A stretch of 64,000 nucleotides of DNA from Trueperaceae bacterium (GTDB taxonomy: Bacteria; Deinococcota; Deinococci; Deinococcales; Trueperaceae). Both the position numbers and the translations under genes were made by a program. The notes under the pieces were generated by a model. It worked only from the letters and a program-made list of their open reading frames with translations, had not been told where the DNA came from and made no database searches. The stretch covers positions 254,599-318,598 of the forward strand of contig JAMLIB010000002.1 of the NCBI GenBank assembly GCA_023954415.1, read 5' to 3'. How positions within the stretch are numbered: the first letter of the stretch is position 1; each line of letters starts with the position of its first letter. Positions 1 through 64,000 of the stretch are shown here, in pieces.

Positions 1-1
1 G

Positions 2-340
2 GTGGACCCCAACTTCGGCTCCGGCGGCTTCGGGCGCGGGACGGTCTGGGGCGGCGGTGCCGCGCCCCCGACGACCCCCGGCCCCGTGATAGACGTCATC
101 GGCAGCGTGCTCGAGGGCATCTTCGGGTCGGGCGGCGGCTTCGGCGGTTCGTCGCGGGGCGGCTCCGGCGGCTTCGGGGGCTCCTCGCGCGGCGGCTCCG
201 GCGGCTTCGGCGGCGGGTTCGGGGGCAGCTCACGCGGAGGCTCCGGGGGCTTCGGCGGCGGCTCGAAGGGCGGCGGCTCGCGACCGAGCGGCGGGAGCAT
301 GCCGCGCGGAGGCGGCTTCAAGACGGGCGGCAAGTTCTGA
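2..340 (+). CDS. C-terminal end of a glycine-rich protein (partial)
   Basis: The frame is open to the left window edge, so this is read as the 3' end of a longer gene. About 112 residues are visible. The first 45 hold a hydrophobic/proline stretch (VIDVIGSVLEGIF); the rest is a tail of GGFGGSSRGGS-type repeats ending in KTGGKF. Tails of this kind close many TPM-domain (YgcG-like) membrane-anchored proteins, which is my best guess, but no TPM domain is visible here. The first GTG could in principle be a start, though no ribosome site can be seen before it. Confidence 0.5.
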   Translation: MDPNFGSGGFGRGTVWGGGAAPPTTPGPVIDVIGSVLEGIFGSGGGFGGSSRGGSGGFGGSSRGGSGGFGGGFGGSSRGGSGGFGGGSKGGGSRPSGGSMPRGGGFKTGGKF

Positions 341-438
341 GCGGCGGCCGGCCGCACGACGCAAGGCGCAAGGCGGGCTCGCCGCCAGGGACCGTCGTCT
401 ACACCGGGCGGGAACGTCTGGACGGGGCCAAGCTGCGC

Positions 439-1407
439 TTGCTCACGTTCACCGAGCAGGAGCTGACCGAGCGCGACGTCGGGCGCCCCGACGAGCTGCC
501 GCAGCTGATCGCCACGCCCGGCGTCCATTGGCTCAACGTCGTCGGCGTGCACGACACGCGGCTGCTCGAGGCCCTCGGCGCCACCCTGCGGCTGCACCCG
601 CTCACCGTCGAGGACTTGGCGAGCCTCGGGCAGCGGCCCAAGGTGGAGGAGTACGAGGACTACCTCTTCATGGTCGCGCGCATGCTCAGACCTTCGGCCA
701 CCGGCGGCGCGCTGCGCAGCGAGCAGTTCTCCCTGGTGCTCCGCGCGGGGCTGCTCGTGACGTTCCAGGAGGCGGACGGCGACCCGTTCGGCCCGCTACG
801 CGAGCGGCTGCGGCAAGGCAGCCGGTCACGCGGGCGCGGCATGGGCGCCGACTACCTCGCCTACGCCGTGATCGACCTCGTCGTCGACCAGTACTTCGCG
901 GTCCTGGAGGGTTACGGCGACGAGCTGGAGGTCATGGAGGAGGAGGTGCTCGACAGCCCCGCGCGCTCTCAGATGGAGCGCGTCAACCGCCTCAAGCGCG
1001 ACCTCCTCGTGATCCGTCGGGCCGCCTGGCCGCTGCGCGACGCCCTGGCCTCGCTACTGCGCACGGAGCCGGTCTACTTCACCCGCGCCGTCAAGGACTA
1101 CGTGCGCGATGCGCACGACCACGCCGTGCAGGTCGTCGACGCCGTGGAGACGCAGCGCGAGCTCGTCACGGGCATCCACGACCTCTACCTGACCACGCTC
1201 AACGTGCGGATGAACGACGTCATGAAGGTGCTCACCATCATCGCTACGATCTTCATCCCGCTAACGTTCCTGGCCGGGATCTACGGCATGAACTTCGACC
1301 ACATGCCGGAGTACCACTGGCGCTGGGCCTACCCGGCGCTCTGGCTCGTCATGCTCGGCATAGCCGGGGGGATGATCGTCTACTTCAGGCGTCGCGGCTG
1401 GTTCTAG
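439..1407 (+). CDS. corA: CorA-family divalent cation transporter
   Basis: A 322-residue CorA-type magnesium/cobalt channel subunit. The long N-terminal cytoplasmic domain (about residues 1-258) is followed by two membrane helices near the C-terminus. The family signature YGMNF sits at about residues 282-286 at the end of the first helix, and a short basic tail (FRRRGWF) follows the second, as expected for the pentameric channel. The TTG at 439 is the start given, but the frame stays open upstream and reads VVYTGRERLDGAKL just before it, which looks like real protein. The true start may therefore lie upstream, and I cannot place it. It is convergent with hisG. Confidence 0.85.
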   Translation: MLTFTEQELTERDVGRPDELPQLIATPGVHWLNVVGVHDTRLLEALGATLRLHPLTVEDLASLGQRPKVEEYEDYLFMVARMLRPSATGGALRSEQFSLVLRAGLLVTFQEADGDPFGPLRERLRQGSRSRGRGMGADYLAYAVIDLVVDQYFAVLEGYGDELEVMEEEVLDSPARSQMERVNRLKRDLLVIRRAAWPLRDALASLLRTEPVYFTRAVKDYVRDAHDHAVQVVDAVETQRELVTGIHDLYLTTLNVRMNDVMKVLTIIATIFIPLTFLAGIYGMNFDHMPEYHWRWAYPALWLVMLGIAGGMIVYFRRRGWF

Positions 1408-1483
1408 AGCCCGGTCGCCGCCCTGGCCCTCCGGGGGCGGCCGACCAAGGGGAGAGTCCGGCGCGCCACGAAGCGCGCGGGCG

Positions 1484-2113
1484 TCAGCGACCCGCCTTCT
1501 CCCGCAGCGCCTCGATCAGGGGCCGCAGCACGTCGGCCTTGAGCTTCAAGGCCGCCCTGTTCACGACGAGCCGCGCGGACGACTCCGTGATGACGTCGAC
1601 CTCCTCGAGGCCGTTGGCCCTCAGCGTCGCACCGGTCTGGACCACGTCCACCACGGCGTCCGCCAGCCCCGACAGGCACGCCAGCTCCACGTTGCCGGAG
1701 AGCTCGACGACCTCGGCCGGGCTGCCGAGCCGCCCCAGGTACTCGGCGGTCACGCGCGGGTACTTGCTCGCGACGCGCCGCACGGGGCCGGTGGCGCCCA
1801 CGGGCCTGATCAGCGAGAGCCTGCATGCGGCGAAGCCGAGGTCGACGGGCGCGTAGAGCGCGCTGCCGTGCTCTAGGAGCACGTCGCGGCCGACCACGCC
1901 CGCGTCCGCGACGCCGAGCTCGACGTACGTGGGCACGTCGGCGTTGCGCATGACCAGGACGGTGGCGTCGGCCCCGTGGTGGCGCAGGGCCCGTTCGTCC
2001 GCCGCGAGGTCGAGCGAGAGGCCGGCCGCGCGCAGGGACGCGAGCGCCTCGGGCAGGACCCGCCCCTTCGGCAGCGCCAGCACAAGTCGCGTGGGCTCGG
2101 GCGAGCCCATCAC
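1484..2113 (-). CDS. hisG: ATP phosphoribosyltransferase, short form
   Basis: HisG catalyses the first step of histidine synthesis, joining ATP and PRPP to give phosphoribosyl-ATP. At 209 residues this is the short form, which lacks the C-terminal regulatory domain and needs HisZ. Family features are [13 protein letters not shown] near the N-terminus, the [17 protein letters not shown] segment, and the phosphate-binding loop [15 protein letters not shown]. The start overlaps the hisZ stop: GTG at 2113 (GTGA) or ATG at 2110 (TGATG), so translation is probably coupled. It is the last gene of a leftward three-gene operon. Confidence 0.93.
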
Positions 2114-3366
2114 GAGCCCTGCCGCTGCTGCGCATCAGTGGCCCTTGTAGCCCGTTCGCCGGCGAGCAGCCCCTGGAGCGCACCCTGCCGCGCGGCGGTG
2201 GCGGGTCCGCCCGTCCCGGTCGCCAGCACGCTCCCGCTCACGAGCAGGTACGGGATCCCGGCCGCGGCCGCCTCTTGCAGAGCGCCCGCCTCGTCGCCGG
2301 CCACGGCGCGCGCGACGCACACGCCGGCCGCGCGCAAGGCCCGCGCCGCGGGGTCGTCCAGCGCGAGGACCTCGGGCGTCAACGGTGCAGACAGCGGGGC
2401 GGCGGCCGGGATGTCGCCCGTAGCCGCGCCGAGGAGGCGTTCGAGCCCCATCGAGAACCCCGCGGCGTACGGCAGTAGCGCGGCGTCGTAGCGGCCGCCG
2501 CCGAGCAGGGGCCGGCCGTAGTCCGGCGTGAACGCGCGGAACGTCACGCCCGTGTAGTAGCTGAGGCGCCGCGCGAGGCCGAGGTCGAGCAGGAGCTCGC
2601 TCGCGTCCTCGAACTCGGCCAGCACGCCTTCCAGGCGGTCGAGGGCGAGGTTGGCCGCCGCGTCGGGAGCCAGGCGCCGCGCCAGGGCGAGGACGCTCTC
2701 GGACCCGTAGAGGTCGGGCGCCTGGAGGATGGCGTCCGCCGCCTTGCCCCGCAGGCCGAGGGCCTCGATCGCGGCGAGGACATCGGAACGGTCCTTCCGA
2801 TCGATGGCGTCCGCGAGGGCGCCCTGGTGCTCGCGCGGGACCTCCGCGGCCTCGAGCAGCGCCTTCACGTAGGCGGGGTTGCCGACCTCGATCCGTGGGG
2901 CGAGGCCGACGGCACGCACGGACTCGCGCGCCAAGTGGATGATCTCGGCGTCCGAGCGCGCGTTGCTCACGCCCACGAGCTCGATGCCGACCTGGGTGAA
3001 CTCGCGCATCCCGGCCAGCTCAGGGTGGTTGGCGTGCCACACGGTGCCCGCGTAGCGGAACCGGAGCGGCTTCCGCTCGCCTGCCGCCACGCCCGGGTGC
3101 GTGAGCGCCACTAGGCGCGCGAGGGCCGGCGTGAAGTCGGAGCGCAGCGCCAGGACCTCGCTGCCGCCGTCGATCAGCTTGAACGCCTGCGCTTCGCGCG
3201 GATGGGAGGGGTCGAAGCGCTCCAGGACCGGCACCTCGACGGGCGCGTAGCCCCACGAGGCGTAGAGCTCCCGCAGCTTCGCCAGCCCCGCCTCGCGCCG
3301 AGCGGCGACGTCGGGCGGGGAGAAGCGGGTGCCGTCGACCAGGCCGCTCATCTCCTTGAGCCTCAC
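2110..3366 (-). CDS. hisZ: ATP phosphoribosyltransferase regulatory subunit
   Basis: A 418-residue histidyl-tRNA-synthetase paralogue that forms the hetero-octameric enzyme with short HisG. Class II synthetase features are visible ([41 protein letters not shown]). There is no C-terminal anticodon-binding domain, and the gene adjoins hisG, so HisZ fits better than HisS. The GTG start at 3366 overlaps the TGA of the upstream membrane-protein gene (GTGA). A short ending with alanine-rich sequence ([18 protein letters not shown]) follows the catalytic-like core. Confidence 0.92.
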
Positions 3367-3770
3367 GCGGTGGGGGTGGGGTTCGGCCTGCGCCGCTCGG
3401 GGTCGAGCCAGGCGAGCACGACCCCGGCGAGCGCGACGGTCTCGCTCACCAGGAACAGCAGGTTGAGGAGCGTCAAGGCGCCGTCCAGGGCGATCGAGAG
3501 CAGGCGCCCCACGGCGACGGCGCCGATGAGCAGCGCAGTGGCCCTCAGGTAGACGCCGGCGCCCGGCCGCTGGAGCGAGCCGCGCACGATGAGGGCGCCG
3601 AGCGCCAAGTGCAGCATCCCGAAGGTGGCGCGCACCTGGCTGAGACCGCGGGGGTCGACGATGTCCAACCCGAGCATGTTCGCCGTGAAGATGGGGTTGA
3701 CGAGCCCGAGGAGCCCGAGGCCGAAGGTGATGGCGGCCGAGACGTAGATGAGCTGTGACCGCACGTTCAT
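3363..3770 (-). CDS. DUF4345-type small membrane protein
   Basis: A 135-residue protein with four predicted hydrophobic segments (about residues 5-27, 45-63, 75-93, 98-122) and a basic, proline-rich C-terminus. The pattern LGLLGLVNPIF...VRATFGMLHLALG resembles the DUF4345 family, whose function is unknown. It is the first gene of the operon with hisZ and hisG: its TGA overlaps the hisZ GTG. A TAGCAT box at 3783-3778 lies 7 bases before the ATG, suggesting a leaderless mRNA that starts here and carries the histidine genes. Whether it acts in histidine metabolism is unknown. Confidence 0.75.
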   Translation of the reverse strand: MNVRSQLIYVSAAITFGLGLLGLVNPIFTANMLGLDIVDPRGLSQVRATFGMLHLALGALIVRGSLQRPGAGVYLRATALLIGAVAVGRLLSIALDGALTLLNLLFLVSETVALAGVVLAWLDPERRRPNPTPTA

Positions 3771-3777
3771 GGCGCGA

Positions 3778-3783
3778 ATGCTA
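3778..3783 (-). promoter_or_regulatory. -10 box, leaderless promoter of the DUF4345-hisZ-hisG operon
   Basis: TAGCAT on the minus strand, 7 bases before the ATG at 3770. No ribosome-binding site lies between. The spacing matches transcription starting at or next to the start codon. Confidence 0.6.
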
Positions 3784-3840
3784 TCACCGCGCCCGGCGCG
3801 CCTCGGGGTGGTGCGCCTCGCCGGGGCCTTCGGGGCCGGG

Positions 3841-4977
3841 CTAGCGCGCGCCGCCCATCACGAGGTTGTCGCGGTGCACGACCTCGTCGTAATCCTTGTG
3901 GCCGAGCAGGTCGGCCACCTCGCGGGTGTGGCGTCCGCGGATGCGGTCCACTGCGTCCGAGCCGTAGTTCGTTAGCCCGACGCCCACGACCTCGCCGGCG
4001 TGGCGCAGTTCAACTGAGTCGCCGAACGTGAACACGCCGGTCACCCCCGTGATGCCGCCGGGCAGGAGGCTCTTACCTCCGCGGAGGGCCCTGACAGCGC
4101 CGTCGTCGAGGTGGATGGCGCCGCGCACGGGCTGGTTCGCGAGCCACGCCTTGCGTGCAGGGACGTGCGCCGCCGCCAGGAAGCGGGTACCGCGCGCCTC
4201 GCCCCGCGCGAGCGCCTCGAGCCCCGCACCGCCGCCGCCGAGGATGATGGTCTCGATGCCGGCCCCGGTCGCTATGCGGGCGGCCCTGAGCTTGGTCGCC
4301 ATGCCCCCCGTGCCGTGGGTCGAGCCGGCGCCGCCGCCCAAGTGCGCTACCTCGGCGAGGTCCTCGACCACGTCGATCTTGCGGGCGTCGGGGTCGCGAC
4401 GCGGGTCTGAGTCGTAGAGCCCGTCCACGTCGGTGAGGATGACGAGCACGTCGGCGTCGACCAGGTAGCTCACCCAGGCCGAGAGCGTGTCGTTGTCGCC
4501 CAGTTTCAGCTCGGCCGTCGCGACGCTGTCGTTCTCGTTGACGACCGGCACCGCCCCGAGGCCGATGGACGCCTCGAGCGCACTCTTCGCGTTCACGTAC
4601 CGCTCGCGTTCCTGGATGTCGCCGGCGCTCAGGAGGAGCTGCGCCGTCGGCCTCGGAGCCAACGCGCGCTCCCAGTCGAGCATCAGGAGCGCCTGACCGA
4701 CGGCCGCCGCCGCCTGCTTCTGGGGAAGCGTGAGCGGCAGCTTCAGTCCGAGGCGCTCGCGACCGGCGGCGCCGGCTCCCGAGGTGACGATCACGAACTG
4801 CGCGCCAGCCTTCGCCGACCCGCCGGCCGCCTGGGCGGCCGCGAGGACCTGGGCCCCGCGCGCGATGTCCCACATCTTGTGCTGGGCGATCCGCCCGGAG
4901 GCGTCGACGAGTGAGCTAGTCCCGACCTTGATGACGATGCGCCGCCAGCGCCCGCGTTCGCGCGACATGCGGGCCAT
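3841..4977 (-). CDS. proB: Glutamate 5-kinase
   Basis: ProB phosphorylates glutamate in the first step of proline synthesis. The 378-residue protein has an amino-acid-kinase domain (VIKVGTSSLVD near residue 15; VNENDSV; LGDNDTLSAWVSYLVDADVLVILTD split over the nucleotide and substrate sites; HGTGGMATKLRAA) and a C-terminal PUA domain from about residue 285, the usual two-domain layout. ATG at 4977 gives MARMSRERGRW; an ATG at 4968 (MSRERGRW) is an equally plausible start. The frame is open far upstream, but that part is antisense to asd and was left out. No proA is in view. Confidence 0.93.
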   Translation of the reverse strand: MARMSRERGRWRRIVIKVGTSSLVDASGRIAQHKMWDIARGAQVLAAAQAAGGSAKAGAQFVIVTSGAGAAGRERLGLKLPLTLPQKQAAAAVGQALLMLDWERALAPRPTAQLLLSAGDIQERERYVNAKSALEASIGLGAVPVVNENDSVATAELKLGDNDTLSAWVSYLVDADVLVILTDVDGLYDSDPRRDPDARKIDVVEDLAEVAHLGGGAGSTHGTGGMATKLRAARIATGAGIETIILGGGGAGLEALARGEARGTRFLAAAHVPARKAWLANQPVRGAIHLDDGAVRALRGGKSLLPGGITGVTGVFTFGDSVELRHAGEVVGVGLTNYGSDAVDRIRGRHTREVADLLGHKDYDEVVHRDNLVMGGAR

Positions 4978-5177
4978 GCTACTGCCTGGGGCGCGACCGC
5001 TGCCCGGGTCGCGCGCCGCGGGCGCTCGGGTAGCGGTGGTGATGTCGGCAATGACCCGGGCGCGGACGATCGCGCGCCGCGGGGCGCTCGGGGAGCGGAG
5101 GCCGGAGCGACGGAGCGGAGGCGACCGCCAGCGACGTTCCGGCGGACAGCCCCTAGGGCCGCCCGGCGGCTTGGTGC

Positions 5178-5183
5178 TACACT
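5178..5183 (+). promoter_or_regulatory. -10 box, leaderless promoter of asd
   Basis: TACACT followed by 7 bases and then the ATG of asd. The same TACACT-N7-start arrangement is found at nucS and nfo. Confidence 0.65.
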
Positions 5184-5190
5184 CCGCCGC

Positions 5191-6216
5191 ATGCGCGTCG
5201 CCATCGTAGGAGCCAGCGGAGCCGTCGGACAGGAGCTTCTCTCCATCCTCGCGGAGCGGAACTTCCCCACGACGGAGCTGAGGCTCTACGCCTCGCCCCG
5301 CTCCGCCGGCCGCCGGGTCGAGTTCGCCGGCGCCGAGCACGCCATCATGGCGCTGCCCGAGGACGGCGACCTCGGCGCGGACATCGTGTTCTCCTCGGCG
5401 GGCGGCAGCGTGTCGAAGGCGCACGCCTGGGCCTGGGCGTCGCACGGGGCGGTGGTGGTCGACAATACGAGCGCTTGGCGCATGGACGACCGGGTCCCGC
5501 TCGTCGTACCCGAGGTCAACGCCCACGCCATCGCGCGCCACCAGGGCGTGATCGCCAATCCGAACTGCTCGACCATCATCGCCCTCATGGCGCTCGCGCC
5601 CCTGCATAGGGCGTTCGGCCTCAAGCGGGCCACGGTCGCCACCTACCAGGCGGTGTCGGGCGCGGGAGCGTCCGGCATAACGGAGCTGCGCGAGCAGACC
5701 GCCGCCGTGCTCGGGGGCGCGAGCGCGCCGAGCGGCGAGCCGGCCGGCGGGCCGCCGGCGCCGCGGAAGTTCCGCCACCCCATCGCGTTCAACCTCTTCA
5801 GCCACGACTCCGACGTCGGCGAGGACGGCTACAACGGCGAGGAGCGCAAGCTCCTGCTGGAGTCGTGCAAGATCCTCGAGGCGCCCCACCTCGCCGTCAG
5901 CGCCACGTGCGTGCGGGTGCCCGTGTTCCGCGCGCACAGCGAGGCCATCCACGCGGAGTTCGAGCGGCCCGTGAGCGAGGCCGAGGCCCGCGCGGTGCTG
6001 GAGGGGGCTCCCGGGGTGCGCGTGGTGGACGACCGCGCCAACAACACGTTCCCCATGCCCCTGGCCGCGAGCGGCAAGGACGACACGCTCGTCGGGCGCC
6101 TGCGTGCCGACTCGAGCCTGCCGGGCGGCTTGGCCCTGTTCGTCGCGGGCGACCAGATCCGCAAGGGGGCCGCCCTCAACGCCGTGCAGATCGCCGAGGC
6201 GCTGCTGCCGGACTGA
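5191..6216 (+). CDS. asd: Aspartate-semialdehyde dehydrogenase
   Basis: Asd reduces aspartyl phosphate to aspartate semialdehyde, the branch point to lysine, threonine and methionine. The 341-residue protein has the NADP-binding loop GASGAVG at residues 7-13, the catalytic cysteine in NPNCST (Cys126), and downstream substrate residues including the EERKLLLESCKIL segment. The start follows a leaderless-type TACACT box. The stop codon lies inside the first unit of a 16-bp tandem repeat that runs on for about 120 bases. It diverges from proB with a 213-bp gap in which I see only this promoter. Confidence 0.95.
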   Translation: MRVAIVGASGAVGQELLSILAERNFPTTELRLYASPRSAGRRVEFAGAEHAIMALPEDGDLGADIVFSSAGGSVSKAHAWAWASHGAVVVDNTSAWRMDDRVPLVVPEVNAHAIARHQGVIANPNCSTIIALMALAPLHRAFGLKRATVATYQAVSGAGASGITELREQTAAVLGGASAPSGEPAGGPPAPRKFRHPIAFNLFSHDSDVGEDGYNGEERKLLLESCKILEAPHLAVSATCVRVPVFRAHSEAIHAEFERPVSEAEARAVLEGAPGVRVVDDRANNTFPMPLAASGKDDTLVGRLRADSSLPGGLALFVAGDQIRKGAALNAVQIAEALLPD

Positions 6217-6337
6217 GCAGTTTCCGGACTGAGCAGTTTCCGGACCGAACAGTTGCCGGACCGAACAGTTGCCGGACCGATACAGCCGCCGGACCGAACC
6301 GCTCCCGGATTGAACCGCTCCCGGATTGAACAGCCGC
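6209..6337. repeat. Eight-copy 16-bp tandem repeat at the 3' end of asd
   Basis: Eight head-to-tail units starting with CGG. Units 1 and 2 are CGGACTGAGCAGTTTC, units 3 and 4 CGGACCGAACAGTTGC, unit 5 is a 17-base variant, and units 6 to 8 are CGGACCGAACCGCTCC, CGGATTGAACCGCTCC and CGGATTGAACAGCCGC. Neighbouring units are identical or nearly so, the pattern expected of stepwise tandem duplication. Unit 1 contains the last codons and the TGA of asd. The unit length is not a multiple of three, so it is not a coding repeat. Confidence 0.9.
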
Positions 6338-6481
6338 CGGGCCGGCCCGGCGTTGCGGGGCTGCAGGCATTCGCCCGAGGAGGGCCGCTACGGGGCCCGG
6401 AAGCGCCACGCGACCGGTGAGGTTACGCTTCCGAGGCCCCGGAAGCTCCCGTACGCGACCGCGGCGGTTTCTGCCCGCTCG

Positions 6482-7255
6482 CTAGTCGACGAGGCGCCCG
6501 GCACGCTTGTAGACCTGGTAGGCACCCCACTCCCGCACGACCCGGTCAAGGCCGGCGAGGCGCTTCCCGACGGCCAGGTCGAAGCGCCAGGCCGCGCGCC
6601 ACTCGCTGGGCGGCAAGGAGCGGTAGTCGACGGGGAACGGCGTCAGCTGCCAACCCTGCGCCTTGAAGGTGCCGTAGGCGCGGGGCATGTGCAGGGCGCT
6701 CGTGACGAGGAGCCAGGTCGAGCCGGCCGCCGGCGCCACCCGCTCGCGCGCCAGGAGCGCCTCCTCGTACGTGCTGCGCGCCTCGCCGAGGAACGTCACG
6801 CGCCTACCGCGCAGGGTGTCCTGGAAGAGCAGCCCTTCGCCGTCTGCGCCTCTCCACTCCTCGCGCAGGGCGTCCATGAACAGGCCCGTGAACACGAGCT
6901 CGGCCTCCGGGTAGCGCTTGGCGAGCGCGAGGGCGGCTAGGAGGCGTTCCCCGGCGTCGTCGAGGGCCAGTTGCGAGCGCGCGGCGCTGACGCGCCACTC
7001 GACGGCGCCACCGAGGACGATGATGCCGTCGACCCGCTCGGGAAGCGGGTCCGGCGCGCCGATGCGGCTCTCGAGGCCGTTGCCCAGGTACTCGTCGACC
7101 GGGGCGAGGACGAGCGCCAGTAGTAGGAGCAGGGGGAAGAAGAGCAGGGCGCCGGCCAAGCGACCGGCGCGGAGCCGCCCGGCCGCGAACGCGAGCAGGA
7201 CCAACAGCACCAACAAGGTGCTCGGGGTGAGCAACCACCACACGGCTTCCAGCAT
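6482..7255 (-). CDS. DUF218 (YdcF/ElyC-type) membrane-anchored protein
   Basis: A 257-residue protein with two N-terminal hydrophobic segments (from MLEAVWWLL to about residue 52) followed by a DUF218 domain. Signature parts are GIIVLGGAVEW, LALAKRYPEAELVFTG, STYEEALLAR and LLVTSALHMPRA, as in YdcF, SanA and ElyC, which are linked to envelope and peptidoglycan precursor homeostasis; the biochemical role is not settled. I chose ATG 7255 because a CATGAT box lies 6 bases upstream and the longer version (ATG 7291, MRFGHRLGHDG) adds polar residues before the first helix. It is divergent from degV. Confidence 0.82.
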   Translation of the reverse strand: MLEAVWWLLTPSTLLVLLVLLAFAAGRLRAGRLAGALLFFPLLLLLALVLAPVDEYLGNGLESRIGAPDPLPERVDGIIVLGGAVEWRVSAARSQLALDDAGERLLAALALAKRYPEAELVFTGLFMDALREEWRGADGEGLLFQDTLRGRRVTFLGEARSTYEEALLARERVAPAAGSTWLLVTSALHMPRAYGTFKAQGWQLTPFPVDYRSLPPSEWRAAWRFDLAVGKRLAGLDRVVREWGAYQVYKRAGRLVD

Positions 7256-7388
7256 GGTTCCATCATGCCCCAGCCGGTGCCCGAACCTCATGAGCCGCGG
7301 CTTCGCCCATGCCGCCGCGGTCGTTTATCCTTGAGCAACCGCGAACGTCAGCTACTCCCCTCGCATAGCCACAGCATCGGAGCGCCCA

Positions 7389-8240
7389 ATGCCATTAGCG
7401 ATCATCACGGACTCGACCTGCGACCTCACCGCCGCGGAACTCGCCAAGCTGAACGTGGAGGCCGTGCCGCTGCACGTGCACTTCCAGGGCGGCACCTTCA
7501 AGGACTGGCTCGAGATCGACCCGGCCAAGATAATCGCAGGCGTGGCGCAGGGCGCCGGCATGCCTTCCACGAGCCAACCGAGCCCGGCCGAGTTCACCGC
7601 AGCCTTCGAGCGCGCCATCGCCGCCGGCGCCGACGAGATCCTGGTCATCACTATCTCGTCCGGCGTCTCCGGCACCTTCCAGTCCGCCACCATCGCCGCC
7701 AACACGGCCGGCGCCAAGGTGACGGTCTTCGACAGCCTCGCCGCGTCGCTCGGCCACGGCGAGATGGCGCGCGTGGCGGCACGCATGCGCGACGCGGGCA
7801 AGGGCGTAGAGGAGATCGTCGCAGCGCTCGAGAAGATCCGCGACACGAACTTCGTGATCTTCACCGTCGCCACCATGGACTTCCTCCAGAAGAACGGCCG
7901 CGTCGGCCGCGCCACGGCGTTCCTCGGCGGCCTCCTGAACGTCAAACCGCTCCTCACCCTCGAGAACGGCAAGGTGGGGCCGCTCACCCGCGCCCGCGGC
8001 ATCAAGAAGGCGCAGCAGGAGATGGTGGACCGCTTCAAGGCCTACGTCGAGGCGTCTTCCGGCCCCGTGGTGCTCAACCTCATCCACGTCCAGGACCCGC
8101 CAGCCGCCGAGGGGCTGCGCGCCGCCATCGACGCTGCTGGCGTGCGTTACGAGTTCGGCGGCTACCACGAGATCGGCGCCGTCATCGCCAGCCACGTGGG
8201 GCCGAACACGTTCGGGTTGTACGCGCACGTGGCCGTTTGA
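7389..8240 (+). CDS. DegV family fatty-acid-binding protein
   Basis: A 283-residue DegV protein. Family members bind a fatty acid and present it to fatty acid kinase FakA in phospholipid synthesis. Visible features are the N-terminal IITDSTCDL, the MPSTSQPSP segment, ITISSGVSGTFQSA, and a C-terminal subdomain with FLGGLLNVKPLLTLENGKV. A GGAG sequence lies about 6 bases before ATG 7389, so this gene appears to be translated with a normal leader. No fakA is in view. Confidence 0.92.
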   Translation: MPLAIITDSTCDLTAAELAKLNVEAVPLHVHFQGGTFKDWLEIDPAKIIAGVAQGAGMPSTSQPSPAEFTAAFERAIAAGADEILVITISSGVSGTFQSATIAANTAGAKVTVFDSLAASLGHGEMARVAARMRDAGKGVEEIVAALEKIRDTNFVIFTVATMDFLQKNGRVGRATAFLGGLLNVKPLLTLENGKVGPLTRARGIKKAQQEMVDRFKAYVEASSGPVVLNLIHVQDPPAAEGLRAAIDAAGVRYEFGGYHEIGAVIASHVGPNTFGLYAHVAV

Positions 8241-8558
8241 GGCCAGTGATCGCCTAAGGGCCGCGAGACGGGGCCGCTCGGGGCGGGCTGACCACCGCCT
8301 GGGTGGACGGCACCGCGCGGCCGCCTGCGCCGCGTGACATGCCCACCCGCACGCTAACGGCCGAGCCGGACCCGGACCCGGTCAGAGCAAGCCAGGCCCG
8401 TCCGTCGCACCGACAGGCGGACGTCCACCGTCTCGGCGGGCGTGGACCGGCACACCTTCACACCTCATCCATGGCGGCGCCCGGCCCCGGCCTCGGGCGG
8501 CCCCCTCGTGGCCCGTTCACGGCTCCATTCGCTTCTTAGGTGATACTAGGCATTGGCT
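8241..8558 (+). other. Intergenic stretch without a recognisable gene
   Basis: About 320 GC-rich bases between degV and the SHMT-like operon. I see no convincing open frame, RNA fold or terminator before the promoter-like box that starts at 8559. Confidence 0.5.
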
Positions 8559-8564
8559 TATGAT
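8559..8564 (+). promoter_or_regulatory. Candidate -10 box of the SHMT-like/aconitase-like operon
   Basis: TATGAT lies in an AT-richer patch and overlaps the palindrome TGATATCA (8561-8568). A weak TTAGGT sits 17 bases upstream. Transcription from here would give a leader of about 120 bases, unusual in a window where many promoters abut the start codon. Confidence 0.45.
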
Positions 8565-8590
8565 ATCATCGCTTAGCAGGCCCACTGAAC

Positions 8591-8616
8591 GGCTTTCAGC
8601 TTTCGCTTCAAAAGCC
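8591..8616 (+). promoter_or_regulatory. Leader hairpin upstream of the SHMT-like operon
   Basis: GGCTTT (8591-8596) can pair with AAAGCC (8611-8616), with an inner AGC/GCT pair (8598-8600/8605-8607). It lies between the candidate promoter and the small leader ORF. Confidence 0.4.
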
Positions 8617-8642
8617 CAAATCCTCGAGCACTTGGAGACCAG

Positions 8643-8696
8643 ATGCCGCTGCCCCGCTTCCAACCGCGATTCGACGCTTCAACGACCCGCCCATGA
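8643..8696 (+). CDS. 17-codon leader ORF coupled to the SHMT-like gene
   Basis: A short ORF, MPLPRFQPRFDASTTRP, whose TGA overlaps the ATG of the SHMT-like gene (ATGA at 8693-8696). It has a good ribosome site, GGAG at 8634-8637, 5 bases before its ATG, whereas the downstream gene has none of its own. This suggests that ribosomes initiate here and re-initiate on the enzyme gene, so the ORF may be a regulatory leader peptide. The codons contain two Phe, four Pro and three Arg. Whether the peptide is made is untested. Confidence 0.5.
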   Translation: MPLPRFQPRFDASTTRP

Positions 8697-10015
8697 GCGA
8701 ACCCGCAACCACGAACCCGCGGCCCTGGGCATCTCCGCAGCCGGTCGGCGCGGCCCAACCCGCCCGGAGTCGAGCCCTCGATCGCATCCTCGCCGCCGTG
8801 GAGCACCAGTCCGCCTACCGCGCAGAGTGCGTCGGGCTCGTACCGACCGAGAACCTGCTCAGCCCGGCAGCCCGTGGGGTGATGGGGTCCGACCTCGGGC
8901 ACCGCTACCTGTTCCAGAACCCGCAGTGGCGCTACGTCGGCGGGAAGCACCTGGCCGAGGTCGAGTCGCTGGCACAGAAGCTGGCGCGCGACCTGTTCGG
9001 CGCCCGCCACGCGAACGTGCGCCCGCTCTCGGGCGAGAACTGCACCAACATCGTGATCCACTCCGTGCTCAGGCGGGGCGGCACCTTCTACCACCTCGCC
9101 ATGGAGGACGGCGGCCACTTCGCCGCCAGGAGCGTGGCGGCGCGCCTCACCGACGACCTGCGCCTGATCCCCTACGACGCCGCCAGCGCCGGCATCGACC
9201 TGGCCGGCTGCGCCCGGGCCTTCCAGGCCGCGCCGCCGGACGTCGTCTACCTGGACGCTTCGATGATCCTCTTCGCCCACCCCGTCAGGGAGTTGCGGCG
9301 TTTGGCCGGTCCCGACGCCGTCATCGTCTACGACGCCTCGCAGGTCCTCGGCCTGCTGGCGGGCGGCATCTTCCAGGACCCGCTGCGCGAGGGCGCGGAC
9401 GTGCTGTCCGGCAGCACGCACAAGTCGCTGCCGGGGCCGCAGAAGGGCCTGATCCTGACCGACCGCGACGACATCGCCGCGCGCATAGAGGCGACGATCT
9501 TCCCGGGCCACGTCTCCAACTTCCACCTCCACCACGTCGCCGCCCTGGCCATCACGCTGGCCGAGGCGCAGGAGTACGGCGCCGCCTACGCGCGCCAGAC
9601 GGTGGCGAACGCGCGCGCCCTCGGCCGCGAGCTGGCGCGCCTCGGCCTGGCGGTCCAAGGCGGCGAGCGCGTGACGGACTCGCATCAGGTATGGCTCGAC
9701 GCGAGCCCGCTCGCCACCCCGGACGAGGCCGTCGAGGCGCTGCACGACGCCAACCTGATCGCCAACGTCAACCTCATCCCGTCGCTGCGCCGCAAGGGGC
9801 TGCGCCTCGGCACGCCCGAGGTGACGCGCCTGGGCATGCGCGAGCCCGAGATGGCGCGGCTCGCCGCGCTCGTGCACGCGACGCTGGCCGGCGAGGAGCC
9901 CCGCGTCCAGGTACGCGAACGCGTCATGGACCTCGCCCGGCGCTTCCGGACCGTCCATTACTGCCACCCCGCGGCCGCTGCCCCGGGAGCGCCGGCGACC
10001 GCCGAGGCCGCGTGA
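8693..10015 (+). CDS. Serine hydroxymethyltransferase-like PLP enzyme
   Basis: A 440-residue fold-type I PLP enzyme of the SHMT superfamily. Matches to SHMT landmarks are PTENLLS (residues 51-57, compare SENF), RYVGGKHLAEVESLA, the HF segment at about 142, and STHKSLPGPQKG (241-252) with the expected Schiff-base Lys244. It differs from true GlyA: the usual DMAHIAG stretch is YDASQVLGLLAG (213-224), so the residue normally His near the cofactor is Gln or Ser. Its stop overlaps the start of an aconitase-family gene. I do not know the substrate; glycine-dependent aldol or hydroxymethyl chemistry is an inference from the family. A bona fide glyA is not in view. Confidence 0.75.
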   Translation: MSEPATTNPRPWASPQPVGAAQPARSRALDRILAAVEHQSAYRAECVGLVPTENLLSPAARGVMGSDLGHRYLFQNPQWRYVGGKHLAEVESLAQKLARDLFGARHANVRPLSGENCTNIVIHSVLRRGGTFYHLAMEDGGHFAARSVAARLTDDLRLIPYDAASAGIDLAGCARAFQAAPPDVVYLDASMILFAHPVRELRRLAGPDAVIVYDASQVLGLLAGGIFQDPLREGADVLSGSTHKSLPGPQKGLILTDRDDIAARIEATIFPGHVSNFHLHHVAALAITLAEAQEYGAAYARQTVANARALGRELARLGLAVQGGERVTDSHQVWLDASPLATPDEAVEALHDANLIANVNLIPSLRRKGLRLGTPEVTRLGMREPEMARLAALVHATLAGEEPRVQVRERVMDLARRFRTVHYCHPAAAAPGAPATAEAA

Positions 10016-11919
10016 CACCGACCGGGTCACCGACGCTCATCGAGCGTCGGCTGGGCGCCCCGGCCGGCCGGGAGGTCGACCTCGCGGTCGACCTCATCGT
10101 GACCGACGACTGGACGACCCCCTCGCTCCTTCCGACGCTGAGCGCCCTCGGCACCGTGAGGTCCGCCGCGCCGCTCGTGCTCGTTCGCGACCATACCGGC
10201 CCGGCGGACACGTACGTGGGCGCGGAGCGCGACCGGGTCCTCGCGCTCCGGCAGGTCGAGGAGGAGTTCGCGGTCCGCTTCGGCGCCGAGCGCATAACGG
10301 GTCAGGGGATACAACATCACGCCCTCCCGGCCAGCGGCCGCCTGCGCCCTGGCATGCTGGTGCTCGGCAACGACTCGCACACGCCCACGTTGGGCGCCCA
10401 CGGGGTCACGGCGTTCGCGGCGCAGCCCATCACCCTCGCCGTGGCGATCCACACGGGACGCTTCGTCGTTCGCGTGCCGGAGACGGTGCACGTGCGCGTC
10501 GTCGGCCGACTGCGTGGCGACGTCACGGTGCGCGACGCAGCCCTCACCCTCCTCGACCTCCTGCGCGGCGGCGGGTCCGTTCCCCGCCTCGCCACCGGCA
10601 GGGCGCTGGAGTTCGGCGGCCCCGGCCTGGCGCGCCTCACCAGCGCCGAGCGCGCCGTCCTGGCCAACGTCACACCCGAGGCCGTGGCCGTCACCGCGGT
10701 CTTCTCCGGCGAGGCGCCTCCTCAGAGGTCGGGAACGGTCGTCACGCTCGACCTCGCCCAAGTGCTGCCGTCGGTGGCGCGCAGCGGCCAGCCGTCCGAC
10801 GTCGTGCCGCTGGCGCGGCTCGGCGCCGTGCGCGTGGACCGCGTGTTCGTCGGCACGTGCGCCGGCGGGACCTACGAGGAGATCGCCGCGTTCGCTGCCG
10901 CGCTGGGAGCGCGCGCGGCGATCCCGACCGTCGTGGCGCCCGCCTCTACCGGCGTGCTCGAGCGGCTGAGCGCGGAAGGCATCGCACGGCGGCTCGAGGA
11001 TGCCGGTGTGACACTGCTCGCGCCCGGGTGCGGACCGTGCTTCGGCTTCGGGATGAGCCGCCTCGAGGACGACGAGGTGGCCGTCGTGACCGGGAACCGC
11101 AACAGCGTCGGCCGCATGGGCTCGCCCCACGCCCGGATCGTCCTGGCCGCCGGCCGCACGGCCGGGCAGGCCGCCAGCACCGGGTGGCTGAACCAGCCGG
11201 CCGCCACAGGCGGTGGCGGAGCGAGCGCAGCCAACGAGCCTCGCGGGGCGGACACCGTACATGCCGACAGGGATGCCGGGGCGCGGACCGTACGCGCCGG
11301 CCGTCAAGCCGAGGCGGCGCTCGCGCATACAGACCGCGCCCCCGCGCCGACGGTCGTCTGGCCCACCACCGGCAACGTCGTCAGGCTACTCGGCCTCGTC
11401 TCCACCGACGACCTGACCCCTTCCAGCGTGCCCGGCGTGGGGACGTCGAGCGACGCCGACCCGCGCGTGGCCCGGCGGCTGCTGCTGCACCACGTCGACC
11501 CGAGCGCCGCCGACCGCTCCCTGGAGGGCACCGTCCTCGTGGGAGACGAGAACTTCGGCATGGGCAGCAACCGGGCGTCCTCCATCAGGGCCTTGGTGCA
11601 GGCGGGCGTGCGCGCCGTGATCGCCCCGAGCATCGCGCCGCTCTACGCCTCGGGCGCGCGCGACGAGGGGCTGCCGGCCATCACCCTCGCGGACGAGGCG
11701 TTCTACGGGGCCCTGACACCGGAGGCACTGCTGGAGTTGGACCTCGCCGCCGGCACCGTGACGGTCCGCTCGGTCGCTCCCGGACGACCGGCGGCCTCCG
11801 ACCTGCGCCGCTTCCGCTTCGCCCCGGCGGGCCCTCACGAGGCGGCCGTTCTCGCGGCCGGCGGCGCCGTACCGTACCTGCGCGGTCCGGGGGGCTGTGC
11901 AATGGCCAGCAGGACGTGA
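10012..11919 (+). CDS. Aconitase/isopropylmalate-isomerase family enzyme, large and small domains fused
   Basis: A 635-residue protein joining a LeuC-like [4Fe-4S] domain (about 1-385), a low-complexity linker (about 390-450) and a LeuD-like swivel domain (about 455-635). Cluster ligands are recognisable as Cys283 in GTCAGG and Cys340/Cys343 in PGCGPC. Substrate-site motifs are DHT (60-62), GNDSHT (119-124), NRNSVGRMGS (362-371) and, in the swivel, NFGMGSNRASS. It presumably catalyses a dehydration/hydration of a carboxylic acid. The GTG start (10012) overlaps the TGA of the SHMT-like gene, so the two are co-translated. No leuA or leuB neighbours it, so an ordinary leucine role is not supported. 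Confidence 0.8.
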   Translation: MTPTGSPTLIERRLGAPAGREVDLAVDLIVTDDWTTPSLLPTLSALGTVRSAAPLVLVRDHTGPADTYVGAERDRVLALRQVEEEFAVRFGAERITGQGIQHHALPASGRLRPGMLVLGNDSHTPTLGAHGVTAFAAQPITLAVAIHTGRFVVRVPETVHVRVVGRLRGDVTVRDAALTLLDLLRGGGSVPRLATGRALEFGGPGLARLTSAERAVLANVTPEAVAVTAVFSGEAPPQRSGTVVTLDLAQVLPSVARSGQPSDVVPLARLGAVRVDRVFVGTCAGGTYEEIAAFAAALGARAAIPTVVAPASTGVLERLSAEGIARRLEDAGVTLLAPGCGPCFGFGMSRLEDDEVAVVTGNRNSVGRMGSPHARIVLAAGRTAGQAASTGWLNQPAATGGGGASAANEPRGADTVHADRDAGARTVRAGRQAEAALAHTDRAPAPTVVWPTTGNVVRLLGLVSTDDLTPSSVPGVGTSSDADPRVARRLLLHHVDPSAADRSLEGTVLVGDENFGMGSNRASSIRALVQAGVRAVIAPSIAPLYASGARDEGLPAITLADEAFYGALTPEALLELDLAAGTVTVRSVAPGRPAASDLRRFRFAPAGPHEAAVLAAGGAVPYLRGPGGCAMASRT

Positions 11920-11958
11920 AGCCGCCGCCGTCCCGTTCCTCCGCGGTCCGGGGGCCGG
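11861..11958. repeat. Imperfect duplication of the 3' end of the aconitase-like gene
   Basis: The segment at 11861-11896, which encodes GAVPYLRGPGG, recurs about 60 bases later at 11921-11958, after the stop. The two copies share CGCGGTCCGGGGG exactly and align over about 35 bases with a handful of mismatches. Confidence 0.6.
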
Positions 11959-12029
11959 CCGCGCACGAGCCTGCCTAGCACCGGTCGGCAGTAGCCGTGG
12001 CGCGCCCTCCCCCGCGCGCTGCTCGGCGC

Positions 12030-12035
12030 TAACGT
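12030..12035 (+). promoter_or_regulatory. -10 box, leaderless promoter of comM
   Basis: TAACGT, then 6 bases, then the GTG start at 12042. There is no ribosome-binding site, and this spacing is part of the reason for choosing the GTG. Confidence 0.5.
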
Positions 12036-12041
12036 CGCCGT

Positions 12042-13553
12042 GTGTTCGCCGCCGTCTCCTCCGCCACCATCCAGGGGGTGGACGCCCTGGAGGTGCGCGT
12101 CGAGGCGTTCACGAGCGGGGGCCTGCCCAGCTTCACCATCGTCGGGCTGCCCGGCGCCGCGGTGCAGGAGTCGCGCGAGCGCGTGCGGGCCAACCTCAAG
12201 CTCCTCGGGTACCCCCTGCCGCCCAGCCGCATCCTCGTCAACCTGGCGCCGGCCGACGTGCGCAAGGAGGGGCCGGCGCTCGACCTGCCGATCGCCCTCG
12301 CGCTGCTCGCGTCCGACCGGCGCCTGCCTCTGAGCGCCCTCGAGGGGCTCGTCGCGTTCGGGGAGCTGGCGCTCGACGGCAGCTTGCGGCCCGCGCGCGG
12401 AGGGGTGGCCATCGCCAGCATGGCTTCCCTCAAGGCGCGAGCGAACGGCGGACCGGCGCGCGTCCTCGCTCCTCCGGCCAACGCGGTCGAAGCCGCGCTC
12501 GTGCCGGGCGTCACCGTGTTCGCCCCGACCGACTTGGCCGCGGCCGTCGCTCACCTCACGGGTCGCGCGCCACTCCAGCCCGTAGCGCCCCCGCCGCCGG
12601 GCGGTGACGAGCCGGCCGCGCCCCTCCACGACCTCGCCGCCGTGCGCGCTCAGGCGCTCGCCCGCCGCGCTCTCGAGGTGGCCGCCGCCGGGCGGCACAA
12701 CCTACTGCTCACGGGGCCGCCGGGGGCGGGCAAGAGCATGCTGGCGCGCTGCCTGCCTGGCATCCTGCCGCCGCTGACGGACCCCGAGGCCATCGAGGTA
12801 ACGCGCGTCCACTCAAGCGCCGGCCGCCCGGCGAGCGGCCTCATGCGCACCCCGCCGTTCCGCCAGCCCCACCACTCCGGGTCGGAGGCCGGCATCGTCG
12901 GCGGGGGCGCGGTGCCGAGGCCGGGCGAGGCGAGCCTGGCGCACCTCGGTGTCCTGTTCCTCGACGAGCTCCCCGAGTTCTCGCGCGCGGTGCTCGAGGC
13001 GTTGCGGCAACCCCTCGAAGAGGGCGTCGTAACCATCTCGCGGGCCAGCGGCAGCGTAAGCTTGCCCGCCGCCTTCCAACTCGTCGCCGCGCGCAACCCG
13101 TGCCCCTGCGGCTACCACGGCGCGCACGACGGCCCCCAGCCGTGCACTTGCCACCCGGCGGCAGTGGTGCGCTACCAGCGCCGGTTGTCCGGCCCGCTCC
13201 TCGACCGCATGGACCTGCTCGTGGACGTCGCGCGCCTCACGGACACGGAGCTCGTGAACGCGCAGCCGGGCGAGGCGAGCGCCATCGTCGCCACCCGCGT
13301 GTCCCGCGCTCGCGACCGAGCTCTGCAGCGCCAGGGCTTCGTGAACTCGCAGCTCACAGGCAGGTCGCTGGCCCTGCACGCCGCCAGCGGGCCGGTCGGG
13401 CAGGCGGTGCTCGCCAAGCTCGTGCGCAGCCTCAGGCCGTCCGCTCGAGGCTACGACCGCCTGTTGCGCGTGGCGCGCACCGTCGCCGACCTGGCCGGCG
13501 AGGACGCGGTGCTGCCCGAGCACCTGCTCGAGGCGGCGGCGTACCGGGGCTGA
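12042..13553 (+). CDS. comM: ComM/YifB-type Mg-chelatase-like AAA+ ATPase
   Basis: A 503-residue ComM family protein, a hexameric helicase that promotes branch migration during natural transformation. An N-terminal ChlI-type domain (residues 1-165, with FTIVGLPGAAVQESRERV) precedes the AAA+ core with Walker A GPPGAGKS at 225-232 and Walker B VLFLDELPEFS. The zinc-binding-like CPCGYHGAHDGPQPCTC follows, and a C-terminal helical domain (RSLRPSARGYDRLLRVART) ends the protein. Length is normal for the family. Start at GTG 12042, preceded by a leaderless-type box. The last codons and stop are repeated just downstream. Confidence 0.92.
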   Translation: MFAAVSSATIQGVDALEVRVEAFTSGGLPSFTIVGLPGAAVQESRERVRANLKLLGYPLPPSRILVNLAPADVRKEGPALDLPIALALLASDRRLPLSALEGLVAFGELALDGSLRPARGGVAIASMASLKARANGGPARVLAPPANAVEAALVPGVTVFAPTDLAAAVAHLTGRAPLQPVAPPPPGGDEPAAPLHDLAAVRAQALARRALEVAAAGRHNLLLTGPPGAGKSMLARCLPGILPPLTDPEAIEVTRVHSSAGRPASGLMRTPPFRQPHHSGSEAGIVGGGAVPRPGEASLAHLGVLFLDELPEFSRAVLEALRQPLEEGVVTISRASGSVSLPAAFQLVAARNPCPCGYHGAHDGPQPCTCHPAAVVRYQRRLSGPLLDRMDLLVDVARLTDTELVNAQPGEASAIVATRVSRARDRALQRQGFVNSQLTGRSLALHAASGPVGQAVLAKLVRSLRPSARGYDRLLRVARTVADLAGEDAVLPEHLLEAAAYRG

Positions 13554-13589
13554 GCACCCGCTCGAGGCGGCGTACCGGGGCTGACACCC
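13526..13589. repeat. Tandem duplication of the last codons and stop of comM
   Basis: Positions 13526-13559 and 13560-13589 are two copies of a GCTCGAGGCGGCG...TACCGGGGCTGA...CACCC unit. The second copy lacks 3 bases of the GCG run and one more base. The first holds the real end (LEAAAYRG and stop); the second lies outside the gene. Confidence 0.8.
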
Positions 13590-13907
13590 GCGGAGGGGCC
13601 GGTCGGCCCGCATCGGGGCCGAGGAGCCCCGAGAGCCGCAGTCCCGTCGTTCGCAAGGGCGGTCCGCCCCCGCCGTGAGTCGAGCCTGGCGTCCGTGGCG
13701 GTCGACGGCAGCAGGGCCGGCAACGGTCCCGTCAAGATGAGAGTCCGATTACATCCTCATGAGCGACTTGGCGCGCCGAAGCGCGACCCTCACGCTCGGA
13801 TGGGCCAAAGAAGCGAAGCCGTTCCCATTCCGCTTCTTAACGCTTGTGCTAGGCTGGCGCTCAGAATCTGGGGCCAACCCTTCGCATGCCCCCGTATTCA
13901 TTTACCC
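13590..13907 (+). other. Intergenic region before the caa3 oxidase operon
   Basis: About 320 bases without a credible gene. A GGGGC/GCCCC hairpin is present at 13614-13629 without a T-run. The stretch from about 13740 is less GC-rich and probably holds the operon promoter, but I could not pick a convincing -35/-10 pair. Confidence 0.4.
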
Positions 13908-13919
13908 AAGGAGGGAATC

Positions 13920-15017
13920 GTGCCCATGAGGTGGTTGAGGCGGGCGTTGCCCGTCGCCTTTCTCGCGCCATTACTGGCCGGGTGCTCGCTCGACGGCGTC
14001 CAGTCGATCATGAGCCCCGCAGCCAGCATCGCGAGAGAGCAGCACGGTCTGTTCATGTGGACGTGGTACCTGAGCATCCCCGTCATGGTGGGTGTCTTCG
14101 GCGTGCTCTTCTACGTCCTCTTCAAGTACCGGCGGCGCAGGGACGACGAGATGCCGGACCAGTCTCACGGCAACCCGATGACCGAGGTCATCCTGACGAT
14201 CGTGCCGATCATCATCGTCATCATGGTCGCGGTGCCGTCCGTGCGCTCCATCTTCCGGACGCAGACGGTCGTGCAGGCCACGAGCGACGACGTCGTCATC
14301 CACGTGACCGGCTACCAGTGGTGGTGGAAGTTCGACTACCCGCAGTACGGCGTCACCACCGCCAACGAGATGCACATCCCGGCCGGCAAGCGCGTCATCC
14401 TTCAGCTCAACTCCGGCGACGTGGTTCACGCCTTCTGGGCGCCCCGCCTCGCAGGCAAGGTCGACCTCATCCCGAACCAGGACAACCGGCTGTGGTTCGA
14501 CACCGACCCGGACGGCACCGGCATCTTCACCGGCCAGTGCGCGGAGTTGTGCCTGGGCGCCCACGCCTACATGCGCTTCCGCATCGTCGTCAGCGAGCAG
14601 GACGAGTTCGACGACTGGGTGGCCGAATTCCAGCAGCCCGCCGTCGTGACGACCGCCACCGACCCCCTCATCGCCCAGGGCCGCCAGCTCGTCGCCAGCA
14701 AGGGCTGCATCGGCTGCCACAACATCGGCAACTACTCCGAGGGCGTGAAGTTCGGCCAGCCCCAGTACCCCGACCTCACCAACTTCGGCCTGCGCCACAC
14801 GGTGGGGGCGGCCATCCTGGACGCCACGCCCGAGAACGTCGCCACGTGGATCCGCGACCCGCAAGAGGTCAAGCCGGGCGCGCGCATGCCGACGCTCTGG
14901 CAGGCCAACGACCCCAACCGTGACCAGGAGGCGGCAGCCATCGCCGCTTACCTGCTGAGCCTCGGCGTCGAGGACGGCACGCAGGCGCTGGCCCAGGCTT
15001 CGACTGGAGGCAACTGA
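13920..15017 (+). CDS. ctaC: Cytochrome c oxidase subunit II fused to cytochrome c (caa3 type)
   Basis: A 365-residue lipoprotein subunit carrying the CuA centre. The N-terminal signal ends in the lipobox LLAGC (Cys22). Two membrane helices follow (about 42-65 and 85-105), then the cupredoxin domain with GYQWWWKF and the CuA ligands C207AELCLGAHAYM (Cys207, Cys211, His215, Met218). A cytochrome c domain with CIGCH (263-267) completes the caa3 layout. AGGAGG at 13909-13914 is 5 bases from GTG 13920, favouring it over ATG 13926. The stop overlaps ctaD by one base (TGATG). Confidence 0.95.
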   Translation: MPMRWLRRALPVAFLAPLLAGCSLDGVQSIMSPAASIAREQHGLFMWTWYLSIPVMVGVFGVLFYVLFKYRRRRDDEMPDQSHGNPMTEVILTIVPIIIVIMVAVPSVRSIFRTQTVVQATSDDVVIHVTGYQWWWKFDYPQYGVTTANEMHIPAGKRVILQLNSGDVVHAFWAPRLAGKVDLIPNQDNRLWFDTDPDGTGIFTGQCAELCLGAHAYMRFRIVVSEQDEFDDWVAEFQQPAVVTTATDPLIAQGRQLVASKGCIGCHNIGNYSEGVKFGQPQYPDLTNFGLRHTVGAAILDATPENVATWIRDPQEVKPGARMPTLWQANDPNRDQEAAAIAAYLLSLGVEDGTQALAQASTGGN

Positions 15018-16909
15018 TGGCCACCGCGCCCACCGTCACGAGCCCTACCCGGGGCAAGATCTTCAACCGCCCGACGTGGACCACCGGCGTCGGCTCGTGG
15101 TTGACCACCATCGATCACAAGCGCCTCGGCCTGCTCTACATCTGCACGGCGTTCATGTTCATGATCTTCGCCGCCGTGGAAGCCGGCCTGATCCGGTTGC
15201 AGCTCCTGTCGCCGACGATGAACATCGTCAACCCCGACCACTTCAACCAGCTCTTCACCATGCACGGCGTCACGATGGTGTTCCTCGCCATCATGCCGCT
15301 CGGCATCGGTCTGGCCAACTACTTCGTGCCGCTCCAGATAGGCGCGCGCGACCTCGCGTTCCCCCGCCTGAACGCGTTCGGTTACTGGATCTACGCGCTC
15401 GGCGGCCTCATGATCTACACGTCGTGGTTCCTGGGCGGCGCCCCTGACGTCGGTTGGTTCGCCTACGCGCCCCTCACGTCGCTGTCGCACAACCCCGGCC
15501 TCGGCGTCGACTTCTACATGTTCGGCCTGTTCATCAGCGGCATCGGCACCACCGGCACCGCCATGAACCTCATCGTGACGATCATCAACATGCGCGCGCC
15601 CGGCATGACGATGATGCGCGTGCCCGTGTTCACGTGGATGATCCTCATCATGTCGTTCATGATCATCTACGCCTTCCCGCCGCTCACCATCGCGTTCATC
15701 GAGGTCATCCTCGACCGCACCTTCGGCACGCTCTTCTTCGTGCAGGAGGCCGGGGCGCTGCCCATCTTGTGGCAGCACCTCTTCTGGATCTTCGGGCACC
15801 CCGAGGTGTACATCATCATCCTGCCGGCCTTCGGGGTCATCAGCGAGATCATCCCGACGTTCTCGCGCAAGTCGCTCTTCGGCTACCCGGTGATGATCCT
15901 CTCCGGCATCCTCATCGGCTTCATGGGCGCGGCCGTGTGGACGCACCACATGTTCACGACCGGCCTCGGCCCCGTCGTCAACACCGCGTTCTCACTCACG
16001 TCCTTCGTGATCGGCATACCGACGGGCATCAAGATCTTCAACTGGCTCGGCACGATGTGGGGCGGCAGTATCCGGTTCACCACACCGATCATCTACGCGA
16101 TCGCCTTCCTCATCACGTTCACGCTTGGCGGCATCACGGGCATCATGCTCGCCATGCCGACCTTCGACGCCCAGGTGCATGACACCTACTTCGTCGTGGC
16201 GCACTTCCACTACGTGATGGGCGGTGGCGCCCTTCTCTCATACCTCGGGGCGCTGTACTACTGGTTCCCCAAGATGACGGGCAGGATGATGTCCGAGCGC
16301 CTCGGCAAGATCGCGGCCTTCATCACCGTGATCGGCTTCCACGGCATCTTCTTCCCGCAGCACATCGCGGGGCTCCTCGGCATGCCGCGCCGCATCCAGA
16401 CGTACCCGGCCGGCATCGGCCTCGAGCTGTGGAACGCTCTCTCCACCGTCGGCAGTTGGCTCATGGGTATCGGCCTGGTCCTCATCGCCATCAACGTCAT
16501 CCACGGGCTCACGCGCGGCAAGCGCGTAGGCGACGACCCCTGGGACGCCCGCACGCTCGAGTGGGAGACCTCCTCTCCCCCGCCCTACTACGACTTCAAG
16601 GTGCAGCCCGTCGTGAACTCCCTCGACCCGCTGTGGGCCAGGAAGCACCCCGAGGCCATGCACGTCACGCCACCGGCGCCTGACGCCGGAGCGAAGTACG
16701 ACGCGGGCGGCATCCACATCCCGGGCCAGTCCTGGTACCCGTTCCTCGCGAGCGCCGCCATCATGTTCGGCTGCTACGCCCTCATGTACGACAACTTCAT
16801 CCTCGCCATCGTCTGCGGCCTGTTCTTCATCTTCACGATCTTCGGGTGGGCTTTCGAGGGCGTAGGCGGCCACCACGTGCACTTCGACGGTGCCAAGGAG
16901 AACGCATGA
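15017..16909 (+). CDS. ctaD: Cytochrome c oxidase subunit I
   Basis: A 630-residue haem-copper oxidase subunit I of the inner membrane, reducing O2 and pumping protons. Ligands are visible: His83 for the low-spin haem, the cross-linked His261 and Tyr265 in HPEVY with the D-channel glutamate Glu263, CuB His310-His311 in WTHHMF, and His396/His398 in VAHFHYVMGG. The GHPEV motif puts it in the A1-type oxidases. After the twelve-helix core the C-terminus carries about two extra hydrophobic segments (FLASAAIMFGCYALMY and FILAIVCGLFFIFTIFGW) and a His-rich end. It overlaps both neighbours in the operon. Confidence 0.97.
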   Translation: MATAPTVTSPTRGKIFNRPTWTTGVGSWLTTIDHKRLGLLYICTAFMFMIFAAVEAGLIRLQLLSPTMNIVNPDHFNQLFTMHGVTMVFLAIMPLGIGLANYFVPLQIGARDLAFPRLNAFGYWIYALGGLMIYTSWFLGGAPDVGWFAYAPLTSLSHNPGLGVDFYMFGLFISGIGTTGTAMNLIVTIINMRAPGMTMMRVPVFTWMILIMSFMIIYAFPPLTIAFIEVILDRTFGTLFFVQEAGALPILWQHLFWIFGHPEVYIIILPAFGVISEIIPTFSRKSLFGYPVMILSGILIGFMGAAVWTHHMFTTGLGPVVNTAFSLTSFVIGIPTGIKIFNWLGTMWGGSIRFTTPIIYAIAFLITFTLGGITGIMLAMPTFDAQVHDTYFVVAHFHYVMGGGALLSYLGALYYWFPKMTGRMMSERLGKIAAFITVIGFHGIFFPQHIAGLLGMPRRIQTYPAGIGLELWNALSTVGSWLMGIGLVLIAINVIHGLTRGKRVGDDPWDARTLEWETSSPPPYYDFKVQPVVNSLDPLWARKHPEAMHVTPPAPDAGAKYDAGGIHIPGQSWYPFLASAAIMFGCYALMYDNFILAIVCGLFFIFTIFGWAFEGVGGHHVHFDGAKENA

Positions 16910-17529
16910 GCGCCGAAGCCTCAAGCCACGCCGCCTCCGGGGCGAGCGCCCATCCGGCGCCTTACCGTTCCTCCAAACTGCCGGACGTCAAGCTGCTCAT
17001 GTGGGTGTTCCTGGCGTCCGACACCATGTTCTTCGGGTCGCTCATCGGCACGTACCTCGCCTACCGTGAGCGCAGCCTCGTCGGGCCCTTCCCGCAGGAC
17101 CTGTTCGACATCCCGCTGACCACCGTCAGCACGTTCGTGCTCCTCATGTCGAGCTTCCTGATGGTCCTGAGCCTGCACGCGCTGCGCCAGAACGACATCG
17201 GGAAGTTCCGCCTCTGGACCGCGGGCGTCGCCTTCTTCGGCGCCATCTTCCTCGGCTTCCAGGTCTTCGAGTTCACCCACTTCGCGCACGCCGGCCTAAG
17301 CATCCACCAGAACCTCTTCGGCACGACCTTCTTCATCCTGACTGGCACCCACGGGGTCCACGTGACGGTCGGGGTCATCTGGCTGGTGAGCCTGCTCGTG
17401 ACCTCCTACATACGGCCCATGAAGGCCAAGGACGCCGTCTACCTGGAGATCGCGGGCCTCTACTGGCACTTCGTCGACATCGTGTGGATCGTCATCTTCA
17501 CGGTCGTCTACCTCGTGGAATTCGTGTGA
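16906..17529 (+). CDS. ctaE: Cytochrome c oxidase subunit III
   Basis: A 207-residue membrane subunit of the oxidase with five predicted helices, the shorter five-helix form typical of bacterial caa3 and bo3 enzymes. Recognisable parts are FLASDTMFFGSLIGTYLAYR, FEFTHF with the conserved acidic residue, and the HVTVGVIWL and YWHFVDIVWIVIFTVVYL helices. ATG 16906 overlaps the ctaD stop as ATGA. Unlike the Thermus caa3 enzyme, subunits I and III are separate genes here. Confidence 0.95.
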   Translation: MSAEASSHAASGASAHPAPYRSSKLPDVKLLMWVFLASDTMFFGSLIGTYLAYRERSLVGPFPQDLFDIPLTTVSTFVLLMSSFLMVLSLHALRQNDIGKFRLWTAGVAFFGAIFLGFQVFEFTHFAHAGLSIHQNLFGTTFFILTGTHGVHVTVGVIWLVSLLVTSYIRPMKAKDAVYLEIAGLYWHFVDIVWIVIFTVVYLVEFV

Positions 17530-17544
17530 GCGGGGCGCGAGAGA

Positions 17545-18657
17545 ATGTCTGAAGGCAAGCACACCTCCGTAAGCACCTACGTGATCGTCGCGCTCATCCT
17601 CGGCGTCATCACCTACGTCGAGTTCGCGCTCGTCGAGTACCCGCAGGCGTGGCTGGGGTCGGGCTGGACGATCTTCCTGCTCGTGGCGCTGTCGATCGTC
17701 AAGTTCGTGATGGTCGTGATGTTCTTCATGCACCTCAAGGACGACGACCGCACGTACTCCGGCTTCTTCTCGAGCGGCATGTTCATAGCCCTGGCGACGT
17801 TCGTCGGCCTCACGGCCATGTTCATCCTGCCGAAGGCGGTCGCCTCGACGCGGCCGGACAACCGCGCGGCGCAGGAAGCGAGCCACGCCGTGCCGCACGA
17901 GCTGCTCGACAACGTCGAGACCCGTGGCGCTTCGCGCGCGCCGGCCGAGATCGCCGACACGCCCGCCGTCGCCGATCGGAGCGTGAGCGTGGAAGCGCCG
18001 ACCGCTCCAAACGACGCCTCCACCTACAGCGTCACTCCGCCTGCGGGCGCCACGGCGCAGGGCGGAGCTGCCACCGCCGAGGAGCCCGCGGCCACGGAAG
18101 CGCCGGCCGCGGAGGCCACCGGGGCGCAGTCCGCCGCGGGTGAAGCCGCCGAGGCCGAGGAGCCGGCCGCCCAGGAAGCCACGGCTGAGGAGGCCGAGGA
18201 AGCCCCCGCTCAGGCGGAGGCGCCCACGGCGGAAGAGCCGGCCGCGGCCGCCGTCAGCTGGGACAAGGACCACGGCGCCGCAGTGTTCAACGCCAACTGC
18301 ATGGCGTGCCACCAGATGACCGGTCAGGGCATACCGGGTGCGTTCCCACCCCTCGCGAGCCACGCCGTCGAGGTCTATGCGGTGGCCGGTGGCCGCGACT
18401 ACCTGGCCGACGCCGTCATCTTCGGCCTACAGGGCGCCATCAACGTCAACGGCATGACCTACAACGGCGTCATGCCGGCGTGGGGTCACCTCGCCGACGC
18501 CGACCTGGCCGACGCCCTCAACCACGTCCTCACGGCCTGGGACGACGAGCCCGCCGGCTTCCAGCCGTACACGGCCGCCGACATCGCCGCAAGGCGCCCC
18601 GACGGCCTGAGCGCCGGCGACGTGCACGCCAAGCGGGAGGCGCTCGGCCTCCACTGA
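17545..18657 (+). CDS. Oxidase subunit IV fused to a second cytochrome c domain
   Basis: A 370-residue fusion. Residues 1-105 are a three-helix prokaryotic subunit IV (YVIVALILGVITYVEF, FLLVALSIVKFVMVVMFFMHLKDD, FIALATFVGLTAMFILP). Residues about 115-235 form an Ala/Glu/Pro-rich linker, and residues 240-370 a monohaem cytochrome c domain with CMACH at 252-256 and a Met-containing C-terminal part (NGVMPAWGHL). Subunit II in the same operon already carries a cytochrome c, so the complex may hold two tethered c haems. The last gene of the operon, 15 bases after ctaE, it is followed by a strong terminator. The fusion looks genuine: one open frame with no break. Confidence 0.88.
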   Translation: MSEGKHTSVSTYVIVALILGVITYVEFALVEYPQAWLGSGWTIFLLVALSIVKFVMVVMFFMHLKDDDRTYSGFFSSGMFIALATFVGLTAMFILPKAVASTRPDNRAAQEASHAVPHELLDNVETRGASRAPAEIADTPAVADRSVSVEAPTAPNDASTYSVTPPAGATAQGGAATAEEPAATEAPAAEATGAQSAAGEAAEAEEPAAQEATAEEAEEAPAQAEAPTAEEPAAAAVSWDKDHGAAVFNANCMACHQMTGQGIPGAFPPLASHAVEVYAVAGGRDYLADAVIFGLQGAINVNGMTYNGVMPAWGHLADADLADALNHVLTAWDDEPAGFQPYTAADIAARRPDGLSAGDVHAKREALGLH

Positions 18658-18680
18658 GCCTCGGCCCTTAAGGCTGTTCA

Positions 18681-18717
18681 AGGTGTGCCCGCTCCAGTTG
18701 GAGCGGGCACACCTCTT
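18681..18717 (+). terminator. Rho-independent terminator of the caa3 operon
   Basis: A perfect 16-bp stem (18681-18696 with 18699-18714, AGGTGTGCCCGCTCCA and its complement) with a tight loop, followed by CTTTC, 23 bases after the last stop of the operon. Confidence 0.85.
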
Positions 18718-18856
18718 TCACGGGGCTTCTCGCGGCAACCACGGCCGGTCCCCCTACCCAGCCGGGCCGCGCGGAACGACCGCCCGAGGCGACGACGCTC
18801 GCAAGGGCCAGCCAGGCGACCGCCCACGGCGGGCGGCGCCTCGAGCGGTTTCGGTT

Positions 18857-18862
18857 TAGCAT
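18857..18862 (+). promoter_or_regulatory. -10 box, leaderless promoter of ctaG
   Basis: TAGCAT followed by 6 bases and the GTG start at 18869. The nearby ATG at 18861 is in another frame. Confidence 0.55.
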
Positions 18863-18868
18863 GACGGG

Positions 18869-19672
18869 GTGCTGTACCTATCCTGGCAACTGGAACCGGT
18901 CCTCCTGGGCATGATCGCCGCGCTGGCGGTCGCCTACTACCTCTGCGTAGGACCGCTGCGTAAACGCCTGGCGCCCGGGGAGCCGTACCCCACCCGCTAC
19001 GCCGTAATCTTCGGCCTCGGGCTCCTCGCCCTGTTCCTAAACGAGGGCTCGCCCCTGCACGACCTCGCGGAGCGCTACCTGCTCATCGCGCACATGGTGC
19101 AGCACCTGCTGCTCACCTACGCCATCGCGCCCATCCTCCTGGCCGGCACGCCGCCGTGGCTCCTCAAAGCCGCGCTCGCCAACCGCACCACCCTGCCGGT
19201 CAGCAAGGTCCTGCTCAACCCCATCACGACGTTCGCCATCTTCACGCTCGTCCTCTCCGTCTACCACCTGCCGCCCATCTACGACGCCGCGCTCGCCAAC
19301 ACGTCCTTGCACCACGCCATCCACGTCATCATGCTGTTCGCGTCGCTCATGATGTGGTGGCCCATGATGAGCCCGCTGGCCGAGCTGCCGCGCCCGCCGT
19401 TCCTCGGGCGCGCCGTCTACCTCTTCCTCCTGCCGGTCGCTCAGCTCCCCATCTTCGCCAGCGTCACCTTCTCGCCCGACGTCCTGTACGCCGCCTACGC
19501 CAACATGCCGACGCGGGCCTTCGGCCTGAGCCCGATGGAGGACCAGCAGGTGGCCGGCGCCGTCATGAAGGTCGGCGGGCTCATCGCGTTCGGCCTGCCG
19601 TTCATCTACACGTTCCTGCAGTGGTTCTGGGTCGAGGACAAGGAGCACCGGTGGGGCGGGGCGCGGCCATGA
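18869..19672 (+). CDS. ctaG: caa3-type cytochrome c oxidase assembly factor
   Basis: A 267-residue integral membrane protein of the CtaG_caa3 family, needed for assembly of the caa3 oxidase and thought to help copper insertion. Seven or so hydrophobic helices are seen, with family histidine/methionine-rich stretches such as LIAHMVQHLLLTY, HHAIHVIMLF and MMWWPMMSPL. It sits just downstream of the oxidase terminator with its own leaderless-type promoter. Its TGA overlaps the ATG of the HAD hydrolase gene. Confidence 0.92.
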   Translation: MLYLSWQLEPVLLGMIAALAVAYYLCVGPLRKRLAPGEPYPTRYAVIFGLGLLALFLNEGSPLHDLAERYLLIAHMVQHLLLTYAIAPILLAGTPPWLLKAALANRTTLPVSKVLLNPITTFAIFTLVLSVYHLPPIYDAALANTSLHHAIHVIMLFASLMMWWPMMSPLAELPRPPFLGRAVYLFLLPVAQLPIFASVTFSPDVLYAAYANMPTRAFGLSPMEDQQVAGAVMKVGGLIAFGLPFIYTFLQWFWVEDKEHRWGGARP

Positions 19673-20304
19673 CCCGGCTGCCGCAGCCGCTGCGCGCCAT
19701 CGCCTTCGACTGGGGCGGCGTGTTCACGGAAGGCACCTTCGACTCGCGCGCCCACGCCCGCTTGGCCGAATTGCACGGGCTCGACGCGGCCGACGTCCTC
19801 CCCGTGTACCTGGAGCTCATGGAGGGGTTCGAGGTCGGCGAGTTCGACATGCCGGAGTTCCATCGGTGCTTCCAGGCCGCGGTGGGCCGCACCTCGACGC
19901 TGGCGGAGTTCAGGGCGACCTTCCTCGGCGCCGTCAGGGAGCGCGAGGCCATGTACGACCTCCTCGCTTCCTTGCCCGATGACGTACCGCTCGCCATGCT
20001 CTCGAACAACTCCCCGGAGCTCTGCGACGTCGTGCGCGACGACCCGCGCATGCGCAAGCTCAGGGCCTTCGTGTTCTCGAACGAGATCGGGGTGCGTAAG
20101 CCGGACGAGCGTGCGTTCGCGGCCTTGAGTTCGGCGCTCGCGCTGCCACCGGCCGCCACCGTGTTCATCGACGACAACAGCGACAACATCGCGGCGTGCG
20201 AGCGGCTCGGCTTCGTCGGGCTGCTCCTCGACACGGTCCCCTCCTTCGCCGCGCGGTGGCACTCGCTCTTCCCCGACCTGCCGCTCCCGCCCGGGTTCGG
20301 ATGA
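19669..20304 (+). CDS. HAD-superfamily hydrolase, subclass IA-like
   Basis: A 211-residue HAD hydrolase with motif I FDWGGVFTEG (nucleophile Asp14, where the usual DxD second Asp is replaced by Gly), motif II MLSNNS, the lysine in KPDERAF, and motif IV FIDDN. Related proteins are small-molecule phosphatases or haloacid-dehalogenase-like enzymes; the substrate is unknown. It overlaps ctaG at the start (ATGA) and the next gene at its end (ATGA), so the three are co-transcribed, which does not by itself show a role in oxidase assembly. Confidence 0.85.
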   Translation: MTRLPQPLRAIAFDWGGVFTEGTFDSRAHARLAELHGLDAADVLPVYLELMEGFEVGEFDMPEFHRCFQAAVGRTSTLAEFRATFLGAVREREAMYDLLASLPDDVPLAMLSNNSPELCDVVRDDPRMRKLRAFVFSNEIGVRKPDERAFAALSSALALPPAATVFIDDNSDNIAACERLGFVGLLLDTVPSFAARWHSLFPDLPLPPGFG

Positions 20305-20801
20305 GCGGCACCGAGCCTTTCGAGACCCGGAGCGCTCGCATGGCCAGGTTCGGCGACGACCCCGCCGACGATGGCACGGAGCCGCCCGCGGCCGGGCCGG
20401 GCAGCGAGCCCGAGGGCGGCTACACGGAGCGCGTCGGCAACGACCGCGACCTCTGGGAGGGGGAGGCCACCACCCCCCGCGCCTTCAAGCTCATCCAGGG
20501 CTACGTCTGGCATCCGCGCGACCAGGCCGTGGACCTAGCCGCCTACCTGCCGGAAGCGCTCGGCCCCGACGTTCACGTCCTCTTCGACGCCATGCCAGCG
20601 GCGCCGTTCACGTTCTTCGACGACGGCACGCTGAGCGCCACGCAGGTCGTCTACCAGCTCACGGTGGTCGCCATCGTCCAACCGGGGCAGGTGCCGGACG
20701 CGCTGCTGGCCGAGATGGCCGAGCGGCTCGGCGAGCGGCTCGAGACGACCCCGCAAGGCGTCGGCTGGCAGCTGATGAGCGACCTGCGCGAGGTCGACTG
20801 A
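20301..20801 (+). CDS. Protein of unknown function
   Basis: A 166-residue soluble protein I do not recognise. The first 45 residues are acidic and low in complexity (DDPADDGTEPPAAGPG). The remainder looks folded, with RAFKLIQGYVWHPRDQAVDLAAYLPEAL, a central TQVVYQLTVVAIVQPG segment, and an amphipathic C-terminal helix (LLAEMAERLGERLETT). Start ATG 20301 overlaps the HAD stop (ATGA); ATG 20340 is an alternative that would remove part of the acidic lead. It is the last gene of the ctaG-HAD operon. Confidence 0.65.
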   Translation: MSGTEPFETRSARMARFGDDPADDGTEPPAAGPGSEPEGGYTERVGNDRDLWEGEATTPRAFKLIQGYVWHPRDQAVDLAAYLPEALGPDVHVLFDAMPAAPFTFFDDGTLSATQVVYQLTVVAIVQPGQVPDALLAEMAERLGERLETTPQGVGWQLMSDLREVD

Positions 20802-20865
20802 GCTCCGAGCTAGAACGACGTGCGCGAAAGAACGCAACTGACCGGCGCTGGGAGTCCGGCCGGCC

Positions 20866-21750
20866 TCAGCCGCGCCGCGCCAGCAGCTCCTCCAACTGGA
20901 AGCCGTGCCGCATGGGGTGGGCCACGGCGTGCTCGAGCATGGCCGGGATGGTCAGGGGGACGCCCCAGTTGGACGTGAAGACCGTGGTCCGCACGCCGGC
21001 CAGCGACACGTCCTTCAGGGCCGCCCGCCAGCGCTCGAGCAGGCGCTCGACGTGGTCGTCCGCCAGGGCCGCGACGTCGGCAGGCGCGGGCTCGGGGGGT
21101 ACGGACGGGTCCGGCAGCCCCAGCTGGCGGCACGTCCACACGAGGTAGCTCCCCGAGGACTGCAGGACGTGCAGGAGCAGGTGCTCGTTCGACCGGTAGG
21201 CCTCGTTCTCCGAGGCGGGCAGCGGGAGGCCGCTCGCGCCGAACCTGCGCCAGATGGGCAGGAACGCCCGCAGCTCCCGCTCCTGTAGGGAGAGGAGCAC
21301 CCTTATCACCCTGTCCGCGAAGGCGTCCGGGGCCGGCAGCGCGGCGTCGTCGGGCACGTAACGTACCTGGGCGAGGCGCAGCCCGGGGTCGGCGGCGACC
21401 TCGCCTGCGGCGATGACGCAGAAGTAGTTGCCGTCCGGGTCCGCCAGCACGGTGTAGTCGGAATCGGGCTCGTAGCGCCACTCGACCCTGGTGGCGCCGA
21501 GGCCGACGAGGCGCTCCACCTCGGCCTCCTGGTCGAACGCGTAGAGGTCCAGATGGTGGCGCCTGCGCTCACGAGCCGCGGCGCGGACCTCCTGGAGGGC
21601 GAGCTGGACGCCCGTGCCGCGTCTAGGCTTGAGGAGGACCCAGTCTGGGGAGTCGCCGCCCCGCGGGGCGTAGTCGAGGGCCGCGGACCAGAACTGGGTG
21701 GCGCGCGCGACGTCGCGGACACCCCAGACGATGGAGCCGATCCTGAGCAT
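20866..21750 (-). CDS. VOC-domain protein fused to a DinB-like four-helix domain
   Basis: A 294-residue two-domain protein. Residues 1-115 are a vicinal-oxygen-chelate (glyoxalase-like) domain: LRIGSIVWGVRDVARATQFWSAALDY, RHHLDLYAFD and TVLADPDGNYFCVIA. Residues about 140-294 resemble the DinB/YfiT four-helix bundle, with a helix carrying NEHLLLHVLQSSGSYLVW and a closing MLEHAVAHPMRHGFQLEELL that could supply metal-binding histidines. A GATAAT box 5 bases before the ATG suggests a leaderless start. Both domain types occur in thiol-dependent detoxification enzymes; the actual reaction is unknown. Confidence 0.72.
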   Translation of the reverse strand: MLRIGSIVWGVRDVARATQFWSAALDYAPRGGDSPDWVLLKPRRGTGVQLALQEVRAAARERRRHHLDLYAFDQEAEVERLVGLGATRVEWRYEPDSDYTVLADPDGNYFCVIAAGEVAADPGLRLAQVRYVPDDAALPAPDAFADRVIRVLLSLQERELRAFLPIWRRFGASGLPLPASENEAYRSNEHLLLHVLQSSGSYLVWTCRQLGLPDPSVPPEPAPADVAALADDHVERLLERWRAALKDVSLAGVRTTVFTSNWGVPLTIPAMLEHAVAHPMRHGFQLEELLARRG

Positions 21751-21839
21751 GGTCCATTATCACCATCCTGACCGGCTCCCCGCGCCTCACCTGGACACGG
21801 CGAGAACGCGCTCCGTTCAGGCCCGGCTCGCGGCGGTCC

Positions 21840-22307
21840 CTACTGCCCGCCCGCCGCGCCGGTGACGACCCTGACCTCGTCGGGCAGGATGAACCCCTGC
21901 TTCCTGGCGAGGGCCTCGCGGTAGGTGGGGTCGGCGGCATGGGCCGCCACCTCCTCGAGACCGTGCCGTTCCGTCTCCAGCCGCGCCACGTCGGCCTCGA
22001 GGCGCGCCACCTCGCGGCGCAGCACGAACATGCGGTCGCTCTCGACGTAGTTGAGGTAGAGGAGCTGAAGCACGCCAAGGCTGGCCAGGACGACGATCAC
22101 GACGTTGAGCTTGCGCCGGGCGGGCGGGCGGGGCCGCGGCTCGTCGCCCCCATGGCTCCCGAACGGTGCTTCCGCCGCGGCATGCCGCCCCGCGGCCCCG
22201 CGCCTGGCCGGCCGTTCGCCGCTGGGCCTAGTCGCGCCCTGCTCCTCGCCGCCCGGGCCGGCATCGTCCGAACGGGCATCGGCCTGCTCGTTCCACCAGT
22301 CGCTCAA
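21840..22307 (-). CDS. Septum formation initiator family protein (DivIC/FtsB-like)
   Basis: A 155-residue bitopic membrane protein. A 60-residue polar, low-complexity N-terminal tail with RPRPPARRK precedes one membrane helix (VVIVVLASLGVLQLLYLNYV, about 72-91) and an extracytoplasmic coiled coil (VLRREVARLEADVARLETERHGLEEVAAH), then a short end. This is the DivIC/FtsB layout, a divisome linker that binds FtsL and FtsQ. The TTG start at 22307 overlaps the galT TGA (TTGA), so translation depends on galT, an unusual partner. Confidence 0.8.
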   Translation of the reverse strand: MSDWWNEQADARSDDAGPGGEEQGATRPSGERPARRGAAGRHAAAEAPFGSHGGDEPRPRPPARRKLNVVIVVLASLGVLQLLYLNYVESDRMFVLRREVARLEADVARLETERHGLEEVAAHAADPTYREALARKQGFILPDEVRVVTGAAGGQ

Positions 22308-23308
22308 GCGCGGACCTCCTGCATGGCCAACGCCTCGCGCAGGAAGCGCACGGCGTCCTCCGGCAGGGTGGGGTTGACGAAGAAGCCCGTGCCCCAGTCG
22401 AACCCGGCCTGGTTGGTGAGGCGCGGCAGCAGTTCCAGGTGCCAGTGGTAGTCGGGCCGCCCCTCCTCGACCACGGTGTGCAGCATGAGGTTGTAAGGGG
22501 GGTAGTCGAGCGCGTCGTTGATGGCACGCACCACGGCGCGCAGGAGCTCGGCGAGGGCAGGGAGCGTGTTGGATGCCACGGTGGCGAACGAACTCCCATG
22601 ATGGCGCGGGAGGATCCAGGTCTCGAAAGGCGTCTTGGAGGCGAACGGCGCGATGGCGACGTAGGCGTCGTTCTGGGTGACGACGCGCTCACGCGCCGCG
22701 ATCTCACGCTCCAGGACGTGGCAGAAGAGGCAGCGTCCGTGGGCGGCGTGGTGCGCCGCCGCGACGGCCACCTCCTCCTCGACCCACCGGTTCGTGACGG
22801 GCACGGCGAGCAGCTGCGCGTACGGGTGGTCGTAGACCGCACCCGCCGCCCGGCCGACGTTGCGGGTCAGCTGCACGTGAGCGATGCCGGGGCGCGCGGC
22901 CGCCAAGGCGATCCGCTCGCGGTAGAAGCGGAGCACCTCCGTCAGGTGTTCCACCGGCATCGTCTCGAGGCGCTGCCTGGCGTCCGGGTGCTCGACGATG
23001 ATCTCGTGGTGGCCGTAGGCAGCGGCCTGCTGGAAGAGCTCGACCCCCGCGTCCACCTCGGTCGGCCGGGAGCTGACGAGCTGCGCTGGGTGCGCGAGGG
23101 CCCTGATGCGCCAGCCGGCGTCGCCGCTATGCGAGCCGGCCGGTCGAACGGCGGCGATCTCGGGCCCCACCCTGTCCTTGCTCTCCGGCGAGAGCGGCGA
23201 ACGTTCCGGAGCGCTCGGCACGCTGCCGAACGCCGACGGCTCCAGCCCCCGCTCCGGCGACAGGAGCACCCAGGCGCGACCGAACGGATCCTTGCGGAAT
23301 AGCGGCAT
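22304..23308 (-). CDS. galT: Galactose-1-phosphate uridylyltransferase family protein
   Basis: A 334-residue HIT-superfamily nucleotidyltransferase of the GalT type, which swaps UMP between UDP-glucose and galactose-1-phosphate. Seen are a zinc-like CLFCH motif, the substrate segment KTPFETWILPRHH, and the active-site region PDYHWHLELLP. The catalytic His-X-His is YHWH, with Trp where classical GalT has Pro, so a variant specificity is possible (a DUF4921-like assignment). A TAGACT box lies 9 bases before the ATG. It is co-transcribed with the divIC-like gene. Confidence 0.78.
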   Translation of the reverse strand: MPLFRKDPFGRAWVLLSPERGLEPSAFGSVPSAPERSPLSPESKDRVGPEIAAVRPAGSHSGDAGWRIRALAHPAQLVSSRPTEVDAGVELFQQAAAYGHHEIIVEHPDARQRLETMPVEHLTEVLRFYRERIALAAARPGIAHVQLTRNVGRAAGAVYDHPYAQLLAVPVTNRWVEEEVAVAAAHHAAHGRCLFCHVLEREIAARERVVTQNDAYVAIAPFASKTPFETWILPRHHGSSFATVASNTLPALAELLRAVVRAINDALDYPPYNLMLHTVVEEGRPDYHWHLELLPRLTNQAGFDWGTGFFVNPTLPEDAVRFLREALAMQEVRA

Positions 23309-23372
23309 GTGAGAGGCAGTCTATGACGTCAGGCGCGTGCGCGGCGTTACCAACTTCATGCGCCCCGGCGCG

Positions 23373-24131
23373 TCAGCCGAAGAGCCCGGGCTGCTTGGCC
23401 GCCTCGTCGCCCAGACCGGGCAGCGCCGTCACCTCGCGGTACTCGAGCCCCAAGGCCCCGAGGCGGTTCAGCGCCGGCGCCGTCACGGCCGGCGCGGCCA
23501 GCACGCCGCGCACCTCGCCGGGGTAGCGCGCCCTCACGCTCTGCACGTAACGGTCGAGCTGGTGGACGGCCTCGTGGTTCGCCTTGCCACGCTTGAGCTC
23601 GACGACGACGAGGCGCCCATGGCTGTCCCGCGCGAAGAGGTCTATGCCGCCCACGTCGGTCGGCAGCTCCAGGTCGATGACGGTGAGCCCCGGTTCGATG
23701 ACGTCCGGGTCGCGGGCGAGCGCGCGCTGCATCTCGGCCTCGCTACCCATGAGGACGAAGTTGCCGTTCTCCTCCAGCCTGAGGGCGACGGCCAGGGCGG
23801 GCGTCTCGAACGACACCCGCACGAGCTCGGCGGGGTTGTAGCGCTCGGCGACCAGCACGGCGCGCCCGTCCTCGACGGCCACGCGCACCTCGTCCGTCTG
23901 CGGTTGCCAGTTGACGGGCTTGACGCCGCGCGGGCCCTGCACCTGGACGCTGCCGTCGGCCTTGACGATCACGACGTAGTCGCCCGCCTCCGCCACACTG
24001 GCGGCGCGACCGGTGTACAGGACCTCGCACTCGCCGGCCACCTGCACCAGCTCGTCCCCCGCCCGCAGGTGCTCGTCGAGGAAGCCGGCGAGGTCGTCCG
24101 GAGTGGGGTTCTCGAGCAACTCCCTGACCAC
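23373..24131 (-). CDS. nucS: Mismatch endonuclease NucS/EndoMS
   Basis: A 252-residue protein of the NucS (DUF91) family, which cuts both strands at mismatches in bacteria and archaea. An N-terminal beta-rich dimerisation/ssDNA-binding domain (1-125) precedes a RecB-like nuclease domain with Asp164 in GGIDLFARD, Glu178 and Lys180 in VVELKRG, and Gln191 in HQLDRYV. The C-terminus ends QPGLFG, a good match to a sliding-clamp-binding motif (QxxLF). The GTG start at 24131 is set by the TACACT box 7 bases upstream. It is head to head with nfo. Confidence 0.9.
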   Translation of the reverse strand: MVRELLENPTPDDLAGFLDEHLRAGDELVQVAGECEVLYTGRAASVAEAGDYVVIVKADGSVQVQGPRGVKPVNWQPQTDEVRVAVEDGRAVLVAERYNPAELVRVSFETPALAVALRLEENGNFVLMGSEAEMQRALARDPDVIEPGLTVIDLELPTDVGGIDLFARDSHGRLVVVELKRGKANHEAVHQLDRYVQSVRARYPGEVRGVLAAPAVTAPALNRLGALGLEYREVTALPGLGDEAAKQPGLFG

Positions 24132-24138
24132 GGACGCG

Positions 24139-24144
24139 AGTGTA
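24139..24144 (-). promoter_or_regulatory. -10 box, leaderless promoter of nucS
   Basis: TACACT on the minus strand, 7 bases before GTG 24131. It mirrors the nfo promoter 56 bases away. Confidence 0.65.
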
Positions 24145-24199
24145 ACAGCCGCGCGCGGCGCGGGCAGGACCGAGCGGCGCCGCCGGCCAGGGCGGGTTG

Positions 24200-24205
24200 T
24201 ACACT
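24200..24205 (+). promoter_or_regulatory. -10 box, leaderless promoter of nfo
   Basis: TACACT, 7 bases before ATG 24213, with no ribosome-binding site between. Confidence 0.65.
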
Positions 24206-24212
24206 CACCCTC

Positions 24213-25061
24213 ATGGCATCACTAGGCGCGCACGTCTCCACCGCAGGCGGCATGGCCAAGGCGTTCGACCGGGGCGCCGACATCGGCTGTGACGCCGTCC
24301 AGGTCTTCGTCAAGAGCCCCAACCAGTGGCGGGCCCGCCCGCTCGACCCGCAGGAGGTGGAGGGCTTCCGGGCCAGGAGCCTCGAAGCGGGCTGGCCATT
24401 GGTCGCGCACGCCGCGTACCTCATCAACCTCGCCTCGGCGGACGAGGAGATCGCCGACAAGTCGCGCGCCGGGCTCAAGGACGAGTTCACTCGCTGCGGC
24501 CTCCTCGGCATCGGTGGCCTCGTCTTCCACCCCGGCGCCCACCTCGGCGCCGGCACCGAGGCCGGCATCGAAGCGATCGCCCGCAACATGGACACGGTGC
24601 TGGCCGAGAGCGAGGGGGTGGACACGCTCCTGCTCCTCGAGAACACCGCCGGGCAAGGGAGCACGGTCGGAGCGCGGTTCGAGGAGCTCGCCGGCATCAT
24701 CGCTCTCCTCGACCAACCGGACAGGGTGGGCGTGTGCCTCGACACCTGCCACGCCTTCTCCGCCGGCTACGACGTCTCCACCGAGGAGGGCCACGAGGCG
24801 CTGCTCGCCGAGTTCGACCGCCACCTTGGCCTCGCGCGCCTCAGATGCGTCCACCTGAACGACTCGAAGCACCCCCTGGGCTCGCGCAAGGACCGGCACG
24901 AGAACATCGGCGTCGGGTTGATCGGCGAGGACGCGTTCGCTCGCATCATCAACGACCCCCGCCTCGCGCATGCGCCCCAGGTCCTGGAGACCCCGCTCGG
25001 CGACGACGACGGTGGCCATAGACGCGACCTCTCGCTGCTACGCACGCTCCTCACGAGGTGA
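24213..25061 (+). CDS. nfo: Endonuclease IV (AP endonuclease)
   Basis: A 282-residue zinc-dependent AP endonuclease acting in base excision repair. The TIM-barrel signatures are present: LGAHVSTAGGM at the N-terminus, FVKSPNQWR, VFHPGAH, LLLENTAGQG, VCLDTCHAFSAGYD, VHLNDSKHPLGSRKDRHENIG and the closing LETPLGDDD. Length is standard. It is divergent from nucS, placing two DNA-repair nucleases on one 81-bp control region. Its TGA is followed closely by a DinB-family gene. Confidence 0.95.
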   Translation: MASLGAHVSTAGGMAKAFDRGADIGCDAVQVFVKSPNQWRARPLDPQEVEGFRARSLEAGWPLVAHAAYLINLASADEEIADKSRAGLKDEFTRCGLLGIGGLVFHPGAHLGAGTEAGIEAIARNMDTVLAESEGVDTLLLLENTAGQGSTVGARFEELAGIIALLDQPDRVGVCLDTCHAFSAGYDVSTEEGHEALLAEFDRHLGLARLRCVHLNDSKHPLGSRKDRHENIGVGLIGEDAFARIINDPRLAHAPQVLETPLGDDDGGHRRDLSLLRTLLTR

Positions 25062-25066
25062 AACAG

Positions 25067-25573
25067 ATGCCGGATAGCACCGCCACCCTCCTCGACCCCG
25101 CCGCCGTCGACGCCCTCAAGGCGACGCTCGGCGGCATGCTCACGCGCAACCACCGCATCGTGCTGCAGCTGACCGCCGGCCTCTCGGAGGCAGCCGCCCG
25201 CGAACCCCTGGTGGCGGACGGAAGCAGCGCCAGGTGGCTGGTCGGACACCTGGTCGGCAACCGCGACTCCATGCTCGAGACCCTGGGCGGCGAGCGCATG
25301 CAGGACGCCGCCTTCGGGAAGGCGTTCGGTTACGGCAGCAAGCCGGAAGGCGAGCCGGAGGCCGCGCTCGCCGAGCTGATCGCGGCGTACACGGCGGCGG
25401 AAGCGCCCCTGGCCGCGGCCTTGGCGGCCGCGAGCGCCGAGGACCTGGCGCGGCCAGTCGGCAAGACGACCGCGGGCCAGCGCTTCGAGTTCCTCCTGTG
25501 GCACGAGACCTATCACCTCGGCCAGCTCATGCTCTACCGGCGCGCGGCGGGGTTGGACAACCCGATCGGCTGA
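25067..25573 (+). CDS. DinB-family metal-dependent hydrolase-like protein
   Basis: A 168-residue DinB/DfsB-type four-helix bundle protein. Candidate metal ligands are the histidine in VGHLVGNRD and the pair in WHETYHLGQL. DinB proteins include bacillithiol- and mycothiol-dependent transferases; the substrate here is unknown. I chose ATG 25067 because GAGGTG at 25055-25060 sits 6 bases before it. The GTG at 25058 overlaps nfo but lacks a ribosome site. It is probably co-transcribed with nfo. Confidence 0.85.
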   Translation: MPDSTATLLDPAAVDALKATLGGMLTRNHRIVLQLTAGLSEAAAREPLVADGSSARWLVGHLVGNRDSMLETLGGERMQDAAFGKAFGYGSKPEGEPEAALAELIAAYTAAEAPLAAALAAASAEDLARPVGKTTAGQRFEFLLWHETYHLGQLMLYRRAAGLDNPIG

Positions 25574-25588
25574 GACGGGCGCCGCGCC

Positions 25589-26812
25589 CTAGCGCGCCAG
25601 CCGCCACGTCCCGTCGCGGATCTCGGCCAGCACGTAGGCGCGAGCGTCGAGCCCCTGGTGGTCGGTGCCGGTGAAGTCGAAGACGCCGCCGATCCCGGCG
25701 AACGGTCCCATGGCCTCGAGGGCGTCGCGCAGCGCGCCGCGCGTGCCGACGCGGTGGCTCAAGTCGAGGCGGCCCGTATCCTGCACGTAACGGGCGGCCG
25801 AGACGATGGCCTGGACGGCATCGTAGGCGTGACCGGCGAAGGTGGAAGGACTCGTGCCCGGATACGCGGTCTCGTAGTCCGCAAGGAACGCCGCCGTGAC
25901 GTCGCGGGTCGGGGCCGTGGCGGCCAGGTCGTCGAGGACGAGCAGCGGGCCGACGGCCAACCGCACACCCTCTGCCGCGGCGCCGGCCAGTTCGATGAAG
26001 CGGTCGTTGCCAACGCCGTGGCTGACGTAGATGTCGCCCCCGTAGCCGCGGTCGCGAAGCTCGCGCACCATGCGCGCGGAGTCGTCGACGATGCCCCAGA
26101 CGAGCACGGCCTGCGGGCGCGACAGGAGCGCGGCGAGCGCCGGCGCCGTGTACGACTCGGCGTCGGCCTCGTAGCGCACGACCTGGTCGAGATGGATGTT
26201 CGTGCTCATGAGCTGGAGCTGAAGCTCGACCAAGCCGCTCTCGCCGAACGCGTCGGCGAGGCCGAGGAACACGACTTCGTTGATGCCGCGCGCTTGCATG
26301 TCCGCGACCACGCCCGAGAGGATGAGGCGATCGGTGGGAACGGTGGTGAAGACCCAGCGCCTCGACTCGGCCGGCTCGGCGATCGGGGCGGCGGCCGCGA
26401 GGCTGATGAGCGGCACGCCCGCCGACTGGGCGAGCGCGACGACGGCGAGGGCGCCTACGGAGCGCGTGCAGCAGATGATGGCGTCCACCCGCCCCTCGTT
26501 CAGTAGGCTCTTGACGTGCGCGATCGTCTGGTCGAGGGAGGAGCCGTCGTCGAGGACGGTGATGTCCAGCTTGACGCCCCGGCCGATACCGTCGGCGGCG
26601 TACTGGCGCTGCAGGAGCTCGAGGGCGGCGGCTTCGCCCTCGCCGAGGGCGGCCGAGCCGCCGGTGCGCGAGACCACAGCGCCGACACGCAGGACCTGCT
26701 CCTGAGCGTGGGCGAGGCCGGGCAGGAAAGCGGCTGGGGCGAGCGCGGCGAGGCCTGAGAGTGCGAAGGCGGCTGTCGCGATGTGGGCGGCGCGTCTGAC
26801 TATGTCAAACAT
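25589..26812 (-). CDS. Branched-chain-amino-acid-type ABC transporter substrate-binding protein
   Basis: A 407-residue exported binding protein (Peripla_BP_6, LivJ-like). The Sec signal peptide runs to about residue 36 (FALSGLAALAPAAFLPGLAHA). The mature part starts with VLRVGAVVSRTGGSAALGEG and has the family's EGRVDAIICCTRSVGALAVVALAQ hinge and a C-terminal GVFDFTGTDHQGLDARAY segment. GGAGGGGACC precedes the ATG. No permease or ATPase genes are adjacent, so it is an orphan. The HpaB-family operon on the same strand lies upstream, and an aromatic or other carboxylate ligand is only a guess. Confidence 0.85.
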   Translation of the reverse strand: MFDIVRRAAHIATAAFALSGLAALAPAAFLPGLAHAQEQVLRVGAVVSRTGGSAALGEGEAAALELLQRQYAADGIGRGVKLDITVLDDGSSLDQTIAHVKSLLNEGRVDAIICCTRSVGALAVVALAQSAGVPLISLAAAAPIAEPAESRRWVFTTVPTDRLILSGVVADMQARGINEVVFLGLADAFGESGLVELQLQLMSTNIHLDQVVRYEADAESYTAPALAALLSRPQAVLVWGIVDDSARMVRELRDRGYGGDIYVSHGVGNDRFIELAGAAAEGVRLAVGPLLVLDDLAATAPTRDVTAAFLADYETAYPGTSPSTFAGHAYDAVQAIVSAARYVQDTGRLDLSHRVGTRGALRDALEAMGPFAGIGGVFDFTGTDHQGLDARAYVLAEIRDGTWRLAR

Positions 26813-26985
26813 GGTCCCCTCCGGAGGACGGCGGTGGGCTCGGCGCCCACCTCTTGCGAGACGATTGGCGACTGCCTAAGTTCCTACCACGATGTTGCCA
26901 TGGCGCGAACGCCCCCGGGTAGCCCGCCTGGGCGGCCCGGGCACAACGCCGCACGCCAGGCGCGGCGGGGACGCGCCTTTCTCAC

Positions 26986-28434
26986 TCAACCGCGGCGCCG
27001 CAGGAAGTCGTCTATCAGCGCCCGAGCGCCGGAGGTGTCGTAATCGCGGCGCAGGGCCGCCTGGTTCCTGACCGGGTCCCCGAAGAAGTACTTCTCGTAG
27101 AGGTTCTGGCGCCCGCCGAAGGCCGAGATGCTCATGTCCCACGCCAGCCGGAAGAGCCGGAGCCGGTCCTCGGCCGCGAGGTTGCTCGCCTGCAGGTAGC
27201 GGTCGATGGCGTCGGCCATCGGGCCCTGGCGCTCACGTTCGCTCGGCAGCATGATCAGGCCGCTGGCGCCGAGGAGCTGCAAGACCTCCACGAGGCGTGG
27301 GTAGACCTGCGGGAAGTACGCCCTCGCGGTGGCCAGCGCCGCCTTGTCCGGCGTCATCGTGCCGTACTCGTCCGGAGCGGCGAGCTCCTCGGCCTGCGTC
27401 TTGAGCGCCTTGAGCACCTCGAGGACCGTCACGAGCTCGGCCAGCTTTAGCTGCACGTGCTCGAAGCGTCCGCTGCCGATGGCCGCCACGATGAGCTCCG
27501 CCACGCCCAGGAACGCCTCCGCCTTGACGATCTTGACGTTCAGGACCTGATGGCCCATCTGGTAGGCGGCGTTGGTCGCTCCGTACATGCCGGCGGCCAG
27601 GTCGGCGTCGCCCAGGAGGAAGACGCGCTCCCACGGCACGAGGACGTCGTCGAACGTCACCAAGGCGTCGAGCTCGTCGAAGCGCGCCCCGAGCGGATGG
27701 TCGGTGAGGTTGCGCCGCTCCTCGAGGGGCTCGCGCGCGATGAACGTGAGGCCCGGCGTGGAGCACGGGACGGCGAACGCGAGGGCGTAGCGCTCAGGCT
27801 CGACGGCGGTGCTGCCGGCCGGCGGCGGCATGATCAGGAGCTCGTCGGCCACCGGGAGCGTGGCGAGCATGCGCGCGCCGCGCACGACGACGCCTGCGCT
27901 CGTCTCGCGCACGACGCCGAGGGCGATGTACGGGTCGTGCAACCGGTCGCTCGGCGCGGCGCGGTTGACCTGCGGGTCGGTGAGGGCGTGGGTGAGGCAG
28001 AGATCGTGCTCGCGCACGTGCTCGAAGTAGCGCCTCAGGTTCTCCCCGAACCGCTCGCCGCAGCGCGCGAAGTACGGCGCCGCGCGGGCGCACGCCATCA
28101 AGTTCACGTTCAGGTAGTCGGGGCTGCGCCCGAGGAAGCCGAGCGAGTAACGGGCCCATGCGCGGTGCATCTGGGCGCGGGCGCGCAGGTCGTCCTTGGT
28201 GAGCGGCTCGATGAAGCTCATGCCCACCTGCGCGCCGCTCGCCGGGCTGGCGAACGTCATCGCGCAGCCGAGGTCGGCGCTCTGCTGCAGGTCGTACAGG
28301 TCGGCGATGGCGCGCGCCGCGGCGGCGGTGGCCCGATGCGCCGTCGGGTCGAGGACGCGCTCGCCGTCGACGTAAAGGTTGGGCGGGTCGCGCCTCAGAC
28401 CGTCGAGGAACTGTTGTCCGTCGCGCGCCGGCAC
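26986..28434 (-). CDS. hpaB: 4-hydroxyphenylacetate 3-monooxygenase (HpaB) family oxygenase
   Basis: A 482-residue FADH2-dependent monooxygenase of the HpaB family, which hydroxylates phenolic compounds with flavin supplied by a reductase. Family segments visible are VGMSFIEPLTKDDLRARAQMHRAWA, the flavin region LTHALTDPQVNRA, VPCSTPGLTFIAREPLEE, DVLVPWERVFLLGD, and the C-terminal GRQNLYEKYFFGDPVRNQ. The GTG start at 28434 lies 13 bases after the M20 peptidase stop. A flavin reductase is two genes upstream in the same operon, supporting a two-component enzyme. The natural substrate is unproven. Confidence 0.86.
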   Translation of the reverse strand: MPARDGQQFLDGLRRDPPNLYVDGERVLDPTAHRATAAAARAIADLYDLQQSADLGCAMTFASPASGAQVGMSFIEPLTKDDLRARAQMHRAWARYSLGFLGRSPDYLNVNLMACARAAPYFARCGERFGENLRRYFEHVREHDLCLTHALTDPQVNRAAPSDRLHDPYIALGVVRETSAGVVVRGARMLATLPVADELLIMPPPAGSTAVEPERYALAFAVPCSTPGLTFIAREPLEERRNLTDHPLGARFDELDALVTFDDVLVPWERVFLLGDADLAAGMYGATNAAYQMGHQVLNVKIVKAEAFLGVAELIVAAIGSGRFEHVQLKLAELVTVLEVLKALKTQAEELAAPDEYGTMTPDKAALATARAYFPQVYPRLVEVLQLLGASGLIMLPSERERQGPMADAIDRYLQASNLAAEDRLRLFRLAWDMSISAFGGRQNLYEKYFFGDPVRNQAALRRDYDTSGARALIDDFLRRRG

Positions 28435-28447
28435 CGCTCGTCGGCCC

Positions 28448-29857
28448 TCAGGCGAGGGGCGCCCGCACCGCGTCCTTGCCGGCCTCCCTGATGGCGTAGA
28501 GGAGCCGCACGGTGGCCTCGGTGCCCTTCTCCATGGCCGAGAGGCGGAAGAACTCGTTGGGCGCGTGCAGGCCGTTGTCCGGCTCGCCGAACGCGAAGTA
28601 GAGGCACCACATGCCGAGGACGCTGCCGAACTGCTCGGCCACAGGGACCGTCCCGCCCGTGAAGGTCGGGAAGGGGCGCTTGCCGTACGCCGCCTCCATG
28701 GCTTCGCCGGCGATCGCCAGGACCGGGTGGTCCAGGGGCATGAGGTAGGCGCGGCCCTTGCCGGCCATGGGCTTGACGTTCACATTCACGCCGGCGGGCG
28801 CGTGGCGCCGGATGTGCTCCGTCAGCGCGGCCACGACCTTGTCGGGGTCCTGCCCGACCACGAGGCGGCACGTGATCTTGGCGTGCGCCTCCTTGGGGAG
28901 CACGGTCTTGATGCCCCCGCCCTGGTAGCCGCCCCACATGCCGTTGACCTCCAGGGTCGGCCGCGCCACGCGGCGCTCCGCCGGCGTGTAGGCGGGGTCG
29001 CCCCACCAGCCGTCCAGGCCCAGGTCGGCGGCGCCGCTCCCTTCCCCCGGTACGGCCGCGATGGCGCCGCGGAGCTCAGCGCTGAGCTCCGGGATGCCGT
29101 CGAAGAACCCTTCCACGAGGACACGCCCGTCCGCGTCTTGCATGCTCGCGAGGATGCGCGCGAGGGCCATGATCGGGTTGGCGACGGCGCCGCCGTACAT
29201 GCCTGAGTGCAGGTCGGCGTTGGCGCCCGTGACGCTGACCTCGACGCCGGCCAGCCCGCGCGAGCCGACCGTGACCGACGGGATGCCCACCCCGAAGATG
29301 CCGCCGTCGGCGCTGATGGCGAGGTCGGCGGCGAGCAGCTCGGCGTTCTCGGCGAGGAACGGAGCGAGGTTCGGGCTGCCGATCTCCTCCTCCCCCTCGA
29401 CGAGGAACGTGACGTTCACGGGCGGCACGCCGGAGGCCGCCGCGCTCGCCTCGACGGCGTGGAGGGCGATCATGACGCCGCCCTTGTCGTCACTCGCGCC
29501 GCGACCGTAGATGCGCCCCTCGCGGATCTCCGGCACGAACGGCTGCGAGTTCCACAGCTCGAGCGGCTCGGGCGGCTGCACGTCGTAGTGGCCGTAGACG
29601 ATGACGGTAGGCGCGTTCTCGTCGTGGTGCCAGCGGGCGACGACGACCGGATGCCCCTTCGTCGGCATGACACGTACGTCCGGCACTCCGGCGCGCTCGA
29701 AGCGCGCCGCCAGCCAGCTGGCGGCCTCGTCGATGTCCTGCCTGTGCTCGGGCGCCGTGGAGACGCTCGGCACGCGCACGAACTCCATCAGCTCCTCGGC
29801 GTTCCTGGCTGCGCCCGCCTTGGCCGACTTGACGGCCTCTTCGACTGCCTGGCTCAC
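28448..29857 (-). CDS. M20-family dipeptidase/deacylase
   Basis: A 469-residue zinc peptidase of the M20 family (ArgE/DapE/CNDP-like). Metal and catalytic motifs are in order: VYGHYDVQPPEP, GRGASDDKGGVM, VEGEEEIGSP, a dimerisation insert (GSRGLAGVEVSVTGANADLHSGMYG), and a late LHAPNEFFRL histidine. The length fits the carnosinase-like subgroup. It sits between the flavin reductase and HpaB-family genes, so it might release an aromatic compound from an amide or peptide conjugate before hydroxylation; this is inference from context. Confidence 0.88.
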   Translation of the reverse strand: MSQAVEEAVKSAKAGAARNAEELMEFVRVPSVSTAPEHRQDIDEAASWLAARFERAGVPDVRVMPTKGHPVVVARWHHDENAPTVIVYGHYDVQPPEPLELWNSQPFVPEIREGRIYGRGASDDKGGVMIALHAVEASAAASGVPPVNVTFLVEGEEEIGSPNLAPFLAENAELLAADLAISADGGIFGVGIPSVTVGSRGLAGVEVSVTGANADLHSGMYGGAVANPIMALARILASMQDADGRVLVEGFFDGIPELSAELRGAIAAVPGEGSGAADLGLDGWWGDPAYTPAERRVARPTLEVNGMWGGYQGGGIKTVLPKEAHAKITCRLVVGQDPDKVVAALTEHIRRHAPAGVNVNVKPMAGKGRAYLMPLDHPVLAIAGEAMEAAYGKRPFPTFTGGTVPVAEQFGSVLGMWCLYFAFGEPDNGLHAPNEFFRLSAMEKGTEATVRLLYAIREAGKDAVRAPLA

Positions 29858-29886
29858 TGGTCACACCACCCTTTCGAGGTTCCGGC

Positions 29887-30471
29887 TCAAGGCTCCGGCA
29901 GCCGCCGGTAAGCGCTGCCGAAGTAGACGAGCGGCGCGCCGTCGGCGTAGCGGAGGGCCTCGACCCTACCGACGAAGAGCGTGTGATCGCCGACGTCGAA
30001 GCGCTGTTCGGCGCGCAAGACGAGCTGCGCGATAGCGCCCCGGATGACGGGGAAGCCGTCGTACTCCTCGTACGGTACACCGACGGGCTCGACGGGCCGG
30101 CCGGCGAAGTGGTCCGAGACGGGCGCCTGGTCCGCGGCGAGGACCGAGACGCCGAAACGCGTCGCGCCCATCAGGGTCGCGTGCGCCCTGGCGCGCTTGT
30201 CGATGGACACCGCGACGAGCGGCGGGTCGAGCGACAAGGACAGGAAGGCGTTGACCGTGATGCCGAAAGGCCGCTCCTCGCCGTCCGGCGTCGTGCCGAG
30301 CATGGTGACGACCGTGATGCCGGTCGCGAAACGGCTGAGGGCGGCGCGGAACTCGCGGCCGCCGACGGCCGCGCCGGAGAGCTCACCGACCGTGAGCCCG
30401 GGGGCGACACGCCGGTGTCCGCCACTCTCGTCGGCGGCGCTGCTTGCGGTGAGCGGATCGGAAACCATCAT
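29887..30471 (-). CDS. hpaC: Flavin reductase (HpaC-like)
   Basis: A 194-residue NAD(P)H:flavin oxidoreductase domain protein. Motifs are FRAALSRFATGITVVTM, GITVNAFLSLSLDPPLVAVSI and FGVSVLAADQ, with a late DHTLFVGRVEALRY. It would feed reduced flavin to the HpaB-family oxygenase at the end of the operon. Two consecutive ATGs (30471 and 30468) are possible starts; a 40-residue polar lead precedes the domain. It is divergent from the PucR regulator with a 90-bp gap. Confidence 0.85.
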   Translation of the reverse strand: MMVSDPLTASSAADESGGHRRVAPGLTVGELSGAAVGGREFRAALSRFATGITVVTMLGTTPDGEERPFGITVNAFLSLSLDPPLVAVSIDKRARAHATLMGATRFGVSVLAADQAPVSDHFAGRPVEPVGVPYEEYDGFPVIRGAIAQLVLRAEQRFDVGDHTLFVGRVEALRYADGAPLVYFGSAYRRLPEP

Positions 30472-30550
30472 CGAACGATCAGGCTATCCCTTGTGCGGCA
30501 ACGAGCCAATCGTAGTGGAACACAATCACCAGGCGAAAACTGTTCGGAGA

Positions 30551-30556
30551 TACAAT
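30551..30556 (+). promoter_or_regulatory. -10 box, leaderless promoter of the PucR-type regulator
   Basis: TACAAT, 5 bases before ATG 30562, in the short gap shared with the flavin reductase gene. Confidence 0.5.
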
Positions 30557-30561
30557 CCGGC

Positions 30562-32139
30562 ATGGCCGTTCCGGAGCCCGACTCGCCCTTCCAGTCCGGC
30601 GCGCCGTCCAGCCAAGCGGAACCGGGGGCTCCGTTGAGCGCGCTCCTGGAGGACCAGCGGCTGGGGCTGACCCTCGTGAGCGGCGATCCCGCCCGCCGGT
30701 TCCTTGACGTCCGGTGGCCGGAGCGAGAGCCGGACCGGCGCTGGCTCGAGCCCGGCGACCTGCGCCTGACGAGCGCCGGGGCGCCGGACGGCGCCTCGTT
30801 CGAGCCGCTCGTGCGCTCCGGGCCGACCGCCATCGTGTACGCGCTCACCCCGTCCGACCGGCGCCTCCCCGATGGGCTGGCGGCCCGGGCTCGGTCCGCG
30901 GGGGTCGCCCTCGTCAGCGCACCGCCAGCGACCGCCCCGGAGCGGGTCGAGGCCGCCGCTCTGCGCCTCCTGGGCGCCGCACCGGCTGCGGCGGCGGCCG
31001 TCCACGCGCCGCAAGCCTTCCTGCTCGCCGCGTTGGAAGGCGTCAAACCGGAGCGAGGTCTCCTGGAGCGCCTCCATGAGCTCACGGGTGCCGACCTCGT
31101 GCTGCTGAGCCCCGCCGGCGAGGTGGTCGCCAGAGCCGGCGCGAGCGGTTGGCGGCCGCGGGCGGACGCCCCGGCCGGCTCCTGGACGGAGGGCCGCATG
31201 CGTCTGGACGGGCGAGAGGCGCTCCTCTACCGCGTGAACGCCGAAGGTAGGCTCCGCGCCGTCCTGCTGGCCTTCCCCGACGGACGGCGGGACGCGCGGC
31301 CTTGGACGGAGTTCGCCCGCACGCTGCTCGGCCTGGCGTACGAGCGCAGGGCGGCCGAAGCGCTCACCGCGCGCGCGGAGCGCGCGGGCCTCCTCGCCCT
31401 CTGGTTGGCGGCTCCGACCGCCGCCGGTCTAGGCTCTCGCCTAGCCGCGCACGGCTTCGGCCCACGGACCCAGTACCGCGTGGCGGTCGGGGACGCCGGG
31501 GCGGCGACCGCTCAGGCCAACGCGGTCGGCGACGACCACTTCGCGCAGCGCGGCGTCCCGGCGCTCTCGGACGTGCGTGACGGGCGCGTCGTATGGCTGT
31601 TCGCGGACACGGTCGGCCCCGCCGCCGGGGTCTCCCCCCATGCGGCCGCGCTCCTGCTGGCGCTGGCTGAAGCCGGGCTCGCTGGCGGCGAGGGAAGGGG
31701 CGCGAGAGGTGACGGTGAGCGTGGCGGCGCTCCGCGCCTCGGCATCAGCGAGGCGGTCGAGGGCCTCGTAGCGGCGCCCGAGGCCTACCGGCGGGCGGCG
31801 ACCGCCCTGGAGCGGGCCGCGCCGGGCAGCGTGAAGGCCTACGAGCCCGACGTGGTGGCGGAGCTGCTGGGCCGGCAACCGCCCGAGCAGCTCCGGGCGC
31901 TGCGCGAGACGGTGCTGGGCGGGCTCACCGCCGGCGACCCGCACGGCAAGCTGCGCGCCACGCTCGAGGCTTACCTGCGGGGGCGCGACCTCGCGGGCCT
32001 CGCGGAGGAGCTCGGCGTGCACGTGAACACGCTCCGCTACCGCCTGAAGCGCGTCGAGGAGCTGCTCGGGGCGTCCCTGACGGACCCGGAGACCCTCGCG
32101 AAGCTCTGGCTGGCGACGCGCGGGGTCGACCAGTCCTGA
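30562..32139 (+). CDS. PucR/CdaR-type transcriptional regulator
   Basis: A 525-residue regulator. The N-terminal part (about 25-150) resembles a PucR sensor domain (LLEDQRLGLTLVSGDPARRFLDVRW). A middle GGDEF-like/CdaR region follows, and a C-terminal PucR helix-turn-helix closes it: LAEELGVHVNTLRYRLKRVEEL near residues 485-506. The start is fixed by a TACAAT box 5 bases before ATG 30562. Divergent from the flavin reductase-M20-HpaB operon, it is the obvious candidate regulator of that operon. The effector is unknown. Confidence 0.82.
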   Translation: MAVPEPDSPFQSGAPSSQAEPGAPLSALLEDQRLGLTLVSGDPARRFLDVRWPEREPDRRWLEPGDLRLTSAGAPDGASFEPLVRSGPTAIVYALTPSDRRLPDGLAARARSAGVALVSAPPATAPERVEAAALRLLGAAPAAAAAVHAPQAFLLAALEGVKPERGLLERLHELTGADLVLLSPAGEVVARAGASGWRPRADAPAGSWTEGRMRLDGREALLYRVNAEGRLRAVLLAFPDGRRDARPWTEFARTLLGLAYERRAAEALTARAERAGLLALWLAAPTAAGLGSRLAAHGFGPRTQYRVAVGDAGAATAQANAVGDDHFAQRGVPALSDVRDGRVVWLFADTVGPAAGVSPHAAALLLALAEAGLAGGEGRGARGDGERGGAPRLGISEAVEGLVAAPEAYRRAATALERAAPGSVKAYEPDVVAELLGRQPPEQLRALRETVLGGLTAGDPHGKLRATLEAYLRGRDLAGLAEELGVHVNTLRYRLKRVEELLGASLTDPETLAKLWLATRGVDQS

Positions 32140-32264
32140 CCGCCGCGCGCTCCGAGGCTCCGCGGGGCGCGAGTGCGCCGGGGCAACCCGTCCACCATCC
32201 GCCGCCGGGACCCGTTCCAGCACCGGTCTGTGGCAGGCGCGGTAGGACCACGCGCTCACCGCCG

Positions 32265-32282
32265 TACAATCGCGTCCGGAGG
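32265..32282 (+). promoter_or_regulatory. Promoter box and ribosome site of the MBL hydrolase gene
   Basis: TACAAT (32265-32270) followed by GGAGG (32278-32282) 5 bases before ATG 32288: a very short leader that keeps a ribosome site, unlike the leaderless genes nearby. Confidence 0.5.
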
Positions 32283-32287
32283 CGACG

Positions 32288-33040
32288 ATGGCCAAGGTCC
32301 ACCTGCTAGGCACGGGGGCGGCACTGTCGGACAAGAGCAGGACCACGACGATGCTGGCGCTGGAGGGGGAGACGAGCCTGCTGCTCGTCGATTGCGGCGG
32401 CGACGCCGCCCAGCGCCTCCTCGCCAACGACCTCGACCTGTCGAAGGTGAGCGGCCTGATCGCCACCCACGAGCACGCCGACCACGTCGGCGGCTTCGCG
32501 CTCCTCATGGAACGGCTGTGGCTCGCCGGCCACAAGCGGAAGTTCGACGTCTACGGCATCCGCTCGGCCCTAGACCAGGTGCGCCGCATCCACGACGCCT
32601 TCGACACGGCGGAGTGGCCGGACTACCCTGAGATCCGTTACCACGAGGTCGAGCGCGCCCTGGGCGCGCCGGTCCTGACGAACGAGGACTTCGAGATAAC
32701 GGCCGTGCCGGGCGACCACGCCGTGCCGGTCATAGGCCTGCGGGTTACGGACGAGCGTTCTGGCAGCGTCCTCGCTTACTCGTGCGACACGGAGCTATCC
32801 GAGGCGGTCGTCGAGGGCGCGCGCGGGGCCGACCTGCTCGTCCATGAGGCGAGCGGGGCGTTCCCCGGCCACTCCACGGGCGCCGACGCCGCCGCCGTGG
32901 CTTCTCGGGCGGGCGCCAAGCGCCTGGTCCTTGTACACATCCCGCCGCAACGCGACGGCGGGGCGGGGCTCCTCGCCTCCGCCAGGGCCGGGTTCGCCGC
33001 CGCCGAGCTCGGCGAGGACGGCGACGTGCACGAGTTCTGA
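32288..33040 (+). CDS. Metallo-beta-lactamase fold hydrolase (RNase Z-like)
   Basis: A 250-residue MBL-fold protein with the metal-binding motif THEHADHVGG, the second-shell His in GDHAVPVIG, the bridging Asp in YSCDTELSE, and the terminal His in VLVHIPP. The architecture is that of small RNase Z/ElaC-like or phosphodiesterase MBL proteins, but the flexible arm typical of tRNase Z is not evident, so I leave the substrate open. It is a single gene between the PucR regulator and the convergent Nudix gene. Confidence 0.87.
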   Translation: MAKVHLLGTGAALSDKSRTTTMLALEGETSLLLVDCGGDAAQRLLANDLDLSKVSGLIATHEHADHVGGFALLMERLWLAGHKRKFDVYGIRSALDQVRRIHDAFDTAEWPDYPEIRYHEVERALGAPVLTNEDFEITAVPGDHAVPVIGLRVTDERSGSVLAYSCDTELSEAVVEGARGADLLVHEASGAFPGHSTGADAAAVASRAGAKRLVLVHIPPQRDGGAGLLASARAGFAAAELGEDGDVHEF

Positions 33041-33119
33041 CGCGCCGGCGTCAGGGTCCCGCCGCTGACCCGACCCGCGACGGTCCTCGAACCACGCGCC
33101 CCGACCCGGGGTTCCTGGC

Positions 33120-33608
33120 TCAGTAGCCCGCGCCGGGGAGGAGCTCGCGGTCTTCGGACCCGGCTTCCGCCCGCTGCCGCTTCAACTCCTGCATGGCGAC
33201 GACGCTCAGGCGGGCGATGGACGTGACGCGCGCTCGAGCGACGACTTCGTCCGGTTCCCAGTAGTCGAGACCCGCGCCCTCCGCGAGCACCAGCTCCTCC
33301 GTCGCGGCGTCGATGGCCGCGAGGAAGATGTGGTACTGCGCCGGCCAGCCCTCGTAGACGAGCAGGGGGCGGAAGTGGCGCACGTGGAAGCCGATCTCCT
33401 CGGCGATCTCGCGGCGCATGCCTTCGGCCGGCGTCTCGCCGACGTCCACCCCGCCGCCGAACAGCGACCACTCGCCGGGCGAGACGATGCCGGGCTTGTC
33501 GTCGCGCAGTTGCAGCAACACGCGGCCGTCCGGGTGCAACAGCACCGCTCCGGCGACCACGCGGCGGCCGTCCGGCAGCCGGACGTCGGGTTCGGCTCCC
33601 GCCGTCAC
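33120..33608 (-). CDS. Nudix hydrolase
   Basis: A 162-residue Nudix domain protein. The Nudix box GGVDVGETPAEGMRREIAEE continues into IGF and carries all the glutamates needed for Mg2+ binding. Preceding strands (RRVVAGAVLLHPDGRVLLQLRDD) fit the fold. The GTG start (33608) overlaps the speA stop as GTGA, so it is translationally coupled to arginine decarboxylase. The substrate is unknown; the link to polyamine synthesis is positional only. The frame is open for over 1 kb upstream but that portion is a shadow of speA. Confidence 0.85.
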   Translation of the reverse strand: MTAGAEPDVRLPDGRRVVAGAVLLHPDGRVLLQLRDDKPGIVSPGEWSLFGGGVDVGETPAEGMRREIAEEIGFHVRHFRPLLVYEGWPAQYHIFLAAIDAATEELVLAEGAGLDYWEPDEVVARARVTSIARLSVVAMQELKRQRAEAGSEDRELLPGAGY

Positions 33609-35518
33609 ATCGCCTCCAGGTAGGTGTAGCCGACCAGCTCGCGGTCGTACAGCTCGAGGAACTCCTCGACCTCGTCCGTGTCGAGGACGCCCTCGGCGCG
33701 CAGCTCCTCGGCCTGGCGTTGGACGGCGGCGTGCAGCTCCGGGGTCTCGTACCCCATGTTGTGGATTACGCGGCGCGCCTTCTGCCCCTCGACGTACAGC
33801 TCGACGTGCGCGCCGTCCTTGCCGAGCCGCACGTGTGCCTCGTTCACGCGCCCGAAGAGGTTGTGGGCGTTCGCGAGCACGTCCTGGTACGCGCCGGTCA
33901 GGAAGACGCCGAGGTAGTAGGGCTGGCCTTGCACGAAGTCGTGGACCGGCAGCGTGGAGCGCACGTCGCGCAGGTCGATGAAGCGCTCGATCTTGCCGTC
34001 CGAGTCGCAGCTGATGTCCACCAGCGTAGCGTTGCGCGTGGGCCGCTCGGCGAGGCGCTGCAGCGGCACGATCGGGAAGAGCGTCTTGATGGCCCAATGG
34101 TCCGGCAGGCTCTGGAACAAGGAGAAGTTGACGACGTACTTGTCGGCGAGCATCTGCGGGAGGAGCTCGAACTCCTCCGGTACGTAGTCGAGGCCGGCGA
34201 CCACCTTGGCGACGCGCTCCAGGAGGCGGTTGTAGAGCTGCTCGAAGTGGGCCCGCTCCAGGAGGCTGAGGTAGCCGAGGTCGAAGAGGCTGTGCATGGT
34301 CTCCTTGTTGGAGACGGCCTCGTTGAAGACCTCGCGGTAGGTCTTGACGGTCACGGCCTTGTCGAGCTCCTGCATGTCGCGCAGGAGGGCGTGGACCTCG
34401 CCCGTGAGCGGCGGCAGGTCGACGCCCGTCCGGGTCGGCCCGATGGCGTCGACGACCGGCACGATCACGACGGAGTGGTGGGCCGTCAACGCCCTCCCGG
34501 ACTCCGTGACGATGACCGGGTGCGCCACCTCCCACTCCTGGCACGACTCCATGATGGTGTAGACCACCGTGTCGGCGTACTCGCGCAGGCCGTAGTTCGC
34601 CGAGGTGTAGTAGGTCGTCTTCGACCCGTCGTAGTCCACCGCCAGGCCGCCGCCGACGTCGAGGTACTTGACCCCGACGCCCATCTCGGCGAGCTCCACG
34701 TAGGCCTGGGCGGCCTCGCGCACGGCCGCGCGGATGCGCCTGATATCGGTCAGCTGGCTGCCCACATGGCAGTGCAGGAGCACGAGGCGGTGGCCGAGGC
34801 CCTCCGCCTGCACGCGCTGCGCCACGGTGATGAGCTCGGAGGCGGTGAGGCCGAACTTGGCGTCGTCGCCGCCGGACGCCTCCCACTGACCGCTGCCGCG
34901 CGCGTGCAGCTTGAAGCGCACGCCGAGCAGCGGCTCGACGCCGACCTCCTTGCTGATGCGCAGGACGCGCTCCAGCTCACCCGCCTTCTCAAGCGTGATG
35001 ATGACGTTGCGCCCGAGCTTGCGGCCCCAGAGGGCCAGGCGGATGAAGTCGTCGTCCTTGAAGCCGTTGCAGCAGATGAGCGCGTCGTCGTGCGTCTCGT
35101 GCGCGAGGCACAGGGCTAGCTCCGCCTTGCTCCCCGCTTCGAGGCCCGTGCGGTACTTGGCGCCGTACGACGCGATGGTCTCGACGACGACCCTGCGCTG
35201 GTTGACCTTGATCGGGAAGACGCCCTGGTAACGGTTCTGATACCCGGCCTCCGCTATGGCCGCGGCGAACGCTTCGTTGATGCGGTCCATGCGGTCCTCG
35301 AGGATGTCCGGGAAGCGCAGCACGATGGGCAGAGCGTGACCTTCCGCGAGGAGCCCATCCACGATCTTGGTGAGTGGGACCGCAGGCGAACCCTTCACCG
35401 ACACCGTGAGCTCGCCCCGTTTCGAGACCCCGAAGAACCCGCTCGACCACGCCTTGATGCTGTAGAGCTCGTCGGCGTCCGTGATGCTGAAACCTGGGTC
35501 GAGGGTGGGTCTGCTCAC
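33605..35518 (-). CDS. speA: Biosynthetic arginine decarboxylase
   Basis: A 637-residue PLP-dependent arginine decarboxylase (fold type III, alanine-racemase-like barrel), converting arginine to agmatine. The PLP lysine is Lys104 in FPIKVNQ. Other features are HCHVGSQLTDI, YLDVGGGLAVDYDGS and ISCDSDGKIERFID. Length matches SpeA. I chose GTG 35518 (MSRPTLDPGF) because GGAGG lies 7 bases upstream; the frame stays open upstream without a second ribosome site. The agmatine-using enzymes aguA and aguB lie 4.2 kb away across an accessory island. Confidence 0.95.
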   Translation of the reverse strand: MSRPTLDPGFSITDADELYSIKAWSSGFFGVSKRGELTVSVKGSPAVPLTKIVDGLLAEGHALPIVLRFPDILEDRMDRINEAFAAAIAEAGYQNRYQGVFPIKVNQRRVVVETIASYGAKYRTGLEAGSKAELALCLAHETHDDALICCNGFKDDDFIRLALWGRKLGRNVIITLEKAGELERVLRISKEVGVEPLLGVRFKLHARGSGQWEASGGDDAKFGLTASELITVAQRVQAEGLGHRLVLLHCHVGSQLTDIRRIRAAVREAAQAYVELAEMGVGVKYLDVGGGLAVDYDGSKTTYYTSANYGLREYADTVVYTIMESCQEWEVAHPVIVTESGRALTAHHSVVIVPVVDAIGPTRTGVDLPPLTGEVHALLRDMQELDKAVTVKTYREVFNEAVSNKETMHSLFDLGYLSLLERAHFEQLYNRLLERVAKVVAGLDYVPEEFELLPQMLADKYVVNFSLFQSLPDHWAIKTLFPIVPLQRLAERPTRNATLVDISCDSDGKIERFIDLRDVRSTLPVHDFVQGQPYYLGVFLTGAYQDVLANAHNLFGRVNEAHVRLGKDGAHVELYVEGQKARRVIHNMGYETPELHAAVQRQAEELRAEGVLDTDEVEEFLELYDRELVGYTYLEAM

Positions 35519-35739
35519 TTCTGGTCCTCCACTTGGCGGGTGCTCAGCCGTGCTGCTTTGGGCTACTCGGTCGGGGCGCGGCGCGGCCTGGCGCGCGGTT
35601 CGTTCAGGGCGCCCATACCGCCGGCGGGGCGGGCGCCTTGTCGAACGGATTACGCTAGCACTTCCCTGGGAAAGGTTGGGGCACGCAGGGCGGACCACCT
35701 AGCGCTGCAGGAGCGCCCTTGCTCCGCACGCATGCTCAC

Positions 35740-35777
35740 CACTATTGATAATTGCACCGGGAGGATTATCAGTAGTG
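35740..35777. repeat. AT-rich inverted repeat at the left edge of the accessory island
   Basis: CACTATTGATAAT (35740-35752) and ATTATCAGTAGTG (35765-35777) are complementary at 12 of 13 positions, with a 12-base loop. The surroundings are markedly richer in A and T than the rest of the window. It could be an element end, an operator or a terminator relic. Confidence 0.55.
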
Positions 35778-35829
35778 ATGATTACGAAGGTGATGGACGA
35801 TCCCAGCAAGGCTCTCGCGGAGGCGGTGC

Positions 35830-35997
35830 TCACCCCGGGGTTGCCCGGGCTCCGCGGCGGAGACAACGATGTCGGACCTTAAGGTCCGCGACGATCGGAT
35901 GGACCATGCCGATCGCCTCGAGGATGTCTTCTAGACGCAAGAGCCGGTTCGGCGGCAAGGCTCGCTGGCCGAGATCGAGCCGCATCGACTTACACAT
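35830..35997 (-). pseudogene. Possible HepT (DUF86) N-terminal fragment
   Basis: A 55-codon frame on the minus strand. Its part NRLLRLEDILEAIGMVHPIV resembles the start of HepT/HEPN toxins (typically LxDILEAIexI). The resemblance ends after about 40 residues and the frame stops at 35830, so if this is HepT it is truncated. It diverges from the DUF234 ATPase. Weak call, made on pattern alone. Confidence 0.3.
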
Positions 35998-36039
35998 CTA
36001 TGTGATAGCACACCAATGTGCAAGCACGCAGATGTGTAA
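35990..36039. promoter_or_regulatory. Operator-like nested inverted repeats upstream of the DUF234 ATPase
   Basis: An outer perfect inverted repeat, TTACACATCT (35990-35999) and AGATGTGTAA (36030-36039), encloses smaller palindromes TGTGATAGCACA and GTGCAAGCAC. The right arm overlaps the -10 box TAATAT, so a bound repressor would block the promoter. A related motif recurs at 38527-38545. Confidence 0.6.
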
Positions 36040-36042
36040 TAT
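36037..36042 (+). promoter_or_regulatory. -10 box, leaderless promoter of the DUF234 ATPase
   Basis: TAATAT, 5 bases before GTG 36048, overlapping the right arm of the inverted repeat. Confidence 0.55.
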
Positions 36043-36047
36043 AAGGC

Positions 36048-37505
36048 GTGGAGCACGAACCGCCTCGCCTGATCGACCGCCGGCGCGAACTGGCTCTGCT
36101 CGCCGAACTCCTTCAGCGGCCCGGCCCGAGCTTGGTCCTGGTCACGGGCCGTAGGCGGGTCGGGAAGACGTTCCTACTGGCCAACGCCTGGCCCTCCGAA
36201 GCTACGTTCCTGTTCACAGCCACGGAGACCACTCCAGACCAGAACCGCCGCCAGCTGATCCTCGATCTCGCAGCCTGGACCGGTTCAGATCTCCGCCCGG
36301 AGGACTACCCGACGTGGCGGTCGGTATCGGACCTGCTGTGGAGGGTTCGCGAGCGTCGGCCTCTGGCCATCGTGCTCGACGAGTTCCAGTACCTTGCGGA
36401 TGGCCCACGGGGCTTGGCCGAGGTGACCTCGGCCATCAACGCGACGTTGGAACGGCATGCCGTCGATCGACCCTTCGTCCTCGTCTTGAGCGGCTCCGCC
36501 GTGTCGACCATGGAAGGGCTCGCCAGTGGCGGGGCGCCCTTGTACGGCCGCCTCGCCATGCACCTGCGCCTAGAGCCCCTGTCTGCTTTCGATGCCGCCG
36601 AGTTCGTACCCGGCTGGACCCTACGAGACAAAGCGACCGGCTACGGCATCCTCGGAGGGACCCCCGCCTATTGGGCCGCGATGGACCCGAAGGAGGGTCC
36701 AGCCGAGAACGTGGCCCACCTACTTTTGGCACGCGAAGGCACCCTACGCCTCCAGCTCGACACGCTCCTGGCCCAAGAACGGGGTCTGCGTGACACATCG
36801 GCCTACAACGCCATAGTGAGGGCCGTAGCCGGCGGAGCTACCACCCGGCCTCGGATCGCGGATGCCAGCGGCCTGAGAGCCGATACTTCGCTTCTGCGGC
36901 GCCTGGGTCAGCTGGAGGAGATCGGGCTCCTCCGCACCGTCGAGGTCATCGAAACGCCCGCCAACGCCCCCACTCGTTACCGCTTGGCCGACCCCGCGCT
37001 GCGTTTCTTCCACGTGTTCGTCTCGCCGTACACCTCGCTGCTAGAGCGCTCCGACCCCCACCAGGTCTACGCCCAAGTAGTGGCACCCCGCCTCGACACG
37101 TTCATGGGCTTGGCCTTCGAGGACCTCGTCGCTCCAACGTACGAGCGGCTACGCGACCCGCGAGGGCTTCCCCTCGTCGAGCGCTGGTCCAGATGGGAAG
37201 GCCGCGACCGCAGCGGCCGGTCGCTTGAAGTCGACGTCGTCGCTCCCCTCGTCGACAAGCGCGTGATGACCGGGGCCGTCAAGTACTCTCGGACCCCGAT
37301 AGGACCCTCCGTCTTCTACGATCACCTCGCTGCGCTCCAGCGCGCCGCAGACGCAGGCTTGAAGTGGGCGCACCAAGCCATGAACGACGGGCCGTTGATC
37401 TTCATGTCGGCCACCGGGTTCACCGAACGCTTCGCCGCCGCAGCCAACGCTTACAAGGCGCCCGTCTTGGCCTGGTCGCTGCAAGAGGTCTACTCGGCGG
37501 TGTAG
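36048..37505 (+). CDS. Archaeal-type AAA ATPase with C-terminal DUF234 nuclease-like domain
   Basis: A 485-residue protein of the ATPase family often called archaeal ATPase/DUF234. The N-terminal AAA domain has Walker A GRRRVGKT (34-41) and Walker B IVLDEFQ (108-114), plus a sensor LSGSAVSTMEG. A winged-helix-like middle follows (LRADTSLLRRLGQLEEIGLL), then the DUF234 domain whose GLAFEDLVAPTYER and LEVDVVAPL...VKYS residues look like a restriction-endonuclease fold. The function of the family is not established; mobile-element or defence links have been suggested. GTG 36048 is supported by the adjacent -10 box. A decayed copy of its C-terminus lies 1.4 kb downstream. Confidence 0.85.
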   Translation: MEHEPPRLIDRRRELALLAELLQRPGPSLVLVTGRRRVGKTFLLANAWPSEATFLFTATETTPDQNRRQLILDLAAWTGSDLRPEDYPTWRSVSDLLWRVRERRPLAIVLDEFQYLADGPRGLAEVTSAINATLERHAVDRPFVLVLSGSAVSTMEGLASGGAPLYGRLAMHLRLEPLSAFDAAEFVPGWTLRDKATGYGILGGTPAYWAAMDPKEGPAENVAHLLLAREGTLRLQLDTLLAQERGLRDTSAYNAIVRAVAGGATTRPRIADASGLRADTSLLRRLGQLEEIGLLRTVEVIETPANAPTRYRLADPALRFFHVFVSPYTSLLERSDPHQVYAQVVAPRLDTFMGLAFEDLVAPTYERLRDPRGLPLVERWSRWEGRDRSGRSLEVDVVAPLVDKRVMTGAVKYSRTPIGPSVFYDHLAALQRAADAGLKWAHQAMNDGPLIFMSATGFTERFAAAANAYKAPVLAWSLQEVYSAV

Positions 37506-37579
37506 CAGGAAAGCCCTCTATCGAGGACCGTACCGCCCGACAGCGACCAAGTCGACCTTACATACAAGGCTGCAAACAG

Positions 37580-37690
37580 TTAGAGATCAGCCGCTTCGTC
37601 CACGATCTGGCGTAGGCGTGGCACCGAGGCCGGCAGGTTGCGAATAGCGGTCTCCCAGACGGTTTGCGCTTCGATACCGTCGTCCGCCGC
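37580..37690 (-). pseudogene. HepT (DUF86) C-terminal fragment
   Basis: On the minus strand the frame ending at TAA 37580 reads [20 protein letters not shown] and then [14 protein letters not shown], a convincing match to the C-terminal helix of HepT toxins (GxDxxxVWxTxxxDLPxL). Upstream the frame runs into the ABC ATPase coding region antisense and shows no HepT sequence, so only the last 35 or so residues survive. With the possible N-terminal piece at 35.9 kb it suggests a dismantled MntA/HepT-type module. Confidence 0.5.
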
Positions 37691-37716
37691 CAACCCCGTC
37701 GCACCACGCCACCTAC

Positions 37717-37722
37717 TAGCCT
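37717..37722 (+). promoter_or_regulatory. Possible -10 box of the orphan ABC ATPase
   Basis: TAGCCT, 5 bases before ATG 37728, fitting the leaderless spacing found elsewhere in the window. Confidence 0.35.
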
Positions 37723-37727
37723 TGAGC

Positions 37728-38465
37728 ATGCTCGCCGAGCACCGACCGGTGGTGGCCAAGACCGCCATCGAGCAGGCGCCAGTGATCGAGTTGGAGGGCC
37801 TCTCCAAGAGGTACGGCAGCGTCTCGGTCCTCAACGCCTTGAGCATGCGCGTGCCGGCAGGAGGGTACTTCGCGCTCGGCGGCGCCTCTGGTGCGGGCAA
37901 GACCACGCTACTCGGCATCCTCGGCCTGCTCGAGACCCCGACCGCGGGCGAGTACCGGTTCCACGGTGAGCCCACAAGCACGTTGAGCGACCGCCAGCTT
38001 TCGGAGCTGCGTAACCGCGCCTTCGGCTTCGTCTTCCAGCAGTTCTCGCTCGTCCCCAGCCTGAGCGCGTGGCAGAACGTTGCCCGACCCCTGACCTTCG
38101 CCGGCGTGCCGCGTCGCGAACATAGACGGCGAGCGCTGGAGTTGCTCGACCGTCTGGGGCTTGCCGCGCGGGCCGAGCACAAGCCCTCGCAGCTATCCGG
38201 CGGCGAGCAACAGCGTGTCGCCATAGCCCGCGCACTCATCAACGACCCCGAGGTCATCCTCGCCGACGAGCCGACGGGCAACCTGCCAAAAGAGCTGTGG
38301 GGTCAGGTCCTCGACATGCTCGAGACCGGCTGGAGGAACGGCAAGACCGTGATCGTGGTAACCCACGAACCCGCGGTGGCGGCAAGAGCGCAGCGAATAG
38401 TGCGGCTACGTGACGGTCGGCTCGAACGCGAGCGCGGCGAGGCAGTCAGCCCGCCCGTACGCTAG
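37728..38465 (+). CDS. Orphan ABC transporter ATP-binding protein (MacB/LolD-like)
   Basis: A 245-residue ABC ATPase of the MacB/LolD/FtsE type. Walker A is GASGAGKT (52-59), the Q-loop is in FQQFSLVPS, the signature [14 protein letters not shown] (156-169), Walker B VILADEP (176-182), and the switch His is in VVTHEPAVA. The D-loop reads NLPKEL where this family normally has NLD, so a conserved aspartate is replaced by proline. No permease (FtsX/MacB) gene is adjacent. With the decayed genes around it, the protein may be solitary or on its way to loss. The start at ATG 37728 is chosen by the -10 box; the frame is open upstream. Confidence 0.82.
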
Positions 38466-38526
38466 CGGACGATCTGATCCGGCCGAGCGAGAGCTAGGTC
38501 TCAACATAGAACCTAACGTGTGTGTC

Positions 38527-38545
38527 AGCACATGCATGTGCAGGC
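38527..38545. promoter_or_regulatory. Palindromic motif related to the DUF234 operator
   Basis: Contains the perfect 14-bp palindrome GCACATGCATGTGC (38528-38541). The pattern AGCACA-N3-ATGTGCA-R-GC is shared with 36007-36025, upstream of the intact DUF234 ATPase. Confidence 0.5.
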
Positions 38546-38599
38546 TAGGTCCTGGCGCACACCGCACCCACAGCTCGTGGACCGGCGAACGTGGGTTGG

Positions 38600-38705
38600 C
38601 CGATATCGCCTCCGCGACCGGCGCTAGCTGGAGGTCGACGTGGTCGCGCCACTCGTCGACGAACGGGTCGTGACTGGCGCCGGTCTCGACGTGGTCGCGC
38701 GAGGA
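38600..38705 (+). pseudogene. Remnant of a second DUF234 ATPase (C-terminal end)
   Basis: The frame reads LEVDVVAPLVDERVVTGAG, nearly identical to LEVDVVAPLVDKRVMTGAV of the intact ATPase (codons around 37226-37282). A TAG stop lies directly before the leucine, and CGCGACCGGCGC upstream matches the bases before the motif in the intact gene with a short deletion. The match fades after about 25 codons. Confidence 0.7.
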
Positions 38706-38764
38706 CGTTCACTCGGCGGATCAGACTCCGCCTCGCAGGATCAAAGCATGACGCGCTCTCCTGG

Positions 38765-38780
38765 TAATGCAAATGCATTA
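38765..38780. promoter_or_regulatory. Palindromic operator of the prlF-yhaV operon
   Basis: A perfect palindrome TAATGCA-AA-TGCATTA overlapping a TACGCT box (38779-38784), 25 bases before the antitoxin ATG. AbrB-type antitoxins commonly repress their own operon, so this is the likely site. Confidence 0.6.
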
Positions 38781-38805
38781 CGCTGGGCTCGAAAGGGAGG
38801 CCCCG

Positions 38806-39150
38806 ATGCCCCGCCAGAACTCTGCCGAAGTCTTGGTCGACGAATCGACGCTCACGAGCCGCGGGCAGACGACCATCCCCGCCCCCATCCGCAAGGCGCT
38901 CCGGCTCGGTCCCGCCGACAAGCTCCGTTTCTCTCTCAGGGCCGACAACACGGTCGTCCTGAGCCGCAGCCCCGAGGCCACCAGCCTCGACCCGGTGATC
39001 GGAGCGTTCCTAGATTTCATCGAGCGAGACGCCAGCGCCCGACCGGAACGTATCGGCATGATTCCAGATGATCTCATGGCAAGGGCTCGCGACCTCACAG
39101 CGGGAGTCGACGTGGACTTGGGCGCTCCGCTCGACCCCGAAGATGAATGA
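38806..39150 (+). CDS. prlF: Antitoxin PrlF (AbrB/SpoVT family)
   Basis: A 114-residue swapped-hairpin AbrB-fold antitoxin. The DNA-binding segment STLTSRGQTTIPAPIRKALRL begins near residue 15. The C-terminal half (FLDFIERDASARPERIG) would bind and neutralise YhaV. GGGAGG (38795-38800) is 5 bases before ATG 38806, ruling out the longer frame from 38767. The stop overlaps the yhaV start (ATGA). A perfect palindrome upstream probably mediates autoregulation. Confidence 0.9.
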   Translation: MPRQNSAEVLVDESTLTSRGQTTIPAPIRKALRLGPADKLRFSLRADNTVVLSRSPEATSLDPVIGAFLDFIERDASARPERIGMIPDDLMARARDLTAGVDVDLGAPLDPEDE

Positions 39151-39647
39151 GCCGGGCCGCGGTCGAGCCGCTAGTAGTGGCGGGCTGGCGACTCTACGCT
39201 CATGACCTATTCCTCCGTCAGCTCGAGGACCTAGTAGAGGCGGTGGAAGCGGAGCGGTCACGCGACCCCGAGGGGTACGTGAGGAAGGGCTCGACGAAGC
39301 GGCTCGCTGCCATCGTCAAGCTCGCGTTCGAGGTCATACCCCAGGACCCTACTCGACCTGAATACCGTCTAGGCAGCACGCTAGGGCTCAGGCCCAAGCA
39401 CTGGTTCCGCGCCAAGTTCTTCCAGCAATACCGGCTCTTCTTCCGCTTCAGCGTGCAGGAGAGAGCGATAGTGTTCGTCTGGGTCAACGACGAGGGAACC
39501 AAACGCTCTTACGACTCGAGAGCCTACGCCTACCGTACGTTCCGGAAGAGGCTCAAGAGCGGCAACCCACCTGACGACTGGGACGAACTCGTTCGCAACG
39601 TAGAGCAGAACACCGAGCGCTTCCGCAGAGCAGCAGGAGGGCGCTGA
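39147..39647 (+). CDS. yhaV: Toxin YhaV (ribosome-dependent RNase family)
   Basis: A 166-residue YhaV toxin, a RelE-superfamily mRNA interferase. Highly conserved stretches are seen: GWRLYAHDLFLRQLEDLVEA, TKRLAAIVKLAFEVIPQDPT, KHWFRAKFFQQYRLFFRF, VFVWVNDE and NPPDDWDELV. Length is full, with no frameshift. It overlaps prlF by 4 bases, the normal antitoxin-toxin order. It forms the right part of the accessory island between speA and aguA. Confidence 0.92.
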   Translation: MSRAAVEPLVVAGWRLYAHDLFLRQLEDLVEAVEAERSRDPEGYVRKGSTKRLAAIVKLAFEVIPQDPTRPEYRLGSTLGLRPKHWFRAKFFQQYRLFFRFSVQERAIVFVWVNDEGTKRSYDSRAYAYRTFRKRLKSGNPPDDWDELVRNVEQNTERFRRAAGGR

Positions 39648-39752
39648 CCGGAGGCCGGCTCCTTGCCCGGTCATCCGCCCGAACCCGCACGTAGCCAACA
39701 AAGCGTCCCCCGACCAGCGCGCACCGTCGCTCCGGCCTAAACTGGCACAAGC

Positions 39753-40899
39753 ATGTCCACGACCCCGTACCCCACCCCAGCCTCGCTGGGCTACCGCATG
39801 CCCCCGGAGTGGGCACCCCACGCCGCCACCTGGACGTCATGGCCGTTCGACGACGTCCTCTGGGTCGGCCAACTGGAAGGCGTGCGGCGCGAGTTCGCCG
39901 ACCTCGTCGCCACCATCGCGCGCTTCGAACCCGTGAACCTCAACGTGCGCGACGACGAGGCGGAGAAGGACGCAAGGGCGCGCATCGAGCAGGCCGCGGC
40001 CGCGCTCCACGGCGAGCAGGCCGGATCCGTCCTCGCCAACGTCCGCTACCACCGCCTGCCCCTCAACGACGTGTGGTTCAGGGACAACGGGCCGCTCTTC
40101 GTGCGGCGCGCCCAGGCCGCCGCGAGCACCGGCTCGAGCACCGCGGGAACGACCGGAAGCGCCGCCGCGGGAGCCGGCCACGTCGCCATGACCGACTGGT
40201 CCTTCAACGCCTGGGGCAAGAAGTACGCCCCCTGGTCGGACGACGACCGCGCGCCCGCCACGCTCGCCGCGCGCCTCGGCATGCGCCGGTTCGTCGCGCC
40301 CGCCGTCATGGAGGGCGGCTCTCTCGAACTGAACGGCCACGGCGTGTGCCTCACGACGCGCTCGTGCCTCCTGGAGCCGAACCGGAACCCGGACCTCGGC
40401 CCCGCGGACCTGGAGCTGCTGCTCCGCGACTACCTCGGCATCACGCAGCTCGTGTGGTTGGAGGAGGGCCTCGAGGGGGACCATACGGACGGCCACATCG
40501 ACACGATCGTGCGCTTCACGGACGACGGCACGATTGTGTGCGCCGTCGAGCCGCGCGCGGACGACCCCAACCACGCCACGATGGCGCGCAACCTGGAGCA
40601 GCTCCGGAGCCTGCGCACGCCGGCAGGCGCGCCGTACCGGGTCGTCGAGCTCCCCCTCCCGCTCAAGCGCATGGAGCTGGAGGGCGAGCGCCTTCCGCCC
40701 ACCTACGCCAACTTCTACGTCGGCAACGGCTTCGTCGTCGTGCCGCAGTACGGCGACGCGAACGACGAGCAGGCCCTGGCGATCCTGCGGCCGCTCTTCC
40801 CCGGCCGCGAGGTCATCGGCCTCAGCGCCGTCAGCCTCATAACGGGCGGCGGCGCCTTCCACTGCGTCACGCAGCAACAGCCCCTAGGAGAGGTCGAAC

Positions 40900-40907
<8 letters not shown>
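39753..40907 (+). CDS. aguA: Agmatine deiminase
   Basis: A 384-residue agmatine iminohydrolase (guanidino-modifying fold), making N-carbamoylputrescine. Seen are MPPEWAPHAATWTSWP, the active-site DVWFRDNGP, EGGSLELNG, DHTDGHIDT, and the catalytic cysteine in GGGAFHCVTQQQP (Cys371). Residues about 125-145 are a low-complexity insert (AAASTGSSTAGTTGSAAAGA) not typical of the family. A TAAACT box lies 9 bases before the ATG. The gene overlaps aguB by 8 bases. Confidence 0.95.
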
Positions 40908-41781
<874 letters not shown>

Positions 41782-41866
41782 CCGTAGGCGGCCCACCGCC
41801 GTTCCGGGTGCCAAGCCAGGCGCCCTACTGAGCTCCTCTACCGCCTGGGTGGAGAGTTCCTGGTTG

Positions 41867-41897
41867 AAAAAGGATCGCTCGCGCCTTGTTAGCGACC
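41867..41897 (-). terminator. Rho-independent terminator of the vapBC operon
   Basis: On the minus strand GGTCGCT and AGCGATCC pair (one bulged base) around an 11-base loop and are followed by five T residues. It lies 26 bases beyond the vapC stop. Confidence 0.65.
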
Positions 41898-41922
41898 CTG
41901 GTTCTCGTCCTGCTGCCTACGC

Positions 41923-42387
41923 TCAACCAGGGGGAGCGGGCGGTACATCCGTCGCGAAAGGGTCGACCATGAGGACGCCATCCATCTCTGCGCCCGATGC
42001 CATGTCTTGTGTCAGGAGGGCCGGTATCTGATTGAGCCTCGCCACAGCCCACATCTGGGCATCGAAGAACGAGAGCTTGTGCCGACTCACGCCCCGTAGG
42101 GCCTCGGCGACGATGGCAGGCGTAACCGGGAAGACGTAGAAAGCGCGCGCCAGCGACTGAACGTGCTCCAGGGCATCATCAGGGTGCCAACGTGGCGTCA
42201 GGCGACCGAGGCAGACCCGAGCGACCTCGGTGAGTGCCTGGGTCGAGAGGGCGCCTGCACCCGTAGCGATCAGGTAGTCGAGCCAAGCCACGGCTCGCGC
42301 GCGCTCGTGAGGTCTCGACCCGTCCAAGGCGTACACGAGGACGTTGGTATCTATCAGGTAATCGGGTACACGCTTAGCGGTCACCAT
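41923..42387 (-). CDS. vapC: PIN-domain toxin VapC
   Basis: A 154-residue PIN-domain ribonuclease. Acidic active-site residues are in YLIDTNVLVYALD (Asp13), in the central STQALTEVARV (Glu), and in KLSFFDAQMWAVAR (Asp), with a fourth near LLTQDM. Such toxins usually cleave tRNA or rRNA. It overlaps the upstream antitoxin by 14 bases and ends at a terminator, so the pair is an independent unit downstream of aguB in the opposite direction. Confidence 0.87.
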   Translation of the reverse strand: MVTAKRVPDYLIDTNVLVYALDGSRPHERARAVAWLDYLIATGAGALSTQALTEVARVCLGRLTPRWHPDDALEHVQSLARAFYVFPVTPAIVAEALRGVSRHKLSFFDAQMWAVARLNQIPALLTQDMASGAEMDGVLMVDPFATDVPPAPPG

Positions 42388-42652
42388 GTCCCGCCATTTG
42401 CTCCAAACGCTGGTCGTAAAGCTCGTCCCGAGAGAAGGGCGCGTCCAGTCTGGACGTACGGCTAGACCACGTGACTCGCAACCTGGCTATGGCTTCCTCG
42501 CGCCCAGGCATCGAAACCGCAGCGACCCGTCCCCCGAGCGCCGCGTCCAACGCGCGCCTGACCAACTCCGCCTCCGATACGCCCAAGGCATCCGCCCGGT
42601 TCTTCAGGGCGACGTCCTGCGCTTCCGTCAGGTAGAGCTGCTTCCTGACCAT
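42374..42652 (-). CDS. vapB: Ribbon-helix-helix antitoxin (VapB-like)
   Basis: A 92-residue antitoxin with an N-terminal RHH domain (VRKQLYLTEAQDVALKNRA...LGVSEAELVRRALDAAL) that binds DNA and a C-terminal tail (SRTSRLDAPFSRDELYDQRL) that would block VapC. I chose ATG 42652 because the -10 box TATAAT (42665-42660) lies 7 bases upstream, giving a leaderless mRNA; ATGs at 42661 and 42658 overlap that box. Two 10-bp direct repeats (TGATGTATAA, TGATGTATAT) cover the promoter and start and are the likely operator. Confidence 0.83.
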   Translation of the reverse strand: MVRKQLYLTEAQDVALKNRADALGVSEAELVRRALDAALGGRVAAVSMPGREEAIARLRVTWSSRTSRLDAPFSRDELYDQRLEQMAGHGDR

Positions 42653-42670
42653 ATACATCATTATACATCA
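42651..42670 (-). promoter_or_regulatory. Promoter and direct-repeat operator of vapBC
   Basis: Adjacent 10-mers TGATGTATAA and TGATGTATAT on the minus strand. The junction forms TATAAT, 7 bases before the ATG at 42652. Confidence 0.6.
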
Positions 42671-42714
42671 CAGCGACCGGGGGCAGCGATCGGGTCGCCA
42701 TATGCCCCGGCGCC

Positions 42715-44718
42715 CTAGTCCAAATCCACGAACCTGACCCCCGCCGGCGCCGCGCCGCCCGCGTACATGGCGCGCACGACCTCGGCGTGATCGGCCACCA
42801 CCTTGTCGCGCCGGATGCTCAGCTTCGGCGTCACGGAGCCGTCCGCCATCGTCAGCTCCTTCAGCACGGCCGCCGCGCGCTTCACGCTCGACCAGTCGGG
42901 CATGCCAGCGTTCGCGCGCCGGACAGCCTCGCGTAACGCGGCCGCCACGTCGGCCTGCTCGAGCACGCTCTGGGTAACGGGGCCGTAACGCTGCGCCAGC
43001 ACCTCGCGATCGAGGAACAGGAGGGCCGCGCAGAACTTCTCGCCGGGACCGACGACGATGGCCGTGGCGACCAGGGGGTCGGCCTCCAGGCGCTCGGTGA
43101 TGGGGTCGGGCATGACGTACTTGCCCGTGGAGAGCTTGAAGAGGTTCTTGAGGCGGCCCGTGATGGCGAGGTAACCGTCATCGTCAAGCTTTCCGAGGTC
43201 GCCCGTGTGGAACCAGCCGTCTGCGTCGATGACCTTGGCCGTCTCGTCCGGCCTGGCGAAGTAGCCGAGCATGACGTGCGGGCCGCGCGTGAGGATCTCG
43301 TCCTCGTCGCTGATGCCGATCTCGACGCCCGGTATGGCCTCGCCGACCGTGCCGGCGCGGTTGCGGCCCGACCGGTTGAAGCAGATGACGGGGCTCGTCT
43401 CCGTCAGGCCGTAGCCCTGCAGCACGTCTATGCCCGCGGCGCCGAGGCGGTTGACGAGCTCGCCGCGCAGCGCCGCCCCGCCGACGATGATCGTCTTGAG
43501 CCGCCCACCGAGGGCGGCGCGCCACTTCGAGTAGACGAGCCTGTCGAGCAGGGCCCGCTCGGCGGCGGCCAGCCCCCCGGAAGGCTTGCTCACGTCGAAG
43601 GCGTCTGCGAAGGCCAACGCCCGTGCGTAGAGCACCTTCTTGACGCCCGTGAGCGTGGTCCCGACGGCCTCGATGCGCTCCCACGACTTCTCGAGGACAC
43701 GCGGCACGGCCGCCATGAACGTGGGGCGCACCTCTTGAAGGTCCTCGCGCACCGAGTCCGTCGTGCCGAAGTAGACGGTGGAACCGAACCACATGTTCGC
43801 GTACATGAGGGTGCGCGCGAAGATGTGCGTGAGCGGCAGGAAGGAGAGCACGGTCTCCTGGGCGCCCGAGAGGAACGTGGGCAGGTCCGTGAGGGAGGCG
43901 ATGGCGTTGCTCGAGAGGTTCTCGTGGCTGAGCATCACGCCCTTCGGCGAGCCCGTCGTGCCGGACGTGTAGATGATCGTGGCCACGTCGCTCGCCTGCT
44001 GGCCGGCGGCGAACGTCCGGATCAGGTCTGGGCGCCGCTCCAGCTCGCGTTCGCCCCTGGCGATGATGGCCGCGTAATCCGTGACGAGCGGGCCGCCCTC
44101 CTCGGGCCAGCCGGCACCGCCCGCCACTGAGGGTGCGCCCTCCGTGGCGGGCGCACCCTCAGTTGGCGCGCGCCCGCCGACCGCCGAAGCGTCGCCACCC
44201 CCAGGCACCGGCGCGTTCCCGCGCGGCGAGCCGGCGGCCGGCGCCAGCAGCTTCACCCCTGCGAGGCCGCGCGTCGCCTCGAGCATCCGCGCGAGCAGCG
44301 CCTCGTCAGAGGCCAGCACGGCCGCGCAGCCGCTCTCGCTCAGGATGAAACGCATGGCGTCCGGCGTATGCGTCAGGTAGATGGGCACGTCGACGAGGCC
44401 GGCTATCAGGCAGGCCATGTCGGCGAGCACGAAGCTCATGTCCGAGTGCGTGAAGAGGGCGACGCGGTCGCCGCGCTCCAGCCCCATGGAACGCAGGCCG
44501 GCCGCCATGGCCTCCGCCTTGCGCTTGAGCTCGCCGTTCGAGAGCGTCGTCCAGGGAGCCCCGGGGCCGCCGGGCTTACCGGGCACCGCCGACGGCCGGT
44601 CGTTGAACGCGCGCCCGTTCGGCCTCTCGGAGACCGCCTCCGCGAGCAGCGCCGGCAGCGTGCGGCCAAGCTCCAGGCGCCCGGGTCCCGACGTCCATCG
44701 CGCCGTTCTCACGACCAT
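42715..44718 (-). CDS. fadD: Long-chain acyl-CoA synthetase (AMP-forming)
   Basis: A 667-residue adenylate-forming ligase of the bacterial long-chain acyl-CoA synthetase (FadD15-like) group. Motifs are TIIYTSGTTGSPKGVMLSHE (P-loop), GYGLTETSPVICFN, DGWFHTGDLGKLDDDGYLAITGR, and the late KLSTGKYVMP lysine region. AGGAGGG lies 6 bases before the ATG. A proline/alanine/glycine-rich insert at about residues 160-215 lies between the N-terminal subdomain and the P-loop; its DNA contains a 15-bp perfect inverted repeat. No other beta-oxidation genes are in view. Confidence 0.92.
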   Translation of the reverse strand: MVVRTARWTSGPGRLELGRTLPALLAEAVSERPNGRAFNDRPSAVPGKPGGPGAPWTTLSNGELKRKAEAMAAGLRSMGLERGDRVALFTHSDMSFVLADMACLIAGLVDVPIYLTHTPDAMRFILSESGCAAVLASDEALLARMLEATRGLAGVKLLAPAAGSPRGNAPVPGGGDASAVGGRAPTEGAPATEGAPSVAGGAGWPEEGGPLVTDYAAIIARGERELERRPDLIRTFAAGQQASDVATIIYTSGTTGSPKGVMLSHENLSSNAIASLTDLPTFLSGAQETVLSFLPLTHIFARTLMYANMWFGSTVYFGTTDSVREDLQEVRPTFMAAVPRVLEKSWERIEAVGTTLTGVKKVLYARALAFADAFDVSKPSGGLAAAERALLDRLVYSKWRAALGGRLKTIIVGGAALRGELVNRLGAAGIDVLQGYGLTETSPVICFNRSGRNRAGTVGEAIPGVEIGISDEDEILTRGPHVMLGYFARPDETAKVIDADGWFHTGDLGKLDDDGYLAITGRLKNLFKLSTGKYVMPDPITERLEADPLVATAIVVGPGEKFCAALLFLDREVLAQRYGPVTQSVLEQADVAAALREAVRRANAGMPDWSSVKRAAAVLKELTMADGSVTPKLSIRRDKVVADHAEVVRAMYAGGAAPAGVRFVDLD
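44126..44163. repeat. Perfect inverted repeat inside the acyl-CoA synthetase gene
   Basis: ACTGAGGGTGCGCCC (44126-44140) and GGGCGCACCCTCAGT (44149-44163), an 8-base loop between them. It encodes part of the low-complexity insert (TEGAPATEGAPSVAGG). Confidence 0.8.
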
Positions 44719-44805
44719 CTCGACCCTCCTAACGGCTCACGAGCGACGTCGGCCCAGGTGGTCGCCTCCCACGCTCACGTGCGGAGGGCCGCGCTTCGGC
44801 GCTAC

Positions 44806-45159
44806 CTACGCCTTCTGAGCGCCTCCCGCCTGCGCCGCGCGCGACGCCTTCTCGGCGAAGTCTCTCGCGAACAGCTTGATCTCGCTCGCCAAGCCGGCGT
44901 CGTTCGTTGCCTTGCGGTAAGTATCCGCCATGGAGAGGAAGGTCTGGAAGAAGAAATCGTTCATGTCGTCGACCGACATCTCCTTGACCCAGAGGTCGAT
45001 GCGCAGCGCGTTGCGCTGAACGCCGTCCCACAACGACAAGATCATGGCCCCGGCGTCGTGCTGGCCCGGCTCCGGGGAGTCGTCGGCCTGCCAGCGGATG
45101 GCCTCGATGCCACTGTCATCCATGTCTACGGCCAGGCGGATGTGGGAAGACTTCGACAT
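44806..45159 (-). CDS. GldC-like protein
   Basis: A 117-residue soluble protein that resembles GldC, known from the gliding-motility lipoprotein loci of Bacteroidota. Compare IRLAVDMDDSGIEAIRWQAD, GAMILSLWDGVQRNALRIDL, WVKEMSVDDMNDFFFQTFLS and MADTYRKATND. No other gld genes are nearby, so a motility role cannot be assumed; the fold-level function is unknown. TACCAT (45171-45166) lies 6 bases before the ATG, a leaderless-type promoter. It is divergent from the RmlA-like gene. Confidence 0.72.
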   Translation of the reverse strand: MSKSSHIRLAVDMDDSGIEAIRWQADDSPEPGQHDAGAMILSLWDGVQRNALRIDLWVKEMSVDDMNDFFFQTFLSMADTYRKATNDAGLASEIKLFARDFAEKASRAAQAGGAQKA

Positions 45160-45165
45160 GCCCGC

Positions 45166-45171
45166 ATGGTA
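45166..45171 (-). promoter_or_regulatory. -10 box, leaderless promoter of the GldC-like gene
   Basis: TACCAT on the minus strand, 6 bases before ATG 45159. Confidence 0.55.
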
Positions 45172-45261
45172 ACTGCAGCGCGGCGCGGCGCACGGTATCT
45201 TCGAGGGCGAGCCGGCACCGGCGCGACGGCATGAAGCGCAGGGTGGTTCGCACCGCAGGGT

Positions 45262-45290
45262 GGCGGTAGCCGCTTGCGGTGACTACCGCC
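45262..45290 (+). promoter_or_regulatory. Hairpin in the leader of the RmlA-like gene
   Basis: GGCGGTAG (45262-45269) pairs with CTACCGCC (45283-45290), with a further CCGC/GCGG inside. It lies between a TATCTT box (45196-45201) and the start at 45322. Confidence 0.4.
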
Positions 45291-45321
45291 CACGGTCGCC
45301 GCCCACCATGGAGGGAACCTC

Positions 45322-46389
45322 ATGAAGGGACTCATACTCGCAGCCGGCCTCGGCACCCGCCTGCGCCCGATAACCAGCCTCAAACCGAAGCCGACGATTG
45401 CGGTGGCCAACAAGCCGCTCATCCACCACGCCGTCGACAACCTGGTCGAGGCCGGCGTGCGCGAGATCGGCGTCGTGGTCAGCTACCTCACGCTCAACTC
45501 CATCAAGGAGACGCTGGAGGGCTACCCCGGCGTGCGCTTCGAGTACATCATGCAGAACCCCCCGCAGGGCCTGGCGCACGCCGTCAAGGTCTCGCGCGAG
45601 TTCCTCGGCGACGAGTCGTTCGTCATGTACCTCTCCGACAACCTCTTCGAGCACGGCATCACGGAGTTCGTGAACCGCTTCAGGCCGGGCGAGAGCAACG
45701 CCGTCATGGCGCTCGTGCCCGTGACCCGCGAGGCGGCCAAGTCGCTCGGCGTCGCCGTGGTGGACGGGGAGCGCATCACGAAGCTCGTCGAGAAGCCGGC
45801 CGACCCGCCGAGCACCCTGGCCGTGGCCGGCGTCTACGTCTTCGACTCGCGCATCCACGCCATGATCGAGGGGCTGGCGCCGGGCGCCAAGGGCGAGTAC
45901 CAGATCACCGACGCCATCCAGCGCCTCATCGAGGCGGGCGACGAGGTCGTGCCCGTCACCGTCCGCGGCTGGTGGAAGGACACGGGCCAGGCGGACGACA
46001 TCCTCGACGCCAACCGGCTGCTGCTCACGCGCCTCAAGCGCGACGTGCAGGGCGAGACGGAGAACGCCACCCTCATCGGCGAGGTGGTCATCGGCGCCGG
46101 CGCGGTGGTGAAGGACACGACGGTGTTCGGCCCCGTCATCATCGGCGCCGGCGCGCACGTCGAGCGCGCCTACGTCGGGCCGTTCACGGCGATCGGCGAC
46201 GGCTGCACCGTGCGCAACGCTGAGCTCGAGTACTCGGTGGTGGGCAACCGCACCGTGATAGACGGCGTGAAGCCACGCATCCAGGCCAGCCTCATCGGCG
46301 AGGACGTGACCATCACGGGCCACGACTCGCGGCCGGCCACGCACCGCATGGTCGTGGGCGACGAGAGCCGGATCGCGCTGCACGAGTAG
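45322..46389 (+). CDS. Sugar-1-phosphate nucleotidyltransferase (long RmlA-like)
   Basis: A 355-residue glucose-1-phosphate thymidylyltransferase-type enzyme, making an NDP-sugar. The nucleotidyltransferase domain (1-235) has GLILAAGLGTRLRPITSLKPKP, MYLSDNLFE, VEKPADPPS and WWKDTGQADDILDANR. A C-terminal left-handed beta-helix (about 245-345) with hexapeptide repeats (IGEVVIGAGAVVKDTTVFGPV) marks the long form seen in antibiotic- and archaeal-type enzymes. GGAGG precedes ATG 45322. No other nucleotide-sugar genes are next to it. Confidence 0.9.
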   Translation: MKGLILAAGLGTRLRPITSLKPKPTIAVANKPLIHHAVDNLVEAGVREIGVVVSYLTLNSIKETLEGYPGVRFEYIMQNPPQGLAHAVKVSREFLGDESFVMYLSDNLFEHGITEFVNRFRPGESNAVMALVPVTREAAKSLGVAVVDGERITKLVEKPADPPSTLAVAGVYVFDSRIHAMIEGLAPGAKGEYQITDAIQRLIEAGDEVVPVTVRGWWKDTGQADDILDANRLLLTRLKRDVQGETENATLIGEVVIGAGAVVKDTTVFGPVIIGAGAHVERAYVGPFTAIGDGCTVRNAELEYSVVGNRTVIDGVKPRIQASLIGEDVTITGHDSRPATHRMVVGDESRIALHE

Positions 46390-46447
46390 CGGCGCCGACG
46401 GCCTGAAGCCGGGCGGCGGGTCACGCCAAGCATGAGGCGGGTCCCAG

Positions 46448-47887
46448 CTAACGAGTCGGCGTCAGCAGTAGCCCGCCCCTCCCGGGCACGACCCACGCCC
46501 CTTCCCCCTGCTCCACCACTGCGCCGGTGAGCGCGTCCCGGCACCGCCCCACGGGCAGCGCCCCGGACGGCACCGCCGTCGCCCCATCACCCACGTTGAC
46601 GACCGCCCACACGGGCGGCTCGCCCTCCAGGCGGCGCTCGACCACCACGAGGCCATCCGCGGGCGCGCTGACCGCCGTGGCGCCCCGCCGCAGGGCGGCG
46701 AGCTCGCGACGCGCGCTCGTCAGGGCGCGGACGTAGCCGAGCAGCTCGGCGTCCCACCTACCGCCGTCGTCCCACGGCATACCCGCCCGGCAGCCCGGGT
46801 CGTGCCCGCCGCGCAAGCCGAGCTCGTCGCCGTAGTAGATGCACGGCGCGCCCGGCCAACTGAACTGGAGCAGCAGCGCGAGCCGCACGGCGCCGGCGTC
46901 GCCCCGCAACGACGTCGCCAACCGCGGCGTGTCGTGCGAGCCGAGCAGGTTGAGCTGCGAGCGCACGGCCGCCGCCGGGTAGGCGGCCAGCAGGCGCGCG
47001 GCCGTCTCCGCGAACGCGGCCGCCGACAGGCGCTGGACGCCGTTGAGGCCGCTCCGCGCCAGCTCGTCGTGAGCGAGGTCGCGCCCGACGAGCCCGAAGA
47101 TCGCGCGCGTGAGTTGGTAGTTCATCACGCCGTCGAAGATGTCGCCCTTCAGCCAGCGCCCGGCCTCGTCCCAGATCTCCCCGACCAGGTAGGCCTCGGG
47201 GTTCACGGCCCGGCAGCGCGCGCGGAACGCGCGCCAGAAGTCGTCGTCGTCGATCTCGTTGGGCACGTCGAGGCGCCAGCCGTCCGCCCCGGCCGCCAGC
47301 CACTTCTCCGCGACCTGGTAGATGAACTCGCGCACGGCGGGCGTGGACGTGTTGAACTTCGGCAGCGCGGCCAGGCCCCACCAGGCGTCGTAGCCGAGCT
47401 GCCCGCCCCCGTAGGCGTTCAAGGGGAAGTGGCGCACGTGGAACCAGTCGAGGTACGCGCTGCTCGGGCCGTTCTCCATGATGTCGTGGAACTGCAGGAA
47501 GCCGCGGCTGGCGTGGTTGAACACGCCGTCGAGCACCACGCGCATGCCGCGCCGGTGGCAGGCGGCCACCAGCTCGTCCAAGGCGGCGTTGCCGCCCAGC
47601 ATGGGGTCGACCTGATGGAAGTCCTGCGTGTGGTAGCGGTGGTTCGAGCCAGAGGCGAAGATCGGGTTGAGGTAGAGGGCCGTTACGCCGAGGTCGTGCA
47701 GGTAGTCGAGCTTCTCGACCACGCCGAGGAGGTCGCCGCCCTTGTAACCGTGCAGTGTGGGCGGGGCATCCCACTCCTCGAGGTTGCTCGGCTTGTGAAC
47801 TCGTGGGCTACGTGCGAAGCGGTCGGGGAAGATCTGGTAGAAGACGGCGTCTTGCACCCACGCCGGCCAGGTGTCGCTTGCAGACAT
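46448..47887 (-). CDS. GH13 alpha-glucosidase/neopullulanase-like enzyme
   Basis: A 479-residue glycoside hydrolase family 13 enzyme without a signal peptide, so probably a cytoplasmic maltodextrinase. The conserved regions are VVLDGVFNHASR, GWRLDVPNEI (nucleophile Asp), YLVGEIWDEA (acid/base Glu) and LLGSHDTPR (third Asp). The N-terminal carbohydrate-binding domain of classical neopullulanases is absent; the protein starts directly with DAVFYQIFPDRF. TAGCAT at 47900-47895 lies 7 bases before the ATG. It is divergent from the YczE gene. Confidence 0.9.
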   Translation of the reverse strand: MSASDTWPAWVQDAVFYQIFPDRFARSPRVHKPSNLEEWDAPPTLHGYKGGDLLGVVEKLDYLHDLGVTALYLNPIFASGSNHRYHTQDFHQVDPMLGGNAALDELVAACHRRGMRVVLDGVFNHASRGFLQFHDIMENGPSSAYLDWFHVRHFPLNAYGGGQLGYDAWWGLAALPKFNTSTPAVREFIYQVAEKWLAAGADGWRLDVPNEIDDDDFWRAFRARCRAVNPEAYLVGEIWDEAGRWLKGDIFDGVMNYQLTRAIFGLVGRDLAHDELARSGLNGVQRLSAAAFAETAARLLAAYPAAAVRSQLNLLGSHDTPRLATSLRGDAGAVRLALLLQFSWPGAPCIYYGDELGLRGGHDPGCRAGMPWDDGGRWDAELLGYVRALTSARRELAALRRGATAVSAPADGLVVVERRLEGEPPVWAVVNVGDGATAVPSGALPVGRCRDALTGAVVEQGEGAWVVPGRGGLLLTPTR

Positions 47888-47894
47888 GGCGGGA

Positions 47895-47900
47895 ATGCTA
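47895..47900 (-). promoter_or_regulatory. -10 box, leaderless promoter of the GH13 gene
   Basis: TAGCAT on the minus strand, 7 bases before ATG 47887. Confidence 0.6.
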
Positions 47901-47920
47901 ACCCGCTGGCCTTCCGGGGT

Positions 47921-47926
47921 TACGCT
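47921..47926 (+). promoter_or_regulatory. -10 box, leaderless promoter of the YczE-like gene
   Basis: TACGCT, 6 bases before GTG 47933. With the GH13 box it makes a back-to-back leaderless pair within 45 bases. Confidence 0.55.
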
Positions 47927-47932
47927 CCGCTA

Positions 47933-48634
47933 GTGATCCTGCCCCGGCGCCCCCTCTCCTGGCGCGTCTTCCTCCTCCGCCTGCTGCAACTCAACGTCGG
48001 CCTCGTGATCTACGGCCTGTCCGTCGCGCTCATGGTCAGCGCCGGCATCGGGCTGGGGCCGTGGGACGTCTTCCACCAGGGCATCTCGCGGCTGACGCCG
48101 CTGAGCATGGGTCAGGCGATGATCCTCGCGGGGCTGGCGGTCCTCGTCTACTCCGTCATCGGTCCGAAGGTGAGGATCGGCATCGCGACCGTGCTGAACA
48201 TGGTCCTGATCGGCGTGTGGTGCGACGTCTTCCTGGCCGTCCCCGGCTTCCCCCACGGCACGAGCTACCTGCTCGGCGTGCTGCTGTTCTGCGTGGGCAT
48301 GGTGCTCTGCGGCGTGGCCACGGGGCTCTACATCACCGCCGGCCTCGGCGCCGGCCCCCGGGACGGCTTCGTGCTCGGCGTCGCGAAAGTGACGGGCGCC
48401 AAGGTGCGGACCGTGCGTACCGTCACCGAGATAGCGGTGTTCGCGCTCGGCTGGCTGATGGGGGGCACCGTCGGGTTGGGCACGGCGCTCTTCGCGCTGA
48501 CGGCCGGCCCGCTGATGCAGTTCTTCCTGCGCGTCTTCCGGTTCTCCGGGCGCGCCCACGCGGCTCTCGAGGCGCGCCTCAAACCAGGCACCCTAGCCGG
48601 TGCCGGCGCCGGCGCGCGGTTCGAGAAGGGTTAG
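47933..48634 (+). CDS. YczE/YitT-type integral membrane protein
   Basis: A 233-residue membrane protein with about five helices. The sequence GLVIYGLSVALMVSAGIGLG followed by PWDVFHQGISR, and the later TAGLGAGPRDGFVLGVAK, are typical of the YczE family. Its function is unknown, with distant links to membrane transport or sensing. GTG 47933 is chosen from the TACGCT box; a long antisense frame upstream was discarded. A polar 25-residue tail ends the protein. Confidence 0.82.
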   Translation: MILPRRPLSWRVFLLRLLQLNVGLVIYGLSVALMVSAGIGLGPWDVFHQGISRLTPLSMGQAMILAGLAVLVYSVIGPKVRIGIATVLNMVLIGVWCDVFLAVPGFPHGTSYLLGVLLFCVGMVLCGVATGLYITAGLGAGPRDGFVLGVAKVTGAKVRTVRTVTEIAVFALGWLMGGTVGLGTALFALTAGPLMQFFLRVFRFSGRAHAALEARLKPGTLAGAGAGARFEKG

Positions 48635-48712
48635 CGGTCACACGTCAGCCACCAGCCGGGTCAGGCGCTAGACCCGAAGCCGACGCCGGCCGTGGGTGAC
48701 GGAGTCGGCGTG

Positions 48713-48735
48713 GGCAGGGTGCTGTTCGCCCTGCC
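48713..48735. terminator. Hairpin directly after the M81 peptidase gene
   Basis: GGCAGGG (48713-48719) and CCCTGCC (48729-48735) pair perfectly with a 9-base loop, ending one base before the stop codon of the leftward operon. There is no T-run on either strand, so it is terminator-like at best. Confidence 0.4.
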
Positions 48736-50220
48736 TCAAGCGAACGGGTCTTCCACCCACGGGTACTTGTGCAAGTCGGCGCGTTCGAGCGGGATGTCGG
48801 TCATGCGGGGCGCGATCGCGCCGGGGCCGCCCATGTAGATGATCTCGCTCGCGATGGGGGCGAAGGCGCCGTAGAAGTGCTGCGTCGACTTGACGACTAT
48901 CAAGCGCTTGGCGAGCACGTCGATGCCCATGCCCGTGAACACGTCGGGGCTGAAGACCTGCCCGCGCCGGTCGCTCACCACGACGTCAACGCCGCCCATG
49001 CGCAAAGCGGCGGCGGCGCCGCACGGCACCCACAGGGGTCCCGCCTCCTGCGGCCAGTTCTGCACGAGGTCGGGGTTCACGTTCCGCACTTCGGCTTCGA
49101 CCTCGAGCGTCGGTCCCGAGGTCGCCCCGAGCTTGCCGCCGAGCCTGACCCGTATGCGAGCGCCGACGCCGGCGGCGCCGGCCTGTGCAACGACCTCGGG
49201 GTCGTAGATCATGCCGAGGGCAGCGTCCGTGGTGCCGCGCTCGAGGAGCGCGGCGAGCGCGTAGGTGGAGTCGCCTGGGGCGCCCCCACCCGGGTTATCG
49301 GCCTGATCGGCCACGACGACGGGCCCCTGGTGCGCTGCCAACGCCTTGTCGAGGGCCGCGTCCAGCGTGAGCGGGTCGAGCGTGACCTCGCGGCGCAGGG
49401 CGTGGAACCGCAGACCCCACTCGCGCGCGGCGCGCTCCGCCGCCGCCATGTCGCCGTCGGTCACGGCGAGCATCTTGCAGCCCATGTCGGGCACGTCGCC
49501 CCACGGGAAGCCGTGGGCCAGCGATAACGAAAGCACCTCGCCACGCGCCTCCGCGGCCGTCATGGCGTCGACGAAGGCGCGCATGGGCTGAGTCGTGGTC
49601 GGGTAGATGCCGATCATGCGGCAATCGAAGAGGGCCATCGTCGGGGTCACCTCGCCGGCCGCCGCCTTGGAGATGAGCCTGAACAGGTCGGCGCCCCGTT
49701 CCGCCAGGTCCGTGTGCGGGTACTCCTTGTAGGCCACCAACACGTCGGCCAACTCGAGCATCGCGTCGCTGAAGTGGCAGTGCAGGTCGAACGAGACGCC
49801 GATGGGGACCGCGGGGCCGACGACCTCGCGCACGCGCGTTACGAGGTCGACCTCACAGTTGTCGCACCCTTCCGCCACCATCGCACCGTGCAGGGGGAGG
49901 AAGACCATGTCCACGGGCAGTTCCTCACGCAACCGCTCCAGGAGTTCGTCACGCAGGCCCTCGTAGGCCGCCCGCGTCACGACGCCCGACGGCTGGGCGA
50001 ACGCCTGCAGGCCGAACACGAACTCCCAGCCGCGCTCCAGGGTCAGGCGCCTGATCTCCTCCAGGCCGGGCTCCTCCTGGAAGCCCGTTGCCTCGTACTC
50101 CGCGCGCCGCACGACCGTGAAGTCCTCCAGGCGCGTCGGCAGGGGCACGAACGTGTTCGTCTCTGTCGACACGGTGCCCGCGAAGACCCGCACGTTGCGC
50201 CCGCGCGGCGGCCAGCTCAT
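48736..50220 (-). CDS. M81-family metallopeptidase (MlrC-like)
   Basis: A 494-residue protein of the MlrC/M81 family, zinc enzymes that include microcystinase C, which hydrolyses linear microcystin products. The N-terminal M81 domain has TETNTFVPLPT, LHGAMVAEGCDNCEVD, SFDLHCHFSD and KEYPHTDLAERG with candidate metal ligands. The C-terminal MlrC_C domain has ADQADNPGGGAPGDST. It overlaps the serine hydrolase gene by 4 bases and is last in an operon with a peptide-type ABC transporter, so peptide or amide catabolism is likely; microcystin itself is not implied. Confidence 0.87.
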   Translation of the reverse strand: MSWPPRGRNVRVFAGTVSTETNTFVPLPTRLEDFTVVRRAEYEATGFQEEPGLEEIRRLTLERGWEFVFGLQAFAQPSGVVTRAAYEGLRDELLERLREELPVDMVFLPLHGAMVAEGCDNCEVDLVTRVREVVGPAVPIGVSFDLHCHFSDAMLELADVLVAYKEYPHTDLAERGADLFRLISKAAAGEVTPTMALFDCRMIGIYPTTTQPMRAFVDAMTAAEARGEVLSLSLAHGFPWGDVPDMGCKMLAVTDGDMAAAERAAREWGLRFHALRREVTLDPLTLDAALDKALAAHQGPVVVADQADNPGGGAPGDSTYALAALLERGTTDAALGMIYDPEVVAQAGAAGVGARIRVRLGGKLGATSGPTLEVEAEVRNVNPDLVQNWPQEAGPLWVPCGAAAALRMGGVDVVVSDRRGQVFSPDVFTGMGIDVLAKRLIVVKSTQHFYGAFAPIASEIIYMGGPGAIAPRMTDIPLERADLHKYPWVEDPFA

Positions 50221-51599
50221 GCCACGCGCTCCAGCACCCTGAACCCGAAGGTCACGGCGCCGTAGCCCGTGGGGCCGGCATCGATGAACTCCATGAGGCT
50301 ATCCTGCCCGTTGGCATCGACCACGAGTGAGTCTTCCGCCACCGACCGCGTCGGCAGCATCTGTTTGCCGACCACGACCTCCGGGCCGCCGTCTGCGCCG
50401 CGCCTGACGGTGACGTCCACGTCCTCACCACTCACGTACCGACCGACGAGGCGAGCGAGTTGCTGCTCGCTCAGCGGTACCGTGGCGAACTCTTGACGCC
50501 GCGTCTCGGCGCTCAAGCCCGCGCCGAGGTTGGCGCCCGTCCAGGCCATCTCGCTCACGGGGCCACCCGTGATGTTGGAGAGAAGCGCGCTGACGACATC
50601 GCCCCCTTGGAAGACGGTCAACCAGGCCCCGACCCCCTTGATGTTGCCGCCGTGCTCCACGACCTTGTGACCGTGGTAGTCGGGTTGGACCATCATGCCG
50701 TAACCGTAGTGGCGCCCCGGCCAGGTGCGCGCGTGTGGCGCGGTCATGGCCTCTAGCGACGCCGGGGAGAGCACGTCCGGGCGCTTGCCGAGGTAGACCT
50801 CCGCGTAACGCGCCAGGTCGCGCGTCGTGGACTTGAGGAACCCCGCGCTCGTCATGGCCGGCGCCTCCCACCAGCCCGGCGTCGGCTCCACGCGCTCGAA
50901 GCCGCCGATGTACGAGTAGAGCTCGGTGCTGTCCCCGAGCGCCGCCAACTCGCTCGGATCGAAGACGCTGCGGGTCATGCCGAGTGGCTCGAGCACGTGG
51001 CGCCGCACGTACTCCTCGTAGTCCTCTCCCGAGGCGAGCTCCACGATGCGTCCGAGCATGGCGAAGCCGTCGTTGCTGTAACTGAACAGCGTGCCGGGCG
51101 CCCGCAGGAGGCGCGGCGCGTCTGCGGCGAGGGCGCTGATGAGCTCGTCATATGTGTCGAGCGGCACCGCGTACTTCTCCGGCTTCATCTCGAGCAGCTC
51201 AAGGGATGCGTCGGCGAGCACGCTCCGGGCGAGCGCGCCGTTGAGGTAAGGGAGGGGTGGCAGGCCGCTCGTGTTCGTGAGCAGGTGGTGCAACGTGATG
51301 CGCGTGAGGTCGTGGTTGCTCGAACTCGCCAGCGCGGGAAGGTAGTCGGCGGCGGGGTCGGTCACGCGCAGGTCGCCCCGATCGACGAGTTGCATGATGG
51401 CTAGCGCCGTGAACGACTTGGTGAGCGAGCCGATCCCGAAGATGGTGTCCGGCGTGACCGGACGTAACGCCTCGCGGTCGGCGTAGCCGACGCCCTCGTC
51501 GAACAGGGTCTCGCCACCGCGCTTGACCAGTGCCGCCACGCCAGGGATGCGGCGCTCGCGCGTCGTGCGCTCGAGATAAGCCTTGTATGCGTCTAACAC
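50217..51599 (-). CDS. Beta-lactamase-family serine hydrolase (MlrB-like)
   Basis: A 460-residue serine hydrolase of the PF00144 family (class C beta-lactamase, D-aminopeptidase, MlrB). The catalytic SxxK is S58LTK61, the Tyr motif is YSN in LFSYSNDGFAML, and the third motif is HGG in VVEHGGNIKG. No signal peptide is seen. A C-terminal beta-rich extension (about 365-460) resembles those of D-aminopeptidase-type enzymes. GGAG precedes GTG 51599. It lies 15 bases after the permease gene and overlaps the M81 gene. Confidence 0.87.
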   Translation of the reverse strand: MLDAYKAYLERTTRERRIPGVAALVKRGGETLFDEGVGYADREALRPVTPDTIFGIGSLTKSFTALAIMQLVDRGDLRVTDPAADYLPALASSSNHDLTRITLHHLLTNTSGLPPLPYLNGALARSVLADASLELLEMKPEKYAVPLDTYDELISALAADAPRLLRAPGTLFSYSNDGFAMLGRIVELASGEDYEEYVRRHVLEPLGMTRSVFDPSELAALGDSTELYSYIGGFERVEPTPGWWEAPAMTSAGFLKSTTRDLARYAEVYLGKRPDVLSPASLEAMTAPHARTWPGRHYGYGMMVQPDYHGHKVVEHGGNIKGVGAWLTVFQGGDVVSALLSNITGGPVSEMAWTGANLGAGLSAETRRQEFATVPLSEQQLARLVGRYVSGEDVDVTVRRGADGGPEVVVGKQMLPTRSVAEDSLVVDANGQDSLMEFIDAGPTGYGAVTFGFRVLERVA

Positions 51600-51614
51600 G
51601 TTGCTTCTCCGTTC

Positions 51615-52490
51615 TCAGCCGATCCGCGGATCGAGGACTTCCCTGATGGTCTCGCCGAGCAGTCCGATGGCGAGCACCGCCAGCGTGATCGTGGCCCCAG
51701 GTACGGTGGCGAGCCACCAGGCGCGGCGCATGTAGTTGCGCGCGTCGTTGAGCATGGCGCCCCACTCGGCTATGCCGGGCGGCGCCCCGAGTCCGAGGAA
51801 GCTGAGGCCGGCAGCCGCCAGGATGGCGGTGGCGACCCCCAGCGACGCCACGACGATCACGGGCTGGACCACGTTCGGCAGCACGTGCCTGAAGAGCAGG
51901 CGCGCGGAGTTCGTGCCCAGCGCGCGGCTGGCCTCCACGAACTCGAGTTCCCGGACCGCCAGGGTGGCGCCGCGTGCCAACCTCGTGTAGACGGGCACGC
52001 TCGCGAAACCGAGCGCGATCATGACGTTGAAGATACCGGGACCAAGCATGGTGATCACGATGAGCGCGAGCAGGATGTCGGGGAACGCCAGCAGGACGTC
52101 CATGACGCGCATGATCACGTTGTCGACGGTGCCCCGGAGGTAGCCCGCCAAGATACCGAGCACCGACCCCACGCCCGCCCCGATGCCGACTACGACCAAC
52201 CCGACCGACAACGAGATCCTGGCCCCGTGTATGAGCCGGCTGAGGATGTCGCGGCCGAGGTTGTCCGTCCCCAACCAATAACCAGGGGAGCCGGGCGGTA
52301 GGTAGCGCGGTCCGTCCATGGACTCGGGCGGGTAGGGCGCGAGCTGAGGCGCGAAGACGGCGGCGATGACGAGGGGGAGCAGCACGAGCACGCCGAACAC
52401 GAAGCCCGGCTTGCGCAGCAGGCGGAGCATGAGTCGCCGGCGCCTCTGCTTGCGCTCGCTTTCGGTGGTCGAGGCAGGACGGGTGGTCAT
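51615..52490 (-). CDS. Peptide/nickel-type ABC transporter permease (DppC-like)
   Basis: A 291-residue inner-membrane permease with six helices. Family features are the N-terminal basic run, YWLGTDNLGRDILSRLIHGA, the EAA loop EFVEASRALGTNSARLLFRH, and the C-terminal AEWGAMLNDARNYMRRAWW. The start ATG 52490 overlaps the DppB stop by one base (TGATG). Partner ATPases (DppD/DppF) are absent from the locus. Confidence 0.93.
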   Translation of the reverse strand: MTTRPASTTESERKQRRRRLMLRLLRKPGFVFGVLVLLPLVIAAVFAPQLAPYPPESMDGPRYLPPGSPGYWLGTDNLGRDILSRLIHGARISLSVGLVVVGIGAGVGSVLGILAGYLRGTVDNVIMRVMDVLLAFPDILLALIVITMLGPGIFNVMIALGFASVPVYTRLARGATLAVRELEFVEASRALGTNSARLLFRHVLPNVVQPVIVVASLGVATAILAAAGLSFLGLGAPPGIAEWGAMLNDARNYMRRAWWLATVPGATITLAVLAIGLLGETIREVLDPRIG

Positions 52491-53416
52491 CAGGACACGT
52501 AACGGATCCGCGGGTTGATGAAGGTGTAGAGGAGGTCGACGGTGAAGTTGACGAGGACGTAGATCGCGGCGACGATCAGGGCCACGCCCTGCACGAGCGG
52601 GTAGTCGCGGCTCGAGACTCCCTGGACGAGCAGCCGGCCGAGGCCGGGCAGCGCGAAGACCGTCTCGATCACCACCGCACCGGCCAACAGCCCGCCCACC
52701 TGCAGCCCGATGATGGTGAGGACCGGGATGAACGCGTTCTTGAACGCGTGGGCGATCAGCACGCGCCTCGGCCACAGGCCCTTGGCGCGGGCCGTGCGGA
52801 TGTAATCCGTGTGCAGCACGTCGAGCATGCTGGACCGCGTGAGACGGGCCAGGACGGCCGCCGACCCGGTACCGAGCGCGATGGCCGGGAGCACGTAGTA
52901 CTGCACCCCGCCCACACCGGCCACGGGCAACCACCCGAGGTTGACGGAGAACGTGAGGATGAGCATGAGTCCGACCCAGAACCCGGGCATGCTGACACCG
53001 AGCATGGCGAGGCTCATGACGACGAAGTCGAAGGTCCCGCCGAAGCGCGCCGCGGAGATGACACCGGCGGGTATCCCGATGAGCAACGCCACGAGCATGG
53101 CGCCCACCATGAGCCCGAACGTGATGGGGAAGCGGCTCGCGACCTCGGTTGTGACGGGCCGCTTCGTGAAGTAGGAGGTGCCGAGGTCGCCCCTGGCGAG
53201 CCTAGCGACGAACTGTCCGAACTGCGTCAGGAGCGGCTCGTCCAAGCCGAGGTCGGCGCGCAGGCGCTCGTACGCCTGGGCAGACACTGGCCGGTTGCCG
53301 AGCAGCACGCGCGCTGGGTCACCCGGTGTCAGGTGCAGCATGCTGAACACCAGCACCGCCGTGCCCATCAGCACTGCGATGAGCGAGACGAGACGTTGCA
53401 GGAAGAAGCGCGCCAT
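52490..53416 (-). CDS. Peptide/nickel-type ABC transporter permease (DppB-like)
   Basis: A 308-residue permease with six helices. Typical parts are FFLQRLVSLIAVLMGTAVLVF, LTPGDPARVLLGNRPVS, the large periplasmic loop with LDEPLLTQFGQFV, the EAA loop YIRTARAKGLWPRRVLIAHA, and the C-terminal DLLYTFINPRIRY. It forms the channel with DppC. It lies 81 bases after the binding-protein gene, across a strong hairpin. Confidence 0.93.
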   Translation of the reverse strand: MARFFLQRLVSLIAVLMGTAVLVFSMLHLTPGDPARVLLGNRPVSAQAYERLRADLGLDEPLLTQFGQFVARLARGDLGTSYFTKRPVTTEVASRFPITFGLMVGAMLVALLIGIPAGVISAARFGGTFDFVVMSLAMLGVSMPGFWVGLMLILTFSVNLGWLPVAGVGGVQYYVLPAIALGTGSAAVLARLTRSSMLDVLHTDYIRTARAKGLWPRRVLIAHAFKNAFIPVLTIIGLQVGGLLAGAVVIETVFALPGLGRLLVQGVSSRDYPLVQGVALIVAAIYVLVNFTVDLLYTFINPRIRYVS

Positions 53417-53445
53417 CTGGCCTTGCGGCGGCCGGCGAAGAGCAA

Positions 53446-53481
53446 CCGCTGGCCTCGGGGCTCTGCTCCCGAGGCCAGCGG
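53446..53481 (-). promoter_or_regulatory. Intercistronic hairpin between binding protein and permease genes
   Basis: CCGCTGGCCTCGGG (53446-53459) and CCCGAGGCCAGCGG (53468-53481) form a perfect 14-bp stem with an 8-base loop, 16 bases after the binding-protein stop. The downstream sequence TTGCTCTTC is only modestly T-rich. It probably acts as a partial terminator or a 3'-end protecting structure that raises binding-protein mRNA over permease mRNA. Confidence 0.6.
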
Positions 53482-53497
53482 CCGCGTCAGCCGGCTG

Positions 53498-55117
53498 CTA
53501 GCGGGCGATCCAGACTTCTTGCAGCAACGGCGCGCCGATGGCCGTGAAACGCAGCCCCTCGACCCGCTTGTTGGCCGCGCTGAACGTCTCCTGCACGTAC
53601 ACGGGCGCGAGGTAGGCGTTCTCGTTCATTAGCCGCTGGATGTCGTGGAAGACGAGCATGCGCTCCGAGTCGACGAGGGTGGTGCGGCTGGCGTCAAGCA
53701 GGCGGTCGAGTTCGGGGTCGTTCACGGCGCCCAGGTTCAGACCGTTGGGGTGCTGAGAGGAGTGGGCGAGGAAGTAGAGCACGTCAGCGTCGTCGTAGGT
53801 CCAGCTGAGCGGCGCGATCTGGTAGTCGCCCTCGATGATCATGGGCATCTGCAGCGAGCGCTCGTAGCTCTCGACGGTGGCGTCGACGCCTATCGCCTTG
53901 AGCTGGTTCTGGAGCAGTTCAGAGGCCAACACCATTTGAGACACGGTGTACGCGACGATCCGGATGGTGAGTGGTTGGCCGTCCTTGGCGCGCACCCCGT
54001 TAGGCCCCATGGTCCAGCCGGCGGCGTCGAGCAGTGCGCCGGCGGCTTCGCGATCGAAGTCGTAGTCGGTGGCCGCGCTGTCCGGGTCGTACCCGGGGAT
54101 GGAGGGCGGCAGGACGCCGGTGGCAGGGATGCCGTGCCCATCGACTACCCGGTCGATGAAGAACTGCTTGTCGATGGCGTGGTTGAACGCCTGCCGCACC
54201 CGGATGTCGGCCATGATGGGATCGCGCAGGTTGAAGATGAACTCGAGCCCGATGCCACTGCTGAGGCTGGAGTAGACGTTGAAGCTGGGGTTGTCCTGGA
54301 ACAGCGCCAGGTCGACGGCCGGCACGTCAGCGTAATCGACTTCGCCCGCTTCCAGCGCCGCGACGAGGGTGCCCTGCTCTGGCAAGTACCGGAACTCGAT
54401 CTCATCGGGGTAGGGGGCGCCTTGGTTCTTGAGGTAGTAGGGGGCCCAAGCGAAGTCCGGGTTCCGTTCCAGGGTGATGGAGTAGCCCGCCACCCACTCC
54501 TTGAAGCGGTAGGGCCCGACGCCAACGGGCGCGCGCCCGTAGTCGGCGCCCGCTTCCTCGACGGCGCGCCGTGAGAGCGGCTGGAGGTAACCGGAGTTGC
54601 TCAGGTTGCGCAAGAACACCGCGCTGGGTTCCTTGAGGTGGACGACGAGCGTGTAGTCGTCGGGCGCCTCGACGCTCTCCACCCCGGCCAGCATGTCGCC
54701 GGAGACGGTCGCCTCGGTGGCGGGGTCGAGGGCGCGCTCGTACGTGTACTTGAAGTCGGCCGCCGTCAACGGGTCGCCGTTATGGAACTTGACGCCGGGG
54801 TGGATCTTGAACGTGAACGTCAGGCCGTCTGCCGACTGCTCCACGGAGTCCGCCAGGCCCGGGCCCAGGGCGAGGGTGTCAGGGTCGATCGTCATGAGGC
54901 TGCCGCCTACGAGTGACAGCACCTCGTCGGCGGCGGACTCGCCGGTCTTCTGCGGATCGAGGATCGAGGGGGCGGCGCTGCGGCCGACGACGAAGCGCCC
55001 GCCGTACTCCTGTGCGAACGCCACACCCACGAGGGCGGCTGCCAGAGCCAGCACCACGGCGAGCCGGAACGCCGTGACGACCGACCTCGACCGACCAGTA
55101 CTACGTGAAGCCTGCAT
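53498..55117 (-). CDS. Family 5 extracellular solute-binding protein
   Basis: A 539-residue exported binding protein of the OppA/DppA/NikA family. The Sec signal covers about residues 1-35 (FRLAVVLALAAALVGVAFA). The mature chain contains SILDPQKTGESAADEVLSL, the SBP_bac_5 signature region (ADSVEQSADGLTFTFKIHPG followed by VKFHNGDPLTAADFKYTYER) and YDPDSAATDYDFDREAAGAL. AAGGAGG lies 5 bases before ATG 55117. First gene of the leftward operon, it is divergent from the RpiR regulator. The ligand could be a peptide or an oligosaccharide; both occur in the family. Confidence 0.93.
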   Translation of the reverse strand: MQASRSTGRSRSVVTAFRLAVVLALAAALVGVAFAQEYGGRFVVGRSAAPSILDPQKTGESAADEVLSLVGGSLMTIDPDTLALGPGLADSVEQSADGLTFTFKIHPGVKFHNGDPLTAADFKYTYERALDPATEATVSGDMLAGVESVEAPDDYTLVVHLKEPSAVFLRNLSNSGYLQPLSRRAVEEAGADYGRAPVGVGPYRFKEWVAGYSITLERNPDFAWAPYYLKNQGAPYPDEIEFRYLPEQGTLVAALEAGEVDYADVPAVDLALFQDNPSFNVYSSLSSGIGLEFIFNLRDPIMADIRVRQAFNHAIDKQFFIDRVVDGHGIPATGVLPPSIPGYDPDSAATDYDFDREAAGALLDAAGWTMGPNGVRAKDGQPLTIRIVAYTVSQMVLASELLQNQLKAIGVDATVESYERSLQMPMIIEGDYQIAPLSWTYDDADVLYFLAHSSQHPNGLNLGAVNDPELDRLLDASRTTLVDSERMLVFHDIQRLMNENAYLAPVYVQETFSAANKRVEGLRFTAIGAPLLQEVWIAR

Positions 55118-55184
55118 GCACTCCTCCTTACGAGAACAGCCTTGCTCGATGCTTGGCGACTTTCGGGTTCCTCGACGCCCGCCA

Positions 55185-55225
55185 ACCGTTGCAAGGGTTA
55201 TTGCCGCAATGATAAACTCTGAGAA
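55185..55225. promoter_or_regulatory. Promoter/operator region between the binding protein and RpiR genes
   Basis: An AT-richer patch with the palindrome ATTGC-C-GCAAT (55200-55210) flanked by TTGCAA and TGATAAAC. It can be read as promoter elements in both directions and is the best candidate for RpiR binding. Confidence 0.45.
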
Positions 55226-55303
55226 GAACTTTGCCAAGCCGCCTAGGGCCGTTCCGCCTTCACGCTCTAGGCGTGCGGCCCGAACCGCTGGCCGCCGCGA
55301 GCG

Positions 55304-56155
55304 ATGGGATCCCAGGCCTTGACCGTCATCGACCAGATCCGTGAGCACTACCCGGCCCTCAGCCCCACCGAGCAACGGATCGCGAGACATTACCTGCAGC
55401 ACGGTAGGGTGATGGTCTTCGCCAGCGCCAGCCAGGTGGCCAGGCGCCTCGGGATCTCGACCTCCACCATAGTGCGCTTCGCGCAACAGCTCGGCTACTC
55501 TGGTTACGTCGAGCTGCAAGAGCGCATGCAATCCGAGTACGACGCGGCCCGCCGCCTCGTCAGCGTGAAGGTGGCGCGCGAGGACCTGATCGAACACGTC
55601 GTCAGGCAGGACGCCGAGAACATCGCGAGCGTCTTGCGTAACGAGGAAGCCTTGATCAGCGCCGGCATCGCCCTGGCGAACGCGCCGCGCGTGTGGGTCA
55701 CGGGGAGCCGCTCCAGCGGCGACCTGGCCAGCATCGCGTGGCGCCTCCTCAACATGGTGCGGCCGAACGTCACACTGTTGGACCCGAACGCCGCCGACGT
55801 GGCCGACCGCATCATGGACTTAGAGCCAGAAGACGTCCTGCTGGTGTTCAGCATGAGCCGCTACGCCCAGGAGATGGTGCAGCTCGTCGAACTCGCGCCC
55901 CCTAGGGCCGGCACGGTCCTGGTGACCGACGAACACGTCTCGCCCCTGCTGCCGTTCGCGGATTGGCCGATCAGCGTGGCCACGCAGCCTGCCGCCATGT
56001 TCCGGTCCCTCACGGCCGTCATGACGGCGCTCCAGGCGCTCGTGGCCGCTACGGCCCGCGAGATCGGGGATGAGCAAGTCGACGCCCGCCTCGCGAAGGC
56101 GGAGGAGTTCTGGGCGCGGTTCGGGACCTTCTCGTCTCACTTGGGTCGTCGGTAG
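55304..56155 (+). CDS. MurR/RpiR-family transcriptional regulator
   Basis: A 283-residue regulator with an N-terminal HTH_6 domain (LSPTEQRIARHYLQHGRVMV, ASQVARRLGISTSTIVRFAQ) and a C-terminal SIS sugar-phosphate-binding domain (VWVTGSRSSGDLASIAWRLL, VLLVFSMSRYAQEMVQLVEL). The family senses phosphosugars. It sits between the leftward transporter operon and the GH172-isomerase-kinase genes 24 bases downstream, and probably controls both. The ATG at 55304 has no clear ribosome site. Confidence 0.9.
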   Translation: MGSQALTVIDQIREHYPALSPTEQRIARHYLQHGRVMVFASASQVARRLGISTSTIVRFAQQLGYSGYVELQERMQSEYDAARRLVSVKVAREDLIEHVVRQDAENIASVLRNEEALISAGIALANAPRVWVTGSRSSGDLASIAWRLLNMVRPNVTLLDPNAADVADRIMDLEPEDVLLVFSMSRYAQEMVQLVELAPPRAGTVLVTDEHVSPLLPFADWPISVATQPAAMFRSLTAVMTALQALVAATAREIGDEQVDARLAKAEEFWARFGTFSSHLGRR

Positions 56156-56178
56156 CCAACACCACTGAGGAGGAAGTA

Positions 56179-57345
56179 GTGACCAACATGGGCTTGTCAC
56201 CGCTGCGCGGCCTGGCCGCGCTTCGCGACGTGAAGACCAGGCGTTTCTCGAGCTTCGACGTGACCGGCGGCAACGATGACCGCCTGCACATCCAACCCGG
56301 CGAGACCGTGACGATCGCGGAGACCGCGGGGGCGGGCATCGTCACGCACCTGTGGGTGACCATCAGCTGCCAGAGCCCCAACTACCTCCGCAAGATCGTC
56401 CTGCGCGCGTACTGGGACGGCGAGGAGCATCCCAGCATCGAATGCCCCATCGGCGATCTCTTCGGCATGGGCCACGGGCAGACCCGCAACTTCGCTAGCT
56501 TGCCCCTGCAGATGAGCCCGCAGGACGGCAAGGCCTTCAACTGCTACTTTCCCATGCCGTTCGCGAACGGCATGCGCTTCACCATCACCAGCGAGTGCGA
56601 GCACCAGGTGCTCTTCTACTACTACCTGGACTTCGAGGTCCATGCGGCCCTCCAACCCCAGCTGGGGCGCTTCCACGCCCAGTGGCGGCGCGCCATCCCG
56701 AACGGGGAGGACCCGAGCGGCATGAGCAGCGAGGAGTTCCTGTTCATGGGGAAGAACTCGGACCCCGCCAAGAACTACACGATCCTCGAGGCCGCCGGGC
56801 ACGGCCATTACGTGGGGTGCCTGCTGTCCGTCTACTCGCTGAGGCGCTCGCGCGAGTGGGACTGGTACGGCGAGGGCGACGACATGATCTTCGTCGACGG
56901 CGAGCCCGGCCTCATCGCCCCGAAGTTCGCCGGCATGGAGCCGGACGCGTTCGACCCGGGCCCCATGCTCGCCGCCAAGCCCGAGTCCGCGCCGGGCGCC
57001 AACGACCAGTGGCCACCCACGCTGCACGGCACCGGCACGGAGGACTACTTCAACACCGCCTGGTGCCCGACGGAGGAGTACGCGGCGCCGTACCACGGCA
57101 TCATCGCTGCAGGGGGACCCAACTGGACGGACCCCGTGACCCTGTACCGCTTCCACATCGAGGACCCGGTCGTGTTCAAGCGCAACATCCGCGTCAGCAT
57201 CGAGCACGGCCACAAGAACCGGCGCAGCGACGAGCTCTCGAGCGTGGCCTTCTGGTACCAGGCCGAGCCCCACCTGCCGTTCCCGGCCTTCCCCGCCGCC
57301 GCCGACCGCCTTCCCGCGTTCCGCCGACCGTTCGAGCAAAGATGA
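56179..57345 (+). CDS. GH172 (DUF2961) family glycoside hydrolase
   Basis: A 388-residue DUF2961 protein, now classed as GH172. Characterised members act on D-arabinofuranosides or difructose dianhydride. Family landmarks are RFSSFDVTGGNDDRLHIQPG, FNCYFPMPFANGMRFTITSE, the acidic TGTEDYFNTAWCP near residues 285-297, and RFHIEDPVVFKRNIRVSIEHG. No signal peptide is seen, so it should act in the cytoplasm on imported substrate. GAGGAGG supports GTG 56179; ATG 56188 is an alternative. First enzyme gene of the rightward operon. Confidence 0.88.
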   Translation: MTNMGLSPLRGLAALRDVKTRRFSSFDVTGGNDDRLHIQPGETVTIAETAGAGIVTHLWVTISCQSPNYLRKIVLRAYWDGEEHPSIECPIGDLFGMGHGQTRNFASLPLQMSPQDGKAFNCYFPMPFANGMRFTITSECEHQVLFYYYLDFEVHAALQPQLGRFHAQWRRAIPNGEDPSGMSSEEFLFMGKNSDPAKNYTILEAAGHGHYVGCLLSVYSLRRSREWDWYGEGDDMIFVDGEPGLIAPKFAGMEPDAFDPGPMLAAKPESAPGANDQWPPTLHGTGTEDYFNTAWCPTEEYAAPYHGIIAAGGPNWTDPVTLYRFHIEDPVVFKRNIRVSIEHGHKNRRSDELSSVAFWYQAEPHLPFPAFPAAADRLPAFRRPFEQR

Positions 57346-57355
57346 GGCGGGGGCG

Positions 57356-58996
57356 ATGACGCCCGGCCACGGCAACCCGAGCGGCCGGATCCGCGAGGTG
57401 CACCTCGTCGCCAGCGGCGACCTGAGGTTGGCCGCGAACCAAGCGGGCTGGCCCGCGCAGCAGGCGCTCGAAGAGGCCCTGGGGCGGGCGCTAGCCGCCG
57501 AGGGCGTGACCGTCGTGCGCGCCCACGCGTTCGATCCGGACGAGGGCCACGGCTTCATCAGCAGCCAACGCATGGGCATGGACGTGTTCCAGCACGTGCC
57601 CACCGGTGCCGCCGTCGTCGTGGCGGAGGCCGTGTGGCAGTACAGCCACCACGTGTTAGCCGGCCTGCGCGCCCACCGCGGCCCCATACTCACGGTCGCC
57701 AACTGGAGCGGCACCTGGCCCGGGCTCGTGGGACTCCTCAACCTGAACGGTTCCCTCACGAAAGCCGGCGTGCCCTACAGCAGCCTGTGGAGCGAACGGT
57801 TCGAGGACGCGGCCTTCTTACGCGGCCTGCGTGAATGGCTGGACACGGGCCGCGTCACGCACGACGAGAGCCACGTGCGCCCGCTGAACGCCGCCGCCCT
57901 CCCTCCGCAGGCCGTCGAGCTTGGCCGGCAGGTGGCGGCCGACCTGAAGGCACGCATGGTCATCATCGGCGTCTTCGACGAAGGCTGCATGGGCATGTAC
58001 AACGCCATCATCGACGACGAGTACCTGAACCCGCTCGGGATCTACAAGGAGCGCCTGTCACAGTCGGCGCTGGTGGCGGCCATGCGGGGCGTGCCGGAAG
58101 CCGAGGCACGCGCTGCGCTCACCTGGTTGCGGGGTCGCGGCATGCGCTTCGACTTCGGCAGCGACCCGACCACCGACTTGACCGAGGAGCAGGTCCTCGA
58201 GCAACTCAAGATGTACGTCGCGGTGGTGCGCATGGCGCACGCCTTCGGCCTGGACGCCGTGGGCATCCAGTACCAGCAGGGCCTCAAGGACATGGTGGCC
58301 GCGAGCGACCTCGTGGAGGGGCTGCTCAACAACGTCGACCGGCCACCCGTAAGGCACGCCGCGACGGGCGAGGAGCTCTACGCCGGCCAAGCCCTCCCCC
58401 ACTTCAACGAGGTCGACGAGGGCGCCGCCGTCGACGCGCTCGTCACCAACCGCGTGTGGCGTCGGCTCGGCTTCGACGAGGCCAACACGCTCCACGACCT
58501 CCGTTGGGGCGAACGCTTCGCGGCCGACGACCTTGACGCGTTCGTGTGGGTCCTCGAGATCTCCGGCGCCGTCCCGGCCTCGCACTTGAGGGGCGGTTAC
58601 GGCGGCGCCACCGGGCTGCGCCAGCCGGCCGTCTTCTTCCCACGAGGCGGCAGCACGCTCTCCGGCGTGGGCAAGGCCGGTGAGCTCGTCTGGAGCCGCG
58701 TCTACCTCATGGGTGGCCGGCTACACGTCGACCTGGGCCGCGGCCGTGGCGTAGACCTGCCTGACGCCGAGACCGAACGCAGGCGCGCGGCCACGAACCC
58801 CGAGTGGCCCATCCTCCACGCCGTACTCGACGGCGTGACGCGCGACCAGATGATGGCGCGCCACCGAGCGAACCACCTCCAGGTGGCGTACGCCCCGACC
58901 GCGAACGACGCCGACCTGGCCTTGGCGGCCAAGGCCGCCGCGTTCGACGAGCTGGGCCTCGCCGTCCACCTCTGCGGGCAGGTGGGTGTCGACTGA
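57356..58996 (+). CDS. L-fucose/D-arabinose isomerase-like enzyme
   Basis: A 546-residue protein of the L-fucose isomerase-like superfamily, ketol isomerases using Mn2+. Matching segments are ILTVANWSGTWPGLVGLLNL, VIIGVFDEGCMGMYNAIIDD (a candidate metal-binding Glu) and FGLDAVGIQYQQGLKD (a candidate metal-binding Asp), with a C-terminal barrel. L-fucose isomerase also converts D-arabinose to D-ribulose, which fits the flanking GH172 and kinase genes. The start is 10 bases after the GH172 stop; the stop overlaps the kinase ATG by one base. Confidence 0.82.
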   Translation: MTPGHGNPSGRIREVHLVASGDLRLAANQAGWPAQQALEEALGRALAAEGVTVVRAHAFDPDEGHGFISSQRMGMDVFQHVPTGAAVVVAEAVWQYSHHVLAGLRAHRGPILTVANWSGTWPGLVGLLNLNGSLTKAGVPYSSLWSERFEDAAFLRGLREWLDTGRVTHDESHVRPLNAAALPPQAVELGRQVAADLKARMVIIGVFDEGCMGMYNAIIDDEYLNPLGIYKERLSQSALVAAMRGVPEAEARAALTWLRGRGMRFDFGSDPTTDLTEEQVLEQLKMYVAVVRMAHAFGLDAVGIQYQQGLKDMVAASDLVEGLLNNVDRPPVRHAATGEELYAGQALPHFNEVDEGAAVDALVTNRVWRRLGFDEANTLHDLRWGERFAADDLDAFVWVLEISGAVPASHLRGGYGGATGLRQPAVFFPRGGSTLSGVGKAGELVWSRVYLMGGRLHVDLGRGRGVDLPDAETERRRAATNPEWPILHAVLDGVTRDQMMARHRANHLQVAYAPTANDADLALAAKAAAFDELGLAVHLCGQVGVD

Positions 58997-60522
58997 TGGC
59001 CGAAGTCCTCCTCGGCATCGACGTGGGCACCTACTCCTCCAAGGGGGTGCTCACCGACCTGAACGGCGCCGTCCTGAAGAGCCACGTGGTGGAGCACGGG
59101 GTGTCGTTCCCCCAGCCGGGCTGGGCGGAACAGGACGCGGACGCCGTCTGGTGGCACGACACGCGCGTCATCTGCCGGGAGCTGCTGAACGGCGCCCCCT
59201 ACGCCGGCGCCGACGTGGCGGGCGTGGCGGTCAGCGCCATCGGGCCATGCCTCCTGCCGCTCGACCGCGACGGTGCCCCGCTCCGCCCCGGGATCCTCTA
59301 CGGCGTCGACACGCGCGCCAGCGACGAGATCGAGCTGCTGAACCGGGAACTGGGAGCGGAGCAGATCTTCGAGTTCTCCGGCATGGCGCTCACGAGTCAG
59401 GCCATCGGGCCGAAGATCCGGTGGTTGCAGCGGCGCGAACCCACCGTGTGGCAGCGCACGAAGCGTCTCACGACCGCCAGCAGCTACCTCGTGTCCAGGC
59501 TCACGGGCGAGCACGTCATGGACCGTCACACGGCCAGCCACTACATGCCGCTCATGGACATCGCGGCACTCGAGTGGTCGGAGCGCTACGCCGCGGCAGT
59601 GGCGCCCCTGGAACTGCTGCCGCGCCTGGGCTGGAGCGACGAACTCGCGGGCCTCGTCACGCGCGCGGCCGCCGCCGAGACCGGCCTGAAGGCGGGCACG
59701 CCCGTGGCGGTCGGCGCCGTCGACGCGCTCGCGGAGGCCGTCAGCGTCGGTGCCACCCAACCAGGCGACCTGATGATCATGTACGGCTCGACGACGTTCT
59801 TCATCCTGGTGCTGCCCACACCGGTGCCGGACCCGCGGACTTGGACCACCGCCGGCGCCTTCGCAGGCCAGTACGCCCTGGCGGCCGGCATGGCCACCAC
59901 CGGTTCGTTGACGCACTGGTTCCGCGACCAACTGGCCCGAGACCTGCCGCCGGAAGAGGCGTTCGAACGCCTCTTCCAAGGTGTGGGCAGCGTGCCGGTC
60001 GGAAGCGGCGGCCTGGTGCTGCTGCCCTACTTCAGCGGCGAGCGCACTCCCCTGAACGACCCGCTGGCCCGCGGCGTCATCGCGGGCCTCGACCTCACCC
60101 ACACCCGCGAGCACCTGTTCAGGGCCCTACTCGAAGGCGTCGCCTACGGTGTCAGGCACAACCTCGAGACCTTCGCCGCGCTCGGCGCAACGCCCAAGCG
60201 CATCGTGGCGGTGGGCGGCGGGGCCCGCGGGAGCACCTGGCTGCAGATCGTGTCCGACGTGAGCGGGCAGACGCAGCTCGTGCCCGAAGTGACGCTCGGG
60301 GCGAGCTACGGCGACGCGTTCCTGGCAGGCCTCGCGGCGGGCGTCCTGAAGCGCGCCGATCTCTCGGGCTGGGTCAGGATCAAGGACCAGGTGCGCCCCG
60401 TGCCGGAGGACTCGGAGCGCTACGAACCGTATTACCGGGACTTCCTGAGGCTGTACGCGGGGACGGCCCCGGTGGTTCACGCCCTGGCGAGCCGGCAGCG
60501 GGACCGGACTACTCCGGCCTGA
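58996..60522 (+). CDS. FGGY-family carbohydrate kinase
   Basis: A 508-residue sugar kinase of the FGGY family (xylulokinase/ribulokinase/fuculokinase). Phosphate loop LLGIDVGTYSSKGVLTD at the N-terminus, MIMYGSTTFF (second phosphate motif), FSGERTPLNDPLARG and VAVGGGARGSTWLQIVSDV near the C-terminus are all present. With the isomerase upstream, D-ribulose is the most economical substrate, but this is inference. It ends in a convergent overlap of 14 bases with lysS. Confidence 0.88.
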   Translation: MAEVLLGIDVGTYSSKGVLTDLNGAVLKSHVVEHGVSFPQPGWAEQDADAVWWHDTRVICRELLNGAPYAGADVAGVAVSAIGPCLLPLDRDGAPLRPGILYGVDTRASDEIELLNRELGAEQIFEFSGMALTSQAIGPKIRWLQRREPTVWQRTKRLTTASSYLVSRLTGEHVMDRHTASHYMPLMDIAALEWSERYAAAVAPLELLPRLGWSDELAGLVTRAAAAETGLKAGTPVAVGAVDALAEAVSVGATQPGDLMIMYGSTTFFILVLPTPVPDPRTWTTAGAFAGQYALAAGMATTGSLTHWFRDQLARDLPPEEAFERLFQGVGSVPVGSGGLVLLPYFSGERTPLNDPLARGVIAGLDLTHTREHLFRALLEGVAYGVRHNLETFAALGATPKRIVAVGGGARGSTWLQIVSDVSGQTQLVPEVTLGASYGDAFLAGLAAGVLKRADLSGWVRIKDQVRPVPEDSERYEPYYRDFLRLYAGTAPVVHALASRQRDRTTPA

Positions 60523-62026
60523 GGAGCGGGAACAGGATCACGTCCCGGATACTGGGCACGTCGGCCAGTAACATGGCCAACCGGTCGATACCGAGGCCCA
60601 GGCCCCCGGTCGGTGGCATGCCGTACTCGAGCGCCGTCAGGAAGTCCTCGTCGAGCATCTGCGCTTCCTCGTCGCCGGCGTCGCGCAGCGCCTGCTGGCG
60701 CTCGAAGCGCTCCCGCTGGTCGAGCGGGTCGTTCAGCTCGCTGAAGGCGTTGCCGAGCTCCATGCCGACGGCCACCGGCTCGAAGCGCTCGACCAGGCCC
60801 GGGCGGCTGCGGTGGCGCTTGGCCAACGGGCTGATGGCCTCCGGGTGGTCCATGACGAACACGGGTCCGACCAGGTTGGGCTCTACGTAGATGTCGTAGA
60901 GCTTGTCGAAGAGCTGGTTCAGGGGGCGCTGCGCCAGCGGCAGCTCGCCCGCCGCGGCGCCGGGGTGCTTCTCGGCGGTCCATGCCCGCAGGCGCGCCTC
61001 GTCGAGCGGGTCGAAGTCGAACCCGGCGCGCTTGGCGAGCTCGCCGGTGTAGTCGACGCGCGGCCACGGCGGCGTGAAGTCCAGGACCGTGCCCTGGTAG
61101 GTGAGCTTCGTGGTGCCGAGCAGCTCGCGCACGAGCCCGGAGTACATGGTCTCGACGAGCGCGAGGATGTCGAGGTAGTCCTTGCCCGCCCAGTACAGCT
61201 CGAGCATCGTGTACTCGGGGTTGTGCTTGTAGCTGATCCCCTCGTTGCGGAAGTTGCGGCCGATCTCGTAGACGGCGTCGAAGCCGCCCACGATCAGGCG
61301 CTTCAGGTAGAGCTCGAGCGAGATGCGCAGGTGGAAGTCGTAGTCGAGCGCGTTGTGGTGGGTGACGAACGGGCGCGCCTCCGCGCCGCCAGGCACGGCC
61401 TGCAGCACGGGCGTCTCGACCTCGAGGAAGCCGAGGTCGTCGAGGTAGCGGCGGATGTAGCTCGTCGCCTTGCCGCGCAGCTCGAAGGCGCGCTTCACCT
61501 CGGGGTTGACCATGAGGTCGAGGTAGCGCTGGCGGTACCGGGCTTCCTTCTCCGTGAGGCCGTGGTGCTTGTCAGGCAGCGGCCGCAGACTCTTGACCAG
61601 GGGCCTGAACGCGTCGGCGTCGACCGTAAGCTCGCCCGTCTTGGTGGCGTACAGCGTGCCGCCCACCTCGAGCCAGTCGCCCAGGTCGACCTTCTTGAGC
61701 GCGTTGTACGCCTCCAGCTTGTCCTTCTGGAAGGAGGCCTGGATGCGCCCGCCGGAGCCGTCCTGCAGCGCGGCGAAGGTGAGCTTGCCGAGCATGCGCA
61801 GGAGCATGACGCGGCCGGCAACGACGACGCGCTCGTCGCCGAGCCTCTCGCCCGGCTCTGGGGCCGGGTGCAGCTCGTGCAGGCGCGCGGCCGTGTGCGT
61901 AGCCGCATAGCCGTACGGGTACGCCTCGAAGCCGCGCTCCGCGAGCGCCTCGAGGTTGCGCAGGCGCTGGTCGCGCTGCTCGTTGAGCGAGCGCTGCTCC
62001 GGCCGCCTGTCTGGGTTATCGCTCAT
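60509..62026 (-). CDS. lysS: Lysyl-tRNA synthetase, class II
   Basis: A 505-residue class II synthetase. The N-terminal OB-fold anticodon domain (about 60-170, RVMLLRMLGKLTFAALQDGS) is followed by motif 1 (FLEVETPVLQAVPGG), motif 2 (YEIGRNFRNEGISYKHNPEY) and motif 3 (GGLGLGIDRLAMLLAD). The length is standard. It lies 13 bases downstream of greA on the same strand and ends antisense to the last codons of the FGGY kinase. Confidence 0.96.
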   Translation of the reverse strand: MSDNPDRRPEQRSLNEQRDQRLRNLEALAERGFEAYPYGYAATHTAARLHELHPAPEPGERLGDERVVVAGRVMLLRMLGKLTFAALQDGSGGRIQASFQKDKLEAYNALKKVDLGDWLEVGGTLYATKTGELTVDADAFRPLVKSLRPLPDKHHGLTEKEARYRQRYLDLMVNPEVKRAFELRGKATSYIRRYLDDLGFLEVETPVLQAVPGGAEARPFVTHHNALDYDFHLRISLELYLKRLIVGGFDAVYEIGRNFRNEGISYKHNPEYTMLELYWAGKDYLDILALVETMYSGLVRELLGTTKLTYQGTVLDFTPPWPRVDYTGELAKRAGFDFDPLDEARLRAWTAEKHPGAAAGELPLAQRPLNQLFDKLYDIYVEPNLVGPVFVMDHPEAISPLAKRHRSRPGLVERFEPVAVGMELGNAFSELNDPLDQRERFERQQALRDAGDEEAQMLDEDFLTALEYGMPPTGGLGLGIDRLAMLLADVPSIRDVILFPLLRPE

Positions 62027-62039
62027 CGCGCTCGCCGCT

Positions 62040-62507
62040 TCAGCTGATGGACTCGATGTGGTACTCGTCGGTGCCGGCCTGCGTGGCGACCTTGAACTTC
62101 TCGCCCTTCGACCGGCCCATGAGGGCCTTGCCGAGGGGGGAGGCGTCGGAGACCTTGGGCACGTCTCCCTCCAGGACCCCCGCCTCGACCGGGGAGACGA
62201 CCTGGACCTTGAACGTCTCGCCGGACTTGACCTGGGTGAGCGTCACGACGCTCCCGTAGTCGACGTGGCCGCGGCCCTTCGTCTCGATGACCTCGGCGCT
62301 CTTGAGTTGCTGCTCGAGCTCGTCGATGCGCAGCTCGATGCGCACCTTCTCCGCCTTGGCGTCCTCCAGGCCCGTGTCGTCGTAGTCGTCGGACGACCCG
62401 GTCAGCTCCTGCAGGATCTTCGTGGCGTCTTCCAAACGGGCGTACTCTTGCTCCAGCGTGGCCTTGAGGCGCTCGTAGCCCTCAGGCGTGATGCGAACTC
62501 TCGCCAT
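62040..62507 (-). CDS. greA: Transcription elongation factor GreA
   Basis: A 155-residue Gre factor that rescues backtracked RNA polymerase. The N-terminal coiled coil (TPEGYERLKATLEQEYARLE ... IELRIDELEQQLKSA) carries acidic tip residues in GSSDDYDDTGLEDAK. The C-terminal domain has VVSPVEAG...SPLGKALMGRSKGE. AAGGAGAA upstream makes ATG 62507 (MARVRITPEG) the start in place of the longer frame from 62522. It is co-transcribed with lysS. Confidence 0.93.
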   Translation of the reverse strand: MARVRITPEGYERLKATLEQEYARLEDATKILQELTGSSDDYDDTGLEDAKAEKVRIELRIDELEQQLKSAEVIETKGRGHVDYGSVVTLTQVKSGETFKVQVVSPVEAGVLEGDVPKVSDASPLGKALMGRSKGEKFKVATQAGTDEYHIESIS

Positions 62508-62703
62508 GTGGTTCTCCTTCAAACGCTCACTTCGTGAGTTGAACTAGGGACCGTTAGCAAGCGGCTTGCCCTGCGACGAGGACAAGCCGTCATGCTCCCA
62601 ACTGTCTTTCCAGTCTACCCCACCACGATGAGAACGGGCGATCGTGGCTCACCGCTCCCCGACGCGCTCCCGGACGCCGCACACCACCGGCGCCGGCGTG
62701 GCA

Positions 62704-62759
62704 GCCGGACGCTGGCCGTGCCCGCACGGCGGCCGGACGCTGGCCGCGAACGCACGGCG
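62704..62759. repeat. 28-bp tandem duplication between greA and the TPR protein gene
   Basis: Two head-to-tail 28-base units (62704-62731 and 62732-62759), starting GCCGGACGCTGGCCG and ending GCACGGCG, differing at three positions. The rest of the 300-bp gap holds only the presumed greA and TPR-gene promoters. Confidence 0.85.
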
Positions 62760-62795
62760 GCCACCTCCTTTCACCTTGCACACTCCCCGGCTGCT

Positions 62796-62801
62796 TAAAC
62801 T
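62796..62801 (+). promoter_or_regulatory. -10 box, leaderless promoter of the TPR protein gene
   Basis: TAAACT, 6 bases before ATG 62808, with no ribosome-binding site. Confidence 0.55.
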
Positions 62802-62807
62802 TGGCTC

Positions 62808-64000
62808 ATGTCGTTGCGCAGCATCGTCCTGGTCGGCTTGGCGCTCGTCGCGCTCACCCTCCACGGCCGGGCCGCCGCGCCCGACTCTTCCATCACCATC
62901 GCCCCGCTGGAGCCGTACCAAGAGCTGTACGCGGCGCGGGCCATGGGCGACGCCGCTGCGCTCGAGCGGTTGGCCTTCGGGGGCGACCGCTACTCCGCCT
63001 ACTTGGCCGCAGTCGAGCTCTCCGCCTGGCCGCAACTGAGCGCCGGCCTGCGCCTCAGGGCCCTGGAGCGCGTGCTCGAGCTCCGTATGCCCGACTCCCT
63101 GCTGCGCGCCGAGAAGCTGCGCCTGGACCTCATGCACGGCGAACTGGCCGAGGCGGCCGGCGAGACGGCGGTCGCGGTGGCCGCCTACCGCGAGGTGCTC
63201 CCCGACCCGACCGCGCTCGCGGCGTTCCTACGCCTGGAGCAGGACCCGTACGCGCGAGCCAACGGCCTCCTCGCGGCGGGGAGGAACGAGGAGGCCCTCC
63301 AGGCGCTGGACGGGCTCGCCGCCCCATCCATCGAGGCCCCGGCCCTGCGTGCGCTGGGCCGCTACGAGGAGGCGCTGGCCGCCTACGACGCGTGGCTCGC
63401 CGCCGACCCCGGCAACGCCACGGCCGCCCTCGGCCGAGCGTGGTGCCTCTACTACCTGAGGCGCGACGACGCGGCAACCGCGGCCTTCGCCGCCCTCGGC
63501 CAGGCGGGCGACTACGGCCTCGGCCTCCTCGCCAACCGGGCGGGGCGCACGGACGCCGCCGTCGACTACCTGCGCGCCACCGGTAGAGCCGACTACATCT
63601 GGCTGGCCACCGACTACCTCGAGACGCAGGGGCGTTACGCCGACGCCATCCCCATCTACCTGGAGCTCGCGCGGGGCGGCAGCGCGTACGCCGACGACGC
63701 CGCCTATCGTGCCTACGTGCTCGCCCAGCGGCTCGGCGACGCCGGGGCCGAACGCGCCGCGCTCGACCTGATCCCGCTCGGGAGCTTCTTCGCGCTCAAG
63801 CTCGGCGGCCTGCCGGCCGCACCCGACCCGACGTCCGCCCCGGTGGGCGAGTACACGCGCGCCGCCATCCTGGGCACGGCGTCCGAGCTGGCCGCGCCCA
63901 CGCTCACCCTGGCCTCCTACCTCGTCGGCTCGGGCGACAAGCCTTCCGCCGTGGGCGAGCTCCTCTTCGGGCTGCGCGACGCGGAGGCGGCCGGCGACGT
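62808..64000 (+). CDS. Exported TPR-containing protein, probably a soluble lytic transglycosylase (partial)
   Basis: At least 397 residues, open to the right window edge. It begins with a signal-like segment (MSLRSIVLVGLALVALTLHG) and continues with TPR-like helical repeats (ALGRYEEALAAYDAWLAADP, ALGRAWCLYYLRRDDAATAA, YLETQGRYADAIPIYLELAR). This long superhelical N-terminal part is the layout of Slt-type lytic transglycosylases, whose catalytic domain would lie beyond the window. Without that domain the call stays tentative. The start is set by the -10 box. Confidence 0.6.
   Translation, partial: MSLRSIVLVGLALVALTLHGRAAAPDSSITIAPLEPYQELYAARAMGDAAALERLAFGGDRYSAYLAAVELSAWPQLSAGLRLRALERVLELRMPDSLLRAEKLRLDLMHGELAEAAGETAVAVAAYREVLPDPTALAAFLRLEQDPYARANGLLAAGRNEEALQALDGLAAPSIEAPALRALGRYEEALAAYDAWLAADPGNATAALGRAWCLYYLRRDDAATAAFAALGQAGDYGLGLLANRAGRTDAAVDYLRATGRADYIWLATDYLETQGRYADAIPIYLELARGGSAYADDAAYRAYVLAQRLGDAGAERAALDLIPLGSFFALKLGGLPAAPDPTSAPVGEYTRAAILGTASELAAPTLTLASYLVGSGDKPSAVGELLFGLRDAEAAGD

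Follow-up and report, generated by a model that had tools for sequence, protein, structure and literature searches.

A pair of overlapping genes, encoding an SHMT-like PLP enzyme (P0001) and a single-chain aconitase-family Fe-S enzyme (P0002), was found to be a real, conserved two-enzyme module without an assigned pathway. It lies in the window, the whole stretch of 64,000 nucleotides from a Trueperaceae bacterium (contig JAMLIB010000002.1) that was analyzed; its features are collected in Table 1. Good evidence from upstream sites suggests that the pair is linked to lysine regulation, and there is moderate evidence that it helps to supply aminoadipate. The first-pass annotation had proposed a short two-step carboxylate or amino-acid route that it could not name; the proposal stands and, because of operator sharing and pathway gaps, can probably now be narrowed to 2-oxoadipate or 2-aminoadipate supply for LysW-type lysine synthesis. 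In some Trueperaceae the pair may belong to the lysine regulon as a biosynthetic module that stands on its own, a reading to which we give a little less than an even chance. We infer its membership of lysine synthesis, its substrates and the order of its reactions. A literature search found no paper linking the two enzymes.

Table 1. Features of the gene pair and its upstream region (window coordinates).
Feature	Position	Strand	Remark
Sigma-70-like promoter, GTGATA-18-TATCAT, TG before second hexamer	8540..8569	+	Consensus match only
Operator-like inverted repeat, CTTTCG-CTT-CAAAAG	8600..8614	.	1 mismatch to CTTTCGNNNCGAAAG; 93 bp before start codon
P0001, SHMT-superfamily PLP enzyme, 440 aa; proposed folate-independent glycine aldolase/transaldolase	8693..10015	+	Function predicted from sequence
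YDASQ motif, residues 213–217; D214 = PLP-ring aspartate	9329..9343	+	Alignment
Catalytic PLP lysine K244 (STHKS)	9422..9424	+	Aligned with K234 of ObiH
GTGA stop/start overlap of P0001 and P0002	10012..10015	+	RTGA at 9/9 readable pair junctions
P0002, single-chain LeuC+LeuD-like Fe-S hydro-lyase, 635 aa	10012..11919	+	GTG start
Fe-S ligand C283 (GTCAGG; family usually CTN)	10858..10860	+	Alignment
Fe-S ligands C340 and C343 (CGPC)	11029..11040	+	Alignment
Low-complexity linker, large to small domain	11200..11349	+	Residues 399–443 with pLDDT <50
TDDLTPSSVPGVGTSSD, residues 465–481, replacing the substrate-recognition loop	11404..11454	+	Alignment
GSNRA, residues 518–522, for family motif GSSRE	11563..11577	+	S519 aligns with aconitase Ser642

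In Pfam, P0001 matched SHMT (PF00464) with 149 bits (cut-off 27), and P0002 matched Aconitase with 176.5 bits (cut-off 28.7) and Aconitase_C with 25.8 bits (cut-off 22.8); the NCBIfam search of both proteins returned no model at or above its own cut-off. Both reading frames and the four nucleotides common to them were present as first described, and the overlap is not considered a product of chance, since GTGA or ATGA was found at all nine readable junctions in relatives. The pairing itself, whose conservation had been put forward as a check, was detected in 11 of the 39 Trueperaceae genomes searched (G000, the 3.2 Mb genome of the window, G003, G004, G005, G010, G027, G028, G029, G031 and G033, together with G030, recognized by its second gene at a contig edge); the relatives with names are Trueperaceae or Deinococcota assemblies. 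Orthologues were 52–88% identical. A search with P0001 found the pair in none of the other Deinococcota covered by it, nor was it found in plasmids; the genome and viral contig scans relied on two peptide motifs, which distant pairs may escape. The flanking genes vary by genus (DegV, ComM, GH3, M3 peptidase, dehydrogenases, M19 peptidase and ABC transporters), with no conserved neighbor found beside the pair across carrier genera, and the pair is therefore regarded as a self-contained unit. The earlier statement that no leucine, lysine or folate genes adjoin it in the window held for leucine and folate, but an aspartate-semialdehyde dehydrogenase gene lies nearby at 5191–6216.

The best PDB sequence matches of P0001 were an archaeal SHMT, followed by the transaldolase ObiH. 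Its AlphaFold model matched the same two folds (M. jannaschii SHMT, Z 31.4; ObiH, Z 30.3), this being a weak model (mean pLDDT 62.5) with a poor active site that gives a docking-style argument no basis. By alignment, H131, D204, K234, Y55 and R366 of ObiH correspond to H142, D214, K244, Y72 and R379 of P0001. Two loops were compared that are folate-binding regions of SHMTs (PMC10495429), and the second was approximately 5–6 residues shorter in P0001 than in SHMT, as it is in ObiH. The altered cofactor-site motif YDASQ that had drawn attention to the protein is real and invariant in every P0001 orthologue; ‘YDxS’ proved usual for the branch with archaeal SHMT, ObiH and FTase, and only the H-to-Q change is peculiar. 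In the tree, the P0001 proteins of the pairs formed a single clade (100/99), and a 99/97 branch placed them with FTase, ObiH and OrfA, the last grouped among the L-threonine transaldolases (PMC5490192), leaving GlyA and M. jannaschii SHMT on the other side, so that a place inside housekeeping GlyA, raised at the outset, was not found. The inner order is unsure owing to long branches, and forks remain open. From the short loop and the side of the tree we infer that P0001 has probably lost its folate dependence.

P0002 has the aconitase-superfamily fold, the serine base and, as first noted, all three Fe-S cysteines. Its model was good (pLDDT 77.7, pTM 0.82), with the large subunit of M. jannaschii homoaconitase as the closest solved structure (Z 43.1 over 374 residues); the match to whole aconitase had Z 33.8 over 558 residues. 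Alignment with bovine aconitase and its relatives showed that the Fe-S ligands, the malate-backbone residues and the base residues are all retained, namely the equivalents of Asp100-His101, His147, Asp165-Ser-His167, the three cysteines, Asn446-Arg447, Arg452, Ser642 and Arg644. When all nine pair proteins were aligned, GSSRE was replaced by GSNRA and CTN by C[AS]G, with TPSxVPGxGxSxD in place of the specificity loop; substrate binding depends critically on two regions of the small subunit, and these are GSSRE and the specificity loop (PMC7308503). In the tree, P0002 stood apart on a long branch of its own, on the side of LeuC/HacA but outside LeuCD, LysT, aconitase and every other reference group, so the leucine-pathway origin that had been set as a test did not appear either. 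It also fell outside the PRK07229 clade of single-chain aconitate hydratases and below the cut-off of their model (204.6 bits against 612), and its fusion is taken to be independent of theirs because the pair proteins branch separately. Homoaconitase uses an arginine of the loop for the distal carboxylate, and P0002 has no such arginine. An order of large and small domains described as unusual was not borne out, as known aconitate hydratases of 642–646 aa are single chains with the same large-then-small order; the linker of about 60 residues is present in the lineage of the window, but its length varies among orthologues and it is long only in some lineages.

Upstream of the pair, one sigma-70-like promoter was found, with 0.1 expected from shuffles. 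The operator-like repeat has the consensus CTTTCG-N3-CGAAAG (CTTTCGNNNCGAAAG) and also precedes the pair in G003, G005, G010, G028 and G031; five lineages have it at this place. When up to one mismatch was allowed, the repeat was recovered in 0–2 of 1000 upstream shuffles, and with two mismatches in 16–31. About a dozen distinct CTTTCGNNNCGAAAG sites were found in the five carrier genomes scanned and, with the exception of G031:C12, all of them lie at the pair or upstream of either the LysW-LysX-LysY-LysZ operon or a Lys/Arg/Orn transporter of G028. Several non-carriers have such sites at their lysine operons as well, often two of them some 200–214 bp apart. Within 300 bp of the pair in G027, G029 and G033 no operator match was found, no motif common to these operator-less promoters and the LysW promoter of G020 was detected, and neither a glycine riboswitch nor any other known RNA was found upstream of the pair at E up to 1.

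LysX was above cut-off in most of the family. The Asn-Thr signature that marks aminoadipate-type LysX (PMC10433800) was present, as in Thermus, in each copy read (carriers G000, G005 and G031 and non-carrier G001). LysZ matched the [LysW]-aminoadipate kinase model, and G028 has a complete LysW-X-Y-Z-J-K operon. ArgJ occurs in all carriers (the G031 copy being split across two contig ends), so arginine synthesis needs no LysX; assignment of LysX to arginine was rejected on this ground and on its aminoadipate type. The aminoadipate pathway is ancestral in the phylum, and Truepera has its large gene cluster (PMC3356886). Homocitrate synthase was above cut-off in none of the 11 carriers and in 10 of 26 non-carriers (p = 0.018, kinship ignored); the ten family members with this enzyme are those with LysT, and no carrier has LysT beside LysX. 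All these gene absences rest on family-model searches of genomes that are mostly incomplete assemblies. As for the diaminopimelate (DAP) route, DapB was missing from carriers G010, G027–G031 and G033, and LysA from G010, G027 and G028; DapB was present in G000, G001, G002, G005 and G009 and partial in G004, and the organism of the window, having DapB, may therefore make lysine through DAP. Five non-carriers (G007, G011, G018, G020 and G023) have LysX but lack homocitrate synthase, LysT, DapB and the pair, and the gap thus exists even without the pair. Another homoaconitase-like large subunit occurs in G003, G004 and G010 in catabolic-looking neighborhoods, and G000 has a homoisocitrate/isocitrate dehydrogenase-like gene.

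For the proposed role, a chemistry of aldol addition and dehydration was arrived at by reasoning. P0001 would carry out a glycine-dependent aldol addition, and P0002 would then remove water from the product by aconitase chemistry, with the serine as base and the [4Fe-4S] cluster as Lewis acid; the resulting enamine would turn into an imine and be hydrolyzed to a 2-oxo acid. An aldehyde acceptor would give a 2-oxo acid two carbons longer, and a 2-oxo acid acceptor, after decarboxylation, one carbon longer. The most economical acceptor would be 2-oxoglutarate, yielding 2-aminohomocitrate; loss of water and hydrolysis would turn this into oxaloglutarate, whose decarboxylation would give 2-oxoadipate, to be transaminated to 2-aminoadipate for LysX. 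Succinate semialdehyde ranks second among the candidate acceptors, and with either one the pathway could do without homocitrate synthase, homoaconitase and homoisocitrate dehydrogenase. That glycine and one of these two acceptors are converted to 2-oxoadipate by the pair, as a new lysine entry replacing those three enzymes, is rather doubtful. Ketone acceptors such as 2-oxoglutarate are rare for aldol addition in the SHMT superfamily, and the homoisocitrate dehydrogenase-like gene of G000 is not needed by the proposed route; both observations count against it. Further counterpoints are the loop arginine missing from P0002, the operator-less pairs, the five non-carriers with the gap, DapB in G000, G005 and probably G004, and the homoaconitase-like genes of G003, G004 and G010.

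The family matches to SHMT and aconitase would also fit ordinary, redundant duplicates of GlyA and of LeuCD or aconitase, but this is extremely improbable, as G000 has separate GlyA, LeuC-LeuD-LeuB and AcnA-like loci and the altered motifs are invariant among the orthologues; the trees of both proteins led to the rejection of a housekeeping duplicate. P0002 could instead be a homoaconitase that has diverged but still serves the usual aminoadipate pathway, with P0001 unrelated or supporting, as its closest solved structure, its place in the lysine regulon with no LysT beside LysX, and the homoisocitrate dehydrogenase-like gene of G000 would suggest. We consider this decidedly unlikely, since the carriers lack homocitrate synthase, GSSRE and the specificity loop are both changed, and the constant partnering with a PLP enzyme would go unexplained.

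The two remaining explanations place the pair outside lysine synthesis. In glyoxylate assimilation, P0001 would condense glycine with glyoxylate, and P0002 would dehydrate the resulting 3-hydroxyaspartate to iminosuccinate/oxaloacetate, in a counterpart of the beta-hydroxyaspartate route that uses an Fe-S enzyme. Glyoxylate is an aldehyde, P0002 keeps the residues that bind a malate backbone such as that of 3-hydroxyaspartate, and no further genes would be needed; the operator common to the lysine operon is nevertheless left unexplained, and we rate the route as very unlikely. The distribution of malate synthase does not follow the pair and is uninformative as a judge of it. The pair might otherwise make a beta-hydroxy or dehydro amino acid for an osmolyte, the cell wall or a small secondary metabolite and share only a regulator with lysine synthesis. 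L-threonine transaldolase relatives such as OrfA, ObiH and FTase work in secondary metabolism, the distribution of the pair is patchy, and the same gap in the pathway is tolerated by five non-carriers, but the pair has no conserved tailoring, transport or peptide-synthetase genes next to it, and this explanation is considered unlikely.

Should supply of 2-oxoadipate or 2-aminoadipate be its role, the pair would reach 2-aminoadipate by a new route, lengthening the chain of a 2-oxo acid without acetyl-CoA, and would include an aconitase-superfamily enzyme working on an open-chain beta-hydroxy amino acid. It would also give a primary-metabolic role to transaldolase-like enzymes, which until now have been known chiefly from antibiotics, and account for the LysW pathway without homocitrate synthase in some Trueperaceae.

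Among known systems, the L-threonine transaldolases (ObiH/ObaG, FTase and OrfA) share with P0001 the SHMT superfamily, the catalytic H, D and K plus Y and R, the short second folate loop and the side of the tree, OrfA from the alanylclavam cluster of S. clavuligerus being 40.7% identical. P0001 differs from them in its separate, well-supported clade, the Q that replaces H after YDAS, the FQNPQW of loop 1, its score against FTase (231 bits, cut-off 650) and its partnership with an Fe-S dehydratase in place of a biosynthetic cluster. The archaeal SHMT of M. jannaschii (4bhd/4uqv) has the DGGH and QDPLREGA stretches in common with P0001 but groups with GlyA at 99/97, and its longer pterin/folate loop is missing from P0001. 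P0002 resembles homoaconitase and isopropylmalate isomerase (HacAB, LeuCD and LysTU) in fold, Fe-S cysteines and malate-backbone residues, and is unlike them in its single chain, GSNRA, C[AS]G, new specificity loop and long branch. From Aconitase X it is set apart by distant sequence (18.8 bits with the AcnX model, cut-off 31.5), other Fe-S ligands and another domain order. P0001 stayed under the cut-off of the GlyA model NF000586 (282.9 bits against 335). Compared with the LysW-mediated aminoadipate pathway of Thermus, LysW-X-Y-Z is present in the carriers, as are J and K wherever these were read, but the carriers lack homocitrate synthase and LysTU, in place of which the pair is proposed.

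Inverted repeats (CTTTCGNNNCGAAAG) were found in pairs, with a spacing of 198–214 bp, upstream of the LysW operon at loci L078 (G000:C6), L081, L082, L115, L116, L120, L122 and L124. The LysW promoter was read in the window's own genome, G000, where two CTTTCGNNNCGAAAG repeats flank it, an arrangement that suggests a putative looping repressor acting at this operon.

LysX was present in the genomes G007, G011, G018, G020 and G023, and genome searches found homocitrate synthase, LysT, DapB and the P0001–P0002 pair all absent from them. Among carriers of the pair, a homoaconitase-like large subunit gene is adjoined by an HMG-CoA-lyase-like gene and transporter genes in G003 (L079, G003:C173) and G004 (L080, G004:C37), and by a small subunit gene in G004; both neighbourhoods are apparently catabolic clusters. 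Streptomyces plasmids (L058, L059, L060 and L070) carry SHMT-like relatives of P0001 inside gene clusters that also encode a P450, a carbamoyltransferase, a TauD dioxygenase or a peptide synthetase, part of this material being annotated as "hypothetical".

Position of the LysW carrier protein gene
Feature	Locus	Coordinates
LysW gene	L092	1169-1429

In the LysW proteins of L092 and of G001, G005, G010, G028 and G031 the EDWGE motif is retained at the C terminus, but the zinc-finger cysteines of the Thermus homologues are missing.
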